Shown one piece after another: positions 1 to 64,000 of a stretch of 64,000 bases of DNA. The stretch is from assembly GCA_963565915.1 (NCBI GenBank), contig OY751491.1, positions 4,092,001 through 4,156,000 of the forward strand, in the 5' to 3' direction. The position numbers and the translations under genes were made by a program. The notes below the pieces were generated by a model that saw nothing but the letters and a program-made list of their open reading frames with translations, was not told the DNA's origin and searched no databases. The first letter of the stretch is position 1. Every line of letters starts with the position of its first letter. The stretch comes from Entoloma clypeatum (Eukaryota > Basidiomycota > Agaricomycetes > Agaricales > Entolomataceae).

Positions 1-1
1 G

Positions 2-599
2 ATTCTGGTCATTGTAGACCGCCTCACTAAACAAGGCATCTTCATCCCTACCACCATTAATTGCACATCCGAAGACCTAGCAAACCTTTTCGTGCTTCAC
101 ATCTTTTCCAAGCACGGAGTTCCACAAAATGTCACATCTGATCGCAGACCTGAATCCCACCCAAAAGTTATCCGACAACTATGCTGGCCCATTTGAAATC
201 ATAGCCCAACCCGGCACGCACTCCTTTACACTACGTCTACCCAGCACGCACTCCTTTACACTACGTCTACCCAACACTATGCGTGCTATACACCCCGTCT
301 TCCACATATCCATGCTCGAACCAGCAACTCCTAACGAGATTCCAAATCGGATACAATCTCCTCCACCTCCACTCGAGATTGAAGGAGAAACCGAATACGA
401 AATTGCAGAAATCGTCGACTCAAAGATCGATAAAAGACAACGATGCAAACTCCTTTACCTTGTCCGCTGGTTAGGTTATGAAGACACCAGTGAAGAGTTT
501 TCTTGGTTATCTGCATCCGAGCTTGAACACGCAGCGGATATGGTAGCGGACTTCCACTCTGCTCAACCAACTAAGCCAGGCCCCTTATCGTGCTTGTAA
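2..599 (+). pseudogene. Gyp-A integrase/chromodomain remnant (Ty3/gypsy pol 3' end)
   Basis: This is the 3' end of a chromovirus-type pol. The first ~125 bases encode the integrase core stretch around VDRLTKQGIFIPTT and HGVPQNVTSD. The reading frame then changes and jumps straight to the C-terminal motif KLSDNYAGPFEIIAQPGTHS, followed by HPVFHISMLEP (GPY/F-type module) and a chromodomain (EYEIAEIVDSKID...LYLVRWLGYEDT...FSWLSASELE). Compared with the copy at 21859-23361, the part of integrase holding the last catalytic residue and the linker is missing. The 5' end runs off the window. A 30-bp tandem duplication (214-273) adds ten residues in frame. A TAA stop at 597-599 ends the chromodomain as in the other copies. 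It cannot encode a working integrase. Confidence 0.9.
214..273. repeat. 30-bp exact tandem duplication inside pol
   Basis: Positions 214-243 and 244-273 are identical 30-mers beginning GCACGCACTCC. The duplication keeps the frame and repeats the peptide THSFTLRLP. The other Gyp-A copies here have a single unit at the same place. Confidence 0.95.
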
Positions 600-643
600 C
601 AAGAAGAAAAGAAAATCTATTAAAATTTTATACTAACAAAAAA

Positions 644-1608
644 CTACTTTCGCTGTTTTTTGTTAGATACCCCCTCTGTCTCCTCATTCCACTCCAATCC
701 GGATTCCGCACCCGCTTCCTCCATCCACCTTTGCTTCTTCATCTCTTCTTCATTTTCTTCTTCTTCTTCTACCTCCTTTCCCAACTCCTCCAATACCCTA
801 TCATACTCCTCCGCATCCTCGTCCTCGTCGGATCCCTGCTCCTCAGCCTCCGAATCCTCCCTCCATGCGATAACCATCAAAAGCTCCTTAATTTCCCGCA
901 GTTCCTTCAACTCCGCCTTTATCAGCCACATCTCCCTTATCATGCTCCTAAGCCCTCTCACCACCTCCGTGCCTATGACTACCTCCGGCGGACCAAACCC
1001 CTCCGGCATGAACTCTGGCTCCTCCAACGCTGCCGCTATCCGTGATCCCTCCGCGGTCCCCTCTCCCTTGGACGATCCCGCCTTCGCGTTCTTCATCACA
1101 CCACCTGCCACCTTAGCCTTTCCGACCCTCACTGCCTTGGTCATCCTCCGCTTCACCTCCGACTCTGCTTCCGCTCCCGTTCTGCAGCTTTGTTTTAAAC
1201 GCTGGCACTGCCAGCACAACAAAGCGTTGTCATTCCTAAAGAACAAGTTAATAATGAAGCGTATAAAGAAATAGAAAAGACTCACTCCGATGGCCAAAAA
1301 CACATGTCCCCCGCTTTCAAGCAGGAGGTGCAATCCTCCTTCCCCTGCTCGTAACTCGCAGGCATATCCTTGAAAACCCCCTGCAGCTGGACCTTCTTCA
1401 CCTCTGCATCTGCATCCGCACCCGCAACCGGTTCCTTCGCCTTCGCTTTCTCTGCCTTCCTCTCTGCTCGTCTCCGCTCTTTTGCCGCCCTTTTCGCCTC
1501 CGCGCGCTCCTCTGCCTCCTGCAGCTTCCTCTCCAACTCTTCAGTGACCTTCTTCTGGCGCTCCCTTTCAGCACAAAGAGCGGCGAGGGGTGAGTTCTCA
1601 GTGGACAT
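644..1608 (-). CDS. Antisense spliced gene of Gyp-A: coiled-coil Zn2Cys6-type protein (copy 1)
   Basis: The gene lies opposite to pol, between the pol stop and the LTR. The model has exon 1 at 1608-1286 (ATG at 1608), a 50-nt GTGAGT...TTTAG intron at 1285-1236, and exon 2 at 1235-644, giving about 304 aa. Residues ~15-70 are a Lys/Glu/Ala/Arg-rich predicted coiled coil. A cysteine cluster straddles the intron: CTSCLKAGDMC at the end of exon 1 and CWQCQRLKQSC at the start of exon 2. The spacing C-x2-C-x6-C-x11-C-x2-C-x6-C fits the fungal Gal4-type Zn2Cys6 consensus. The tail is strongly acidic and ends NKKQRK, possibly a nuclear localisation signal. A second copy sits in the same place in the element at 19.7-24.7 kb, which argues for a real element-borne gene. 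DNA or RNA binding is inferred, not shown. Confidence 0.72.
1236..1285 (-). other. Intron of the antisense gene, copy 1
   Basis: The 50-nt intron runs from GTGAGT (from 1285) to CTTTAG (ending at 1236). Removing it joins GA to G (Glu) and places the two cysteine half-clusters in one frame; unspliced, exon 1 hits a TGA at once. Size and borders are typical of basidiomycete introns. Confidence 0.75.
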
Positions 1609-1725
1609 AGCAGATAGGTGGCGGGATAGATGTTGTGGTTGGGTGACAAGAGAGAAAAATCATGCGCAAAGCTTTTCAACCAACGGTCATGTGGATTACC
1701 TCATCTGGGCCTCAGGGTTCGGCCC

Positions 1726-1739
1726 TAAGAGGGAAATAC
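1726..1739 (+). other. Polypurine tract of Gyp-A, upstream of LTR-A1
   Basis: The purine run AAGAGGGAAATAC directly abuts the TGTCATAACC start of the LTR. A near-identical run precedes the LTR at 24372. This is the expected plus-strand primer site and marks the next repeat as a 3' LTR of the upstream element. Confidence 0.7.
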
Positions 1740-2040
1740 TGTCATAACCATACGATTCACATCCGACTTATCCGACGACGCCGACGATTCATCCGCTCCA
1801 ACATCCGCTCCAACAACATTCTATTTATATTTGATTATACTTCTACTACGTAACATCTCAACCATACTTACAAGTAGACATATGTTGTTCACTTTTCATT
1901 TGCTACTCTCCGTACTCTGAATGTTCCGATGGTCAACTCCGATATCTGCACATCACTTATAGTAATGCTGATCATTCTAGTCTACTATAAATAGTGTACA
2001 AACCTGTCATAGAACCTCAGTTCAAATATCATATGTTACA
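1740..2040 (+). repeat. LTR-A1, 301 bp, shared between two Gyp-A bodies
   Basis: It starts TGTCATAACC and ends ATATGTTACA. A near-identical 301-bp copy is at 60228-60528 on the minus strand, which fixes both ends. A TATAAATA-like box lies near 1986. Upstream are the purine tract and pol end of one element; downstream are the leader and gag of another. The single LTR therefore serves both bodies. Confidence 0.85.
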
Positions 2041-2312
2041 CCTCATTCGCATCCATCTCTACTTGCTTTTGAGATTCTCTCCGTCACCTCCGCTCATCCG
2101 CTCATCCGACATCCGCCAATCTGAAATTGAGGACCACGTCAAAGAGTGGGGTGCAACACACAAGTTGAAGCCAAGTCTTTACCACTACGCCATTCACGTT
2201 CTCGACCTCCGACCCTCCGACGTGTCCAACATAGCTCCGATGTTTCGTCGTTCAGTTCTTAACAGTATATTCAAACTCCCACTCGCTCTTCTGTCTATTT
2301 CAAATTCTTAAT
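2041..2312 (+). other. Gyp-A leader (untranslated region before gag)
   Basis: This stretch lies between LTR and gag ATG. It is rich in CTCCGA/CATCCG motifs and contains GGTGCAACACACAAGTTGAAG, which is conserved in the minus-strand leaders at 59955-60227 and 61285-61683. I could not identify a convincing tRNA primer-binding site directly after the LTR. Confidence 0.6.
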
Positions 2313-3508
2313 ATGGCACATCGCACCACACAGAACTCCCACGCAGCAGCAGCCGCAGCAGAAACTACCAATCCACAGGATAACAGGGCATCATTCTTGC
2401 AAACTTTTAAAGGCTTTTCCGCTCGCCGTACACAAGCCTCACAATCGACATCAGTACCTCCTACTCATGACCCTCCATCTCCAACACCACATTTCAAAAC
2501 ACCTCAGACTCAAGGACCTCCAGATCTTCCTGAGGTCTCCGGTCATGACAACAATCCCCTGATGCCTCCTTCCAAAGATCATGCCAAGAAACTCCAAACC
2601 TCGCTGAAGCAATCTTGCTTATGACACAGGAACTCCGACGCAGAGACGCTCTGAGGCCTCAGAAGAAAAAGGCAAAGGAACCCGACACCTTTGATGGCTC
2701 CGATCCATGGAAACTTAACAGCTTCATTGCACAATGCACCCTGTACTTCAGAAACAACTCCACCTACGACGACGATGACAACAAAGTCGGCTTCGCATTA
2801 TCATACCTTAGAGGAACTACGCTCGAATGGTTTGAGCCTTCCCTTTTGGGAGAAACCGACGACAACACACTCTGGTTAGATGATTGGTCTACCTTCATAC
2901 AGACCCTCCGATCTGAATTCAGACCCATTGATCTGACCGGAGAAGCTGAAGACAGCTTGGACAATCTTAGGATGCGCGACAATCAGAAAATCCTCCCAGT
3001 GGGATGACAGCACGCTCCGATATTGGTACTACACCAGTTTAGCAAGCGAATCAAAGATGTTCTAGGTACCCTCCCAAAACCTAGGAACCTAATCAAATTA
3101 AAGACTATGGCCCACAACATTGACGCTCACTACTGGGAACGTCAGCATGAGAAATCCTGCTCCTCCAACAAATCTACTCCAAAATCTGACAAGTCTGACA
3201 AAAAACTTTTGCTTCATCATCTTCCAACCCACCTACTTCCTCGTCATTTAAGCCCAACCACCAGCAGCAACAACAGAAACCCAAATCATCATCCACACCT
3301 CCGAAACCCGCTTACTCCAACAAACTTGGCAAGGACGGTAAATTAATCGCCCAAGAACGCCAGCGACAATTTGACAACAACTTATGCATGTTTTGCGGTG
3401 AAATTGGTCATTGGGCTTCCGACTGCTTGAAGAAATCATCTTCAAATTCCAAAGCAAAGGCCCGCACCGCCCAAGCCAAGGACAAGACAACAGAGTCAAA
3501 AAAATAAC
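2313..3508 (+). pseudogene. Gyp-A gag remnant
   Basis: Gag is spread over several frames. ATG 2313 opens an Ala/Gln/Pro-rich N-terminus. A frameshift near 2600 leads to the capsid-like part (PDTFDGSDPWKLNSFIAQC...SYLRGTTLEWFEP...DWSTFIQTLRSEF). Further shifts near 3000 and 3200 follow. A single CCHC zinc knuckle, CMFCGEIGHWASDC, is encoded near 3388-3429. The order is standard for Ty3/gypsy Gag, which packages the RNA. At least three frame breaks make it non-functional. A related, more decayed gag is at 61964-62675. Confidence 0.85.
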
Positions 3509-3529
3509 AAGCAGTCCTCAGATTCCAGC

Positions 3530-3960
3530 ACGTACTGGGGACTGTGTTGACTCCTCTCGTGCACCTTTGGAAACCCTCCGACTCAACGTGTCCGCTCTCT
3601 CCAATCCAAATTCTTTATGTATTGATTTGATATCTCTGACTTATTCCAACTCTCTTCTGATCCAAACACTTATTGATTCTGGTTCTACAGATTGCTTCGC
3701 AGATACCAGATTTATTTCTTCTTTGAACTTACATCCGACTCCGATTTTTCCGCCTTTGGAATTGAAACTTTTTGATGGTTCTTCAAATTCTTATATCACT
3801 CAATCTATTGACCTTCCTCTCCGATTCCCTTCTGGTGAACCTATGACCGTTGTGTTTTACGTGACAAACCTCGATTCATCTTGTAACATGGTTCTAGGAC
3901 ACAACTGGCTCACCCACCACAATCTGATGATTGACTGGATATTGGGCAGTATATTATTCT
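3530..3960 (+). pseudogene. Gyp-A protease remnant, truncated
   Basis: The segment encodes a retropepsin-like domain with LIDSGSTDCFAD (catalytic DSG) followed by LELKLFDGSSNSYITQ and MVLGHNWLTHHNLMIDWILGSI. These segments match the proteases at 19711 and 62772. Homology stops abruptly near 3960, inside the linker to reverse transcriptase, and AT-rich unrelated DNA follows. RT, RNase H and integrase of this second body are absent. Confidence 0.85.
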
Positions 3961-6158
3961 GTTCCACCATCACAGATTTAGGGATAGGCTGATATTTCCA
4001 GATATGATTGATAAACAGTACAAATTCTGCAATGCAAAGATAGATGTTTAAAAGAGACTACCAGGCACTGCAAAACTGACAGATATTGGTAAAAATCTGC
4101 ACAACTATTATTGTTGGTGTAATCTGACAGGTCTATCAGGACAGAGAAAATAACATTAATGACCTTGTTTTTATATATGTCAAGATATATCAACATTTTG
4201 CTTGTCAGTAACCAGATATCAACAACCATCAAGGCTGATATAACAGGACAATCCAGTCTTAGATGATGGACTACAACAGGTTGCTCAAAATGCAGGATTT
4301 CTCAAAACTTGACCAAAATCTGCATTTGACAAGATATAACTTATTGTTGTTTCTGTGCAAGAGGCTGTATATCTTTCCATATAGATGAATTATGCCAAGT
4401 ATCTCATCATGCCTGAGTTTTCATCAATTACAGTTATCTCAATACATACCACTGTTTCTTTCTCTGGTAGTAATAACAACAACTGATCAACAGTATAGGC
4501 AGACACAAGGTTATTTGGATATAAACAGAAGACAAGAGATGTTGATATAATTAGAATAACAAATTCATATAAGTATACTGTAGTAAGGTAGAGGCATTGT
4601 ATATTCATCTAATGTATGAATCGTGAGCATGATTTTACATGACAAACACACTTAAAATCTATTAAGCCAAATTTTGAGGAATTGTCCTTCAGAAACAGAT
4701 TTGCAAGAAACGATGTAGAAGAATTGTTATCAAACACCCAACTCGTTTTCAAGAGACTTCTTAGATAAACTCACAGAACATGTAATCCCATTAACTGGCA
4801 CATGCATGCAGATGGTGTGGCTTGCTTAAGCAGCTTACAAATATGCCAAGTGGTTTGTCACATCAGTCACATCAGCAGATATTGGATGAATATGCATTGC
4901 CTCTACCTTACTACAACTGGGTTTTCATCAGATGTGACATGTGACACCAAGTGTTCATTATTTCAAGAGTTCAAAATCTGTTATGATCTATGACCAAGTG
5001 TTCATCAGATGTCTATCCATAACAAACAGTGTATATTTGAGCAATATTTGAGGCACAGTATAGCTAGTTCAATGTTTTCAACTATAAATTATAGTTATCT
5101 TGATGCACACACAATCCAAAGGGAAAGAAAATTTGATTCATTGTCACATATTTGTGACTCTTTGTGACTATTTCTGGAAGTGTGGAGTGTGACTGTTATA
5201 TTGAACCAAAAATGTCTGGCTCATGAGAGGATGTGACATGTGACTGAACACCCAGTCATAATACTACAATAATGACTTATCTTGCTATGTTGCCAAATGC
5301 TTAGTCACTACCACTTTTGGACAGATGCTAATTTGATGTGGGAATTTTTTCTGGAGTCGACGCCATGGAAATTTTCACCTCCGAAGAAATCAAAATTTCA
5401 TCACACTGTGTCTCACATCACAGGCCTGACAGATTGATTGAAATAGTACAGTATGCCAATTTGGCAAGTTGCAAAATTTATACTATCACCTGCCCTAGGG
5501 TTGGTGTGGCTGTGTCAAAACCTCAATGTCAACAGATTTCTCAGATCACCTTCTGAGCTATTTCCCCAGCCTGATAACAAGCACATCCAAAATTCCTGAC
5601 TGAATTTCATTTGATTGAACACATAAAATCTGGTCAAACTGTGGCCAATGTTCGAGATCACTCATATCTGTTGAAAGTGCTCAATTTGGGCAAGTCATGC
5701 TGAATGTCACCTGTCGGTTCTTGCCGTGTCAGAGTGTGAACAAACATCATGTGGTTGATAAGGTTATTCAAGTCGACCTCAGCTGAGTGCAGAATGAGTC
5801 AGTGACCTGATGTGACTGCCAATGTTGAGGTTTTGACACAGCCACACCAACCCTACGATAGGTGATAGTATCTCAGTCAATGTTGACTCCCTTGACAACC
5901 ACCCTTCCAAATATCCAATTCAAGCATTTTTACCAAGAAATAAGGTCCTGAGTGAAAATTGAGGGTGGGAAATATTTTGTACAAAGGTGGTGGTGACTAA
6001 GCATCCAGCACCATCATTGCAAGAGAACCACAGTTCAACAATTGATTCTTCTCAGATAGTGTGAAATAAAAAGAAATAACACTTGGCTGAAAAGATGAGA
6101 CCTGGATCAGTGAAGACAGCCTTTCATAATCATATCCATATCTGGCAGCAATTTTATT
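3961..6158. other. AT-rich stretch without recognisable genes
   Basis: Only short ORFs without recognisable motifs occur. I see TGTGACATGTGAC-type repeats (5150-5260), an inverted-repeat pair (4573-4612 against 4880-4917), and the MITE listed separately at 5483-5868. No coding potential can be supported. Confidence 0.6.
5483..5868. mobile_element. MITE-like element with ~50-bp terminal inverted repeats and TA target duplication
   Basis: The left end CTATCACCTGCCCTAGGGTT and the right end ...ACGATAGGTGATAG are inverted copies continuing inward for ~50 bp (through GGTGTGGCTGTGTCAAAACC). TA flanks both ends (5481-5482, 5869-5870). At 386 bp with no ORF it fits a non-autonomous Tc1/mariner-like DNA transposon. 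The superfamily is inferred from the TA duplication only. Confidence 0.65.
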
Positions 6159-6450
6159 TTACATCAAGCAACAATGTATCTGGAAAAAGCAACATAATGA
6201 GGGTAAAGTAGAATGTAAAAGATATTGTGATAGAAAATTAAAGAGGCAAGAACTGGGTGACATCATAATATAAAAGAGATGCGGGGTTGAGCACAGGAGG
6301 TAAATCAGCTGGTCGAATAAGATTGGCAGAGGTGACAGCATGCGAAAGACAGCGGGGGATGATGGGAGCATGATGGAAGCAGTTGTAAAAGCTTTGCGCA
6401 TAAAATTCAGTAAGAACCCTCTCCAACTCCTGAATGTCGGCCGGGTACCA

Positions 6451-8502
6451 TCAAAGTTTGACGCATTCAATAATTGCCGGTTTGGAACCCTTCCATGTCA
6501 TGACGAGATGTTTCAGAGCATGCAGGAATATGGCCTTCTGCTCCCAGTTAAGGCTTGCTAAACCATTACCTGCTTGGTCTAGTTTGACGATCAAAAGTGA
6601 TCCACCATCGGCGCAGTCAGGAAAGCAAGCTGCAACTTGCTTCTGACGATTGGAAGGCTCGCATCCTGACATGCGAACATCCAATGCAATAAGTTCAAAA
6701 CGGAAGTTGAGTTCAGCCAACTCCCATAGTATTTTCTGGAATGCCTTGTCACCCAGCAAGCTAAACTTGACACCATTCCATTGCACCGTTGCCTCGTTGT
6801 TATCGTGAACCACAATGCCAGCCACATGCATGCAATCCTGGAGGAACCGGTACATGATATCCCTGAGCTTCTTGGATTTCGTTTCCCGCAGGCTGGCCGC
6901 AGTACTGGAGGAAGAAGGCTCATGCTGGCCTTGCTTCAAATACTCCAAACCGAGAAGTGCACGCCAGTCGTTGTTCGACATAGGTGTCGCAACATCGTAT
7001 TCCTCACTGCTCAATCGGTAAAGCAGAACATTCCTACACTTCAGCCAGGCATAGAAATGACTACATCGTTGTTCATCTGACTTGATCGCAATAAACAATG
7101 CTGGCTCCAGGAAGACATAACCAGTATCTGTCACATTACTGTTGCAGAACAGAGAGGGGTTGCACATGATGCCGTGGAGTGCAGCTGTCCACGCTGGGAT
7201 CCCTGGTGGGTAGATGGGGCTTTGTGGGTCGTCAAACTTACCCCGACCAGCAGGTTGCTGGTGGTCCTTCCCTTTCTTATTCTTTGCATCTGTCACATGT
7301 CTAATTAACCTCACAAATGGGTGAGAATGGAAAGGAGAGGACATACATGGCGAGTAAAGTTGTCGCCGCTGTTCCCTTCGCTCCTGTGACAATGTAGGGA
7401 TGATGGTCAATTCTGCGCGAACAATACCGAATGGGTTGGGATATCTGAAATGTCTCTCAACATAATCATGAATAGCCTGGTATTTCTCTGGCTTATCAGG
7501 TGACCCGCAAAAAATCCAGTGATTTGAAATGCGAACCCCATGCTTTCCAAGAATGAGTCCAGCGATTTCATTCCCCACATCCAAGTTGTCGAAAGGCACA
7601 GCAGTCACGGCATGATCAATCCTTATGCTGGACAATGCACGCAAAGAACGCATCAACCAGACAGGGATCCCTGCCTGATAGAGCTTGTCACATACATGAA
7701 GATCACTTGTGAAGGCTCCCATGACATCCGCGACATGCATTGGGGGCTCTGACTGCGAGGACATGTCGGAAAGGAATCTTTTGTGGTAGTCTGCCAGCGC
7801 GAGAATCTCTGTGATTAGCTGTTGCGTTTCCCATACTCCCACTTGCATCTTTTCCAGCACAGTTGGTACATGTTGAAGAAATTCAAGATGCTGTTGTAAG
7901 AGACACAATAACTGTCGCACAAGCTCTATGGCCCCGAATGGCTTTGCGTGTGCTAACACTACCCGCGCATTGATGACTAGTTGGTTGAGGATGGAGGGAT
8001 CCAATTTCCCAATGTTACGAAAAACACCATCTTCAACCATGTGAGACCTGTCAGGGATCAAGAACACAATGTCCTCGAGGGCACTGGGCAGACGAACACA
8101 TGCATAATGAGGATATTCTGGTATGAAGGGTTGCGGCCAAATGAGCGGGTCATCTTCCCCGAATCAGAAGTTGGACCGTCGAAAAACGCAACGGTCACCC
8201 CCAACAGGAGGTATGAAGATACTGTTTGAGTTTGGTGAAGTGATGATATATTTTTGGTTGTTTTCGTAATTCTCGAAACGCACAACAGCACCGGCTACGC
8301 CATTGGATGCACATCTTGCTGGAGGAGATGGTAGTAACGAGTGGAGGGACGGAGGATAAGCAATGGACGTACGCCCCGTTCCTGCTCTGTGGCAGAGAAG
8401 TTTGTGGTCAGGATGAGGCATCTCGTTTTGGGCAAAAAGAGGCATGGTTCTGGAAATAAACTGAATGAAATCATGAGAAAGAGCATTGAAGGCAACGGAC
8501 AA
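6451..8502 (-). pseudogene. Orphan gene of an Agaricomycete-type expanded family, one in-frame TGA
   Basis: A single frame runs from ~8502 to the stop at 6451 (about 680 codons), broken only by TGA at 8164-8166. Both flanks of the stop look coding (RFENYENNQKYIITSPNSNS before, DDPLIWPQPFIPEYPHYACV after). Further segments are NIGKLDPSILNQLV, HAKPFGAIELVRQL, MQVGVWETQQLITEILALAD, WELAELNFRFELIALDVR and a C-terminal LKHLVMTWKGSKP. From memory, such proteins are multicopy and unnamed in Agaricomycetes; I know no function and see no catalytic motif. Codon use looks natural over the whole length. The TGA could be a real nonsense mutation, a missed intron or a sequencing error; no GT-AG intron fits it. 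Confidence 0.55.
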
Positions 8503-9818
8503 ATGAAACGAACAAGTTAGATAGCCATCGTAGCAAGTTGCAGTCCTAAGTAAACGGGAAAGATTATTGAGAGTCTAGCAAACTCGGATGTATCTGACAA
8601 TAAGCGACACATCTAGATGCCTGGAAGAGGGAGAGCGGTGATGCGCCGTCTCACTCCGGGACAGAATGGCAGGGGTTGCCTGCATGGGAGTCATTCCACA
8701 CAATGGCCAACGCCAAGGAAAAGACACGATGCCTTCTGGCAAGAGAAAAAGGCTGACGAGGCGAGGCCCAACGAGAAAAGGACAAGGAGGAAAGGCTTGA
8801 ACAACCGACGATATGTCGAGTTGTTGAAGGAGGCGTAAAACACCGTCCAACAGGGAAGACTCAGGAAAGAATGAGAACAACCAACGACATGTTGAGTTGT
8901 TGAAGGAGGCGTAAAAGTGCCGTCCCCCAAAAAACAGGAGGAGGAAATTAAAGTAAAGAGACCACAACTCACTTGCGATCGAAGATTGTGTGGAGAGGGA
9001 ACAAGAAAGAGAGATAGCAAGTTGATTTCCCATGCCTCGTCGAATGAGATGACGATGGAACTGGCATGATAAGATTCGCTCCCTAGAGCACCTTCTTACA
9101 AGTGCAGCAAGGTAATAAAGAGCCTAGCACATAATTCTGTCAAAAACCTAACTAGAAGTGTTCTCGCAAAGACAACATGAGCCCCCCTTCCCTGTACCCG
9201 ACCGTTCCAAACTTGCAGTGTCTGCGACATCTGGTAAATCAGGGACTAGAAGCAATGCTGAAGGGGAGAAACCGATTCTAATTCATCAGAGTGAGATATT
9301 GCATTTTAACGCATTACCAGCAACCTACTGAAGTGACGATCCAAAGGGCTCAAGCACGGTGGTTTGACTTGGGGCGCCTAGAAATTCGGATGCCAGCAGC
9401 CGCATCTGTTGGAGAAGGCCATTCTCGTTCAGTTTTGCATTTTCCGGGGTGTCCTCCTTTAATAATTTAGGTAGGTTAAGTTTGATTGGTTGTGAACCTT
9501 TTGAGAGAGACTCACAACCATCAAACAGGATCTGCGAATGAAAGATAGCTGAAGTGGGTGTTGAAAGCCAAAGATCGGTTAACTGCTGGTTATATCGTGT
9601 TGTCTCATGCTGCTGATCACAGATTTGGAACGAACCTTGAACGGAGTCTGCTGATATTGTTCCTGTGTGATATCCCTCAAGACTTCTAGACATGAGGCAG
9701 CCATCATACACAGAACTTTATCCATGCCAAGCACATTTAATGTCCTGAAGACTTGTGAACATGAGGCGACTATCATATGTAGAACTTTATCTGGGCCAAA
9801 CGCATGCCGTTGTCCATC
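8503..9818. other. Intergenic stretch with a 76-bp tandem repeat and a doubtful ORF
   Basis: Two diverged copies of a ~50-bp motif (GAACAACCGACGATATGTCG... at 8799 and GAACAACCAACGACATGTTG... at 8875) lie 76 bp apart, and each is itself partly palindromic. A minus-strand frame at 9325-9711 (C-terminal LLKEDTPENAKLNENG...) could be an exon of an unknown gene, but I recognise nothing in it. Confidence 0.45.
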
Positions 9819-12800
9819 CTATTCATCGAGCTCATCCTCCCAATACTCCAACATATTGGTTTCCTTATCTTCATCTGTTTTGTCATTCAGATCGGAAGAA
9901 TCCAATTCCGATTCTTCATCATCTTGAGTGGGAATGGCCTGATCATCGTCGTCTTCATCACAGGGTGCCGTGCCATCTCTGATGGTTTGAGTATCACTGT
10001 TTTGCTTGGATTCACCAGGTTTTCTATAGGCATATGTATGGCCCACGCCAAGACCCCCCATTAATGTATCTCTGTCAACAAAGCTAGAATAACGATGATG
10101 TCAGATTTGAGTTGTTGTTGATGCAAGGGACGCACCGATTTATGCAATATGTTCTCCAATCATCAGACTCTGCAGCTAAACAGGAATCCTTGGGTGTACC
10201 TGCAGGGTATGCCTGTCCGTCTTTGGCTAAAGGTATCAGATGGCATCCCTGTAGAACGTCATTTGGATCAGGAAACCCGAATGTGTCATCATCAAAAGCT
10301 GGCGGGAGGCAAAGTTTGTCGAGGCTTTGGGTTTGAAAGTGGCATTCGGCCACTTGACCATACCATCTAACCCAGAGGAACTCGACGCGATGAGGCTGAT
10401 GATCCTGATTCCCTTCTCCCATGTATAACACATTTGCATGGTAGATTCCCAATACTCGCGCATACCAGAAACGGTGAGTTTGCAAGGACGAATCATCCAT
10501 GAGAGGGTTGAGTACCATGATATTGGACTGAGACCGAAGATTGACTATGTCTTCATCACGACGTACATGTAATTCAGTCGCATGAGTTGATGTGCATATA
10601 TTTGTTGATTTCTGAACTGGACAGCCTCCCAGTCCCCGGCCTGGGATGCATCCACTGAGCCCCCAGTCGCAAGCAAAGATCTGACCCGTGGAAGAATATG
10701 TTGCTTCAGTTTTGGGATGAAATTCTATCGTTCCTCAGTTTCAGTGCACGAAGAAGATTCACATCAATCTTGCATACCTTGACTGCTGGGCCTCCTTGAT
10801 CTGCACTGACAAATAGAGAAATGTTTTCTGGTTTATTTTCTGTTTTGCCAATAACATGATGTAATTCTGCGCTATGTTTTTGAGAGAATGATACTTGTAT
10901 GTCGTGAGTTTGAAAGTCTTTATTGCTGTGCCGCCTTGCTGCGCCTTTTGCGCCTTTTTCTTCCTTCTCTGACGTTGGGCCATCTCTCATGGCAGTTCAT
11001 ATGTGATATAAGAAGAACAAGTTTTTTGTTGAAATGTGCGAATTTTGTTTTGCAGCATGTTTGTCGCCGTTTGGAGCAATGTCAGGGTATGATCGGTATG
11101 TAGGCGAAGTTTTGCCAGACCATGCCAGTGGGCACAAGCAAAGAGGAGCTCTTGAACAATCTTGTTGTGTGGGTCAGGGAGTAGACCATTGAAGACTGGC
11201 ATGGCGCACTGAAAAGAGGCAGAAATGTCAAATCTTAACGAAGGCCGCGATCAAGGGACATACTTGGAGAAAATCTTCATAGTCGCGTGCCACCAACTTC
11301 TTGAGCTCTGAGGCATTCACAGAGAACTTTTGAATAGTTCCATGTCCAAAGGTTGGGACTTGGCAATAACTGTAGTGGCAATATTTAGCAGATTAACAGC
11401 TGAAAGCACAGACGTTCTTACCGACGGTCCATCTCATGAACCAATGATATGTTGATTGAGGAAAGAAGACGAATCAAGTGAACAAAAATTGCCTTCCAAA
11501 TCCCAAGCTCAACCTCATGCAAAAGGTCGACGACGAGCATGGAAAATAAGTCAAAACCAAGTGGTGAAAGTCGCTTCGAAAAAGCATTCTAAAAATAGCT
11601 CTTGTCAGAGTATCGTAAGGTCAAAGAAAGTGCTAACATGGGTAGGAACACGTGATTGCGGCTTCAGAAGGTCTTCTAATCCCTTGCTGTTCACAGCCTT
11701 GTCATGGGTATATATTTGGACCCATGTGTTAGATGTCGTTGCTCTGTAACGGTTATCATCGTGACGGGCAGAAGAAGTTTGCAGCTTCATGTCTGACTTC
11801 TGACCCATCCAGGAAATAAGTTGTTTGGGAACGAGGCAAAAACAAAAATACATATATTTTATTTAAAAAGGTATAGCTAGAAATTGAATGGAGCATCGCG
11901 GACAAGGGTGGGTACCATTCCTTCTGATGCATGTGATCAATGCTCTGCAAAATATATGAGAACCATTGGGCCAAGTGGCCAGATAGAACATACTTTTCAG
12001 GGTAATCCACGGAGTAGGTGAAAATTCTGGGATATGCTTGACGCGCAATGCCATCGTAACATTGGATGAGCATTCCGTGTTTCCATGCTTCGATGAACTC
12101 GTCGTCCAGAAGAATTTCCCACTGCACATGAAAAGCTTCATGATGACAGTGTGCCGTGAGCTCCTTGGTGGGTCCACTCTGGCCTGTGAACTGGCAGGCA
12201 AAGTCCGTGAAAGAATCAGGTAACTATTTTGGGGTGTGAGATAAAAGTCTCGCAAGGATATGACACTTCACCTTCTGGAAGTAAGCGATGTGATAGCATA
12301 GATTGAGAGTCGGCTTTGAGCATTGATATTTCGAGTTGTTCCCAAAGTAAAGGTAAACTGGCCACAGTTTGGCTTCCCCGAATGATGTTAAATGAGTTTT
12401 GTTGGACCAGAACATCAATGCGATGATTATCCGCGGTGTATTGCAATCTGATTCGGGCAGGGTTTCAAGAAGCTCCCGCTGTGAATCTAGAAATGCGGTC
12501 AAAGTGTACATTTCTACATACACCCGGACCTCTTTGTAATCATCTTCTGGCTTCCAGAAAAGCTCTTAGGCCTCGAGATGAAATAACGATTGAAACTCAG
12601 GTTGTGTAAGATGTTCTTTGATCACAGAAACTAGTGAACGATGATATAGTTGGCCCACATTATAAGATTGCAGGCCAGAGCTCTCCATCTTTTGATGAAA
12701 GGGAACCTCTATGTTGATAGGTTTCTGCCACCAGCCGTCGTTTTCATGCAACCATTCTTGTGTAGCATCCCAGCCACCATCCTCGGGATTCTTGGCCAGA

Positions 12801-12867
12801 ATGCGATCGATTTTAGACCAATTTGTAGTCCTGACATCATGCGGAGAGAACTCATGATGGCTAATGA
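9819..12867 (-). pseudogene. Plavaka-type (CACTA-related) transposase gene, 5'-truncated
   Basis: Coding blocks in order on the minus strand: NPEDGGWDATQEWLHENDGWW; VGQLYHRSLVSVIKEHL; ALMFWSNKTHLTSFGEAKLW followed by PVYLYFGNNSKY; a GTGAAG-AATAG intron; LPDSFTDFACQF through ILLDDEFIEAWKHGMLIQC to YSVDYPEK; a GTATGT-TGCAG intron; HPCPRCSIQ; FDLFSMLVVDLLHEVELGIW; FNGLLPDPHNKIVQELLF; FWYARVLGIYHANV; EFLWVRWYG; DDDTFGFPDPNDVLQGCHLIP; and FVDRDTLMGGLGVGH. The SNKTHLT...FG...PVYLYFGN region resembles the Plavaka family (family assignment from memory). An in-frame TAA at 12566-12568 and loss of the N-terminus at the LTR-G border (12867/12868) make it a pseudogene. It is the only DNA-transposase gene recognised here. 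Confidence 0.7.
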
Positions 12868-13421
12868 TGTTACGGCGATAGCCTACAATCGGTACAAGGT
12901 CCTAGTCACGTGGGTTCGTACTGTTTCCACACAAGTCCCTCAGTAGGACAACTTGGTCAAGAGCAGCGAGTTCCTCAGAAGGACGACTCGGTTCAGGGTC
13001 TGGCAGAGCTAAGTCCTTGCAAGGCACTTAGTTGGAGAACGTTCGAAGAATAGACAAGTAAGCGTTGTTTGCCTAGGTCAAGCTAAGGACCTCTACTCTA
13101 AGGTTACAGGTCTTATATATGTTATTCTATGGCTATAAATAAGATGATACTGTGCAGGAGCTAAATAGGCCATTGGTTAGTTAGATGTTTCAAGGGGGCT
13201 GTGGCATGGGAGTCAGAGATAAGGCCTCAAGGCCATGAGTCAGAGATAACAAGTGAAAATGTAACTAAAAGGGGAATAGTCCGAGTCAGTGTGAGTCATA
13301 GCACTGATAGAGGGGATGTGTGTCCCAGGGTTGTCGGAGTGAAGTGAAACGGGGTTTGATAAGGATCGAGGAACAAGGGGTTGTGTGAAGGCGCATAGGA
13401 AGAGGGTGAAAAAGTGTAACA
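12868..13421 (+). repeat. LTR-G copy 1 (554 bp, TGTTAC...GTAACA)
   Basis: It begins TGTTACGGCGATAGCC and ends AAAGTGTAACA; TGTTAC and GTAACA are perfect inverted ends. A second 554-bp copy is at 35646-36199. A CTATAAATAAG box near 13133 suggests plus orientation. The left flank is the transposase gene and the right flank starts inside Gyp-A integrase. The flanking 5-mers (AATGA, CATGG) differ, so this is not a simple insertion. No internal region of its element is present. Confidence 0.75.
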
Positions 13422-14350
13422 CATGGCATACCCGAACATGCCACCTCCAACCGCGGCCCTGAATTCGTATCCCGATTCTTCCAATCCCTCGGAAAAGCTC
13501 TAAACATGACCCTTCACTTCACTTCTGGTTACCACCCTGAAGGTGACGGCCAAACCGAATGCACTAACCAGACACTCAAACAGTACTTGCACATATTCTG
13601 CAACTACCAACAAGACAACTGGTCCGATCTCCTTCCGATTGCGGAGTTCGCTTCGCATACAACAATGCATCTAGTGCTACGACTGGCATCTCACCTTTCT
13701 TCGCTAACAAGGGTTATCATCTGAACATCACTGTTCACCCAGAACATGACCTCGCCTCTTTCCGAGCTCGATCCTTTGTGACTGACCTAGGCGAGCTACA
13801 CCAAGAGATAAAATCCACCATCTCCGACCCGCAGCAACATTACCAGATCCAAGCTGACATCCATCGGATGGTACCTCTGACATTCTCTGTCGGACAACAG
13901 GTTTTCATCAAAGCAAAATTCTTCCGCACTACATGTCCATCCAAGAAACTTTCAGAGAAGTTCTTAGGACCCTTCGAGATCATTGCACAACCTGGAACAC
14001 ATTCCTTTACCCTCCGAATCCCTGACACATTCCGTGGTGTTCACCCCATCTACCATGTTTCTATGCTCGAACCCGCAACTCTGAACACCATTCCAAATCG
14101 GACCCAACCTCCGCCTCCTCCGATTGACATTGATGGAGAACTGGAATATGAAATCGCAGAAATTGTTGACTCCAAGATCGACCAACGATGTAGCTGCAAG
14201 CTACTATACTTTGTCCGTTGGTTAGGATATGAAGACACTGATGAAGAATTCTCTTGGCTACCAGCCAATGAATTGGAAAATGCCCCAGAACTCATCTCCG
14301 ACTTTCATTCCACTTATCCTGACAAGCCTGGTCCGCTTTTGTCGCTCTGA
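13422..14350 (+). pseudogene. Gyp-A integrase/chromodomain remnant
   Basis: The fragment starts exactly at the LTR-G border with HGIPEHATSNRGPEF, so it lacks the integrase N-terminus and first catalytic Asp. It keeps FTSGYHPEGDGQTE, KKLSEKFLGPFEIIA, HPIYHVSMLEP and a full chromodomain (YEIAEIVDSKID...LYFVRWLGYEDTDEEFSWLP). A 5-bp duplication (TTCGC at 13647-13651 and again at 13652-13656) breaks the frame in the middle of AEFAYNN. The C-terminal half, 13778-14350, is open. The usual antisense gene and LTR do not follow; a copia fragment begins at about 14418. Confidence 0.88.
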
Positions 14351-14417
14351 ATCAAAAGAACAAGTACTATGCATCATCTACTCAGTACGTTGTTTCTTAT
14401 TAGAATGCGTCCTGAGC

Positions 14418-15030
14418 CCGTGACAGTGGTGAAGGAAGGTGTTGGCAGATTCGTAGTCATTGCCGACAAGGCAACATGAGAGCAGCCGGCGGTGTCGTCT
14501 CTTGGGCACACTGGGCCTTTTTCCAACTCCACGACCCTTGCTTTTTGGGTGCAAACGGCTGCTTCTTATTTTGATCACCGGAGTTGTTTGACGGTGTCTC
14601 CTTTGCCTTTCCTTTTCCTTTGTTTCTAACTTCCATTCTTTAGCCAGATGCAAACCAAGATGTTTCCACTTGGGAGGTAGACGGTGCACAGCAAGCATCC
14701 CTTGCAATTTAGGAGCGAAGGGGATCTTGTGCCCGTCGAGGCATGCCAAGAGATCACGGAATTTGGAGAATTCTGGATGGGGGTCACCACCGGACAGGTG
14801 CCAATTGAGAGTCAAGGCGAAGTCCTTGAACATCTCGTCAGGGCCTTTGTTCTCAAAGAGAGTTTTCAGCTGATCCCAAACCTCTTTCAAAGTCTTTACA
14901 ACAAAGAGGCCAACAAGGATTCCAAATAGCTCACCTCTTGTCATGAGCTGGGCCTTACTTTGAGGAAATATTCCTGTCTTTGGTGTATGCAAACTGGGCT
15001 CTTGGTGAGCCGGGTATATCCAACTGATAA
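14418..15030 (-). pseudogene. Ty1/copia gag fragment
   Basis: The minus-strand frame contains TLKEVWDQLKTLFENKGPDE, DFALTLNWHLSGGDPHPEFS, LPPKWKHLGLHLAKEW and a basic C-terminus. This layout matches the Gag of copia elements, including Cop-D at 51.5-52.5 kb (WKTLKDAYSKVSPAVIF...YKLSGRDPVPEIERL). It abuts the Gyp-A fragment at ~14418. No pol or LTR accompanies it, so it is a truncated remnant. Confidence 0.6.
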
Positions 15031-17305
15031 ATGAAAACCAAAAAAGACTGATTGTTGGTGGACTTACTGCTGTGATATCAACATCATTCTGGGGCATGCC
15101 TTTGTATAAATGTTTCAAATATGCACATGACTTGGTCCTGCTGATGCCCATATTGTTTGTTGCTATTGATTTTAAACAGTTGGTGTTGTGGCACTGACAT
15201 ATAGAAGAACATTGATAGTTAAAACACACAATGGGAAAATTGGTGATAAGCCAGTGATGAGAACCGTCAGGGTGAGGTTTGAAAAGAAGCACTTCAAATC
15301 AAGACCAATATACAAACAACACACAGTAAGTTCAAAATGCCTTGATATGCATGTGGCTACCTCGCGGTGCATCAAAGTTCAACATGTTGACCGCCGGGTC
15401 ATGTTGGGACACCTTTCCAACCCAGACCTGTACATCAAGATGCACCTCAAACATAACAGGTATGCCTAGCTATGACAATGCCCTGAGTCTCACAGCTCCC
15501 ACCTTAGAAGCAGGGCCTAAATTCAACCTCGAACAGTGCATCTCAGGTGCTGAAAGCCAGAGTTATGATAATAAGATTGATGTTAGTGATCTGTCTGAGT
15601 CAGCAAGCAGTGAAGATGTGAGTCCAGTTGAAAATTACATTTGAAACAAGTGCTTCAATATGCGCTCCCCCCCCCACCCCCCAGGAGACGACAGATTTCC
15701 CCTCCACCTCTGATCATCCAATTCAAGCAAGGCCAACCAATGCAAAAATGAGAAGAAGACAAAGGCTGTGGGAGCTACACCAGATTGCATGAGAAGCAGC
15801 ATGAAAGCAGTAGGAAGCAGATGAAAAGGCTGTGACCTGCAGGCATCACATAAAAGTGTACAAGTCTGGGAAACATATCGACGGTGCCCCCCACATATTG
15901 GAGCTTGTCAGGGATGGCACAAAGGGTTGGAAAAATGATGTGAGAGAAGGGTGGGACCTCCGAGTCTATAACTTACAATGCCTTCTGGACCCCCCTCATT
16001 CAATGCACTACATCGATTGGGATGGATGGTGAGTCATATGCGCTGTAGTCAGACATGGGCTGAGCATATCTGCATCATTGAAGGACCACATGGCCCATCT
16101 GTGAATCAGGGCCTTTGTGTTGTATCATGGCCCTGCTTGGGGGTAAACCATGAGATTATGAGGGTTGGGAGCAGATGGAATGCAATGTGACAACCACAGT
16201 GCAGAATCTGGCGCAAGCCATTGGGGGCAACAGGGTCCTCCGGGAATGAACCTTCTTGGCAGGGTAGCTTTCATGCAATCACTTTTGGGATTTCCTATGG
16301 AAACAGTCTCATGGTAAAGTCCCCCCAGCTCCTCATTCACTTTGAAACCTGCTCTGATGTAACCGCTCCTGAGATGAATTTCAGAATCCGAGTGGGCATT
16401 GTTCTTAGTTCATATTCAATACTGTCTTGACATTGATTGATGATATTTATTTTGTACTGGTAGTGCATACCCCATAGTATGTTAGAGGTCCAATGTTGAA
16501 TTATCTTACATCAAACTGTGAGCAATGTGCTTCAGCAGCCCTGGATTATGCAAAATGCAAAGCATAAGTTGTACAGGATGCTGATGTAGCAGTATCATTC
16601 ATGTGCTAGCAACAATAGGACAAGCATTTATGATAATGGCCAAGCTGCATCAGGTGCCGATAGTGCGTGTCTCACAAAGGGATGAAGGACTGGTCAAAGA
16701 GAGGTTTTGCTGTTTGCAATAAACATCTTCAATATCCTGTTGTTGTAAGTTGATCTTTGCTACTTATTCTATTAATATTTTGTTGGATCACTTGATTGTG
16801 CCGTGTATCCTGCTCATATAATCACCCATCTTTTTCATTATCAAGTAGACCTCCCACCTCAGTGCAGTACTACCACTGAGATGTATATACTATCCAGCTA
16901 TTCTACTTTAGTTACGTGCTGCAGTTGTTTATTTTATTTTACGGTTGTGCTGTACTGGCGTGTATGTCTCGCAGTCTGTAAATTGTTACCGCATTCAAGA
17001 TCAACAAGAACAAACAGTGTGGGTGCTGGGCCAACCAAGTCATGTGCATCTTTTCAAGCCTTTATTTCAAACAAATACAATTATTTGGTTGCAATTGTCT
17101 ACTGGTTCACAAATAGACTGCTCCAAAGCGGTGGGTCACAATGTAGTGATATTGTCACAAGCACATCATGTCTCTACACAGCCAAAAAAATGGCTCACTC
17201 AAAATGTTTTTCTTTTGATTTTTGGGAATTTTTTTGATTTTTTTTTTGGTCAAAATTTCCAAAATTTTTGAAGAGTTGGTTGGTGGAGTACAGTATATAT
17301 AACTG

Positions 17306-17540
17306 TACACAATGTGTTATGGCGCTTGGACCTGCGGCCCTCGCTTGTGAAGAAGTGATTTGTTTTGTGTGGACAGGGCTTTAATGTGGTATTCAATTTT
17401 GTACACAATGTGTTATGGTGCTCAGACCTGCAGCCCTTGCTGGTAAAGAAGTGTTGTATGTAATAATATCACCAGCAGATACAATATTTTACACAATATG
17501 TCATGGCACTCAGACCTGTGGCCCTCACTTGAGAGAAGTC
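17306..17540. repeat. Three diverged direct repeats, ~90-bp period
   Basis: The motif ACACAATGTGTTATGGCGCT followed by GGACCTGCGGCCCTCGCTTG recurs at ~17306, ~17402 and ~17491 with substitutions (CAATATGTCATGGCACTCAG in the third). Confidence 0.7.
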
Positions 17541-17639
17541 ACCTTCACAGTAATCAATACAGAATAAAATTAAATCAATTATATTTCCAATACACTACAT
17601 GTACAGTACATATATACAAAATGCTAGAAGGAAAAGAGG

Positions 17640-18300
17640 AGGGGGGAAGGAGATGGGCATTCTGTTTCCCATCCCTCCCTGCTGTGTTCTTGTCTCCTCA
17701 TTGTGCCCTTGCCCTGCCTCGGCATGCTGTCCCTCCTCGTGGTTCCTCACGCCGTGGCTCCTTAGATCACCTGTCATGTCTCTGGTTCTCTCCCTCACCG
17801 TGTCCCCCCATCCTGTCCCTGTCTCCTGTCAGGTCTTTCTGTCCCATCACGCCACGCCCTGACCCTCCCCGTAGTCCCTCACCTCTAGGCGGGTCATCTC
17901 TCCATCCTGCCTTGTCTTGTCTCTTGGTGTGTCCCTGTAGTGTTCCTTGTCTGTCCTGTGTCCTTCCTTCTGCTCCCGTCTGTTGGTTGCATGGCAGCAG
18001 TGGTGTGTCATGCTCATCTGCCTGCATCCCTTCCTGTGCCCCCCCTCACGTTCCTGCCTGTTTGTTGCCCTGTTATATCCCCCCCCTTCTCATGCTGTCT
18101 TCTCCCTTGCTTGCTGCCGTCAGTCCTTCATTGTGTCCCTCGCCCTGTGTCATACCCTGGCGCCCGTGTCCTGCCCTGTTTGTTGTGTCTCTTGGCCTGC
18201 CTCGTCTGTCCCCTGTCCCTTCTCATGTCCCTTACCTGTGTCGTCCCCTGGTGTCACATCAGTGGCAGTGGTGGGTTATGCACAGCTGCTGATTGTGGCC
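17640..18300. repeat. Pyrimidine-rich cryptic simple repeat (TGTCCCT-like)
   Basis: The plus strand is dominated by C and T with scattered TGTCCCT, CCTGTC and TTGCCTG words and almost no runs of A. It opens long low-complexity frames on both strands, which I do not regard as genes. Confidence 0.65.
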
Positions 18301-19710
18301 CATCGAGATTGAGATTGGTGGCTTGCCTTTCTGCGGCCATGGTGGGTACTGCACAGCCATGGATTCTGGCACCATGGCCGTGGTAGGGCTGCACAGCCAT
18401 GGTGGAGGGTGGTGGACCCTGAGCGACAACACTGGTAGTGGGGAACTGCACCAGTCCCGCTCTCTGGTGGTTGTGGTCATGGCAGAAAGAAACAAACTGG
18501 GGGGTTCCCATGGTTGAACCCACGGAAAAAAGTTTCACGCTTCGCACTCATGTGCCCCCCAAAAGGTTTGGGCTCTGCCCTCAGCAACTCATGCTGTGCA
18601 CTCACAAATGGCCCTGAAAGCAAGTCCAACCACAGCGGGGAACAGGAATCTGCTCAACCCAGAGGTGGAGAGGCAAAGGATACACTGAAAAAGGTATAGA
18701 AAGCCCAAAAACATCCCCAAAAAAAGCAACATACATGTGTCCAACAACAGAGATATACTGAAATAGGCATAAAAACACATGAGAAATGCTCAATCAACAT
18801 GCCACACACCTTGGAGAGACCAAAAACACGAAAAAAACACGAAAAGAAATGCGTCCAAAAAGTGTCAAAAACACATGGAGGAAGTCGAACACATACAGAA
18901 TCAACGGAAAAAAGATTCGCACTCCGTGCTCACATGACCTTGGCAACTCGTGCTGGCATGCTCGCAGTATTTGAAGAAGATTGCTTACATTAATTTTACA
19001 TAAGAAAATTGGTCAGCCACATGACTTCATCATTTACCTTATAGATGTGCTAACTGGTTTGTTCTGTTCAAGGAGTATCTGGTCAAGGTAATGCACTGTT
19101 TGCTTTTGAAATGCAACACTTACCACTGCCTACTGCACAACAGTGGGTCGGATATCCACCTAGTGATGATAGGTATATCAGATTCCATCATTTGTCTTTT
19201 CTTCTGCAGGCTGACTGCTGGCAATGGTTTCTAGTTGAGAGCCGAATTCCAGATTGAACTGCCCAGATCTTCTCAATGTCTTCTGAGGATTCATCTCCAT
19301 TGATGAGGATTTTTTGGATCTCAGAATGTGCATAGTTGCATCAAGGCATTGCCTTGATAAGTCTTGCATTGCATCATTATCATGTGGTTCTAACTTTGAT
19401 TGGTTGATACACATCTAGCTAAACAATACACATTTCAGAGGAAGAAGTACATTGAGGTATGTGCCGCTCATTTAACTGTTCAAACTGTGTCACATCTAAT
19501 GCTCATAGTGACAGACATCTGATGCACTGTCCTTGTGCCTCATTATGGTGGGTTCTTACTTCCACAGTTTGATGTGCATACTAATGGCCAGTGCGCGCTG
19601 CACATTTCCAGATAGAACAGGACAACACTTCAATCTGGAGGTGTGATGTTGAGGATACCACCCACATCATACAAGATCACAGGCCATGGGGGTAATATTG
19701 TATATATGAA

Positions 19711-20118
19711 GAATCGTGAACCCATCCGTACTACCGCTCTACTCAACGCTTCCGCTCTTTCTGATCCCAATTCCCTCCACGTCCGACTTACATCTCCGCT
19801 TATCTCCGATTCTTCTCTGATAGCCGTCCTTGTGGACTCCGGCTCTACTCATTGTTTTATTGACTCCCATTATGCTTCATCCTATAAACTCCCTTTCACC
19901 TCCATACCTCCGATCGAACTTAAATTATTTGACGGAACGTCCAACTCCATCATTACTCAGGCGGTTGATCTCCCTGTATACTTTTCCTCCAGTGAATATA
20001 TGGCCATTACAGCCTACGTGACTCCGCTCGATTCCTCCTGTTCTATGGTTCTTGGATACAACTGGCTCACCCGCTACAATCCTATGATTGACTGGGTATT
20101 ACTTTCCGTCCACAGCTC
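19711..20118 (+). pseudogene. Gyp-A protease, 5'-truncated and frameshifted
   Basis: Homology starts at about EPIRTTALLNASALSDPNSL; everything upstream (5' LTR, leader, gag) is missing and unrelated DNA lies to the left. The domain has VLVDSGSTHCFIDSHY (catalytic DSG) and [18 protein letters not shown]. Directly after this a 10-bp deletion relative to the copies at ~3945 and ~63118 (loss of GGGCAGTATC between short GTAT repeats) shifts the frame into the RT linker. Confidence 0.85.
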
Positions 20119-23100
20119 GTGAAGGAGTCTCCGACCTTGACGTCTTCTGCCAGGTCAGCTCCGCTACCTCCGCAGACCTCTCCCGATACTCCGACCTCCG
20201 ACTCCGGCACACCCGCTGCTACTCCGGACGTTGTCCCGAATATTGCATTGATAAATGCAGCCGCATTTGTGCGCGCTTGCAAACTTCTGGGTGCCCAATC
20301 CTTCCGAATTCACCTCTCCGACCACATGATCTCCGCCCAATCTGTTTCTATGTCCGAGGAGTCTCCGGACCTCTCCCATATCCCAGAGGAATATCACGAT
20401 TTTGCCGATGTTTTTAGCAAGACAAAAGCAGACACCCTCGCTCCACATCGTCCGTATGACCTCCGCATCGAGTTAGAAGACGGATCGACTCCCCCTATTG
20501 GCCCTATGTACTGCATTTCACAATCCGAACTATCTGCCCTGCGAAGCTTCATAGACGAACATTTGGCCATTGGTTTCATTCGCCCCTCTCGCTCTCCGCA
20601 CGGCGCTCCGGTCCTCTTTGTTCGAAAGAAGGACGGTTCCCTCCGCCTGTGCGTCGACTATCGGGGCCTGAACAAAGTTACCAAGAAGGATCGATACCCT
20701 CTTCCGCTCATCTCCGACCTCCTTTCCACTGCTGGAAAAGCGCGTGTTTATACCACTCTCGATCTCCGGCATGCATATCATCTTGTCTGCATTGCCGACG
20801 GAGATGAATGGAAAACCGCTTTCCGCACTCATTACGGATTGTTTGAATGGCTTGTTATGCCTTTTGGACTATCCAACGCCCCTGCTGCTTTTCAGCGATT
20901 TGTGAATGACATCTTCAGTGACCTCCTCGATGTTACAGTGGTGGTCTACCTCGACGACATTCTCATTTACTCCGATGACCCCGCCAAGCACCCCGACGAT
21001 GTCAAGAAAGTTCTCCGACGTCTCCGCAAGAACGGACTTTACGTCCGCTCCGACAAGTGCGAATTTTCTGTCGACACAGTCAAATATCTTGGTTTCATCC
21101 TTTCTCCCTCCGGTCTCCGCATGTCCGAAACCAAGGTGAAGACCATTCAAGAGTGGCCTGAACCTCAAAAAGTGAAGGACGTACAGTCTTTCCTTGGATT
21201 CGCGAATTTCTATCGACGTTTCATCCACGGTTATTCAGACATCGTTGTTCCGCTCACCCGACTCACCCAGAAGGGTACTCCGTTCCGTTTCTCCGACTCC
21301 GCACGGAGTGCGTTCAACGAGTTGAAGCTCGCTTTTACCAAGGCACCAGTCCTCACTCATTGGATTCCTGATCGACCTATTATCATCGAGACGGACGCCT
21401 CCGACTACGCACTTGGTGCTATTTTGTCCATCCAGACCTCCAACGAGGAGATACACCCAGTAGCGTTCCACTCCCGCACCTTCACCGCCCTGGAACTCAA
21501 CTACGACACGCACGACAAGGAGTTACTTGCTATCCATGAAGCATTCAAGGTATGGCGACATTACCTTGAAGGCTCCGCTGCTCCAATCGACGTTGTCACG
21601 GACCACAAGAACCTGGAGTACTTCACCACTACAAAGGTTCTCACCCGCCGACAGGCCTGGTGGTCCGAGTTCCTCTTTCAGTTCAATCTCTTGATTTGCT
21701 TCCGCCCTGGACGTCTTGGTACCAAACCGGACTCTTTGACTAGACGATGGGACGTCTATCCCAAAGAGGGGAATAGCGACTATGCGTCGGTAAATCCAAG
21801 CAACTTCTGACCAGTCTTTTCCCAAGAACAGCTGTCCGCATCTCTCCGAGCTACGGAGTTGTTCACCCCTGTTCTCTGCGCCACAGTCATAATGGACATT
21901 GAACAGTTGCACTCCGACATCCTCCGCTCACTCCTATCCGACCCAATCTATGCCGACCATCTCAAGGAGCCCAAACCACACTGGTCCGAAGACTCCGACG
22001 GTTTCCTCCGTCATAGTGGTCGCATTTATGTCCCCGACTCCGATAACCTCCGGCTCCGCATCCTCCGCAACAAGCACGACCATATTCTCTCCGGACACCC
22101 CGGACAGAACAAGACAGTTAGTCTCATTCAACAAGATTATACTTGGCCTGGTGTTCGAGACTTTGTCAAAAAGTACTGCAAATCCTGCACCACTTGTATG
22201 CGCTCTAAACCCCAACGCCACAAGCCCTATGGTATGCTGAAGCAGCTCCCAGTTCTGAACCTTCCGTGGAACTCCATATCCATGGACTTCATCGAGACAC
22301 TTCCAACCTCCGGCGGTTTTGACGCAATCCTTGTTATTGTTGACCGAATGACAAAACAAAGCATTTTTGTTCCGACTACGATCCACTGCACCTCCAAAGA
22401 TCTAGCCACCTTGTTCATCCTGCATGTGTTCTCCAAGCACGGAGTACCGGAGCATGTCACCTCCGACCAAGGCCCGGAGTTTGTCTCCCGCTTTTTCTGC
22501 TCCCTCGGAAAAGCCCTCAACGTGACTCTGCACTTCACCTCTGGCTACCATCCTGAAGGCGACGGTCAAACCGAACGTACCAACCAGACCTTGGAACAGT
22601 ACCTCCGCATTTTCTGTGACTATCAACAGGACAACTGGTCCGAACTACTTCCGCTTGCGGAGTTCGCGTACAACAATGCTCCGAGTGCTACGACCGGGAT
22701 CTCGCCCTTCTTCGCCAATAAAGGTTATCATCCGAACCTCTCCGTCCATCCGGAGCGCGACCTCGCATCCGCCCGTGCCCGACAATTCGTCGTAGACCTG
22801 GACGAGCTTCACCAAGAACTCAAATCTACAATCCTAGAAGCTCAACAACGTTATCAAGGCCCCGCCGATCTCCAGCATGCTCCGCCCCCTCCGCTCGAAG
22901 TAGGACAGCAAGCTTTTGTGAAGGCTAAGTTTTTCCGCACTACACGACCCTCCAAAAAGCTGTCTGAAAAGTACCTTGGCCCCTTTGACATCCTTGCCAG
23001 GAATGATACACACTCTTACACCCTCCGACTTCCGGACACCATACGCGGTGTTCACCCCGTTTTCCACATCTCCATGCTGGAGCCATCTGTTCCGAACGAC

Positions 23101-23361
23101 ATTCCGAACCAGACAGTAACTCCGCCTCCTCCGATCGACGTTGAAGGAGAAGTGGAATACGAAATCGCCGAAATCCTTGACACCAAACTGGATCGTCGGC
23201 GTTCTTGCAAACTGCTCTACCTAGTCCGTTGGCTAGGCTATGAAGGAACCGATGAGGAACAGTCCTGGCTACCTGCCACGGAACTCGAACACGCGACGGA
23301 CTTAGTCACAGACTTCCACTCCGCGTATCCAGAGAAACTGGGCCCCTTATCACACCTATAG
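20119..23361 (+). pseudogene. Gyp-A pol: RT, RNase H, integrase, chromodomain; one TGA
   Basis: One frame is interrupted only by TGA at 21808-21810. Domains in order: RT with [20 protein letters not shown] and the YLDD active site (codons 20947-20958); RNase H ([41 protein letters not shown]); integrase zinc finger (HDHILSGHPGQ...CKSCTTC); core with SMDFIETLP, VTSDQGPEFVSRF and HPEGDGQTERTNQTLEQYLR (D, D, E); GPY/F-like KYLGPFDILA; and chromodomain (EYEIAEILDTKLD...LYLVRWLGYEGTDEEQSWLP). The stop falls in the linker between RNase H and integrase, where CGA would restore the frame. It is the best-preserved Gyp-A pol here. The chromodomain suggests targeting to methylated-histone chromatin, as known for chromoviruses. 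Confidence 0.93.
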
Positions 23362-23413
23362 AACCGCGCAAGACTCTCATATTGCAAAAAATAACAAAAA
23401 TAATAAAAAGAAA

Positions 23414-24252
23414 CTAGAGGGGGGAGGGGCTACTGGGTTTTGGCCTTTTTGGCCGGCGGACCCTCATCCTCCGACCCTTCCTCCAACTCCTCCATTTTTT
23501 CCCCTGTTTCTTCCTCCGCTTTCCTCGCCTGCTTTTTCTCCTCCTCCATTTTCTCCGCTCGCAGTTCTGCAAGCTCCCCCTCGTCCACGCCTCCAGCAAG
23601 AAGTTCCGGTAGGCGAGGTGGTTGTTTAAAATTTGCAGCTGCCGGAGCAGCGCCCAACCGACCCTCGCCGACCGCTCCTCTCTCTCCTCCAGAGCCTCCC
23701 GGAGCTCCCGGAGCTCCTCCGCGACCCCTGCGCCGCAGCATCTTTTCACCCCGCTCGGGCCCGCGACCTCCGCGACGGCCTCCTTTGTCTTCCCCCGTTT
23801 CCGCTTCGCCCTCGTCTCGCTGAGTTTCAGGCAAACCCGTTTGCCGTCTTTACACCGCTGGCATGCGGTGCCCTTCCCCTGCCTAAGGAGACTGTCAGTA
23901 AGAAAAAGAAGATGAAAAAAGCGGGTACTCACAATGCCCACTTGCACTCCACCTTCGCCTGCGCACAGGCCTGACACGCCTCCCCCCGGACCTCCGACTC
24001 CTCCGCCCTCTGCTTCCCCATTTTCGTTGTTTTCTTCCACTCCGCCTCCGCCTTTGCCTCCGCCTTTGCCTCCGCCTCTGCCTTCTTCTTCGCCTCTGCC
24101 TCCCTCGCCCTCCTCTCGGCCTCCGCCTTCTTCCTTGCCTCCGCCTCCTCCTTCTCCTTGCGTATCTGCGCCAGACGGCGCAGGAGCTCCTCTTCGGAGT
24201 TGTCTAGGTTGGTGCTGGATCGGGTGGGCTGTGTGCTCGAGCCTTGGGGCAT
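23414..24252 (-). CDS. Antisense spliced gene of Gyp-A: coiled-coil Zn2Cys6-type protein (copy 2, frame-disturbed)
   Basis: The position is the same as copy 1: opposite strand, 52 bases past the pol stop. Exon 1 is 24252-23933 (ATG at 24252, MPQGSSTQPTRSSTNLDNSE), followed by a Lys/Glu/Ala coiled coil and CQACAQAKVEC. The intron is 23932-23883 (GTGAGT...CCTTAG); a second acceptor (GACAG) nine bases upstream stays in frame. Exon 2 opens with KGTACQRCKDGKRVC. The pattern C-x2-C-x6-C-x10-C-x2-C-x6-C again fits Zn2Cys6. The acidic C-terminus ending PAKKAKTQ lies in a different frame from the first part of exon 2, so a frameshift near 23630 has probably disturbed it. The sequence has drifted far from copy 1 while keeping the cysteines and layout, which suggests past selection. 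Confidence 0.65.
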
Positions 24253-24357
24253 GTTGGTGGTAACTGGAAGAAACCCTTGAAGCCGCTCATCTCCGTTAAA
24301 TAACCGAGACCACATGACCTTGTTTATTTTCTTGCAGTCTTCCATGGGTGTCAGACC

Positions 24358-24371
24358 TAAGAGGGGAATAC
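24358..24371 (+). other. Polypurine tract of Gyp-A
   Basis: The run AAGAGGGGAATAC abuts the LTR start TGTTATATCC. It is near-identical to the tract at 1726. Confidence 0.7.
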
Positions 24372-24701
24372 TGTTATATCCGTCTCCGAATCTCCGATCC
24401 ACTCCGATCATCCTCCGACATTCTGGACATCCGTTACCTCCGCATCTCCGCACGTTGCCATCGTGCATTTCATATTCATAACTCCATGCCTTTATGCATT
24501 TCATATTCATATTCCCGTTTACTTGTGCATTGCCTTTTCCGCATGGTCCATTGACCGACATCTCTGATGTTCGTTACAGTCGCTGGCAACTTATGCCACA
24601 ACTCCGGACCTACTCCGACCATCTCCGTAAAGTAATATCATTTAGGTATTTAAGCTTGTACCATACCTGTAGTTCCTGAGTTCGAATATCAACAAAGTTC
24701 A
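24372..24701 (+). repeat. LTR-A2 (3' LTR of Gyp-A)
   Basis: It starts TGTTATATCCGTCTCC. The end is either ...TATCAACA at 24694 or ...AAGTTCA at 24701. The related minus-strand copy at 61684-61963 also continues AACAAAGTTCA, so the last seven bases may be the start of a leader. Cop-E begins at the next base. The LTR differs from LTR-A1 although the internal regions are related, so at least two Gyp-A subfamilies are present. Confidence 0.8.
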
Positions 24702-25050
24702 TGTTGAACATATCGCCAGATATGTCGCACCATGTGCTTGTCACAGGAAGTGACTATAAGTCACTATTACCATATATGTGAGTTTATGGTATAACCACGG
24801 ACGCATGACTTGTTTATGTATTGTTTGTACAATGGTCCGTGCGCATATTGGATTAGTATAAATACCCATGTATTTAGTACGATGAATCCTAACTTCTTGA
24901 ACACCCCAGTTCTTTGAGTTAACTAACAAGCTAGTATAGCTTCTAGATTCCCTTTAGTTACTCTTAACCAGGTTAGTTGAGCTTCCACTATGCCTTCGTA
25001 CCGCTACGTCTTGAGCGCCCTTTGGGCTGCCTACATCGGTTACATCATTA
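24702..25050 (+). repeat. Cop-E 5' LTR (349 bp)
   Basis: It starts TGTTGAACATATCGCC and ends GGTTACATCATTA, directly followed by the primer-binding site. A TATAAATA box is at 24857-24864. The 342-bp partner is at 31105-31446. By eye the two differ at about one position in ten plus indels around 24930-24970, which is high for a pair made in one insertion. Confidence 0.9.
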
Positions 25051-25826
25051 GGTTATGGGCCCCGGCCCTAGCGCCGCATGCTCTAAGCATCTTAGCTTTT
25101 GCGCTACTATTGGCAGCATCCGCTTTGTATGCTAGCCTGGAGACTGGTTTCCTCAGCATCGAATACATCGAGCTCGATGGTTCCCTCAATGGTGAACCTC
25201 GCAGCATTCGAGGTATTGAATGTACCTTTCAATGGGCCATTCTTGATCGATTGCTTGAGAGAATCCCTGTTACAATGATCGTATCACGAGAACAAGTCCA
25301 TATGGTGCCAACGGCACAGGGCTCAGTCCCTTCAGGTCTTGATGACAATGGACGCATCGTTGCACGATGCGGGGTGTGTCGACAACTCGTTGTTGACAGT
25401 CAGCATTGCCCAAGGCATTGCATAGACAACACCACCTTTGACTACTCGTGTACTACGTGTGATGCAGGATCAGCCAGGACTCGAGTTCAAAACCGCAGAC
25501 GGCGTAATCACCGTACTGAGGTACCTGTTGCGGTACCTACCCAAGATGGAGATCCCACGGATCCTCCGCCCGTGTATGTTGATGATGGGACCATCCCTGA
25601 AGCACACGGGGCACCTCCTCTTTCGCCTCCGGCCCGACAAATTCGGTTGCCGGATAATGACCCCTTAATAGAGGCGGCGAACAGAGCGAATGAAGTCATG
25701 CTCCCTATTCAGGGAGGATCTTGCACCTGTGGGCAACACAGCACTCAGGGCGCACATGACGATTGGGTAGAACTAGTGATGGCATTTCATATGCTACCAC
25801 TAGACCAAACAGAGAACGAAGAATGA
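24990..25826 (+). CDS. Cop-E ORF0: extra 278-aa ORF upstream of gag, starting in the LTR
   Basis: The ATG at 24990 lies 61 bases before the LTR end; residues 1-20 are LTR-encoded and residues 21-25 are encoded by the primer-binding site. Residues ~6-20 and ~29-50 are strongly hydrophobic (membrane helices or a signal anchor). Cysteines cluster as CGVC (127-130), C140, C144 and CTTC (154-157), a possible zinc-binding fold. A basic stretch follows (164-175, RTRVQNRRRRNHR), then a Pro/Asp-rich tail with CTC at 245-247. The frame is open to TGA at 25824-25826. I recognise no family. It could be an accessory, envelope-like or nucleic-acid-binding protein; all of that is inference. Cop-D has no counterpart. 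The length without stops and the coherent composition argue for coding. Confidence 0.6.
   Translation: MPSYRYVLSALWAAYIGYIIRLWAPALAPHALSILAFALLLAASALYASLETGFLSIEYIELDGSLNGEPRSIRGIECTFQWAILDRLLERIPVTMIVSREQVHMVPTAQGSVPSGLDDNGRIVARCGVCRQLVVDSQHCPRHCIDNTTFDYSCTTCDAGSARTRVQNRRRRNHRTEVPVAVPTQDGDPTDPPPVYVDDGTIPEAHGAPPLSPPARQIRLPDNDPLIEAANRANEVMLPIQGGSCTCGQHSTQGAHDDWVELVMAFHMLPLDQTENEE
25051..25065 (+). other. Cop-E primer-binding site (half-tRNA-iMet type)
   Basis: GGTTATGGGCCCCGG lies immediately after the LTR. Its complement matches the anticodon-loop side of initiator tRNA-Met (GGGCCCATAACC), the priming mode known for Drosophila copia and yeast Ty5. The same sequence is used by Cop-D. Confidence 0.8.
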
Positions 25827-25894
25827 TGATTGACAAGGCAGCTCGTCTATTTATTTTCTGATGCGCTTTTTCGATATTTCATATGCTGATTCTA

Positions 25895-25909
25895 TTTATG
25901 TTTCGCAGC
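25895..25909 (+). promoter_or_regulatory. Possible 3' splice site ahead of Cop-E gag
   Basis: CTGAT (a possible branch site, ~25886) followed by TTTCGCAG ends six bases before the ATG at 25916. A GTATGT donor-like word lies at ~25575 in ORF0. Splicing out ORF0 would let gag be translated first. The site is inferred from words only. Confidence 0.3.
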
Positions 25910-25915
25910 ATCATC

Positions 25916-28900
25916 ATGTCTTCAAACTCAAAACTCGACCTTGCTTCCTCCGTTCCCAAGCTCACCACCACCAACTTCTCCGTCTATCAGGAGAAAATGA
26001 GCGCCTACTTGAAGGCAGCTAAAGTGTGGAGGATCGTCACCGGCGACAAAAAGTTCCCGGCTGATCCTAAAGAGACAGATTTCCAAGACAAGTTAAACAC
26101 TTGGCATGAACAGGACGATCAGGCCCAAGGCCTAATCCAGATGTCCATTTCGGACTCTCTCGTCCATCACATCAAGGGAGCTAAAACCTCCAAGGAGATG
26201 TGGGACCTGATCGCCACTAAACTGTCCACGGTCGGCCCGTCCACCGTTTTTGCTGATTTCCAGCAACTCCTCTGCACCTCTCTTTCTCCTGCCGATCCTT
26301 TATCTGGCATCGATAAGATGCAGACCCTATTTCAGCGACTCGAGCACAACCACATAGATATCCCCAAGTTCGTCCGGATCATGATGATCCTGAATGGACT
26401 GCCTCAGGGCTATGATGGTCTAGTACACAGCATCCTCTTTGATGCGGTGCACTATGTGGCGCCTGGCGGCAATCAGTCCACAGTACTCGAAATCGGGAAG
26501 GTAATCGAGCAAATACGCTCGGAATACTTCCGTAAAAACCCGCACGCTCCACAGTCCCAAGGAAGCGCTCACGCGAATAAGATCTCTGCAGTAAAACGCG
26601 CTCGTCCCAACCCCCCGAAGTACCAGCCTCGCACTGGACCCTCTCAGGGATCTTCGGAAGGACCGGCTGCTAACCAGCAGCATTCGCATCAGCACTCCAA
26701 GCCCTGGAAAGGCAAGGGACGTGGAACTTCCACCGGGAAAACCAAGGGCAAAGGACCCTGGAAAGGTAAAGAGAAGGCGCATTTTGCCTCCTCTGCCATG
26801 GATAGCGCCCCTGATGGGCAGCTTCCAATCCAGACCTTACCCAACACGGTCATTTACGGAAATGGGTCTATCTTCACTCTGCACCCCTCATCATCCACCG
26901 ACTGGAGGATAAGGAACAACCAATCGCTTGTGATTGGTAATATTCCTGGCCCAGGCCCTTTCACGGACCTGGATGGAGCGCGCACACTAGCTAACAGCAT
27001 TGGTGTCCCTCCAACAGCTCAGAATCTAACTCGTCTCGTCGAGGTCCCTGCGCTTCAACGTAATGAAGCTGCAATGTCAAGGCCGCTCTCAGCGCCCCCG
27101 ACAATGGACCCCCGGAATCACCGCATTCCGGTTTTCGAAGAAACGCCGAGTAGAATCAGCTGGGCCGATGAGATGGAGACAGAAGACATAGCCCCCACCA
27201 TAAGGGGCTATTACGATGAAGGATACGTCAACGACTACATGGAGTATGAAGTTTCCCGTGGTGATGGAAACAACGACGACATGGGGTATGTTTCACATTC
27301 AAAAGCACGTACAATGCAGTTAACAAATACTTCACAGAAGCCTCTTTGGAGACGAGTGAATGGACGGCGGTCCAATGTATTTTTATCACCTGCTGTACAC
27401 GCGCTTATAGCGCAAATAAATTCTCATTATGCGAATTGTGCTGAATGTAAGAAACAGAATCAATCCAATTGGATTCTTGATTCAGGTGCATCATTGCACT
27501 TTACTTATGATATCAATGATTTCATTGAGTATACCCCACTAAAAAATCGTCAATCTGTGCAAATTGCACAGAAAGGTCACACTATTCAGATCCTTGGACA
27601 AGGGACGGTGTTGATTAATCACATCATCAAGAAAAACGGGCGAGAACAAAACAAAATAACTCGTCTATCACCCGTTTATTATATACCAGATTTAGACGTT
27701 CGTCTTTTATCTGTAGGCGAGATCCTTAAACAAGGAAATGAAATTAGCGGACGATTTGGTTCGATCACGCTAAAGACCAATTCAGGTCTTCCTTTGTTTA
27801 TGTGTTATCCTCATAAGGCAAATGAATCGATTTATTGGCTAAATGCCACGATCATTAAAGAGGAACGAATACACTTGGTTAGCCTTAGTGTCTCACAATC
27901 TGTTGATTATGACACCTGGCACAAGCGATTCGGACACCCTTCACATGAAGTACTGCGACATGCTTCTAAACATGTCAAAGGTTTCAATGGAGTGGACAAA
28001 CCGTCCACTGAGCGACCCTGCAAAGGATGCGCTCTTGGAAAGATGCCTTCAAAATCTTTCCCACCATCTCAGACACGCGCTAAAGCACCTCTTGAGCTAA
28101 TCCATTCGGATTTAAAGCAATTCAAGAAGGCAACTTATAGCAAATATAATTATTATATCAGCTTTGTTGATGACTACACATCACACGCCTGGATCTCTTT
28201 ATTGAGACTAAAATCCGATGCACACTCTGCACTTCGTGATTTTAATGCCATGGTTAAAAACCAATTCAATACGACAATTAAAACTTGGCGTTTTGATGGC
28301 GGCGGTGAGTTTGTCCCTTTCCAAGCAGATATGCGTGAGATGGGAATCCAGGGTGAAGTTACTGTGCCGCACCAGCCACAACAAAACGGTCGAGCGGAAC
28401 GTTTTAACAGAACTTTAATGGATAAAGCACTTGCTATGTTGCATGATGCTTGCCTACCCGAAATATGGATTCAATTTGCGGTAGAACATGCACTTCACTT
28501 GTATAACCGAACTCCATTGAAAAGACATGGATGGCTTACTCCGTATGAGTCCCTTAAAAAGGAAAAGCCTGATGTGTCGAACCTACACGTTTTTGGATGT
28601 GGAGCTTACGTCTTTCTTCCAAAAGAAATTCGTACTACCACCGCTAAATCCGAGCTGATGATCTTCATCGGATTTAAAACTGGAACTAAAGGTTACCGGT
28701 TTATGCGAATTCCAAACAACGTAGTCTTCATAGGTGTCACAGCAATGTTTGATGAACAGCTGTTCCCAAAATGTTCTACAATGAACAAAATACCTTCGAT
28801 AACACAATACCATGATCCAACATCAGACGATATGGGAAACGATGATGCAAATGGACATGATGGCCCGTCTGTTTTACCAACCGATGATTTCCATTCGGAA

Positions 28901-29254
28901 GATAATGATGCACATGGTCCTGGTGGTTCACGTTACCCGTCTAATCCAGGAACCCATGATGACAATCATAACCTCCCTGATATAAATAGCGACCAAACTG
29001 GTCAGCTTCCCGAAGGTTCCAGTCAGACTTCTGATGGAACAAACAGACAGGACACCGCTGAGAATCAGCAGTGGGTTCCCCGGACTCGCAATCCAGGGAA
29101 ACGTGTGCGCATAGATGCACCAAACGATGATCGTGCCTTACCAGGCGATTATCGTCCACAAACTGATCGTCCTCGTCGTACTCGGGTTATACCCCAGCGT
29201 CCTGGAAATGTTTATGGGAACAACCCGGCTGAGGCCTTGTCAAAATCAGCGTGA
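25916..29254 (+). CDS. Cop-E gag-protease-integrase
   Basis: The start was chosen at ATG 25916 (MSSNSKLDLASSVPKL), where copia-type Gag similarity begins, although the frame is open from 25883. Gag (to ~residue 320) has TTTNFSVYQEKMSAYLKAAK and TSKEMWDLIATKLSTVGPST; it has no CCHC knuckle and ends in a Lys/Gly-rich basic stretch. Protease carries NWILDSGASLHFTYD. Integrase has the H-H-C-C finger (WHKRFGHPSHE...CKGCALGK), HSDLK, WRFDGGGEFV and QNGRAERFNRTL (D, D, E). The frame ends at TGA 29252, just before RT; skipping one base near 29243 joins the RT frame. The element is otherwise nearly intact, so a recent single-base change is likely. Confidence 0.92.
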   Translation: MSSNSKLDLASSVPKLTTTNFSVYQEKMSAYLKAAKVWRIVTGDKKFPADPKETDFQDKLNTWHEQDDQAQGLIQMSISDSLVHHIKGAKTSKEMWDLIATKLSTVGPSTVFADFQQLLCTSLSPADPLSGIDKMQTLFQRLEHNHIDIPKFVRIMMILNGLPQGYDGLVHSILFDAVHYVAPGGNQSTVLEIGKVIEQIRSEYFRKNPHAPQSQGSAHANKISAVKRARPNPPKYQPRTGPSQGSSEGPAANQQHSHQHSKPWKGKGRGTSTGKTKGKGPWKGKEKAHFASSAMDSAPDGQLPIQTLPNTVIYGNGSIFTLHPSSSTDWRIRNNQSLVIGNIPGPGPFTDLDGARTLANSIGVPPTAQNLTRLVEVPALQRNEAAMSRPLSAPPTMDPRNHRIPVFEETPSRISWADEMETEDIAPTIRGYYDEGYVNDYMEYEVSRGDGNNDDMGYVSHSKARTMQLTNTSQKPLWRRVNGRRSNVFLSPAVHALIAQINSHYANCAECKKQNQSNWILDSGASLHFTYDINDFIEYTPLKNRQSVQIAQKGHTIQILGQGTVLINHIIKKNGREQNKITRLSPVYYIPDLDVRLLSVGEILKQGNEISGRFGSITLKTNSGLPLFMCYPHKANESIYWLNATIIKEERIHLVSLSVSQSVDYDTWHKRFGHPSHEVLRHASKHVKGFNGVDKPSTERPCKGCALGKMPSKSFPPSQTRAKAPLELIHSDLKQFKKATYSKYNYYISFVDDYTSHAWISLLRLKSDAHSALRDFNAMVKNQFNTTIKTWRFDGGGEFVPFQADMREMGIQGEVTVPHQPQQNGRAERFNRTLMDKALAMLHDACLPEIWIQFAVEHALHLYNRTPLKRHGWLTPYESLKKEKPDVSNLHVFGCGAYVFLPKEIRTTTAKSELMIFIGFKTGTKGYRFMRIPNNVVFIGVTAMFDEQLFPKCSTMNKIPSITQYHDPTSDDMGNDDANGHDGPSVLPTDDFHSEDNDAHGPGGSRYPSNPGTHDDNHNLPDINSDQTGQLPEGSSQTSDGTNRQDTAENQQWVPRTRNPGKRVRIDAPNDDRALPGDYRPQTDRPRRTRVIPQRPGNVYGNNPAEALSKSA

Positions 29255-31097
29255 TTGGAGCAGAACCGTTCAGGAGGATTCACGGCGATACGCCTATAAT
29301 CCCCGATCGGAGACCAGACCCCAGCAATCTGGCGCTGTTCCATCAACTAGCTCCGCTGATCCTCAGATGTATCAGAACAATTCCAATCCGAATCCGGATA
29401 TAGATATGGAGGAATTACTCTATATTAGGGAAGGGGGAGGACAGTCACAAATGCTTGCGCACTTGCTATCTAAAGCAATCCCTGCATATGACGAAATTCC
29501 ACAAGACCCAAAGTCTTGGCAAATGAAGGACATAAATAAGCTACCTGAAAAGGAAAAGCTTGAATGGAAAGCAGCATGCCGTGGGGAACTAGAAGCCCTC
29601 CGGAAGCGCAATGTCTTTAAGTTGGTTGACCTGCCTAAAGGTCGTAAAACCATCAGAAATCGATGGGTATTCGACGTCAAAACTGACGGACGAAAGAAGG
29701 CACGACTCGTTGCCAAGGGTTTCTCACAGATCGAGGGTATCGATTTTGATGAGATCTTCTCACCTGTGATACGTTTCGAGACTATCCGAATCCTCTTCGC
29801 CGTAGCTGCGCTTGAAGGATGGGTGATTGAAGGAGTAGATGTCAAATCAGCTTTTCTCTATGGAGAGCTCGATGAGGAAATCTATATGAATCAACCCGAA
29901 GGCTTTGTTGTCAAAGGCCAAGAACAGAAGGTCATCCGTTTATTAAAAGCACTCTATGGCCTAAAACAGGCTGCAAGAGCGTGGTGGATCGCGCTCAATG
30001 CATCAATGGAGAAGCTAGGTTTTACTCGATGTAGAACTGACTCAGGCGTCTTTGTTTACCACAACAAACAATCAGGTGATTTGATAATCGCTTTGATCTA
30101 TGTTGATGACGGCCTGTTCATGGGATCAAACCCAGATCTTGTTCGCAAGATAAAATCTGACTTTAAAAATAAATGGGAAAGTCGTGATCTTGGTATTGCT
30201 AAAGAATTCTTGCGTATGAGAATACGACAAGATTCGGGAAAGCAGATCGTAACAATCAATCAGTCAGAATACCTGAAGAAGATCATTAAGCGCTTTGGCT
30301 TAGAAAATGCAAAGGCTGCTGACACTCCACTCCCAAAGGGTTATTACCCTGCACCAAATGAGGGGGAGGTGGATCCCACACTCAAAACAAGGTACCAAAT
30401 GATCATTGGATCGTTGTTGTACTTGTCCATTGGAACGAGACCGGACATTGCTTTTGCAGTTGCAAAAATGTCACAAATGTCTGCAAACCCTTCCAAAGAG
30501 CATGAGAAATACGCTCTACGGATTATCAGATATCTTGTCGGTACTCAAGACTATTCTATAATTTATGATGGTCGATCCAAGGCTTCCTTTGAAGCATGGA
30601 CAGATTCAGACTGGGCATCAGACCCATCTGATAGAAAATCCCAATCGGGATATTTCCTTAAGCTTGCAGGAGGACTTGTTCTTTGGAAAAGTCGCAAGCA
30701 AAAGACAGTGGCACATTCGTCCACTGAGGCGGAAATGGTTGCTGCCAGTGAATGTTCACGGGAGTGCGAATGGGTTACTCATCTCTTCAAAGAGCTTGGA
30801 CTACAGGACATTACCAAAATGCCGTTCCATGTAGATAACCAAGGCGCGATTTTCAATGCGCAAAACCCAGTCACTGAAGGCAGAACCAAACATATAGCAA
30901 TCCATCACTTTGCTATACGCGATAGAGTTAAAGATGGATTGATCGAACCACGGTTCGTTCCGGGAACAGAGAATCCGGCTGATATGTTTACCAAGCCACT
31001 TGGTCGCCAGGAATTTGAGAAATTCCGTGCTCTACTCCGAATGGAGTTTAAAGAGCCTTATACTCCACTTACGAAACCTACCCGGGATTCTAAGTGA
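29243..31097 (+). CDS. Cop-E reverse transcriptase-RNase H (frameshifted from gag-pol)
   Basis: The frame is open through the whole copia RT: KRNVFKLVDLPKGRKTIRNR, KARLVAKGFSQIEGIDFDEI, VDVKSAFLYGELDEEIYMNQ, LYGLKQAARAWW and the YVDD active site (IYVDDGLFMG). RNase H follows with WTDSDWASDPSDRKSQSGY, HSSTEAEMVAASE and VDNQGAIFNAQNP, ending FVPGTENPADMFTKPLGRQEF. It is the only complete copia RT here without an internal stop. It relates to the upstream ORF by +1 (one base too many near 29243). Confidence 0.92.
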
Positions 31098-31104
31098 GGG
31101 GGAG
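31096..31104 (+). other. Cop-E polypurine tract
   Basis: GAGGGGGAG abuts the 3' LTR start TGTTGAAC, as expected for plus-strand priming. Confidence 0.75.
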
Positions 31105-31446
31105 TGTTGAACATATTGCCAGATATGTCGCACTATGTGCTTGTCACAGAAAGTGACGATAAGTCACTATTACCATATATGTGAGTTTATGGTATAACCA
31201 CGGACGCATGACTTGTTTATGTATTGTTTGTACAATGGTCCGTGCGCATATTGGATTAGTATAAATACCCATGTATTTAGTACGGTGAATCCAAACTCCT
31301 TGAACACCCAGTTCTCTGAGATGTTGTAGCTAGTTAGCTTCTTGATTCCACTAACGTCTCTTAACCAGGTTAGTCTAGCTTCCATATGCCTTCGTACCGT
31401 TATGTCTTGAGCGCCCTTTGGGCTGCCTACATCGGTTACATCATTA
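31105..31446 (+). repeat. Cop-E 3' LTR (342 bp)
   Basis: It matches 24702-25050 including the TATAAATA region and the terminal GGTTACATCATTA. It also carries the ORF0 ATG at 31386, which here reads out into flanking DNA. Its right flank, CATCTGTGAGGC, is Gyp-B gag; the left flank of the element is LTR-A2, so no target duplication exists. Confidence 0.9.
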
Positions 31447-32379
31447 CATCTGTGAGGCTCTTTTGGAACCTGATGTATAGTTTGGTGGCTTTCCACCACT
31501 TGTCAAAGGTGTGTCGGTCCTTGAACATCCCAGGATCCTTGATGATCTTGGATGTATCCATTGTTTGTACAGCCGGAGCTTCTGCCATGTTTAGAGTCTG
31601 TGGAGGAGGAGAGGAGTCGGGTTGTTGGGATGAAGATGGGGTTTGGGATACAGGTAAGGATTGAAAATGAGTCCCTGTTCTAGGCATCTGTTCGATATCT
31701 GACTGTGCGGAGTCAAAAGTAAATTCGTCAGAGGACTCATCGGCAGAATCGGTGGCAAAGCGTTCAGAGTATTTCCTCTGTAAATCTCTAAGGAATCTCT
31801 GTTCCTGCGCATCTGTTGGTCGCGAGAAGGGGTCAAGTCTCTCGTTTCATGCCCAGCGGTTGTACTTGGTCTGTTGTTCTTCGGTGGTGAAGTGGGCTTA
31901 GATCTGCTGCTTTGAGTAAGACATGATGATGTGGCTCTGGGACATCTTGATGTGAGCATCCTAATCAATCTTCTGATAATGGTTGTCTGGACACCGATAA
32001 ACTCTCTGCTCTCTGTGATCCGACCTGTCTGAGGTCCTTCTTGAATGCGAAAGCTTTCGAGTTCGTTCTGTCGGGCGTTATAGCGCGCGATCTGGTGTTG
32101 CTGAGCAAGATGGATGCTCTCTGCTATCTCGCCATGGGGGCGATGCTCGTCGTTGTCTAGTTCTTCGTCAAGCACCTGCTGTAGGATGTGACGGATCTCC
32201 GATTCGATGTACTGCTGGATGAGCGTAAAATTGATACTGTCTCGAGGACTTAGCTCCTCCTGTCGGGCTTCTGGCATGCTGAATGGGTTACTGGTGAAGT
32301 CTTCAAAGAAGCGCGACGTCTTGACTTGTCTGGTAGTTGCTCTCTTTGCTCTGGGCAAACCTAACGAGATTTAGCAACT
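31447..32379 (-). pseudogene. Gyp-B (second copy) leader and gag 5' part, truncated
   Basis: On the minus strand, after the LTR at 32380-32780, comes a leader and an open frame (to 31591) with PEARQEELSPRDS, YIESEIRHILQQVLDEELDN and QQHQIARYNARQNELESFR. Overlapping it in another frame is the true Gag start (SYSKQQIYAHFTTKEQQTEY, later TMDTSKIIKDPGMFKDRHTF and DKWWKATKLYIRFQKSLTD). The body is cut at 31446/31447 by the right end of Cop-E. The matching uninterrupted sequence is at 46018-46750 on the plus strand. The upstream frame lacks an early ATG; its first internal ATG is at MPEARQEEL. Confidence 0.8.
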
Positions 32380-32780
32380 TGTTATGCTTAACAAACCGTT
32401 CCAAGGTTCGGGCTGAGTATGCAGGAAGTGGAAAGGCAAAGAGCAATGTGATTGCTAAATCTAAGGAATCTACTACAGTACAAGAGGTTTATATAGGTAC
32501 TGACTATAGGCGGTAGCGGATGAGTCAGTACTGCGGAAGGCAGTGCGCATGAGTCAGGTGACTGTGGAAGGCTATGTACAATGAGTAAGCTGACTGCGGA
32601 AAGCGAGTCAGTGTGGAAGCGAAGTATACTAAAGGGGATGACGAAGTAATGTAGTGAGTCAGACTGGGAATTGAAGGTTGCGAAAGTAGACATTAGACAT
32701 AGTGAGTTCGTAAGAGGGTGCCGAGTCGGGCCGATAAGTAAAAGATATGATGTGGTCCTCATACTGTAGAGTCCGTAACA
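32380..32780 (-). repeat. LTR-B, minus-strand copy (401 bp)
   Basis: Read on the minus strand it starts TGTTACGGACTC and ends TAAGCATAACA, as in the LTR-B pair at 45630 and 56561, but it is clearly diverged in the middle. It contains a TATATAAAC box and several TGAGTCA words. It interrupts Gyp-F RNase H at QQARWM. Confidence 0.88.
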
Positions 32781-34036
32781 TCCACCGTGCTTGCTGTCTG
32801 TTCAATTTCTGGGGTTCCCGGTAATATGTCAGGTTCTTGTGGTCCGATAGAACAACCGTTGGAAATGGTGACCCAAGGAGGTAATGTCTCCAGGTTTCCA
32901 GTGATCGGATAATTCCCAAGAGTTCCCGATCGTAGATCTCATAGTTCCGTTCTGCTGCAGAGAACAAGTGCGATATATATCCACAGGGGTGCCAGTCTCC
33001 GTTTACATCTTGTTGGTGCAGTACTGCTCCTGTCGCCCATTTGGATGCATCAGATTCTATGATGAACAGTTTGTCAGTGTTTGGCATTAACAATACCAGT
33101 GATTCCGCCAATTTGTCCTTTAACATGTCAAATGCCATTTGGCAGTCCTCATTCCATTCCCATTCCTGATCCTTTTTGGTCAGATCATTCAGGGGTTTGG
33201 CAATGTCCGAGTAGTGTCCGATAAACCTTCCATAGAAGTTTCCAAATCCAAGGAAGAATCTGACCTGTTTCACAGTCACAGCTTCCGGCCATTTCGTTAT
33301 TCCCAATAACTTAACGGGGTCCATCGTGATTTCATTTTCTTTGATAATGAGTCCGAGATATTCGCATTGTCTGACTCCAAATTCGCATTTTTCCAGGTTG
33401 AGATAGAGATCATTCTCTTCCATTTTCTTAAGCACACGGAGCATCCATTTGGTGTCAATTTCATCATTGACCGAGAATATGAAGATGTCGTCCAAATAAA
33501 TGAGCAACCATCCTTCTTCAAGTTCTTCTTTGAAAATTTCGTTCATTGTCGCCTGAAACGTGGGAGGCATGCCTGCCAGTCCAAAAAAGGCAACCAAGGG
33601 TTCGTACAACCCTTGATTGGTTTTGAATGCAGCCTTCCACTCATCGCCAGATTTGATCCGTACGTTGTTGTATCCCCAACACATGTCCAGTTTGGTAAAG
33701 ACCTTTGCTCCTTTCAGTTTGTCCAGTAAATCTCCAACCAGGGGTAATGGGTATGTGTTCTTCACTGTTCCTTCATTCAATTGCCGATAGTCCTGACATG
33801 GTCTGAGTTTATCCGAGTCCTTTTTTGCCACAAAGAAAAAGGGTGATGCCATTGGTGATTTCGAGGGTCTGATGTTTTCGAAGGTTCTCATCAAGGAATT
33901 CGTCCAGTTTTGTTTGTTCTTCCGGTGACAGAGGATAAACCTTACAGTCTTTCGGGGTGAAGTCTGGTTTCAAGTCGATTGCGTGGTCCCATGGTTTATG
34001 TTCCGGTAACCTTTCAGATGCTGTTTTCTCGAACAC
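32781..34036 (-). pseudogene. Gyp-F reverse transcriptase-RNase H, interrupted
   Basis: RT begins with [20 protein letters not shown], breaks frame near 33895, then continues as [40 protein letters not shown] and the YLDD motif ([12 protein letters not shown]). RNase H shows [39 protein letters not shown] and [20 protein letters not shown]. At ARWM the reading enters LTR-B; the rest of RNase H and all of integrase are absent from the window. It is a Ty3/gypsy lineage distinct from Gyp-A and related to Gyp-C. Confidence 0.9.
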
Positions 34037-34054
34037 CTTCTGATACTGATCATA

Positions 34055-34429
34055 TCATTCTGGTAGTTCTTTCTTTAGTTTGTCCACGGTGTCCGTATTG
34101 TGTGAGAGTTTCTGGGAGATTGAGGTTTTGGCTTGGATCCAAATATCCTCAATGGGTTCGTCCGTTCCTTCTTTATTCTTTGTTCCATCCACATTGAACA
34201 CGCGAATGGGCTTTAGTAACGGAATAAGCTTCATTTGGTTGGCTGTGGTGAACTTCTGGTCCAAGAAGGTTCCTCCTGCTCCTGAGTCTATCAGGGCATT
34301 TATCTTTAGTTTTTCATCAATGCTTTCTCCTTCTCCTGACATTGAAATGGGGATCAAAAAAAATTTGTCATTCATGTCGGCTACAATTACAGGGGATAGG
34401 GAGATTGAAAACTGAGCAGGGGCTGACAT
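34055..34429 (-). pseudogene. Gyp-F protease remnant
   Basis: The frame contains INALIDSGAGGTFLDQKF, the aspartic protease site, and PIRVFNVDGTKNKEGTDE. The usual C-terminal part (LG...WL...NP motif) is missing, so an internal deletion joins it to the RT linker. Confidence 0.82.
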
Positions 34430-34441
34430 CGGTACAGGCTG

Positions 34442-35645
34442 CTTTATTGAAAACTCTGTTTCTCCATCTCGGAGATTAAGGTGTCTTGTTCCTCATTTGG
34501 TAAGTCTTTAAAAATGCCTCGAATGTGGGCATATGCGTCGGAAGCTTTCTTGAACGTGTTGTTCGCAACTGGGGTCTTTCCTCCTTTGTGTGCATCAGCA
34601 CGGTGTCCTGCCTGATGGCAAATGAAGCACAACCCTTTTTTGAAGTGGTGTCTCTTTCTTCGGCAGTCAGCCGGTCGATGTCCATAGCATTTGGGTCTGG
34701 GGCAAAGTGCGTGTTTCGGGGTGCAGGGTTATAATTAACCTTGAACTTCTTCTTTCCTCCATCGGGCCTAAGCCTTTGAGAGACTGCCCTGGCTCTCCTC
34801 CACTGGTTGTCCAACCTGGACGCCGTGGTGTACCATTCGTCGACTGTTCCTGGGATCTTGTCAAGACCCAAGATCTTGTCCCGGAGGGCGTGTGGCAACG
34901 CCTCCATGAAGTAATCTTTGAGGGATCGTTCCTCTGTGATTAAACTCTCTGCAACCCATAGTTTGAATTTTTCAACAAATTCATCGGCTGTCATGCCCTC
35001 CATCTTCTGTGTCTTTATCATAGTTAACATGGCCCCTTCCTTGTCAACTGGGGAAAATGACTTCCTCAGCTTCTCAATGAAGTCTGTGTATTTCAGGTAG
35101 GTGGGTACTCCAGCGGTGGTGATGTCTCTGTACCAAGACTCCTTCCATGGTCCAGCGGTTCCTCCTTTCATATATGAGATCGTAAAGAGGATTTTCTTTT
35201 TGTTGGAGTTGTACATGTCATCGTTCATTTCCAAGTACGAGTTTGCGTCAAACAAAAATTCTGACAGTTTCCTTCTGTCTCCATTGAAGATCACCGGCAG
35301 GCTGATCTTTATTTCCTTTTCTGGGGTTCTTGCCTGAGAAGTCATTTCTACAGGTATTGGTTTCACTGGGGTGTCTGGGGTCTTTGGTCTGGGTGCAGCA
35401 ACAGCAACAGCTGGCGGCGGTGGGACTCGTCTTGGAGAGAGGTAAGAGGGTGATGTGGGGTTGACTGGTACGAAAGAGGAGGTTACTCTTCTGTACGGTG
35501 TCGGCAGTTGTTGTGGTGTGATGGGTGCATCAACGAACTCCTGTTCATCTTCTACGTCGGACGAGACTCCAAAGGTTGATTGTCGGGGAGGAATCTTTGT
35601 GTCTAAAACCGTGGTGGGTTGACGACATAGATCAGCTTGACCTTT
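34442..35645 (-). pseudogene. Gyp-F gag, 5' end cut by LTR-G
   Basis: The frame is open from the LTR-G border (35645) through a Pro-rich N-terminus (SYLSPRRVPPPPAVAVAA) and the capsid-like part (VIFNGDRRKLSEFLFDANSY, TISYMKGGTAGPWKESW, ADEFVEKFKLWVAES, LRDKILGLDKIPGTVDEWY). At 34635-34641 the minus-strand heptamer AAAAAAG sits exactly in -1 slippery phase, and only the -1 frame continues into the knuckle CFICHQAGHRADAH (last Cys replaced by His). A single-base deletion explains this equally well. Confidence 0.85.
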
Positions 35646-36199
35646 TGTTACGGCGATAGCCTACAATCGGTACAAGGTCCTAGTCACGTGGGTTCGTACT
35701 GTTTCCACACAAGTCCCTCAGTAGGACGACTTGTTCAAGATCAGTGAGTTCCTCAGAAGGACGACTCGGTTCAAGGTCTGGCAGAGCTAAGTCCTCACAA
35801 GGCACTTAGTTTGAGAGCATTCGAAGAATAGACAAGTAAGTGTTGTATGCCTAGGTCAAGCTAAGGACCTCTACTTTAAGGTTACAGGTCTTATATATGT
35901 TATCCTATGGCTATAAATAAGTATGTGCTGCATAGGAGCTAAATAGGCCATTGGTTAGATAGATGTTTCAAGGAGGCGGTGGCATAGGAGTCAGAGATAA
36001 GGCCTCAAGGCCATGAGTCAGAGATAACAAGTGAAAATGTATCTAAAAGGGGAATTGTCCAAGTCAATGTGAGTCATAGCACTGATAGGGGGGACATGTG
36101 TCCCAGGGTCATCAGAGTTAAGTGAAACGGGGTTTGATAAGGATTGAGGGTCAAGGGGTTGTGTGAAGGCGCATAGGAAGAGGGTGAAAAGGTGTAACA
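35646..36199 (+). repeat. LTR-G copy 2 (554 bp)
   Basis: TGTTACGGCGATAGCC...AAGGTGTAACA is near-identical to 12868-13421 and includes the CTATAAATAAG box (~35921). The left flank is Gyp-F gag and the right flank is possible host DNA. The flanking 5-mers (CCTTT, CTTGT) differ, so again there is no target duplication. Confidence 0.75.
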
Positions 36200-36786
36200 C
36201 TTGTCCTTGTTCTCATAGATGAACTCGACGGTTTCCAATGGATGGAACATCAGATCAACATCGGCCGTCATCTCCTTCTTCATGGTGTGGCGGGCTGGGA
36301 TTACGAGTTGATGCTGAGCAGTGAGGCCATCACCCTCATCCTTGGTACGTGATAAGTAAATTATTTTGTTTCTTGTGATATTTGCCTCACATTTCTCAAC
36401 AACCACAGCCCTATGCTTACTTTTTGGGGTCCTTGAAGGCTTCGTGGCCACTGGCTTGTGGCTGGCAGCCTTACCACATGCCCTCTTCTTTTGCGTCCCA
36501 CACCCCGTTTCTGAGTCATCACTGTTGTCTTCTGATCAATGTCACTTACATCTTGCTGCCAGTTTTGGTCCTCTCTTTGAACAATGATGATGGGAATCGC
36601 TCTCAGCAGCGGCGGTGTCATCATCATCGTCTGACTCCTGAGTTTGATTCAGAGTTGTGACCTTTGAGCTTTCGAAAACAAACATACCTGAGTTTGATTG
36701 AGATGTTGTGACCATCGAGTGGTTGAAGATGTAGCCTGAGGTTGACCACAGGAGGATGCTCCCTTCGTAGTGCTTCCCCTAGCCAT
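36200..36786 (-). pseudogene. Possible gene fragment (unrecognised, His/Asp- and Lys-rich)
   Basis: A possible ATG at 36786 gives 33 codons, then a 50-nt GTATGT...CTCAG intron (36687-36638), then an in-phase exon reading ESDDDDDTAAAESDSHHHC. A stop follows unless another break is assumed. Downstream frames read KPSRTPKSKHRAVVVEKCEA and DVDLMFHPLETVEFIYENKD before LTR-G cuts in at 36199. I recognise no family, and the model cannot be completed. Confidence 0.3.
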
Positions 36787-36799
36787 GGGAGAGAGAAGG

Positions 36800-37224
36800 T
36801 AGGAGGATGTTTTCCTCATCATCATCTGGCCCAGTACTTATACCTTTGCCCACAGGATTGTGTCTCCAACAACTTTTTTTTTCTATATTATTTCTACCAT
36901 GATAGAATTGTTGTAGATGAATTAAGGAGTCTCAACATCGTGTGAGATGGCAATGTAACATGTTTCGAAGCCATGATGGAGTTTGGTGACAACATGGACA
37001 TGAGCCAAGATCCTGGATTTTTCGCAACTAGTTTCTGCCCAATTAACCAGTTAAAATTGGTTAAAACCAGTTAATAAAAGTTAACAAAAATCTTTCTCAG
37101 AGGTTAAACTGAGGTTATTGCTACACCCAAAGTTGTTAACCTTAACTATGGGGTTAAGTTAATGGGGGTTAAGTTGTGTTAAATTAACATTAACTGGCAG
37201 TTAAGTAACTTGACTTTTAAACAC
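36800..37224. other. Gene-free stretch with GTTAA-rich DNA
   Basis: Between 37030 and 37200 the words AACCAGTTAA and GGTTAA recur many times in both orientations. No coding potential is seen. Confidence 0.5.
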
Positions 37225-37545
37225 TAATGATGTATTCTCTTGAATGATAACTATTCTAATGAAAAATGCAGTCTAATGATAGCTTTATGATGTATTCTAT
37301 TGAATAATAATGACTATTCTAATGAAAAGTGCATTCTAATGATAGTTTTATGATGTATTCTGTCAAATGATAACTATTCTAATGAAAAGTGCAGTCTAAT
37401 GATAGCTTTATGATGTATTCTAATCAAATGATGACTATTCTAATGAAAAGTGCAGTCTAATGATATATTCTATTCAATGATGGCTATTTTAATGAAAAGT
37501 GCAGTTTAATGATAGTTTTATAATGTATTATAATGAGAGGTGCAG
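37225..37545. repeat. Tandem repeat, ~75-bp unit, about 4.5 copies
   Basis: The unit contains ATGATGTATTCTATTGAAT, GACTATTCTAATGAAAAGTG and CAGTCTAATGATAG, and repeats with small indels. It is AT-rich and non-coding. Confidence 0.85.
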
Positions 37546-38551
37546 TTATGAGTTCTTAATTTCCAATTAAGGAAACTCATTTTGACTGGGCGTTTGCAGT
37601 GCATCAAAATTCAGCCAATTTGATTGACTATTTTTCCATGCTCCATTCTTGGTACTTTCTCCCTGACTGTGAGAGTTAAGCCAGAGTTAGCATTCACAGA
37701 GCCCAAGCCGGCTCCACTGATGACATATTGCATAAGGCATGAAGGTAGTATGTATGCCCACAGAAATCTGTCTTAACTACAGGATGCAATGGGTGGGTTT
37801 GGATTGATATCAAGCTATTGTTAGCCTTGACAAAGCTTCTCTGTACTTGGCCATCAAAACAAAGTATGGTTTGAAAATTGCACTGTAGAATAGGTTTTCT
37901 CTGAGCATCCAGGGCTCAAATTGGAGTTTTTACTGTTCTTCACCCCCTTCCTCTTATCACCTATGTCATATCCTTGGCTGTTCCCTGTGAAGATTTCTGA
38001 GGCATAAGCCAAATATTAATCCAACCCAGAAGGTTGGCAAGTCATTGTTTGCCTTGACAAAGCTTGTCCATTCAGAAGAGGCAGAAAAGGAGTTCGTTCT
38101 TTTGGTCTTGGAATTCTGATTTCAAGCAGATCACTTTTGAGCACTTTTACAAGGCTCAAACAAAGTACAGTTTGAAAATTATGTTTTCTCTGAGCATCCA
38201 GGGCATTTTTACCATTCTTCACACCCTTCACCTTATCACCTATGACATTTTCCATAGAATCTAAAAGTCATGCTGTATGAGACTCCTCACCTCACTCCTT
38301 TCTTGTTTTCCACCATTTCTAACCCGCCATACAAAGGCTTTTTGGTGATTGTTTGGCTCTCCCCTGTAAACCAAACAGATTGTTAAAATCTGAACGACCT
38401 GTTTCTTTTGAAAGGGGAACAAACAAAGCCTTCCCACACTGAAAATAAATGAATTGGAACAGCAAAGAAGTACATTGTGAAATGGCCATGGTCCATGCAA
38501 ATTCAAGTGGGAGATTCTATCATCATCTTCCCCAAATGAGTGAGATATTGT
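37546..38551. other. Gene-free stretch; partial duplications
   Basis: A motif around TTGCCTTGACAAAGCTT and TCTCTGAGCATCCAGGGC occurs twice (37820-37915 and 38050-38205). A segment at 38306-38430 is an inverted copy of 40245-40355 (GGTTTACAGGGGAGAGCCAA...). No gene is supported. Confidence 0.5.
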
Positions 38552-38636
38552 TGTTCTGAGATTGACTAGCAATGTGTGCATTTTATTGTGTGAATAGTGA
38601 AGAGCAAGGGTATGAACTACCCTAGGGTTTTATCAA

Positions 38637-38668
38637 GGGTAAGGGTAAGGGTAGGGTAAGGGTAGGGA
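38637..38668 (+). repeat. Telomere-like GGGTAA/GGGTA tract in left arm
   Basis: GGGTAAGGGTAAGGGTAGGG and following bases form the tract. The inverted counterpart is at about 41056-41088 (CCTTACCCTTACCCTTACCC). The unit is not the canonical fungal TTAGGG. Confidence 0.75.
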
Positions 38669-38799
38669 TTTTGGACCCTTTGAAAACCCATACCCATGAC
38701 ATGGGTATCACGGGTTTGATCACGTGGTCACGTGCACCATAAGTTTTTGTTGATCAGTGATCAACAAACATTGTACTCTCCTTCCAGCTTGTGACAGGA

Positions 38800-39160
38800 C
38801 TAAAATGCCCAACGGCCGCCTCTCGACTGCCACCTCTCATGTCTAGTGGCCGCCCCTCGTTCCCAACGGCCACCCGTCATGCTTAACGACCGCCCCTTGC
38901 ATCCAACGGCTGCCCCGCACCTTCAACAACTGCCCCTCACGTCCAAGGACTGCCCAACAGCTCTCTCTCATGGCCAACGGCCACCCGTCGTGCTTAACTT
39001 GCATCCAACGACTGCCCCGCGCCTTCAATGACTGCCCCTCACGTCCAACAGCCGTCCCTCGCGCCCAACGGCTGCCCCTTGTGCTCAACGGCCACCTCTC
39101 GTGCTCAACGGCCACCTCTCGTGCTCAACGGCCACCTCTCATGCTCAATGGCCTTCCAGT
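38800..39160 (+). repeat. 20-bp minisatellite, left arm
   Basis: Degenerate units of CAACGGCCACCTCTCGTGCT, nearly perfect at the 3' end of the array (39075-39140). The inverted G-rich counterpart is at about 40490-40870. Frames through it give repetitive peptides that I do not treat as genes. Confidence 0.8.
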
Positions 39161-41173
39161 ATTTATTATGTATATTACATAGTGTAGATAATATATTCCA
39201 AGGGCAGCACCCTATGCTGCCTGCCCCCTGTATACCACGGGTAATCTGTGCCCGCGGCCCTTTGTGGTAACTGCACCTGTTAATGCGGATACCCATACCC
39301 TTTATCATGGATACGATGTTTCCCGGGTATGGGTACGGGTTGCGATTTGTTACCCTAAGGTCACCCATACTCATCACCAGCCAAGTGGCGACACTACTGT
39401 ACTATTATGACCGAGTGTTCAGTCACGCATCACAGCCATTTTTTTCTGATAATTTATTTGAATTTTTCTCGATTTATTGACATTTTGGGGCTTTGTCGGA
39501 AAAACTTTTTGATCATGTGCATGAACACCTGGTCGTAATAGTACAGTATACAATGGACTTACTGATACAGTTGAGACATTCTCATCAAGGGGTCATGGAT
39601 TCCAACCAGCAAACTGCACCCAGTAAGAAAAGAAACATAACAGAGCTGGCCACCAGAGAAGATTGTCCAAACTCCAAATGCCAGAAACCATGCTGCTGGC
39701 TCGATGCCCCACGCTCACGATCATTGATCATACCACATGCCCCAAAAGGCTAGGCTCGAACATTCCAGCTTCCAAATAGGTTGCACCCATGCCCCAAGGG
39801 GCCGGGCTCAGGTCATGAAAGTGTCGATAGGCAGATGGCTGGCATAGAGAGCTGAAAAGAAAGCAGTTTGCAACAAACAAGATGCAAACAATTAATGAAC
39901 ATATAGTCACGACCTCTGATGACCAATCACACAAGTTGGCAGCAGCATCTGCTGCTCAGCAGAGTCTTCTTAGGTTCTTTTGGTCCCTCTTGCTAGGTTG
40001 ATTATCAACCTTATTTGGCCACTTTCAATCTAGCTTTTGCCAGATTAATTTGTACAGTACCAATCTAGATTGAGGCATTTAATCAAATCACATTGGAATC
40101 ATTTCTTTCAACCTTTACCTGACTGACAATTGCTACTGTGCAGGTTGCAAATCAGGTTCATGGGGGTCGTCATTGATTGTTTAAGAGTATTTTTATTTGA
40201 TAGCACGTGCTCGGCAAAATTGGTGATCAGTGATGAAAATGAGGCGAAGGCTTTGTTTGTTCACCTTTCAAAACAAACAGGTTGTTAACAACCTGTTTGG
40301 TTTACAGGGGAGAGCCAAACAATCACCAAAAAGTGGCGGGTTAGAAATGATGGAAAACCTGCATTAACGGGTACGGTTTCCGCAAGGGGACCCGCAGGAT
40401 ACGGGGTGCGGACAGTTTATAGTGCTGCTGCTGGAATAAATCATGTACACTATATTATATACATGATATATACTTGGACAGTTTGGGACGCGGGGCGATG
40501 GTTGGTGTCGAGGAGAGGCCGTTTGGCACTACAGACACTGGGTGGGCACGTGGGGTGACAGTTGGGCACGAGGGGCGGCTGTGGGGCATGAGAGGCGGCT
40601 GTTGGGCATGAGGGACAGCCGTTGGGCGGTTGTTGAAGGTGCGGGGTGGCCATTGGATGCAAGGGGTGGCTGTTAAGCACGAGAGGCAGCTGTTGGGCAT
40701 GTCGGGCAGCCATGGGGCACGAGGGGCAGCTGTTGGGCAGTTGTTGGACATGAAGGCCGTCATTGAAGGCATGGGGGGGCCATTGGGCACAAAGGGTGGC
40801 TGTTGGGCATGACAGATGGCCATTGGGCAGTCATTGAAGGCGAGGGGTGGCCGTTGGGCAGGCGGCAGTCAAGAGACAGACATTGGGTGTTTTGTTCCCA
40901 TCACAGGTTGCCAATGCGCACATGGGCGTTGGAACGAGAGTAAAACAATAATAGATGTTTGTTGATCACTGATCAACAAACACTCATGGTGCATGTGACC
41001 ATGTGATCAAACCCATGATACCTGTTTGCGGGTACGGGTTTTCGAAGGGTCCAAAATTCCTACCCTAGCCTTACCCTTACCCTTACCCTTGATAAAACCC
41101 TAGGGTAGTTCATACCCTTGCTCTTCACTATTCACACGATAAAATGCACACATTGCTAGTCAATCTCAGAACA

Positions 41174-42200
41174 CGATTTGTGTGAAAATTAGTTGTTATT
41201 GCTCGTAGAAATGAGGGCGAGGGTGCCCCATAGTTATTTCAGCAAGATCTTGATTTATCATCTCGCTGATTTCCTCCCGAGACTAGAATTGGCCTAGCAT
41301 TAAAGCTAGCTGTCAGGTTTGCTCTATTTTTGAATATGTTAGTGTTGGGGTATGTGTTGAGGGTGCCCCATGGTTTAAAATAGCAAAGGATGGCCTTGTG
41401 TTTTGTGGCACGCTGCCACCGATGCCAGGGAAGTTTAGATCATCACTTCCAGATGACACACCTGAAATGTCATTGAGAGGCATTCAATACATCCTTCAGC
41501 AATAACATATCCAAGAACAAAGTTGTTCCAACCAATGTATTCCGATGTTATGTTGATTCAAGTACTAAAACCAAAGTGGCACCAATCAGTGGCCCATCAA
41601 TTTACTCAAGCTCTGGTTGGGAACCCCATTGCCACATCCATACTAGTGATACCATTACATCATGGCAAACCAGAGGAACCAGCATCCAACTGCAACTGGG
41701 AAGTGAAAGGGACGAAAGGCTTCAACAGAAAAGCTTGCCGCACCGGTTCTCCCAGCCATCATATGAATGCTTTGATCAATGATGACTGAGGAGGGCTAAT
41801 TCTATGGTGTTGTAATCTGGTGAATAGGGAGGTAGGAAGCAGTACCACATGCCTCTACACATATAATAGCAGTAGATAACACCAAAATTGGAGCTTACCA
41901 TTGAGTAATTAGATCCAGCACACATGGATCTTTATGAATGCAAGCACCATCCATGATGATCACAGAATTTGGACCAGGGAAGGGGTTCATTCCAGTCAGG
42001 AGGCCATCAATGAAATCATAGAACCGACATGCTGTAAAGGAACCTTCACTAGAAAGTGCTGGAAGCAGAGAATAACTGGAGATAATGTAAGAATCTCAAA
42101 AATCAGGTTAGATCATGTATCAAGTACCGTTTTCCCCTCACAAAAAAGGTGGTAATACAATGTGTATACCTCTCAAAGATATATCTCGGTGGATATCTCT
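41174..42200. other. Gene-free stretch left of the nested element
   Basis: Short anonymous frames only (for example 41523-41789). It ends where Gyp-C LTR homology begins at 42201; the outer ~155 bases of that LTR are missing. Confidence 0.5.
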
Positions 42201-42480
42201 GCACGTCGGATCGCAGGGACTATCATTCATCTTGTTTCCATTCATCCCCCATCCCTACTCCCAATCATTGCTCATCATTCATATGTCTCATTTTATCTCT
42301 TATTTCATATCTCATTTTACTATTTATCTAACTAGCTTGCAGGGGAATCCTTAGAACTTTCTCTTTGGATCTCCCTTGCAAGGTATGTGTTGTATTACTT
42401 ATCAGACTGCTCAATCTAAACTTTGGATCTCCCTTGCAAGCATCTGAGTTCAAGTCTTGGATCGTAAGGTTGCCCTTACA
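42201..42480 (+). repeat. Gyp-C 5' LTR, left-truncated
   Basis: It matches 59114-59393 (GCACGTCGGATCGCAGG ... GTTGCCCTTACA). The first ~155 bp of the LTR, including TGTAAGGGCAACC, are absent, so the outer target duplication cannot be read. Confidence 0.85.
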
Positions 42481-42527
42481 GTAGAAAGTTCTCATTTAAT
42501 TGGACCGGATCCAATTGCATCGTTGTC

Positions 42528-43752
42528 ATGATTCCGCGCTTTGGAGCAGCTTCGTCCGGGTCCGGGTCTGACTCTGATACATCTCCCACCCCTTCCAGTT
42601 CTTCTAATTACCTCTCCGTAACTGGTGATTCTGCTCTGTGCATAGTAATGGACGACCCCAATCGCCTTGAACAGCTTGAGCATGAGTTCCAGGAACAATG
42701 TCAAACTCTCGCCGATATCTCCACTCAACTTGACCAACTTCTTCTTGCTTTCAACGCAATACCCGCCCCCACTCCGCCACCTGTCCTACCTGCTCCCGCA
42801 CCTGCTATTATACCCGCTCTGTTCGCTCCGGCCAATCCGGGCATGCGTTGAGCAAAACCCGCCAATCCATCAGACTTCGATGGATCACGCGCAAATGGCT
42901 GGACCTTTCTAAACTCCTGTGAATTTTTTATGGGACTGTTTTATAAAGAGTGGACATGCAGCACGCTTCGCGGATCGCATTATCCAACAGGAGTGGAGGA
43001 CTGGTGCTCTGTCTTATTGGACTTAGGTGGACTTTCGCGCAGTCTTCACAGCGGAGTTCACTCTGGAGAATGAGGAAAAGGACATGAGGCTGATCCTCGA
43101 AGGAGAATCCTATTATCAAGGTCAATGGGATGTCGAGACCTATATTGACAAGTTCAAAGACTACATTGACAAAGCGGGCTATCAGGAGGATACCAACATT
43201 GTACTCAAATTCCACCATGGTCTCCGTTCCGACATTCAGAACAAGATTGCCACCCTGACCCACGGACGGCCTGCAGATGACAACCCCGATGAGTGGTACT
43301 CTGCAGCACGAGTCAATGACAACAATAGGATTGCCAACAAAGCCTTTAAAGCCACTGCTCTGACCTGCACATCCACCTTCCGCAACGTTGTTGGACCAAG
43401 AGTACCTGGCACCTCAGTATTCCCTCGCCCCTACATTCCATTCACTTTGCATACAGCTCCGCTTGCATCCGCATCCGCTCTGCCAACAAGGGACCCTAAT
43501 GCAATGGACATTGATACTTCACGCATCAAAGGCAAGAATGCCAATGCATGCTTCAGATGTAACAAAACGGGCCACTTTAGTCATGAATGCCCCCTTCGCT
43601 TCGATGTTCGCTTCATGACAATGGAGGAGCAGGACAAGTTTGTTATGGAACAACTCATGGTCAAGGATGCAGTGGAAGACAACTCCGTTCCGCCCACGGA
43701 GTCTGCGGAGTCAGAGGGAGGACAGGAGGATTTTCCTCCCCACAATGAGTGA
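42528..43752 (+). pseudogene. Gyp-C gag, broken
   Basis: ATG 42528 opens a Ser/Pro-rich N-terminus and a short coiled-coil part (RLEQLEHEFQEQCQTLADIS). TGA at 42849 interrupts it before AKPANPSDFDGSRANG. A frameshift follows near 42940 and TAG occurs at 43024. The capsid part continues in frame (DFRAVFTAEFTLENEEKDMR, VLKFHHGLRSDIQNKI, NPDEWYSAARVND) to a CCHC knuckle CFRCNKTGHFSHEC and a tail ending at TGA 43750. The order is standard for Ty3/gypsy Gag. Confidence 0.88.
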
Positions 43753-43786
43753 ACAGTGCGCCCTCATTGTCTGCTAAACCTTATTT

Positions 43787-45629
43787 ATGAAACAATATAA
43801 TCCTATACCCTCCATCTCTAAGCCTGCAAATGATCCTATAGTCGCACCCAACTCCGCAAACCCTATCCGCATCCGCCTCTCTAAGTGGGAGCGTCGGCTT
43901 CCGAAACAATATGTTCTCGCTGCATCTGCTCGCTCCGACAATTCCCTTGAACTAGACATAGTTCTTGAAACTACCGACACTAAAGACATACTATCACAAA
44001 AGGCCTTACTCAACAGCGGGACAACAGGGTCGTTTATTGAACGTACTCTGGTTGAGAAACACTGACTCTCTACTCAAAAACTACAATGCACAATTCCGGT
44101 ATACAATATCGGCAGAACTCCGAATGAGGCCAGAGCAATAACGGAGGTGTTGGATGTAGTGCTCCGCTATCGGGATCACACAGAGTGGACCCAGCTTGCA
44201 GTCACAAGTTTGGGAAAACAAGAAATTGTGTTAGGCTTCACTTGGCTCAAAGAACACAACCACGAGGTAGATTGGACATCAGGGGAAGTGAAGATGAGCC
44301 GGTGTCCTGCACGATGTCGGACATGCCACCAGGAGGCAGCCCAAGAGTGGAAGGAGCGGAAGTTTGAACAAGTCCGCATCCGAGCCTGTCGGATGGGTTC
44401 CACTCCGACATCCAGTCTAGTGGAGGAGGCTCTGCGTGGCCCATGGGTGGAGGATGTCACAGAAGGAGAGGAAGCGGAGGAGTTAGCAGAAGACAATGAG
44501 GAAGAGGATGAGTTTGAGGAGGGAGATTGCCTTTTTGTCAGAACAGTACCCGCGGAGGCGGAGTTCATCCATGCTTCATCCAATATCTCGCAACGTCTAT
44601 TGGAGGCCTTCCTCAGTAACCAAAAACCTAAATCTTTCCGTGACTCTGTACCAGACCACTTGTTTGACTTTGAAGACATATTCTCAAAGACCTCTTTTGA
44701 CACCTTACCAGAAGAGCGGACTTGGGACCACGCCATTGAACTTGTTCTGGCCTCCCCAGTGGGTTGTAAGATATATCCGCTCACTCTGAACAAACAGAAG
44801 GAACTCGACGCATTTTTGGAGGAAAACCTTGCAACTGGTCGAATCTGCCCTTCCAAGTCTCCGATGGCATCTCTGGTATTTTACATCAAGAAGAAGGATG
44901 GCTCCCTTCGTCTTGTACAAGACTACCAGTCACTCAACTCCAAAACTATCAAAAACAAGTATCCGCTTCCGCTCATATCCGAACTGATCAATAAACTTCA
45001 ACGCGCTCAATACTTCACCAAGCTCAACATCTGCTGGGGCTACAACAATGTGCGGATAAAACCTGGAGACAAGTGGAAGGCCGCTTTTCGGACCAATCAT
45101 GGACTCTATGAACCATTGGTGATGTTCTTCGGCCTCACTAATAGTCCATCCACATTCCAGACTATGATGAACGAGATCTTTCAGGACCTTATCACTGAAG
45201 GTGTAGTCTGTGTTTACCTCGACGATATACTCATCTTCACGGAGACCCTTGCGGAGCATCAGAGAGTCACATGGATCATACTGGAACGACTTCGCGAACA
45301 CAAACTCTATCTAAAACCAGAGAAATGCAAGTTTGAACAAATGCACATTGAATACCTAGGCCTTATTATTGAACAAGGACATGTAGAGGTGGATCCGGTG
45401 AAGGTAGCGGGGGTCGCGGAGTGGCCTGCTCCGACAAACGTCCGAGAAGTACAGTCCTTTCTAGGATTCACTAACTTCTATCGCCGTTTTATTGAAGGGT
45501 TTTCAGACATCACACGCCCGCTTTTTGGGCTCACGAAGAAAGGGCACCTCTGGTCTTGGAAGGAGGGAGAAGTGTCCGCATTTGCGGAGTTGAAGCGGAG
45601 GATTGCATCCGCTCCGATCCTGGTCTTAG
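43787..45629 (+). pseudogene. Gyp-C protease and RT, first part of pol
   Basis: The protease reads KALLNSGTTGSFIERTL; the catalytic Asp of the expected DSG is Asn (AAC at 44012-44014). TGA at 44063 follows, then the frame continues with IVLGFTWLKEHNHEVDWTSG. RT shows [46 protein letters not shown] and YLDD (45215-45226), then FLGFTNFYRRFIEGFSDITR. The frame is cut after APILVL at 45629 by Gyp-B and resumes at 56949. TGA and Asp-to-Asn both fit C-to-T (or G-to-A) changes at CpG. Confidence 0.92.
45625..45629 (+). other. Target duplication CTTAG, left of Gyp-B
   Basis: CTTAG precedes the 5' LTR-B and is repeated at 56949-56953 right after the 3' LTR-B. Joining across it restores the Gyp-C frame (…ILVLADHGKKW). 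Confidence 0.93.
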
Positions 45630-46017
45630 TGTTACGGACTTACCGGTTTGTATGTTACGCACTTTTCCCTTGCATTGTACCTTCGTTATTTCTTTGACTC
45701 ATCGGACCGCTTATTCATTTATCTTTACTCTACCATTCTCCTTTAGTATACTTCGCTCCCGCGCTGACTCGCACTCCGCAGTAGGGATTACTCAGTCCGC
45801 AGTGGTCTGACTCACTTCGCACTGCCTTTCCGCAGTTACTGACTCATCTGCACTGCCTTCCGCAGCTACTGACTCACTCGCTACCGCTCATAGCCAGTAC
45901 TATATAAACCCCATGTACCATAGCTACATTCCTTATATTTAGCAATCACTTTGCTCTTCGCCTTTCCACTTCCTGCATACTCTGCCCGAACCTTGGAACG
46001 GTTTGTTAAGCATAACA
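45630..46017 (+). repeat. Gyp-B 5' LTR (388 bp)
   Basis: TGTTACGGACTTACC...TAAGCATAACA. The 3' partner at 56561-56948 differs at only about five positions by eye. TATATAAAC is at 45901. Four exact TGACTCA words lie upstream of it, plus near matches; TGACTCA is the Gcn4/AP-1-type bZIP site. Confidence 0.95.
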
Positions 46018-47469
46018 AGTTGCTAAATCTCGTTAGGTTCGCCCAGAGCGAAGAGAGCAACTACCAGAAGAAGTCAAGACATCGCGCTTCTTTGAAGACT
46101 TCACCAGTAACCCATTCAGCACGCCAGAAGCCCGACAGGAGGAGCTAAGTCCTCGAGACAGTATTGATTTTACGCTCATCCAGCAAGCAGTACATCGAAT
46201 CGGAGATCCGTCACATCCTACAGCAGGTGCTTGATGAAGAACTAGACAACGACGAGCATCGCCCCCATGGCGAGATAGCAGAGAGCATCCATCTTGCTCA
46301 GCAACACCAGATCGCGCGCTATAACGCCCGACAGAACGAACTCGAAAGCTTTCGCATTCAAGAAGGACCTCAGACAGGTCGGATCACAGGGAGCAGAGAG
46401 TTTATCGGTGTCCAGACAACCATTATCAGAAGATTGATCAGGATGCTCACATCAAGATGTCCCAGAGCCACATCATCATGTCTTACTCGAAGCAGCAGAT
46501 CTACGCCCACTTCACCACCAAAGAACAACAGACCGAGTACAACCACTGGGCACGAAACGAGAGACTTCAACCCGACTCCTCTCCTCCTCCACAGACTCTA
46601 AACATGGCAGAAGCTCCGGCTGTACAAACAATGGATACATCCAAGATCATCAAGGATCCTGGGATGTTCAAGGACCGACACACCTTTGACAAGTGGTGGA
46701 AAGCCACCAAACTATACATCAGGTTCCAAAAGAGCCTCACAGATGATCAGAAGATTCTTGCGGTGCTATCCCATATGATGGAAGGGTCCAGCAGACACTG
46801 GGCCAGTAACAAGTTAGACGCTCTTGCTGTCGACAACGAGGACATCACCTGGCTAGGTTTTTCCGATGACATCGCCACACAATTCTCCATCGCCAACAAT
46901 CGGTTGCTGCCAAAGCAAGACTTGAAGTCCTGAAACAAGAGAAACGCACTGTTGATGAATTCTTGGATGAATTTGAAGAACTCTTGAAACTGTCAAACCT
47001 TGGCGAAGAAACTGGGAAATACATCCTAGAGAAGAACATCAACCGCAGAATCTCTGAACAAGTGGCCAGCGATGGCAAGACGTACACCGATTACGCAAAG
47101 GAGATTCGAAACAAGGGACGACAGATGGAAGGACACGCACTGGTCATCCGAGGTGGCGGCGACATGCGCACTGGATCGGGTACCACTTATGGTGGTCAGG
47201 GCAAAGCCATGGAGATCGACAAAGCAGGAGTAGCCCATTGCTACAACTGTCAGCGCTTCGGTCATCTGGCTAAAGACTGTAGCGCTCCAAAGAAGAAAGA
47301 TGGTCACAAGTGTTTCAACTGTGACCAAGAAGGCCATATCGCGCGCAACTGCTGCAAGCTGAAGAAGAACTCCAGAAGGGTTAGGAAGGTGTCCGAGGAA
47401 GATGCCGAGAATGATGAAACCACAATCTTAGAAGCCGACGAGAAGGATTTTCCCGAAGGGTCCGATTAA
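46018..47469 (+). pseudogene. Gyp-B leader, upstream ORF and gag
   Basis: An upstream frame (YIESEIRHILQQVLDEELDN ... ARYNARQNELESFRIQE) is broken by a 4-bp insertion near 46187 relative to the minus-strand copy. Gag starts in another frame at about 46478 (MSYSKQQIYAHF) and reads TMDTSKIIKDPGMFKDRHTF, DKWWKATKLYIRF and HMMEGSSRHWASNKL. A frameshift near 46905 leads to VDEFLDEFEELLKLSNLGEE and two CCHC knuckles, CYNCQRFGHLAKDC and CFNCDQEGHIARNC, ending at 47469. About 180 bases present in the copy at 31.5-31.9 kb are missing here. Confidence 0.87.
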
Positions 47470-47510
47470 ACGACGCTAAGTCGCGACCCTTATCTATTAA
47501 ACGGACTTGC

Positions 47511-47875
47511 TTGCCTTGTATGACTGCAGACAATAGAACCTATGTCATCCCTGCCAAGCGAGCCGCTGCATCGACTAAGATTGTGAAGGGAGATAAACCT
47601 CCGAAAAGACGAGAAATCAGGCTGTTAGCGCAGCTCAAAACACGACGAGGACCAAAGGTTATCCGACCTGAGGTTGACAGCGGATGTGAACGCACATGCA
47701 TTCATCCCAGAATAGTACGCGAACAGAACCTCCCCACGCGAGGAATACCACCCATAGCAATTCTAAATGCGGATGGATCACCAAATCGACAACAGAAAGC
47801 GAGCCAACTTGCCGAAGTCAAACTGGATTTGGGAGCACATCAGGAAACCATGGAAGCAATGGTACTGGACATTGG
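47511..47875 (+). pseudogene. Gyp-B protease, first part
   Basis: The frame contains KVIRPEVDSGCERTCIHPRI, with DSG as the active site, and continues to MVLDIG, where Cop-D is inserted. It resumes at 53135 with RTDMLLGHDWLVHHNPTINW. Confidence 0.85.
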
Positions 47876-48185
47876 TGTTGAAGTTCCACCTGGGCGCTAG
47901 CCACAGGTGTACTGAGCAACATAGCTACAGTGGAAGTACTCTACGATACCGCTATGGTCACTTACATGGTTTGGAGGGGGTAAGGCTAGTGAGAGCGGTT
48001 GAGGCTGGTGAGAGCGATGGAGCTGGTTAAGAGTCAAGAGACAACTTGTTGATATTGACAGTTTCCTGGTCTTATATACCGTACTACTGTTTGTACCAAC
48101 CAAACAAGTATGTAACGAAGATATGTAAAGGTCACGTGATGTAATCTAATCTAATCTAATCTACATGATGGGAAAAGTTTCAACA
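47876..48185 (-). repeat. Cop-D 3' LTR (minus-strand element)
   Basis: On the plus strand it reads TGTTGAAGTTCCACC...AAAGTTTCAACA. The partner is at 52825-53134; by eye there are about six substitutions and two 1-bp indels over 310 bp. It contains four TAATC units and a TATATAAG box on the minus strand. ATTGG flanks both outer sides (47871-47875, 53135-53139). Confidence 0.95.
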
Positions 48186-48198
48186 CCCCCCCATATTT
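48186..48198 (-). other. Cop-D polypurine tract
   Basis: On the minus strand, AATATGGGGGGG directly precedes the 3' LTR. Confidence 0.75.
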
Positions 48199-48239
48199 AG
48201 TACATACTTCTAAATACATCTTTACTTTTTCCCACATAT

Positions 48240-49884
48240 ATATATAGGTACTCTGTTTCGCCTAGTTTTTTATCAATCCGAAGTACGGGATAAACTTGGA
48301 AAAGAGGATTTTTCCCAGATTCTTAGTTAAAAGGTCTGCAGGGTTGTTCACTCCTTCAATGAATTCGACCGTAATTATCCCTTCGGAGACTTTTTCTCTG
48401 ACGAAGTGGAATCACACGTCAATGTGCTTGGATCGCTTCTCGGTTACAGGATTGGATGCGATAAAGACGGAGCCGTTGTTATCTCCGTAGATGGGTACTG
48501 ATCCGATCTGCATTCCAAGTTTGGCAAGCATGCTTCTAAGCCATGTCACTGCGCGACTGCAATCTGATAGCGCCATGTATTCTGCTTCCATGGAAGAGAG
48601 GGCAATGGTTTTTTGCGCCGATGAAACCCATGTTACTGCTCCAGATGCCAGCGATACGAAGTAACCAGTGGTGGACTTCCTGGTGTTTTCGTCTGACGCC
48701 CAATCGGAGTCTGTGAATGCGTAGATTCCTTTCCCAGAATCACCATCGTACATGATCGCGTAATTTTTTGTTGCCTTCAAATACCTGCAAATATCCCTTG
48801 CCACTTCTAAATGGCGTTTGGTAGGGTTTGCGGAAAATTGGGACATTTTGATTATGGCGAAGCAAATGTCGGGTCTTGTCCCGATCATTAAGTACAATAA
48901 TGATCCGATGACGGATTGGTACTTGGATCTGAGTTCCGCATTGGGTTCATCTTCAGACTTCATGGGTTTGTAGCCCGTTGGGAGTGGGGTATGGGTCGCA
49001 TTAGATTCGCTCATCCCCATGCGTGCGAGAATTTTCTCAAGGTAGGGTACTTGATCAATGAAGATCCTCTTCCCACGTTGCCTTATTTGGATAGAGAGAA
49101 ATTCTTTTGGTTCCCCATCAGGGACTAGGTGGCCTAGGTCCCTACATTCCCATGTTGTCATGAAGGCCTTCTTCTTTTCCAGCGTGTATTCCCGGTTTGT
49201 GCCGAGAAAAGCAGAGTCATCGACATAAATGACGGCGATCACAGTTTCCCCTTTGGTACTTGTGTGAATAAAAACTCCCGCATCGGAGTGAAGCCGGACA
49301 AAGCCGAGCTTTTTCATGGAGGAATCGAGTTCCCTCCACCAGGCTAATGCGGCCTGCTTGAGTCCGTATAGGGCTTTGTATAGTCGGTACACGAGGTTTT
49401 CTTTCCCTTTTACTATGTAGCCCTCAGGCTGTCGCATGTACATTACCTCACGGAGTGTTCCATAGAGGAAGGCTGCTGAGACGTCCAAGAGTGTCATGAA
49501 CCACCCTTCAAGGGCTGTCAATGCCAGAATCAATCGGACGGTCTCGTATCTCACTACTGGTGAGAAGATCTGATCGAAGTCAATCCCTTCTACCTGTGAG
49601 AAACCTTTTGCAACAAGGCGCGCTTTCAAACGCCCATCGGATTTTTCGTTGTAAACCCATTTGTTCCTTAGAGCTTTCCCCCCTGTAGGTAGGGGTACTA
49701 ACTCCGTGATCACCCCGCGGCTTTTGAGCATGTCTAGCTCTTTTCGTTCTGCCGCATACCAATCTTCTTTGTTCGGAAGAGAGTATATGTCTTTGTGTGA
49801 CATTTCGATGATGCCTACTTGGATGGAGATTGCCTCCATCAGGAGATCGTTCATCCATGCCGTTTGACCGCCCAATCTACGTCT
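48240..49884 (-). pseudogene. Cop-D reverse transcriptase-RNase H
   Basis: Minus strand, same frame as the integrase ORF, separated from it by TGA at 49885-49887. Motifs: GKALRNKWVYNEKSDGRLKA, ARLVAKGFSQVEGIDFDQIF, LLDVSAAFLYGTLREVMYMR, LYGLKQAALAWW and YVDD (VIYVDDSAFLG). RNase H has FTDSDWASDENTRKSTTGYF, ALSSMEAEYMALSDCSRAV and GDNNGSVFIASNPVTEKRSK. TGA at 48412-48414 interrupts HIDV*FHFVREKVSEGIITV, after which the frame runs on through NNPADLLTKNLGK. Both stops are one C-to-T change from CGA. Confidence 0.92.
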
Positions 49885-51501
49885 TCAATCCATTTTTTCA
49901 AGATCAGAAGCAGGGGTGTCTTCCCCATAGATGCTGTCTGGCATTCTCCGAACTCGTCGTTCCCTGATCGGTCGATCTGGTACTTGCTCGGGCTCTGGAG
50001 TGGGTACTCGTGGCTCGTCATCGGGCTCGCTACGCGGCAAATCATCGTCTGATTCAGGGTGATCCTGTCCAGTGGGAACAGGGTCATGAGGTTTTTCGTA
50101 ATGACTGTCATTGTCATCGTTTCCGGGGATGAGGTCCTCAAACTCATCAGCCGGTTCTGGGTTTTCCATTTCTGGATGGTTCTCTGGCAAAGGGTCGATG
50201 TGGCATCTAGGGTACTTGCTTTCATCAAAGATAGCTTTCCCACCCATGAAAATTGTATTAGTCTCAGGATCCATGAAACGGTATCCTTTGACCCCTGGCT
50301 TTGATCCAAGATAAATCATCAATCGAGATCTAGACTCCAGGGAATTTCTACGTTTTTCTTTTGGGATATACACATATGCCTGACATCCGAAGACTCTGAT
50401 GCTTGACATATCGGGGATCTCATTGGTCACCCTGAAGTAAGGGGTATTCCATTCGAGACGCTGCATGGGGGTTCTGTTGTAGAGAAACGCTGCATGTTCC
50501 AAACAGAATTCCCACCACATAGGGGGTAAGCACGCGTCGAAGCGCAAGGCCTGAGATTTCTCCCACAGGGTTCGATTTATCTGTTCTGCTCTACCGTTCT
50601 GCTGGTGCTGATATGGGAGCGTGACGTCGATCAGAACTCCATGATCGGCAAGTACATCCTTGTATTTGTCAAACTCTCCACCTCCATCAACTCGCCATTT
50701 CTTAGGAGTGGCGGCGAATTGATTCTGGATCATCGCAAGGAATTGTCGTAGTGCCATGACAGCATCTGACTTCTTCCTAAGCAGGACGACCCAGACGTGG
50801 GATGAAAAATCGTCCAAAAACGTAAGGAAATATTTATATTTGTGGTATGATGCCGTGGATATTTGTTTGAGATCGGAATGGATCAGATCAAAGGTTTTTG
50901 TTGCCCTTGTTATTGAATTGGGATATGACTGATTCGGCATTTTCCCTTTGAGGCAACCTGTGCAACTTTCCTGTGATTTCTCACGTACTAGTGTTTCAGG
51001 TACCCCTTTGGTACTGGTGGGAATCTTTCGGAGTGCTTGATCATTTGGGTGACCAAGGCGCTTGTGCCATGTTTCAACAGTGATTTCGCTTGAGATCGCA
51101 TGGATCTGGTCATAGCGTATTTCAGTGTCTAACCAGTAAATGGTTTGACCAAGGATGTAGGGCAAAAACTGGATTTTGCTCAGCCCTTTGGAGATGTTAG
51201 TTTCTCCACAAGTCCCGTCTACTTTGTAACCATGGTTAAGGAAGACGCCTAGGGACAATAGGCGTGTGTCCATGTCCGGGATGTAGAACACCGGTCTGAG
51301 AAGATGGGTTTTAACTTTCCCATTTAGGGTGTGCCGTACTGGAATGGCCCCAACTCCAAGAATTTCCAGTTTCTTCCCTTTGGCTGCAGTTTGGACGAAC
51401 CGCTTGACCGTGAGAGGTCTATAATATGTGAAGTCCTTGTAGTTTTCCCGCGGCCCGTTATAGTGGTGAAGGCAGGTGCATGATGAGGAGGAAGGGGACA
51501 A
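49885..51501 (-). pseudogene. Cop-D protease remnant and integrase
   Basis: The frame opens with HHYNGPRENYKDF, the part that normally follows the protease DSGAS site; the active site itself is deleted. Integrase is complete in outline: WHKRLGHPNDQA...CTGCLKGK zinc finger, HSDLKQ, WRVDGGGEFDKYK and QNGRAEQINRTLWEKSQ (D, D, E). The C-terminal region (SSIRVFGCQAYVYIPKEKRR) and an acidic Pro/Asp-rich linker end at TGA 49885-49887. Confidence 0.9.
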
Positions 51502-52457
51502 GGAGCAGGACGACGAGGGATGTGCTCAATGGCTGGTGCGATGAATTCGACCATCTCCTCGGCGTGGTCGGAGTCGTTGTTGGCGTTGTTGGCGCGTTTC
51601 TTCTGGTTGCGCCAGCGTCCCTTTCCCTTCTTCTTTTCAGAAGCGGTACTTGGGTCGGTCGAGTTAGGCTGCTCATCAGCATTGTTACGCGAGGTACTCG
51701 GCGCTGTCTGCTTTTCCCATTTGGGGTCTTGCCCCTTTCGCTTAGTCCCGGAGATTTTCCGGGCCTGCTCGTTGGACGCCCGAGTAGACCCTATCGCGTA
51801 CTTGCGCCGGTATTCAGAGATGATGCTTTCGGCGACGGCTTTGTAGGTGAAGTCGTCGGCGTTGTAGACCTGGAAAAGGGCGGTGGAGAGTGACGACCAG
51901 GCGTCGGGAATTGCATTGGCCAGGATCATTGCCTGCATCAAATCGGGGACGACAAAGCTCGAATCGGCGAGCCGGGCGAAAAGAGACCCCAGGCGTTCAA
52001 TTTCAGGCACGGGGTCGCGTCCAGACAGCTTGTAGGTGGCGGCGGCCTTGAAGTCGCCAAAGATGACAGCCGGGGATACCTTGGAGTAGGCATCCTTTAG
52101 CGTTTTCCACGCGCCAAGTGCCGAGGTGCTATCTTTGATGTGTCGCCTGATCGCCTCAGAGACTTTTAGACGGATCGCTCCAAGGGCTGTGTCGTCATCC
52201 CTAATCCAGGCCTTTTCTTCCTTGCGGAAGCCAGGCTGGTCAACAGTGGTAACCAGCACAGGAGGAGCAGCGGCGGTGTGACCGGGAGTGGAGACCGTAG
52301 TGGTGAAGTCGGCGATTACGGGACGAGTGATGTCGCCAGAGACGATGCGCCAGACTCCTTGATGGAGGAGATAAGACTTCATCTTTTCAGCCCAACTTTG
52401 ATAGTCGATGCCGTCGAAGATGACAATGGAGTCAAGGGCGGAGCGAGAGGTAGACAT
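51440..52457 (-). pseudogene. Cop-D gag
   Basis: ATG at 52457 (MSTSRSALDSIVIFDGIDYQ). Copia Gag motifs are YQSWAEKMKSYLLHQGVWRI, ALGAWKTLKDAYSKVSPAVI, YKLSGRDPVPEIERLGSLFA and LMQAMILANAIPDAWSSL. There is no CCHC knuckle; the C-terminal region is Lys/Arg-rich (KKKGKGRWRNQKKRANN). The frame runs out of register with pol near 51460, where the protease active site is lost. Confidence 0.88.
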
Positions 52458-52810
52458 TTTTAATGAATCTAAAAGGAGTTCTCCCAATCAGTGATGTTCT
52501 TTATGAATTTGATTTTTAGAGAAAACAAATAAATGATTCCTCATAACATATTCCCTTTAGGAATAGCGGTTTTGGGAAAAACCCTTTTTGTCAGAAGTGT
52601 GTGAGGTACGATCAACATTTCCACATGATGTGTACTAAGTCAATCCCCTTAGGGACGCTTCATGACAGGTACTTGTCGTAATGACGTTCCCAGGTTCATG
52701 TGTGAAGAAGTAAGACTCAGAACCTAGATCTTTCGATCGGTTCTTTGCCAACCAGGGTAGAGTGGGCAGGTACTCGCTGTTGCCAGCGTTTCCCAAGTCC
52801 CTCTGCTATC

Positions 52811-52824
52811 CGGGGCCCATAACC
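52811..52824 (-). other. Cop-D primer-binding site (half-tRNA-iMet type)
   Basis: On the minus strand GGTTATGGGCCCCG follows the 5' LTR without spacer, identical to Cop-E. This confirms LTR borders and orientation. Confidence 0.85.
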
Positions 52825-53134
52825 TGTTGAAGTTCCACCTGGGCGCTAGCCACAGGTGTACTGAGCAACATAGCTACAGTGGAAGTACTCTACGATACTG
52901 CTATGGTCACTTACATGGTTTGGAGGGGTAAGGCTGGTGAGAGCGGTTGAGGCTGGTAAGAGCGATCGAGCTGGTTAAGAGTCAAGAGACAACTTGTTGA
53001 TATTGACAGTTTCCTGGTCTTATATACCGTACTACTGTTTGTACCAACCAAACAAGTATGTAATGAAGATATGTAAAAGGTCACGTGATGTAATCTAATC
53101 TAATCTAATCTACGTGATGGGAAAAGTTTCAACA
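52825..53134 (-). repeat. Cop-D 5' LTR
   Basis: Partner of 47876-48185; followed on the plus strand by the target duplication ATTGG (53135-53139). Confidence 0.95.
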
Positions 53135-55567
53135 ATTGGGAGGACGGACATGCTCTTGGGACATGACTGGTTGGTACACCACAACCCCACAATCAATTGG
53201 ACAACCGGCGCGGTAACATTTAACCGGTGCCCAACAACATGTCGAACCAAACACTCGGATTTTAGGATTAACCTTAATGGTCGCAAACACCGGGTTCGCA
53301 TGGTTGAGGTGCGCGACAAAGATGCACCCAAAAAGTCGGATCAAAAATGGAAGCTGGGAGACCCTATTTTGGAAGCTGTCACTCCCACACCACCTCCCAC
53401 AACCAAACGACCCTCATATGTTGAACGATTTGCTCATCTTTTCGAGAAAGAGAACTTTGACAAGATCCCAAAGGAGAGGGAATGGGACCATGGTATCGAA
53501 CTTACACCGGACGCACCAAAGGAACTAGGGGGAAATACATATCCTATGACGCAAAAGGAACAAGAAGAATTGGACGCATTCATTGACGAGGGTCTAGCAA
53601 CAGGAAAGATCCGCCCGTCCAAATCCCCTTATGCCTTCCCTTGCTTCTTCATCAACAAGAAGGATGGCTCCAAACGATTGGTACAAGATTACCGCATGGT
53701 CAATAAATTCACGGTCAAAGACAAGTTCCCACTCCCACAAATATCCGATCTCTTGGACGTACTGAAAGATGCGGTCTACTTCAATAAAATGGACATCATG
53801 TGGGGTTATAACAACATCTGGATTAAGGAGGGCGATGAATGGAAAGCTGCCTTCCTCACCAGTTGAGGATTGTTCGAACCATTGGTCATGTTTTTTGGTC
53901 TTTGCAATTCCCCGGGAACGTTCTCCCGAATGATGGCTAGTCTGTTCCGGGACCAGATCTGCCGATGTATCTGCGTGATCTACATGGATGACATCGTGGT
54001 TATCGGTAAAACCAAGGAAGAACTCGCGCGAAACACTGAAGAAATCCTACAGATTCTATCGGACAATGATTTGTTCCTAAAGGAGAAAAAGTGTTTATGG
54101 GAAGTAACGAAATGTCCTATATTGGGATATGTGGTTGGTGAGGGACGTGTCGAGATGGAAACTGAGAAGGTGGATACAATTCGAAACTGGCGAGCACCCA
54201 CATCAAAAAAGGAAGTTCAGAAGTTCCTTGGATTTGCTAACTTCTATCGACGATTTATTGAAGGGTACTCAAACATCGCAAAACCTCTCACCACGCTCAC
54301 AGGCGGTACGGCATTTACTTGGGGACCAACAGAGCAGCAAGCTTTTGAAGGTCTCATATGGGCAATTACATCGGCACCGGTCTTGGCATTACCAAAACCA
54401 GAGGGTCAGTTCAGGGTTGAAACCGATGCATCGGGCTATGCAATTGGAGCAGTACTCTCTCAGAAGCAAGACGACAAATGGCACCCCATCGCGTTCTTGT
54501 CGCGGACCATGTCCGCGGCCGAACAGAATTACGAGATATACGACAAGGAACTCCTGGCAGTCGTGGAGAAGCCAGGGAACGTTTTGAAATCTTGACCGAT
54601 CACAAGAACCTGGAATATTTCCGTCGCCCTCAGGACCTGAATCAACGACAGCGACACTGGAAAATGAAGTTACAAGACTATGACTTCGAATTACGGCATG
54701 TGCCCGGCAAGACCAATGCGAAAGCGGACATCCTGTCACGCTTACCCTGGTATGAAGCGGAACTCGAACCACAGGACAGTGACCAAATGCTCAAGGAGGG
54801 ACTATTCTTGAGACGATTGGAATCAGAAGATGTGGTACAAATGGAGATGTTCACGGAGGAACAATTCTTTGAAGGGGGTGAAACATCTGATTCCATCAAA
54901 ATTGGAAACATCACGACCATCGAAAATCCATGGATCACATGCATCAAGGGTTCAAACTGCATGGAGACAGAAGTAGCCCAGGGTCTAAAGAAGAATCCTC
55001 ATTAGTATCAACAGGAGAATGGGATCACCTATGCAGGAGAACGAGTCTATGTCCTGCCAGATCCACAATTACGACAAGGATCAGATGAAGAAGACAGTTG
55101 ACACACGGCGAAGTCCGTCTCGGGACTACCGCATCGGAGACAAGGTGTGGCTGGAAGGGACTAACATCAGGACCGATCGACCCTCAAAGAAACTTGATGC
55201 ACTCCGACATGGACCATTCAAAGTCCTAGAGAAGAAAGGAGCTAGCGCATACCTTCTTGATCTTCCAAAGACTTGGAAGATGATTCACCCTGCGTTCAAC
55301 GAGACCCTGTTGTCACCATATGAAACTCCGAAGTACGCCATCCAGAAAAAGAAACCAGCCCCTGATCCGATCATTGTCGAAGGACGAGAAGAGTACCATG
55401 TGTCTACGATCCTGGACTCTTGAAAGTTCCGCGGAAAGATCCAGTACCTCGTTCAGTGGGAAGGATATGGCCCAGAAGAGAACACATGGGAACCTCGAGC
55501 TAATGTTCAGAACGCTCAAGATTTGATCCGTGATTTCCATCGGCAAAACCCGTCTCGACCACAATAA
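53135..55567 (+). pseudogene. Gyp-B pol: protease end, RT, RNase H, chromodomain; integrase core deleted
   Basis: It resumes the protease (DMLLGHDWLVHHNPTINW). RT has WDHGIELTPDAP, FINKKDGSKRLVQDYRMVNK and YMDDI; TGA at 53864 interrupts it before GLFEPLVMFFGL. RNase H has VETDASGYAIGAVLSQKQD and EQNYEIYDKELLAVVE, then a small deletion with frameshift near 54567, then [20 protein letters not shown]. After YVLPDPQLRQ (~55075) the sequence jumps directly to DQMKKTVDTRRSPSRDYRIG, so the integrase zinc finger and the whole D,D,E core are missing. The linker (KLDALRHGPFKVLEKKGAS) and chromodomain ([20 protein letters not shown]) remain, the latter preceded by TGA at 55421. Confidence 0.92.
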
Positions 55568-55700
55568 AAGACGAGTTCTCAAAACCCATGACAGTATCGA
55601 CCTCATCAGTCAACCACACACTGAGTTCCCTGCTCTAGTCTTTTCCCTGCCCAATATAGCCACCCCATTCTTCTTTTATCTCTCAACCATCCTCACCGCC

Positions 55701-55913
55701 ATGTCAAACACCATCGTCACCTCCACCTCCACCACCGACATCAACCCCGCCATCGCCGCCCTCATGAACGAGGCACTCTCCATGAGAGACCAAATCCACG
55801 CTCTCGAAACTTCCCTTGCCGACCTCCTCCATCGCCAGATGTGTTATGGATTCGCTATCCATGGCATTGATCACTTGGACCAGATACAAGACATAGAGGC
55901 CTTATCTGATTAA
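55701..55913 (+). CDS. Small ORF (70 aa) between Gyp-B pol and 3' LTR
   Basis: The ATG at 55701 opens a Thr/Ser-rich start (MSNTIVTSTSTTDINPAIAA) and a helix-prone part (MRDQIHALETSLADLLHRQM), closing at TAA 55911-55913. It is not recognised. It could be an accessory ORF or chance. Confidence 0.3.
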   Translation: MSNTIVTSTSTTDINPAIAALMNEALSMRDQIHALETSLADLLHRQMCYGFAIHGIDHLDQIQDIEALSD

Positions 55914-56052
55914 TGGCCAGTTTCATCTTATCTATTGGTTTCATGCTTACTATTCACTTTTACATCATTCGGGCCCCGGCCTCCGCTTACTCACTACAGT
56001 ATGGTCATCGTTACCATATCTAGATGGTTACTCTCACACATCCTTGACATCG

Positions 56053-56290
56053 TGTTACTTATTGGACTATACTTAGATACTCTGACTCATGCCGCAGCAG
56101 TTACCATAGACACCTACTCCGGGTCCGCTTCTGGAGTCAGACCGGAACCGCTCTAGAGTCATCTAGATGACTCGACCTTCTAGTATATATAGGGTACATG
56201 TATTCCCCAGATCTAGCAATCACCTTGGTATCCGCCTTTGCTACTTAAGCCTCTCTGCCTAAGCATCGCATGGGTTTGTCAACCATAACA
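56053..56290 (+). repeat. Possible degenerate LTR or internal promoter in Gyp-B 3' region
   Basis: It starts TGTTACTTATTGG and ends CAACCATAACA, has TATATATAGGG near 56181 and an AGCAATCACCTTGGTATCCGC block resembling the LTR-B 3' part (AGCAATCACTTTGCTCTTCGC). No target duplication is seen. Confidence 0.4.
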
Positions 56291-56292
56291 AG

Positions 56293-56526
56293 ATGCATAT
56301 CCGGCTCCACTCGCTGTCCAACCTACCCGTCGCCCTGAGTCCCGAGGAAAAACAAATTCTCGGAAACTACACCAGCACCCTCGTGATCGAGAATCAACGT
56401 ATTCGGCTGGCTATCAAAGGCCTCGAACTCGCCGTAGCCATCAACGAGGAGTTGATATATGATTGGAGCCTCAAGGAAAGTCCGAACTGGTCTGATCCCG
56501 GCAACAACGAGGGATGGGGACAATGA
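56293..56526 (+). CDS. Small ORF (77 aa) just before Gyp-B polypurine tract
   Basis: The ATG at 56293 follows the LTR-like block. The product has SPEEKQILGNYTSTLVIENQ and a Trp-containing acidic C-terminus (EGWGQ). It is not recognised and may be a relic gag N-terminus or an accessory ORF. Confidence 0.3.
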   Translation: MHIRLHSLSNLPVALSPEEKQILGNYTSTLVIENQRIRLAIKGLELAVAINEELIYDWSLKESPNWSDPGNNEGWGQ

Positions 56527-56543
56527 CTCTGTGAGGACACAGA

Positions 56544-56560
56544 GCTTGAGGAGGGGAACA
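56544..56560 (+). other. Gyp-B polypurine tract
   Basis: GCTTGAGGAGGGGAACA abuts the 3' LTR start. Confidence 0.75.
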
Positions 56561-56948
56561 TGTTACGGACTTACCGGTTTGTATGTTACGCACTTTTCCC
56601 TTGCATTGTACCTTCGTTATTTCTTTGACTCATCGGACCGCTTATTCATTTACCTTTACTCTACCATTCTCCTTTAGTATACTTCGCTCCCGCGCTGACT
56701 CGCACTCCGCAGTAGGGATTACTCAGTCCGCAGTGGTCTGACTCACTTTGCACTGCCTTTCCGCAGTTACTGACTCATCTGCACTGCCTTCCGCAGCTAC
56801 TGACTCACTCACTACCGCTCGTAGCCAGTACTATATAAACCCCATGTACCATAGCTACATTCCTTAGATTTAGCAATCACTTTGCTCTTCGCCTTTCCAC
56901 TTCCTGCATACTCTGCCCGAACCTTGGAACGGTTTGTTAAGCATAACA
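56561..56948 (+). repeat. Gyp-B 3' LTR (388 bp)
   Basis: Partner of 45630-46017 and of the same length; followed by CTTAG (56949-56953), the right copy of the target duplication. Confidence 0.95.
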
Positions 56949-58927
56949 CTTAGCTGATCATGGAAAGAAGTGGCGGATAGAAGCAGATAGCTCGGACTTT
57001 GCAACCGGAGCAGTACTGTCCCAACCAACAGAGGACGGTAAGTGGCACCCTGTCGCATTCTATTCCAAAAGCCTTAGTCTGGTGGAACGCAACAACGAGA
57101 TTTATGATAAAGAGATGTTGGCAGTGGTCCGCGCATTGGAGGAGTGGAGGCACTTCCTTGAAGGAGCGGAGAAGACAGTGGAGATTTGGACGGACCACAA
57201 AAATCTTGAGTATTTCATGACAGCTCAAAAACTAAATCGACGACAGGCTAGATGGTCCTTATACCTCGCTCGTTTCGATTTCAAAATGCACCATCGACCT
57301 GGCAAGTCAATGGGCAAGTCCGACACTTTGTCCCGATGAGCGGACCACAGAGACGGATCGCGGGACAACGAAAACATCATCCTTCTTCGACCAGAATTGT
57401 TTGCAGTGCGAGCAATGCGGGGGGTAACTGTTCAAGGGGAAGAATGCGACGTCCTCCGCCAGGTCCAACAGGGAATCCAAGAGGGGTTACTGGAAGATAG
57501 TGTGGCGGAGGTTGTCAAATCCCTTCCGACTGTCGGAGCGGGGTCCATCCGCAGTGCGGAGTGGAGGCAAGTGGAAGGTTTGCTCTACTTCAGGGATTAT
57601 ATCTATGTTCCTAACAATCCCCAACTGCATCATCGGATCCTCACACAACACCACGACACTCCAGTGGCTGGACATCCTGGACGATGGAAAACCTTGGAAC
57701 TGGTGTCACGCAATTACTGGTGGCCACACATGTCTCGTTTAATAGGTCAATATTGCAAGACATGCAACCCATGCCTCCGCACCAAGGTCCGACACACTCC
57801 GCCCTCCAGAGAGCTCAATCCGCTACCAGTCCCCACGGAGCGATGGCAAGTAACCAGTGTTGACTTCATTACTGAACTACCACAAGCCCATGGCTACGAC
57901 GCTATCATGGTCATAGTGGACTCAGTAGGGAAGCGGGGACACTTCATCCCGACGCACTCCGATATCTCCGCACTCGGGACTGCACACTCCTATGTTCAAA
58001 ATGTCTGGAAACTCCATGGACTACCGGAGGCCATTGTCTCCGACCGAGGACCACAGTTTGTCGCCAAGTTCACACGCGAACTATACAGGCTGCTTAACAT
58101 TAAGGTTGCTGCCTCGACAGCCTACCATCCGCAGTCAGATGGACAGATGGAGCGGGTCAATCAAGGATTGGAACAATACCTTCGCCTATTCGTCAATGAA
58201 TGTCAAGACAATTGGGACGAATGGCTTCCGATGGCTGAATTTGCATACAACAACCATGTTCATGCATCGACACATCAAACTCCATTCTACATTGACACCG
58301 GCCGCCATCCGCGCATGGGATTCGAACCTCGCGAGAAGCGGACGGAGATTGAGGCGGTAGCGGATTTCAGCCAGTGGATGAAGTCCGCTCTAGAGGAGGC
58401 TCATGCAGCACTGACAAAGGCAAAAGATGACATGGCGCGATACTACAACCAGCATTGGAGCACCACTCTGATATTCCGCCTGGGGGACAAGGTCTTTTTA
58501 GACTCATCAGACCTCAAAACCACCTGACCCACAAAAAAACTTGCACATCGATATGTAGGCCCTTTCCCAGTGGTCCGACCTGTCAGAACACATGCCTATG
58601 AAATTCGCCTTCCCCCTTCCATGTCCCACGTTCACCCAGTATTCCATGTCGTCAAACTTTCACTAGTTCCCAACGACCCCTTCCGACACCAAGTCCGCTC
58701 TCCTCTGCCTCCAACGGTAGTCGCAGAAGAATTAGAGTACGATGTTGAAAACCTCTTGGACAGCTGACTGCATCGAGGCAAGCTTCAATTCTTGGTCAAA
58801 TGGAAGGGATATGGCTACGAAGAGAATTCCTGGGAAGCAGAAGACAACGTCCATGCTCCGCGCCTAGTCCGTGACTTCTACCGACATCATCCGGGAGCTC
58901 CGCGATATTCGACTTGTTTCGCCTGAC
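56949..58927 (+). pseudogene. Gyp-C pol, second part: RNase H, integrase, chromodomain
   Basis: It continues Gyp-C after the Gyp-B insertion: [62 protein letters not shown] at 57337 is followed in frame by the integrase linker, zinc finger (HHDTPVAGHPG...CKTCNPC), core (SVDFITELP, VSDRGPQFVAKF, HPQSDGQMERVNQGLEQYLR) and GDKVFLDSSDLKTT. TGA at 58525 precedes KKLAHRYVGPFPVVR; TGA at 58765 precedes the chromodomain (KLQFLVKWKGYGYEENSWEA). All three stops are at sites where CGA would restore the reading frame. The catalytic residues themselves are intact. Confidence 0.93.
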
Positions 58928-58947
58928 ATGTCGAGACACTGTGCCTT

Positions 58948-58958
58948 GAAGGGGGGGT
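58948..58958 (+). other. Gyp-C polypurine tract
   Basis: GAAGGGGGGG lies two to three bases before the LTR start TGTAAGGGC. Confidence 0.7.
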
Positions 58959-58960
58959 GA

Positions 58961-59393
58961 TGTAAGGGCAACCACTTTCACTTTTCACTTTTCCTTTCCT
59001 TTCTTCCTTTCCTTTCTATTCCACCATCTCCGACGTCCTCCGATCGTATCCGCTGTCTCTGACATCTTATCCACCTCTCCGCATCCAACGACTCCGCCCC
59101 CATCTGCTACTCCGCACGTCGGATCACAGGTACTATCATTCATCTTGTTTCCATTCATTTTTTATCGCTACTCCCGATCATTGCTCATCATTCATGCGTC
59201 TCGTTTTATCTCTTATTTCATATCTCATTTTACTATTTATCTCGCTAGCTTGCAGGGGAATCCTTAGAACTTTCTCTTCGGATCTCCCTTGCAAGGTGTG
59301 TGTTGTATTACTCATCAGACTGCTCAATCTAAACTTCGGATCTCCCTTGCAAGTATCTGAGTTTGAGTCTTGGATCGTAAGGTCGCCCTTACA
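58961..59393 (+). repeat. Gyp-C 3' LTR (433 bp)
   Basis: TGTAAGGGCAACC...GTCGCCCTTACA; the outer nine bases form a perfect inverted repeat. CCTTTCCTTTCTTCC runs lie near the 5' end. The 5' partner is truncated (42201-42480). Confidence 0.92.
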
Positions 59394-59954
59394 CCTCCCT
59401 TTGCATGCCATGCCCTTTCTTCGAGCGCAACGGCCCCTTCTCGCATGCAATGCCCTCTCACGGCTGTCCACTGGTGGCCAACAGCCTCCATTCATGCCCA
59501 CTGATATTATGTATGACCTCTGTATATATTTAGATAAAACATATTATACAAAACCAGTTCGGTCCACCCTCTGTTGGTCCGATGGTCCGGTCCTGTGTGG
59601 TCCGGTCCAGTCTTTTACCATTCTGCAGTTTTGAAAGACTGGTCTCAGTCTCAGTCCATGCCTTTCAGAGGCAAAAACCGAACTGAACTGAACCCTCAAA
59701 CACTACTTTGAACCACTACAACTGCTCATGCAGCAGCAGAATGTTCATCATCCACACCACACTCTGCTTTCCTTTGAGGCACATGCAATGTAACCATCAC
59801 CCCTTGAGGAGCCACAGCATCAACATCCACTCCTATCCCCAGACCATCTGTTCCTCCGCCTTCTTCCAATCAGCTCCCACCACTTTCCCCTAGTCCTCCA
59901 ATCCCATCAACTAACCCTCTGCACCTTCAAATTTTGGTATATTCAGCAGACCTT
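59394..59954. repeat. Foldback-element relic plus GGTCCG-rich DNA
   Basis: 59394-59500 resembles the C-rich minisatellite (CGCAACGGCCCCTTCTCGC) and is followed by TATTATGTATGACCTC, as in the left arm at 39160. At 59560-59615 GGTCCG-type words recur. No gene is seen. Confidence 0.5.
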
Positions 59955-60227
59955 CAGGAGGATCTTCTCCCTCCGATGCTGTCACGTAGCGCTTTTCTCA
60001 ACATCGGACAAGTCGGAGCGGAGTAGCAGAGGAGCGGATGCGATAAGTGCGACGTTGGCAGAAAGGACCTGGCTTCAACTTGTGCATTGCGCCCCACTCT
60101 TTGACGTGGTCCTCGATTTTGGATTTGCGGATGTCGGATGAGCAGATGAGCAGATGAGCAGATGAGCAGATGAGCAGAGGTGATGGAGAGAATGCTCAAA
60201 AGCAAGTAGAGACGGATGCGAATGAGG
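59955..60227 (-). other. Gyp-A leader, minus strand, truncated
   Basis: It matches the leader at 2041-2312 in reverse (GCGCAATGCACAAGTTGAAG). It contains five 8-bp GATGAGCA units (60137-60176 on the plus strand) where the other copy has about two. Gag is absent. Confidence 0.75.
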
Positions 60228-60528
60228 TGTAACATATGATATTTGAACTGAGGTTCTACGACAGGTTTGTACACTATTTATAGTAGACTAGAATGATCAG
60301 CATTACTATAAGTGATGTGCAGATATCGGAGTTGACCATCAGAACATTCGGAGTACGGAGAGTAGCAAATGAAAAGTGAACAACATATGTCTACTTGTAA
60401 GTATGGTTGAGATGTTACGTAGTAGAAGTATAATCAAATATAAATAGAATGTTGTTGGAGCGGATGTCAGAGCGGATGAATCGTCAGAGTCGTTGGATAA
60501 GTCGGATGTGCATCATATGGTTATGACA
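60228..60528 (-). repeat. LTR-A1, minus-strand copy (301 bp)
   Basis: Near-identical in reverse to 1740-2040 (TGTCATAACCATATGATGC on the minus strand). The leader follows; the body is missing. Confidence 0.92.
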
Positions 60529-61140
60529 TGTAGGGCATTGGGAGTGAGAGGAGGGCGTTGTGGGCGAGAGGTGTCTGTTGGTGGCGAGAGGCAGCCATTG
60601 GGCACATGTGGAAGCCGTTGGTGGTGAGAGGAGGGCATTGGGCATGTGTGGGGGCCATTGTGCATGTGAGTGGGTGCGAGAGAAGGGCGTTGGGGGATGT
60701 GGCCATTGGGCGCGAGTGGTGAGCATTGACAAAAGGTGGCCGTTGGCGGCAATAGATGGCCCTTGGGCGACTCTGGGGGCCCTTGGGCTTGGGAGGAGGC
60801 CGGTGGGGGTGAGTAGTGGCCGTTCAGCATGAGTTGGGTGAGACTGGGGGCGTTGGGGGTGAGAGGTGTCCATTGGGGCCGTAGATGGCCATTGGACAGT
60901 GGTGGGCACAAGACATGGCCATTGGGAGCAGCAGACGGCTGTTGGATGGTTGGGCAAGAGCTGGTGTTGGGCACCAGGTGTGGCGTTGGCCAAGAGTCGT
61001 GAGGCAGTGCCGCGTCAGAGCATGACATGTGATGGGTACTGCCATGGGTCCAGGTTGCAAAATCACAACCCGTACCCATAGATGTGGATACCTGTACCCA
61101 TGACTCCACACAGGTTACCCGTACCCATGCTATTGCCTAC
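60529..61140. repeat. Foldback relic: G-rich minisatellite and ACCCGTACCC words
   Basis: Degenerate units such as GGGCATTGGGAGTGAGAGG and GGCCGTTGGCGGC run to about 60985, resembling the right arm at 40490-40870. ACCCGTACCC words follow at 61065-61130, as in the centre of the foldback at 39310. Confidence 0.6.
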
Positions 61141-61284
61141 AAACCAGATATCTTTTATGGATCCAATCCACACAAACTCTCTGCATTCATTTTACCATGC
61201 AAAGTCTACTTCTCCAATAATGACAACTTCCAGTCAGAACATTCTAAAGTCAACTTTGCTATGTCCTACTTCTGAGGCACAGCA

Positions 61285-61683
61285 CTTGAATTCTGTTAAG
61301 TAGGTGAAACGTCGGAGCTTCGTTGGAGTCTGTCAGAGGTCGGACGTAGGACTGAGACCGGAGCGGAACTCCGGAAATGCGGAGGAACGACAAAGGGGAG
61401 GGACATGGCTTCAATGTATGTGTTGCGCCGCCGTTTGTTGGATAAGGTGTCCCAATTTCAGGAGGTCGGAGGAGAGGTCGGAGGTGCGGAGGTCCTCGGA
61501 GAGATCTCAGTGAGAGACATGTTGACGTGGAAGTGGTCGGACGATGTCGGAGTTGTGACTCGGACACAGTACTGAGCTCGTTGAAGGGTAACGATGGAGG
61601 AAGAGCAGTAGATGAGGATGTCATCGGCGTATTGTACCACAGCGAGGATCTCTGGCATGAACGGGGAGTAGAGGAGTGAACTT
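61285..61683 (-). other. Gyp-A leader, minus strand, with a YADD-encoding stretch
   Basis: On the minus strand, after the LTR, a ~100-base stretch can be read PEILAVVQYADDILIYCSSS. Then comes the conserved leader with GGCGCAACACATACATTGAAG, ending at TTAACAG. Homology stops at ~61285 before gag. Confidence 0.6.
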
Positions 61684-61963
61684 TGTTAATATTTGAACTG
61701 AGGAACTACAGGTATGGTACGAGCTTAAATATCTAAATGTGATTACTTTACGGAGATGGTCGGAGTAGGTCCGGAGTTGTGGCATAAGTTGCCAGCGACT
61801 GTATTGAACATCGGAGATGTCGGTCAATGGACCATGTGGAAAAGGCGATGCATAAGTAAACGGGAATATGAATATGAAATGCATGATGGCAACGTGCGGA
61901 GATGTGGAGGTAACGGATGTCCGGAATATCGGAATTGATCGGAATTGATCGGAGATGATCAGA
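61684..61963 (-). repeat. LTR-A2, minus-strand copy, 5'-truncated
   Basis: It matches 24372-24694 in reverse (GTACCATACCTGTAGTTCCT, TCGCTGGCAACTTATGCC). The outer TGTTATATCC end is missing. It abuts a plus-strand gag fragment at ~61964. Confidence 0.85.
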
Positions 61964-62675
61964 GGTTGTTGGAGCCAGAATGGTATATAACAAATTCTTT
62001 GAACCCTTCATTCTTGACAACAATGAACTCAATCGGTGGGGTTCTTTCCCTGACTTCGTCTGACTTCTCCGCTCCGAGTTTGGTACCATTGATCCTCAGG
62101 GCAAAGCCAAACAACAGTTGGACAATCTTTGGATAAAGGACAATCAAAAGATTCTGAAGTACAACATTGAATTTCAACATCTTGCTACCAAGACCAACTG
62201 GGATGCAAACTCCCTCCAACACCGCTATTAGGTCGGACTTCCAGATTGGATCAAGGACATCCTCTCCCAACAACCCGAGATCAAGTATTTGACAGACTTA
62301 TGATCTGCGGCTCATACTGTTGATGCTCGCTACTGGGAACATCAACGAGAGAAATCCAGAACCAATAAACACATTTCCAAGTCCAACAAGAAACCATCTG
62401 CCCTGAACCAATCCACCTCACAAACATCATCATCCAAACCATCTGCTCCTGCTACCGCTTCCGCTTCCACTCCGAAACATGACCTCTCCAGTAAATTAGG
62501 CAAAGATGGCAAACTGATGTATCAAGAATACAAACATTGTTTTGATAATAACCTTTGCTTATTCTGCGGTAGCATTGGACATGCTATCAAGGACTATCCC
62601 AAGTACATCTCCTCTGCTTCCAAGGCTAAGGGGAAGGCCACCCAAGTTGGCACCGAAGCCAAGGATAAAAGGTAA
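61964..62675 (+). pseudogene. Gyp-A-like gag, 5'-truncated and decayed
   Basis: Pieces: FEPFILDNNELNRWGSFPDF, LRSEFGTIDPQGKAKQQLDN, LWIKDNQKILKYNIEFQHLA, then TAG and TGA stops, DARYWEHQREKSRTNKH, and a knuckle remnant CLFCGSIGHAIKDY whose last Cys is Tyr. It is related to 2615-3508 (LRSEFRPIDLTGEAEDSLDN). Confidence 0.82.
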
Positions 62676-62689
62676 GGAGATTGAGTCAA

Positions 62690-63160
62690 AGAAATATGCA
62701 GTGGTCCTCATGAAGCACAGTCTGAGGACTGTGTTGACTCTCTCTGTGCCTCTGCTCCCATCCGGCTCAATGTGTCTGCTCTCTCTGATCTGAACTCTTT
62801 ACATATCAATATATCATCTTCTTTTTTCTCTTCAGAGTCTGTCCCAGCACTTATTGATTCAGGCTCTATCCATTGTTTTATTGACAATAACTTTTTCTCT
62901 GCTTATGACCTTCTGACCTCTGCTATTCTGTCTTTAGAACTAAAGCTTTTCAATGGTTCTTCTAACATGTTTATCACTCAAGTTGTAGCAATACCTATAT
63001 GTTTTCCTTCAGATGAATCTTTTGAACAGGATTTTTATGTTACTCTGCTCGACTCTGCTTCTTCTGTGGTGCTTGGATACAACTGGCTCACCTGCCACAA
63101 TCCTATGATTGATTGGGTATTGGGCAGTATCACTTTCCATCCACAGATGCAAAAAGAGCC
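62690..63160 (+). pseudogene. Gyp-A-like protease, truncated
   Basis: ALIDSGSIHCFIDNNFF (DSG site), [36 protein letters not shown]. Homology ends near 63160, followed by a poly-T run. Confidence 0.85.
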
Positions 63161-63190
63161 ATTTCCAACAGACGTCAACCCCCTCCCAAG

Positions 63191-64000
63191 GCTTTTTTTT
63201 TTTTTTTTTTTGTGTCAACAATTTATATACCGGTACCCTGAGGGCAGTCCGGTCGCCTACTACTACAAGTCGGCAGTAAAGACTTTTAACGTGTGTGTGG
63301 GCTAGCACAGAAATGTCCAAAAAATAGAAAAGATGGTACAGCAATAAGATGCAATCAAGGGACTACAGAGGAGAGCATACACCAAAAGTAACACAATATG
63401 TAGAGAGAGACGACATACATGTAGCTGGATACTCCTTGAGGGGAGTATGACTTCAAGCGTCCCCATGACCAGTTCACACCTCCCCATCATCATGGCCGCG
63501 GCCAGAGGCAGGAGCTTTCCGACGAGTACCGGTTTCCCCGGTCAAGGGACGTACATGGAGGTCGAGCCCAGATGGCTCGCCCCTCGAATATCGGGCCATG
63601 ATCCAGCCCCGGTCAAAATGGTGCTGCCAAAACTGGCAGCGAGGAGAGTTGGCAGCGTGAGGTTTGCCGCAGTTCTTGCAATGAGCGTTGTGAGGACAAG
63701 GAGTCCCCTCGGCGGTGGGAGGAACGGGAGGGTTCGCATTAGGGCGTCCCTTGCAGCAGGTGGCAAGCGAGCGATGGTTTTCTTCGCGGTGAGGACCCCT
63801 ACAAATGGGGCAGAATACACGCGTGGAGTTGCAGAAGTTTGTGTTGTGTCCCCACGAACAGCAGCGGGTGCAGAGAGGCATATTTCCAACCTGGAGAGGT
63901 CGGAGGGGGAAGGGACGCTGGTTGTGGTGAGGCAGAGCCCACCATACGTAAGCCAGGCGGAAGGATTCGACCATGATTGAGCTCTGGAATGAGTTGACAT
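63191..64000 (-). mobile_element. Non-LTR (LINE-like) element, 3' end with poly(A) tail
   Basis: A 19-base T run (63191-63209) is the poly(A) tail of a minus-strand element. A ~260-base 3' region follows up to the ORF stop at 63474. No reverse transcriptase lies between ORF1 and tail. The element enters a Gyp-A protease remnant on its left and runs off the window on its right. Confidence 0.6.
63474..64000 (-). CDS. LINE-like ORF1 C-terminal part with zinc knuckles
   Basis: The frame is open from the window edge to the stop at 63474. Cysteine motifs: CTRCCSWGHNTNFC, CPICRGPHREENH and CPHNAHCKNCGKPHAANSPRC (shown in parts: CKNCGKPHAANSPRC). Such tandem knuckles with GPH/HxAxxPxC are typical of ORF1 (Gag-like RNA-binding protein) of fungal LINEs. 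The C-terminus is Arg/Gly-rich and Asp-ending. The N-terminus lies outside the window. Confidence 0.65.
   Translation of the reverse strand, partial: VNSFQSSIMVESFRLAYVWWALPHHNQRPFPLRPLQVGNMPLCTRCCSWGHNTNFCNSTRVFCPICRGPHREENHRSLATCCKGRPNANPPVPPTAEGTPCPHNAHCKNCGKPHAANSPRCQFWQHHFDRGWIMARYSRGEPSGLDLHVRPLTGETGTRRKAPASGRGHDDGEV

Follow-up and report, generated by a model that had tools for sequence, protein, structure and literature searches.

Antisense zinc-cluster-like genes in two gypsy elements

The window, by which we mean the whole 64-kb stretch analysed, contains two genes of two exons each that run antisense to pol in Ty3/gypsy elements and encode paired cysteine motifs. The features of the two loci, which belong to families fam1 and fam2, are listed below.

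81–599, plus strand: damaged fam1 pol end that runs towards the antisense gene and has a chromodomain-like tail
644–1235, minus strand: fam1 antisense exon 2, second cysteine half to stop
1236–1285, minus strand: fam1 antisense intron, 50 nt, GT-AG (GTGAGT...TTTAG), phase 2
1286–1608, minus strand: fam1 antisense exon 1, first cysteine half preceded by a charged K/E/A/R helix; ATG kept in 40/40 copies
1740–2180, plus strand: fam1 3′ LTR, segment common to other copies; 12 TCCG, 0 CGGA
20092–23361, plus strand: fam2 pol, two ORFs; 76 TCCG, 43.8 being expected at fixed protein sequence and codon usage
23430–23882, minus strand: fam2 antisense exon 2, broken in the window copy
23883–23932, minus strand: fam2 antisense intron, 50 nt in the window copy, phase 2; 49–55 nt in seven others
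23933–24252, minus strand: fam2 antisense exon 1
24372–24701, plus strand: fam2 3′ LTR, 330 bp; 12 TCCG, 1 CGGA

The fam1 gene occupies the minus strand of the interval from the pol stop (599) to the LTR start (1740), and its predicted spliced product of 304 aa begins at ATG 1608. The initial annotation had proposed such a spliced antisense gene here, and the ATG, the GT-AG phase-2 intron and the intact copies confirm it. The intron separates two cysteine halves (CTSCLKAGDMC...CWQCQRLKQSC), and the Gal4-like pattern described earlier as forming across it, C-x2-C-x6-C-x11-C-x2-C-x6-C (C2C6C11C2C6C), is present in the translation. By eye, exon 2 continues from the second cysteine half through a linker, a heptad-like helix and an acidic stretch to a basic KKQRK end and the stop, in line with the acidic tail and basic end first noted. 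The K/E/A coiled coil also noted there is revised: judged by eye, exon 1 looks more like a charged K/E/A/R helix, while the stretch with a heptad-like pattern is a putative helix behind the zinc cluster.

Forty fam1 copies were scored from 148 candidates, the gene region being present in all 40 by construction of the search. Like the ATG, the splice-site GT is retained in 40/40, and the AG and the 50-nt intron each in 39/40; the cysteine pattern is matched in 36/40 (four of these with a stop inside it), and the whole gene is intact in 25/40. Translation of the window in six frames yields 13 C-x2-C-x6-C halves, and tandem pairs of halves 45–160 nt apart occur just twice in the 64 kb, exactly at the fam1 and fam2 genes. 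The fam1 gene at 1608–644 is very probably genuine and protein-coding.

The damaged fam1 pol end carries a 30-bp tandem duplication at 209–277, beside the otherwise intact antisense gene. The LTR region of this copy diverges from other copies past 2180, and its LTR may extend to 2264, in which case it holds 15 TCCG. An LTR1 end at CTTAACA fits only 2/40 fam1 loci, so multi-copy counts for LTR1 were taken on the 441-bp shared segment. Repeat search in window positions 1–30000 found no LTR pair. Directly after the LTR and in the same direction (1740–2624) lies a gag-like frame whose ATG is at 2313; the arrangement looks like one LTR common to two elements.

The fam2 gene has the same position, strand and intron phase as fam1, with cysteine spacing C2C6C10C2C6C. 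Among eight fetched copies it is intact in seven, the sole broken one being the window copy, which is frame-shifted by a deletion of ~85 bp at 23587/23588; the ~85 bp extra are present in 7/7 other fetched copies. The initial reading of this locus as a second copy alike in position, strand, intron site and cysteines stands, except that the central spacing is x10 instead of x11 and the copy is frame-shifted. Its end at 23414 was the product of the shifted read; in relatives the stop codon falls at the position corresponding to 23430. Conservation of the frame in other copies, on which the initial annotation had made the gene depend, is borne out in both families (25/40 fam1, 7/8 fam2 copies intact). 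Ahead of the ATG used here, the fam2 frame continues without a stop into the LTR (window 24252–24573, minus strand; likewise in L051, L055–L057 and L059), and the real start may lie further upstream.

A third family, further loci and relatives

A third family, fam3, is represented by the 3′ end (L060) of an element at C1:612332–619443 with 490-bp LTRs. The LTRs are 99.6% identical over 491 aligned bp and are accompanied by a 5-bp duplication (GGAAT); this complete element (L060, L062) is a recent insertion. Its antisense gene, at C1:617826–618787, encodes C2C6C8C2C6C, with a phase-2 intron between Cys3 and Cys4. Position, strand and intron site are common to fam1, fam2 and fam3, and the six cysteines are invariant over the three families at identities to fam1 of 34% (fam2) and 37% (fam3).

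Exon-by-exon protein searches of the genome gave at least 132 (fam1), 151 (fam2) and 188 (fam3) matches, which are lower bounds and count exons, not elements. Eleven more loci were modelled (L049–L059). In seven the model had two exons and the complete cysteine pattern, always in phase 2 and with fam2 spacing; the other four yielded none. L049, considered as an intron-less copy, still contains the intron, plus small deletions. The fam1 and fam2 splice-junction patterns, with up to three mismatches allowed, had no match anywhere in the genome, and single-frame full-length fam3 matches contain in-frame stops and have lengths fitting a read-through intron. An intron in antisense orientation would survive each round, since it is not removed from the genomic RNA, which is the sense strand.

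A profile of the three families retrieved two proteins of Pilatotrama ljubarskyi (Polyporales) with E values of 2.2e-5 and 3.5e-3. Both are annotated as hypothetical and combine a charged helix, C2C6C11C2C6C, a basic stretch, a heptad-like helix and an acidic end. A third profile match, P0003 (E 0.95), reflected charged-helix similarity and was dropped. Among the protein-database queries run, the Pilatotrama proteins were reached solely with the three-family alignment: the whole fam1 protein returned nothing among its best 7994 candidates, and the fam2 zinc region found nothing in the protein database. A PDB sequence search with fam2 gave no match.

The fungal Zn2Cys6 cluster (Zn_clus, PF00172) has the spacing C-x2-C-x6-C-x5..12-C-x2-C-x6..8-C, and all three families fall within it, with a central x11 in fam1, x10 in fam2 and x8 in fam3. 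None of the three whole proteins matched Pfam Zn_clus at its cut-off of 21 bits. Scores below that cut-off were obtained with cut-out pieces of fam1 (16.3) and fam3 (12.5) and with the Pilatotrama proteins (18.4 and 18.6 bits); the cut-out fam2 piece had no Zn_clus match, its best weak match being ADD_DNMT3. The Zn2Cys6 type assigned initially is upheld by the cysteine spacing in three families but not by Zn_clus, which stays below 21 bits. Gal4 and Pho7 share with these proteins the six-cysteine spacing, CGG words in the presumed targets and, as judged by eye, a linker plus helix behind the cluster; the present proteins differ in scoring below the Pfam cut-off, in having the cluster mid-protein behind a charged helix and in being coded antisense inside a retrotransposon. 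Taken together, the data support an accessory gene of a Ty3/gypsy chromovirus that is antisense, spliced and conserved in three families, and whose product has cysteines spaced like those of a zinc cluster.

Selection on the reading frame

Distinct fam1 indels are multiples of three in 18/23 cases within coding exons, against 6/26 outside them, where intron, flanking sequence and LTR were counted (P 1.7e-4, Fisher test). Pooled dN/dS came to 0.37 over all 25 intact fam1 copies and to 0.32 over 12 fam2 copies (seven plus five of the seven extra models, L050 and L052 left out), and changed little when near-identical copies were removed (0.38 with 14 fam1 copies, 0.33 with nine fam2 copies). Control frames gave 0.66–1.22 for the other forward frames, 0.49 and 0.41 for the reverse frame sharing the wobble position and 0.80–1.40 for the other reverse frames. 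Neutral simulations (60 per setting) yielded 0.81–0.84 without and 0.46–0.55 with CpG decay, and the observed values fall short of the CpG-aware simulations by 1.7–2.4 s.d. in fam1 and 3.0–3.9 s.d. in fam2. dN/dS is therefore only moderately below the CpG-aware neutral expectation, and its use as the chief proof of coding is weakened by that simulation.

Over the zinc cluster, where by the initial annotation a ratio near 1 would have told against the gene, constraint is tight in fam2 (0.13) but not in fam1 (0.66). Net dN/dS between two fam2 subgroups was 0.40 (L059 left out), not below the within-subgroup values of 0.23 and 0.28. In the fam1 LTR copies among L001–L040, deviations from the majority are roughly fivefold more frequent at CpG sites than elsewhere, both in and outside TCCG, pointing to methylation-type decay of old copies.

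One-directional TCCG/CGGA arrays

The LTRs are crowded with the word TCCG. Counts against dinucleotide shuffles were 15 versus 2.4 in LTR1 (1740–2264), 12 versus 2.2 in LTR2 and 22 versus 4.0 in LTR3, and CGGA occurs 0, 1 and 0 times, respectively; the arrays are one-directional, with TCCG on the sense and CGGA on the antisense strand. The fam2 LTR copies average 2.3 CGGA. In a scan covering every 4-mer, TCCG ranked first in the 441-bp segment of LTR1 (z 9.1) and in LTR2 (z 7.4). The word extends into the body of the elements: it is the top 4-mer in fam2 pol with protein and codon usage held (z 7.4, over all three codon positions), and pol pieces of fam1 (L015) and fam3 contain 31 versus 15.6 and 17 versus 9.1. 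Short fam1-like pieces were mixed, with z of 3.3 and 3.0 in two and 1.3, 0.9 and 0.5 in three, and the fam1 pol end at 81–599 showed no enrichment (z 0.5). Within the same window, copia1, copia2, gypsyA and gypsyC were not enriched. Genome-wide, triple TCCG clusters numbered 19,176 against 2,070 for the reversed word, counted over all sequence together. At 60005–61953 the window holds four clusters of CGGA, the reverse orientation, the first of which adjoins sequence like a reversed fam1-type LTR.

The flanks of the word depend on the family. The preceding base is A in 57% of cases in 38 fam1 LTR copies and C in 66% in nine fam2 copies; with one LTR per family, this difference was not significant (P 0.08). 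The following base separates fam3 from fam1 or fam2 (P 1.5e-4, one LTR per family): fam3 has TCCGA at 22/22 sites in its LTR, but at 10/17 in its pol piece. At the T and first C of TCCG, fam1 copies deviate from the majority in 0.6% of cases, versus 1.9% at other non-CpG pyrimidines (P 0.0075); the fam2 ratio is similar and not significant (P 0.35). The CpG within TCCG decays at the same rate as other CpGs.

According to PMC5559640, Zn2Cys6 factors usually recognise paired CGG triplets in inverted, direct or everted arrangement, and fission-yeast Pho7 recognises TCG(G/C)(A/T)..., with two such sites in direct repeat in one promoter. Read on the antisense strand, the fam3 LTR word is TCGGA. CGGA is of the half-site type of Zn2Cys6 factors and provides candidate sites in the LTRs. 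The initial annotation had suggested that the antisense product might regulate the LTR and had not mentioned these arrays; they lend the predicted LTR regulation some support, and the initial interpretation as a whole is partly supported.

A gypsy lineage without the zinc gene

A gypsy lineage lacking the antisense zinc gene occupies window positions 43027–45697 and 57340–59360 and has at least 105 genome matches, many with open frames of 1356 aa. No pair of cysteine halves was found at these window positions, nor in 1500 nt past the integrase piece at six loci (L063–L068, L063 being the window's own); one single half was present. This lineage is nevertheless TCCG-rich: pol gave z 4.4 for TCCG and 2.8 for CGGA, the integrase gave z 2.8 for TCCG, and the LTRs contain 6–10 TCCG versus ~2 expected (P 0.002–0.014) along with 2–3 CGGA, in all five of the six loci with a recognised LTR. 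Arrays in the gene-bearing families are denser and more one-sided. An exclusive tie between TCCG and the antisense gene is thereby ruled out; the word is more widely shared, either because this lineage freeloads or because a host factor reads TCCG.

Comparison with known systems

Antisense accessory genes of LTR retrotransposons are already known, in fungi included. In plant gypsy elements, aORF-3R genes such as Grande gene23, RIRE2, Retand TRP28 and PvRetro13 are suspected of encoding nuclear or DNA-binding proteins in the accessible parts of PMC7264820 and PMC11963269, the latter calling DNA binding by the TRP28 domain probable. Fam1, fam2 and fam3 share the defining antisense position between pol and 3′ LTR, and the presence of the gene with conserved sequence in most copies applies here too (25/40 fam1, 7/8 fam2 intact). 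The same portions of PMC7264820 and PMC11963269 report no zinc cluster; here, by contrast, an intron splits the domain, the element has matching motif arrays and the host element is a fungal chromovirus. Boty brtn of Botrytis (Zhao 2011, as cited in the available text of PMC8365987) is likewise an extra antisense gene between pol and 3′ LTR of a fungal gypsy element, but in an ascomycete; the likeness is one of layout.

VANC of the Arabidopsis VANDAL elements is associated with dense same-orientation motifs on its own transposon, as described in the part of PMC5735166 available; that is a DNA transposon with mainly non-coding motifs, whereas TCCG is enriched in pol too. Dense motifs of one orientation on the own element are found here as well (TCCG 15, 12 and 22 against CGGA 0, 1 and 0), but the motif is not limited to the families served by the protein, as the gene-less lineage demonstrates. 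VANC systems also relieve silencing, which would be one candidate role of the present protein. A retroviral parallel is HBZ, a bZIP protein. HTLV-1 HBZ is a nuclear antisense regulator from the 3′ region in the available portions of PMC11963269 and PMC7264820, and we liken it to the present gene by its antisense 3′ placement, not by sequence. In the literature searched, whose coverage left out most subscription papers, no fungal retrotransposon with an antisense zinc-cluster gene was found. What looks new is that a conserved antisense intron divides the zinc cluster, and that this cluster occurs together with CGGA arrays of the element.

Proposed mechanism and alternatives

We propose that the antisense gene, the third gene of this chromovirus lineage and placed between pol and the 3′ LTR, is transcribed from the 3′ LTR side and then spliced. 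The product, with its Gal4-like Zn2Cys6 cluster split by the intron, is predicted from the sequence layout to be dimeric and would enter the nucleus; there it would most likely bind the one-directional CGGA sites over its own LTRs and body. Binding might switch on, time or de-silence its own family, in whichever direction the regulation may run. That the element encodes its own CGG-binding nuclear factor acting on itself, like VANC or HBZ, strikes us as an even call. More tentative, and on balance doubtful, is the fuller version, a VANC-like self-recognition in fungal chromoviruses in which the Zn2Cys6 protein co-evolves with CGGA sites that selection has distributed across both LTRs and coding sequence, and coats and activates or de-silences its own family for the most part, with the gene-less lineage freeloading.

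The arrays could instead be the targets of a Zn2Cys6 factor of the host, which would drive several gypsy lineages, with the antisense protein doing other work such as nuclear import of the pre-integration complex. The arrays of the gene-less lineage fit this reading, and the basic C-terminal end would be compatible with import; we still consider it unlikely, given the family-dependent flanks (fam3 TCCGA 22/22, P 1.5e-4 versus fam1 or fam2), the denser and more one-sided arrays in gene-bearing families and four other element groups of the window without arrays. If TCCG were a sense-RNA signal for packaging or particle assembly, unrelated to the antisense protein, its one-sided occurrence on the sense strand across LTR and pol would follow, but its density peaks in the LTRs, the U3 start included, where promoters lie, and directional DNA motifs are known for VANC too (available part of PMC5735166), which makes such a signal improbable.

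Two further readings give the protein a lesser role or none. The antisense RNA might be the working product, dampening or tuning the sense transcript with the protein secondary: the gene converges on the pol end, and retrotransposon antisense transcripts can work through double-stranded RNA according to the available text of PMC7264820. RNA alone would need neither frame-preserving indels nor cysteines and splice sites kept across families, and we find this very improbable. Hardly any credence attaches to a chance open frame in purine-rich sequence, although exon 1 is of low complexity, the dN/dS shortfall is moderate and the opposite-strand frame sharing the wobble position itself reaches 0.41–0.49; six-frame translation of the 64 kb has tandem C2C6C pairs at these two genes and nowhere else, and three families, the indel test and relatives in another species argue against chance.

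Antisense ORFs of this kind have been on record for a long time with no function assigned. In the present case one comes with a recognisable type of DNA-binding domain and a candidate target word with family-dependent flanks. Unnamed hypothetical proteins of like layout in mushroom genomes, of which the two Pilatotrama proteins are cases, may thereby find an explanation.
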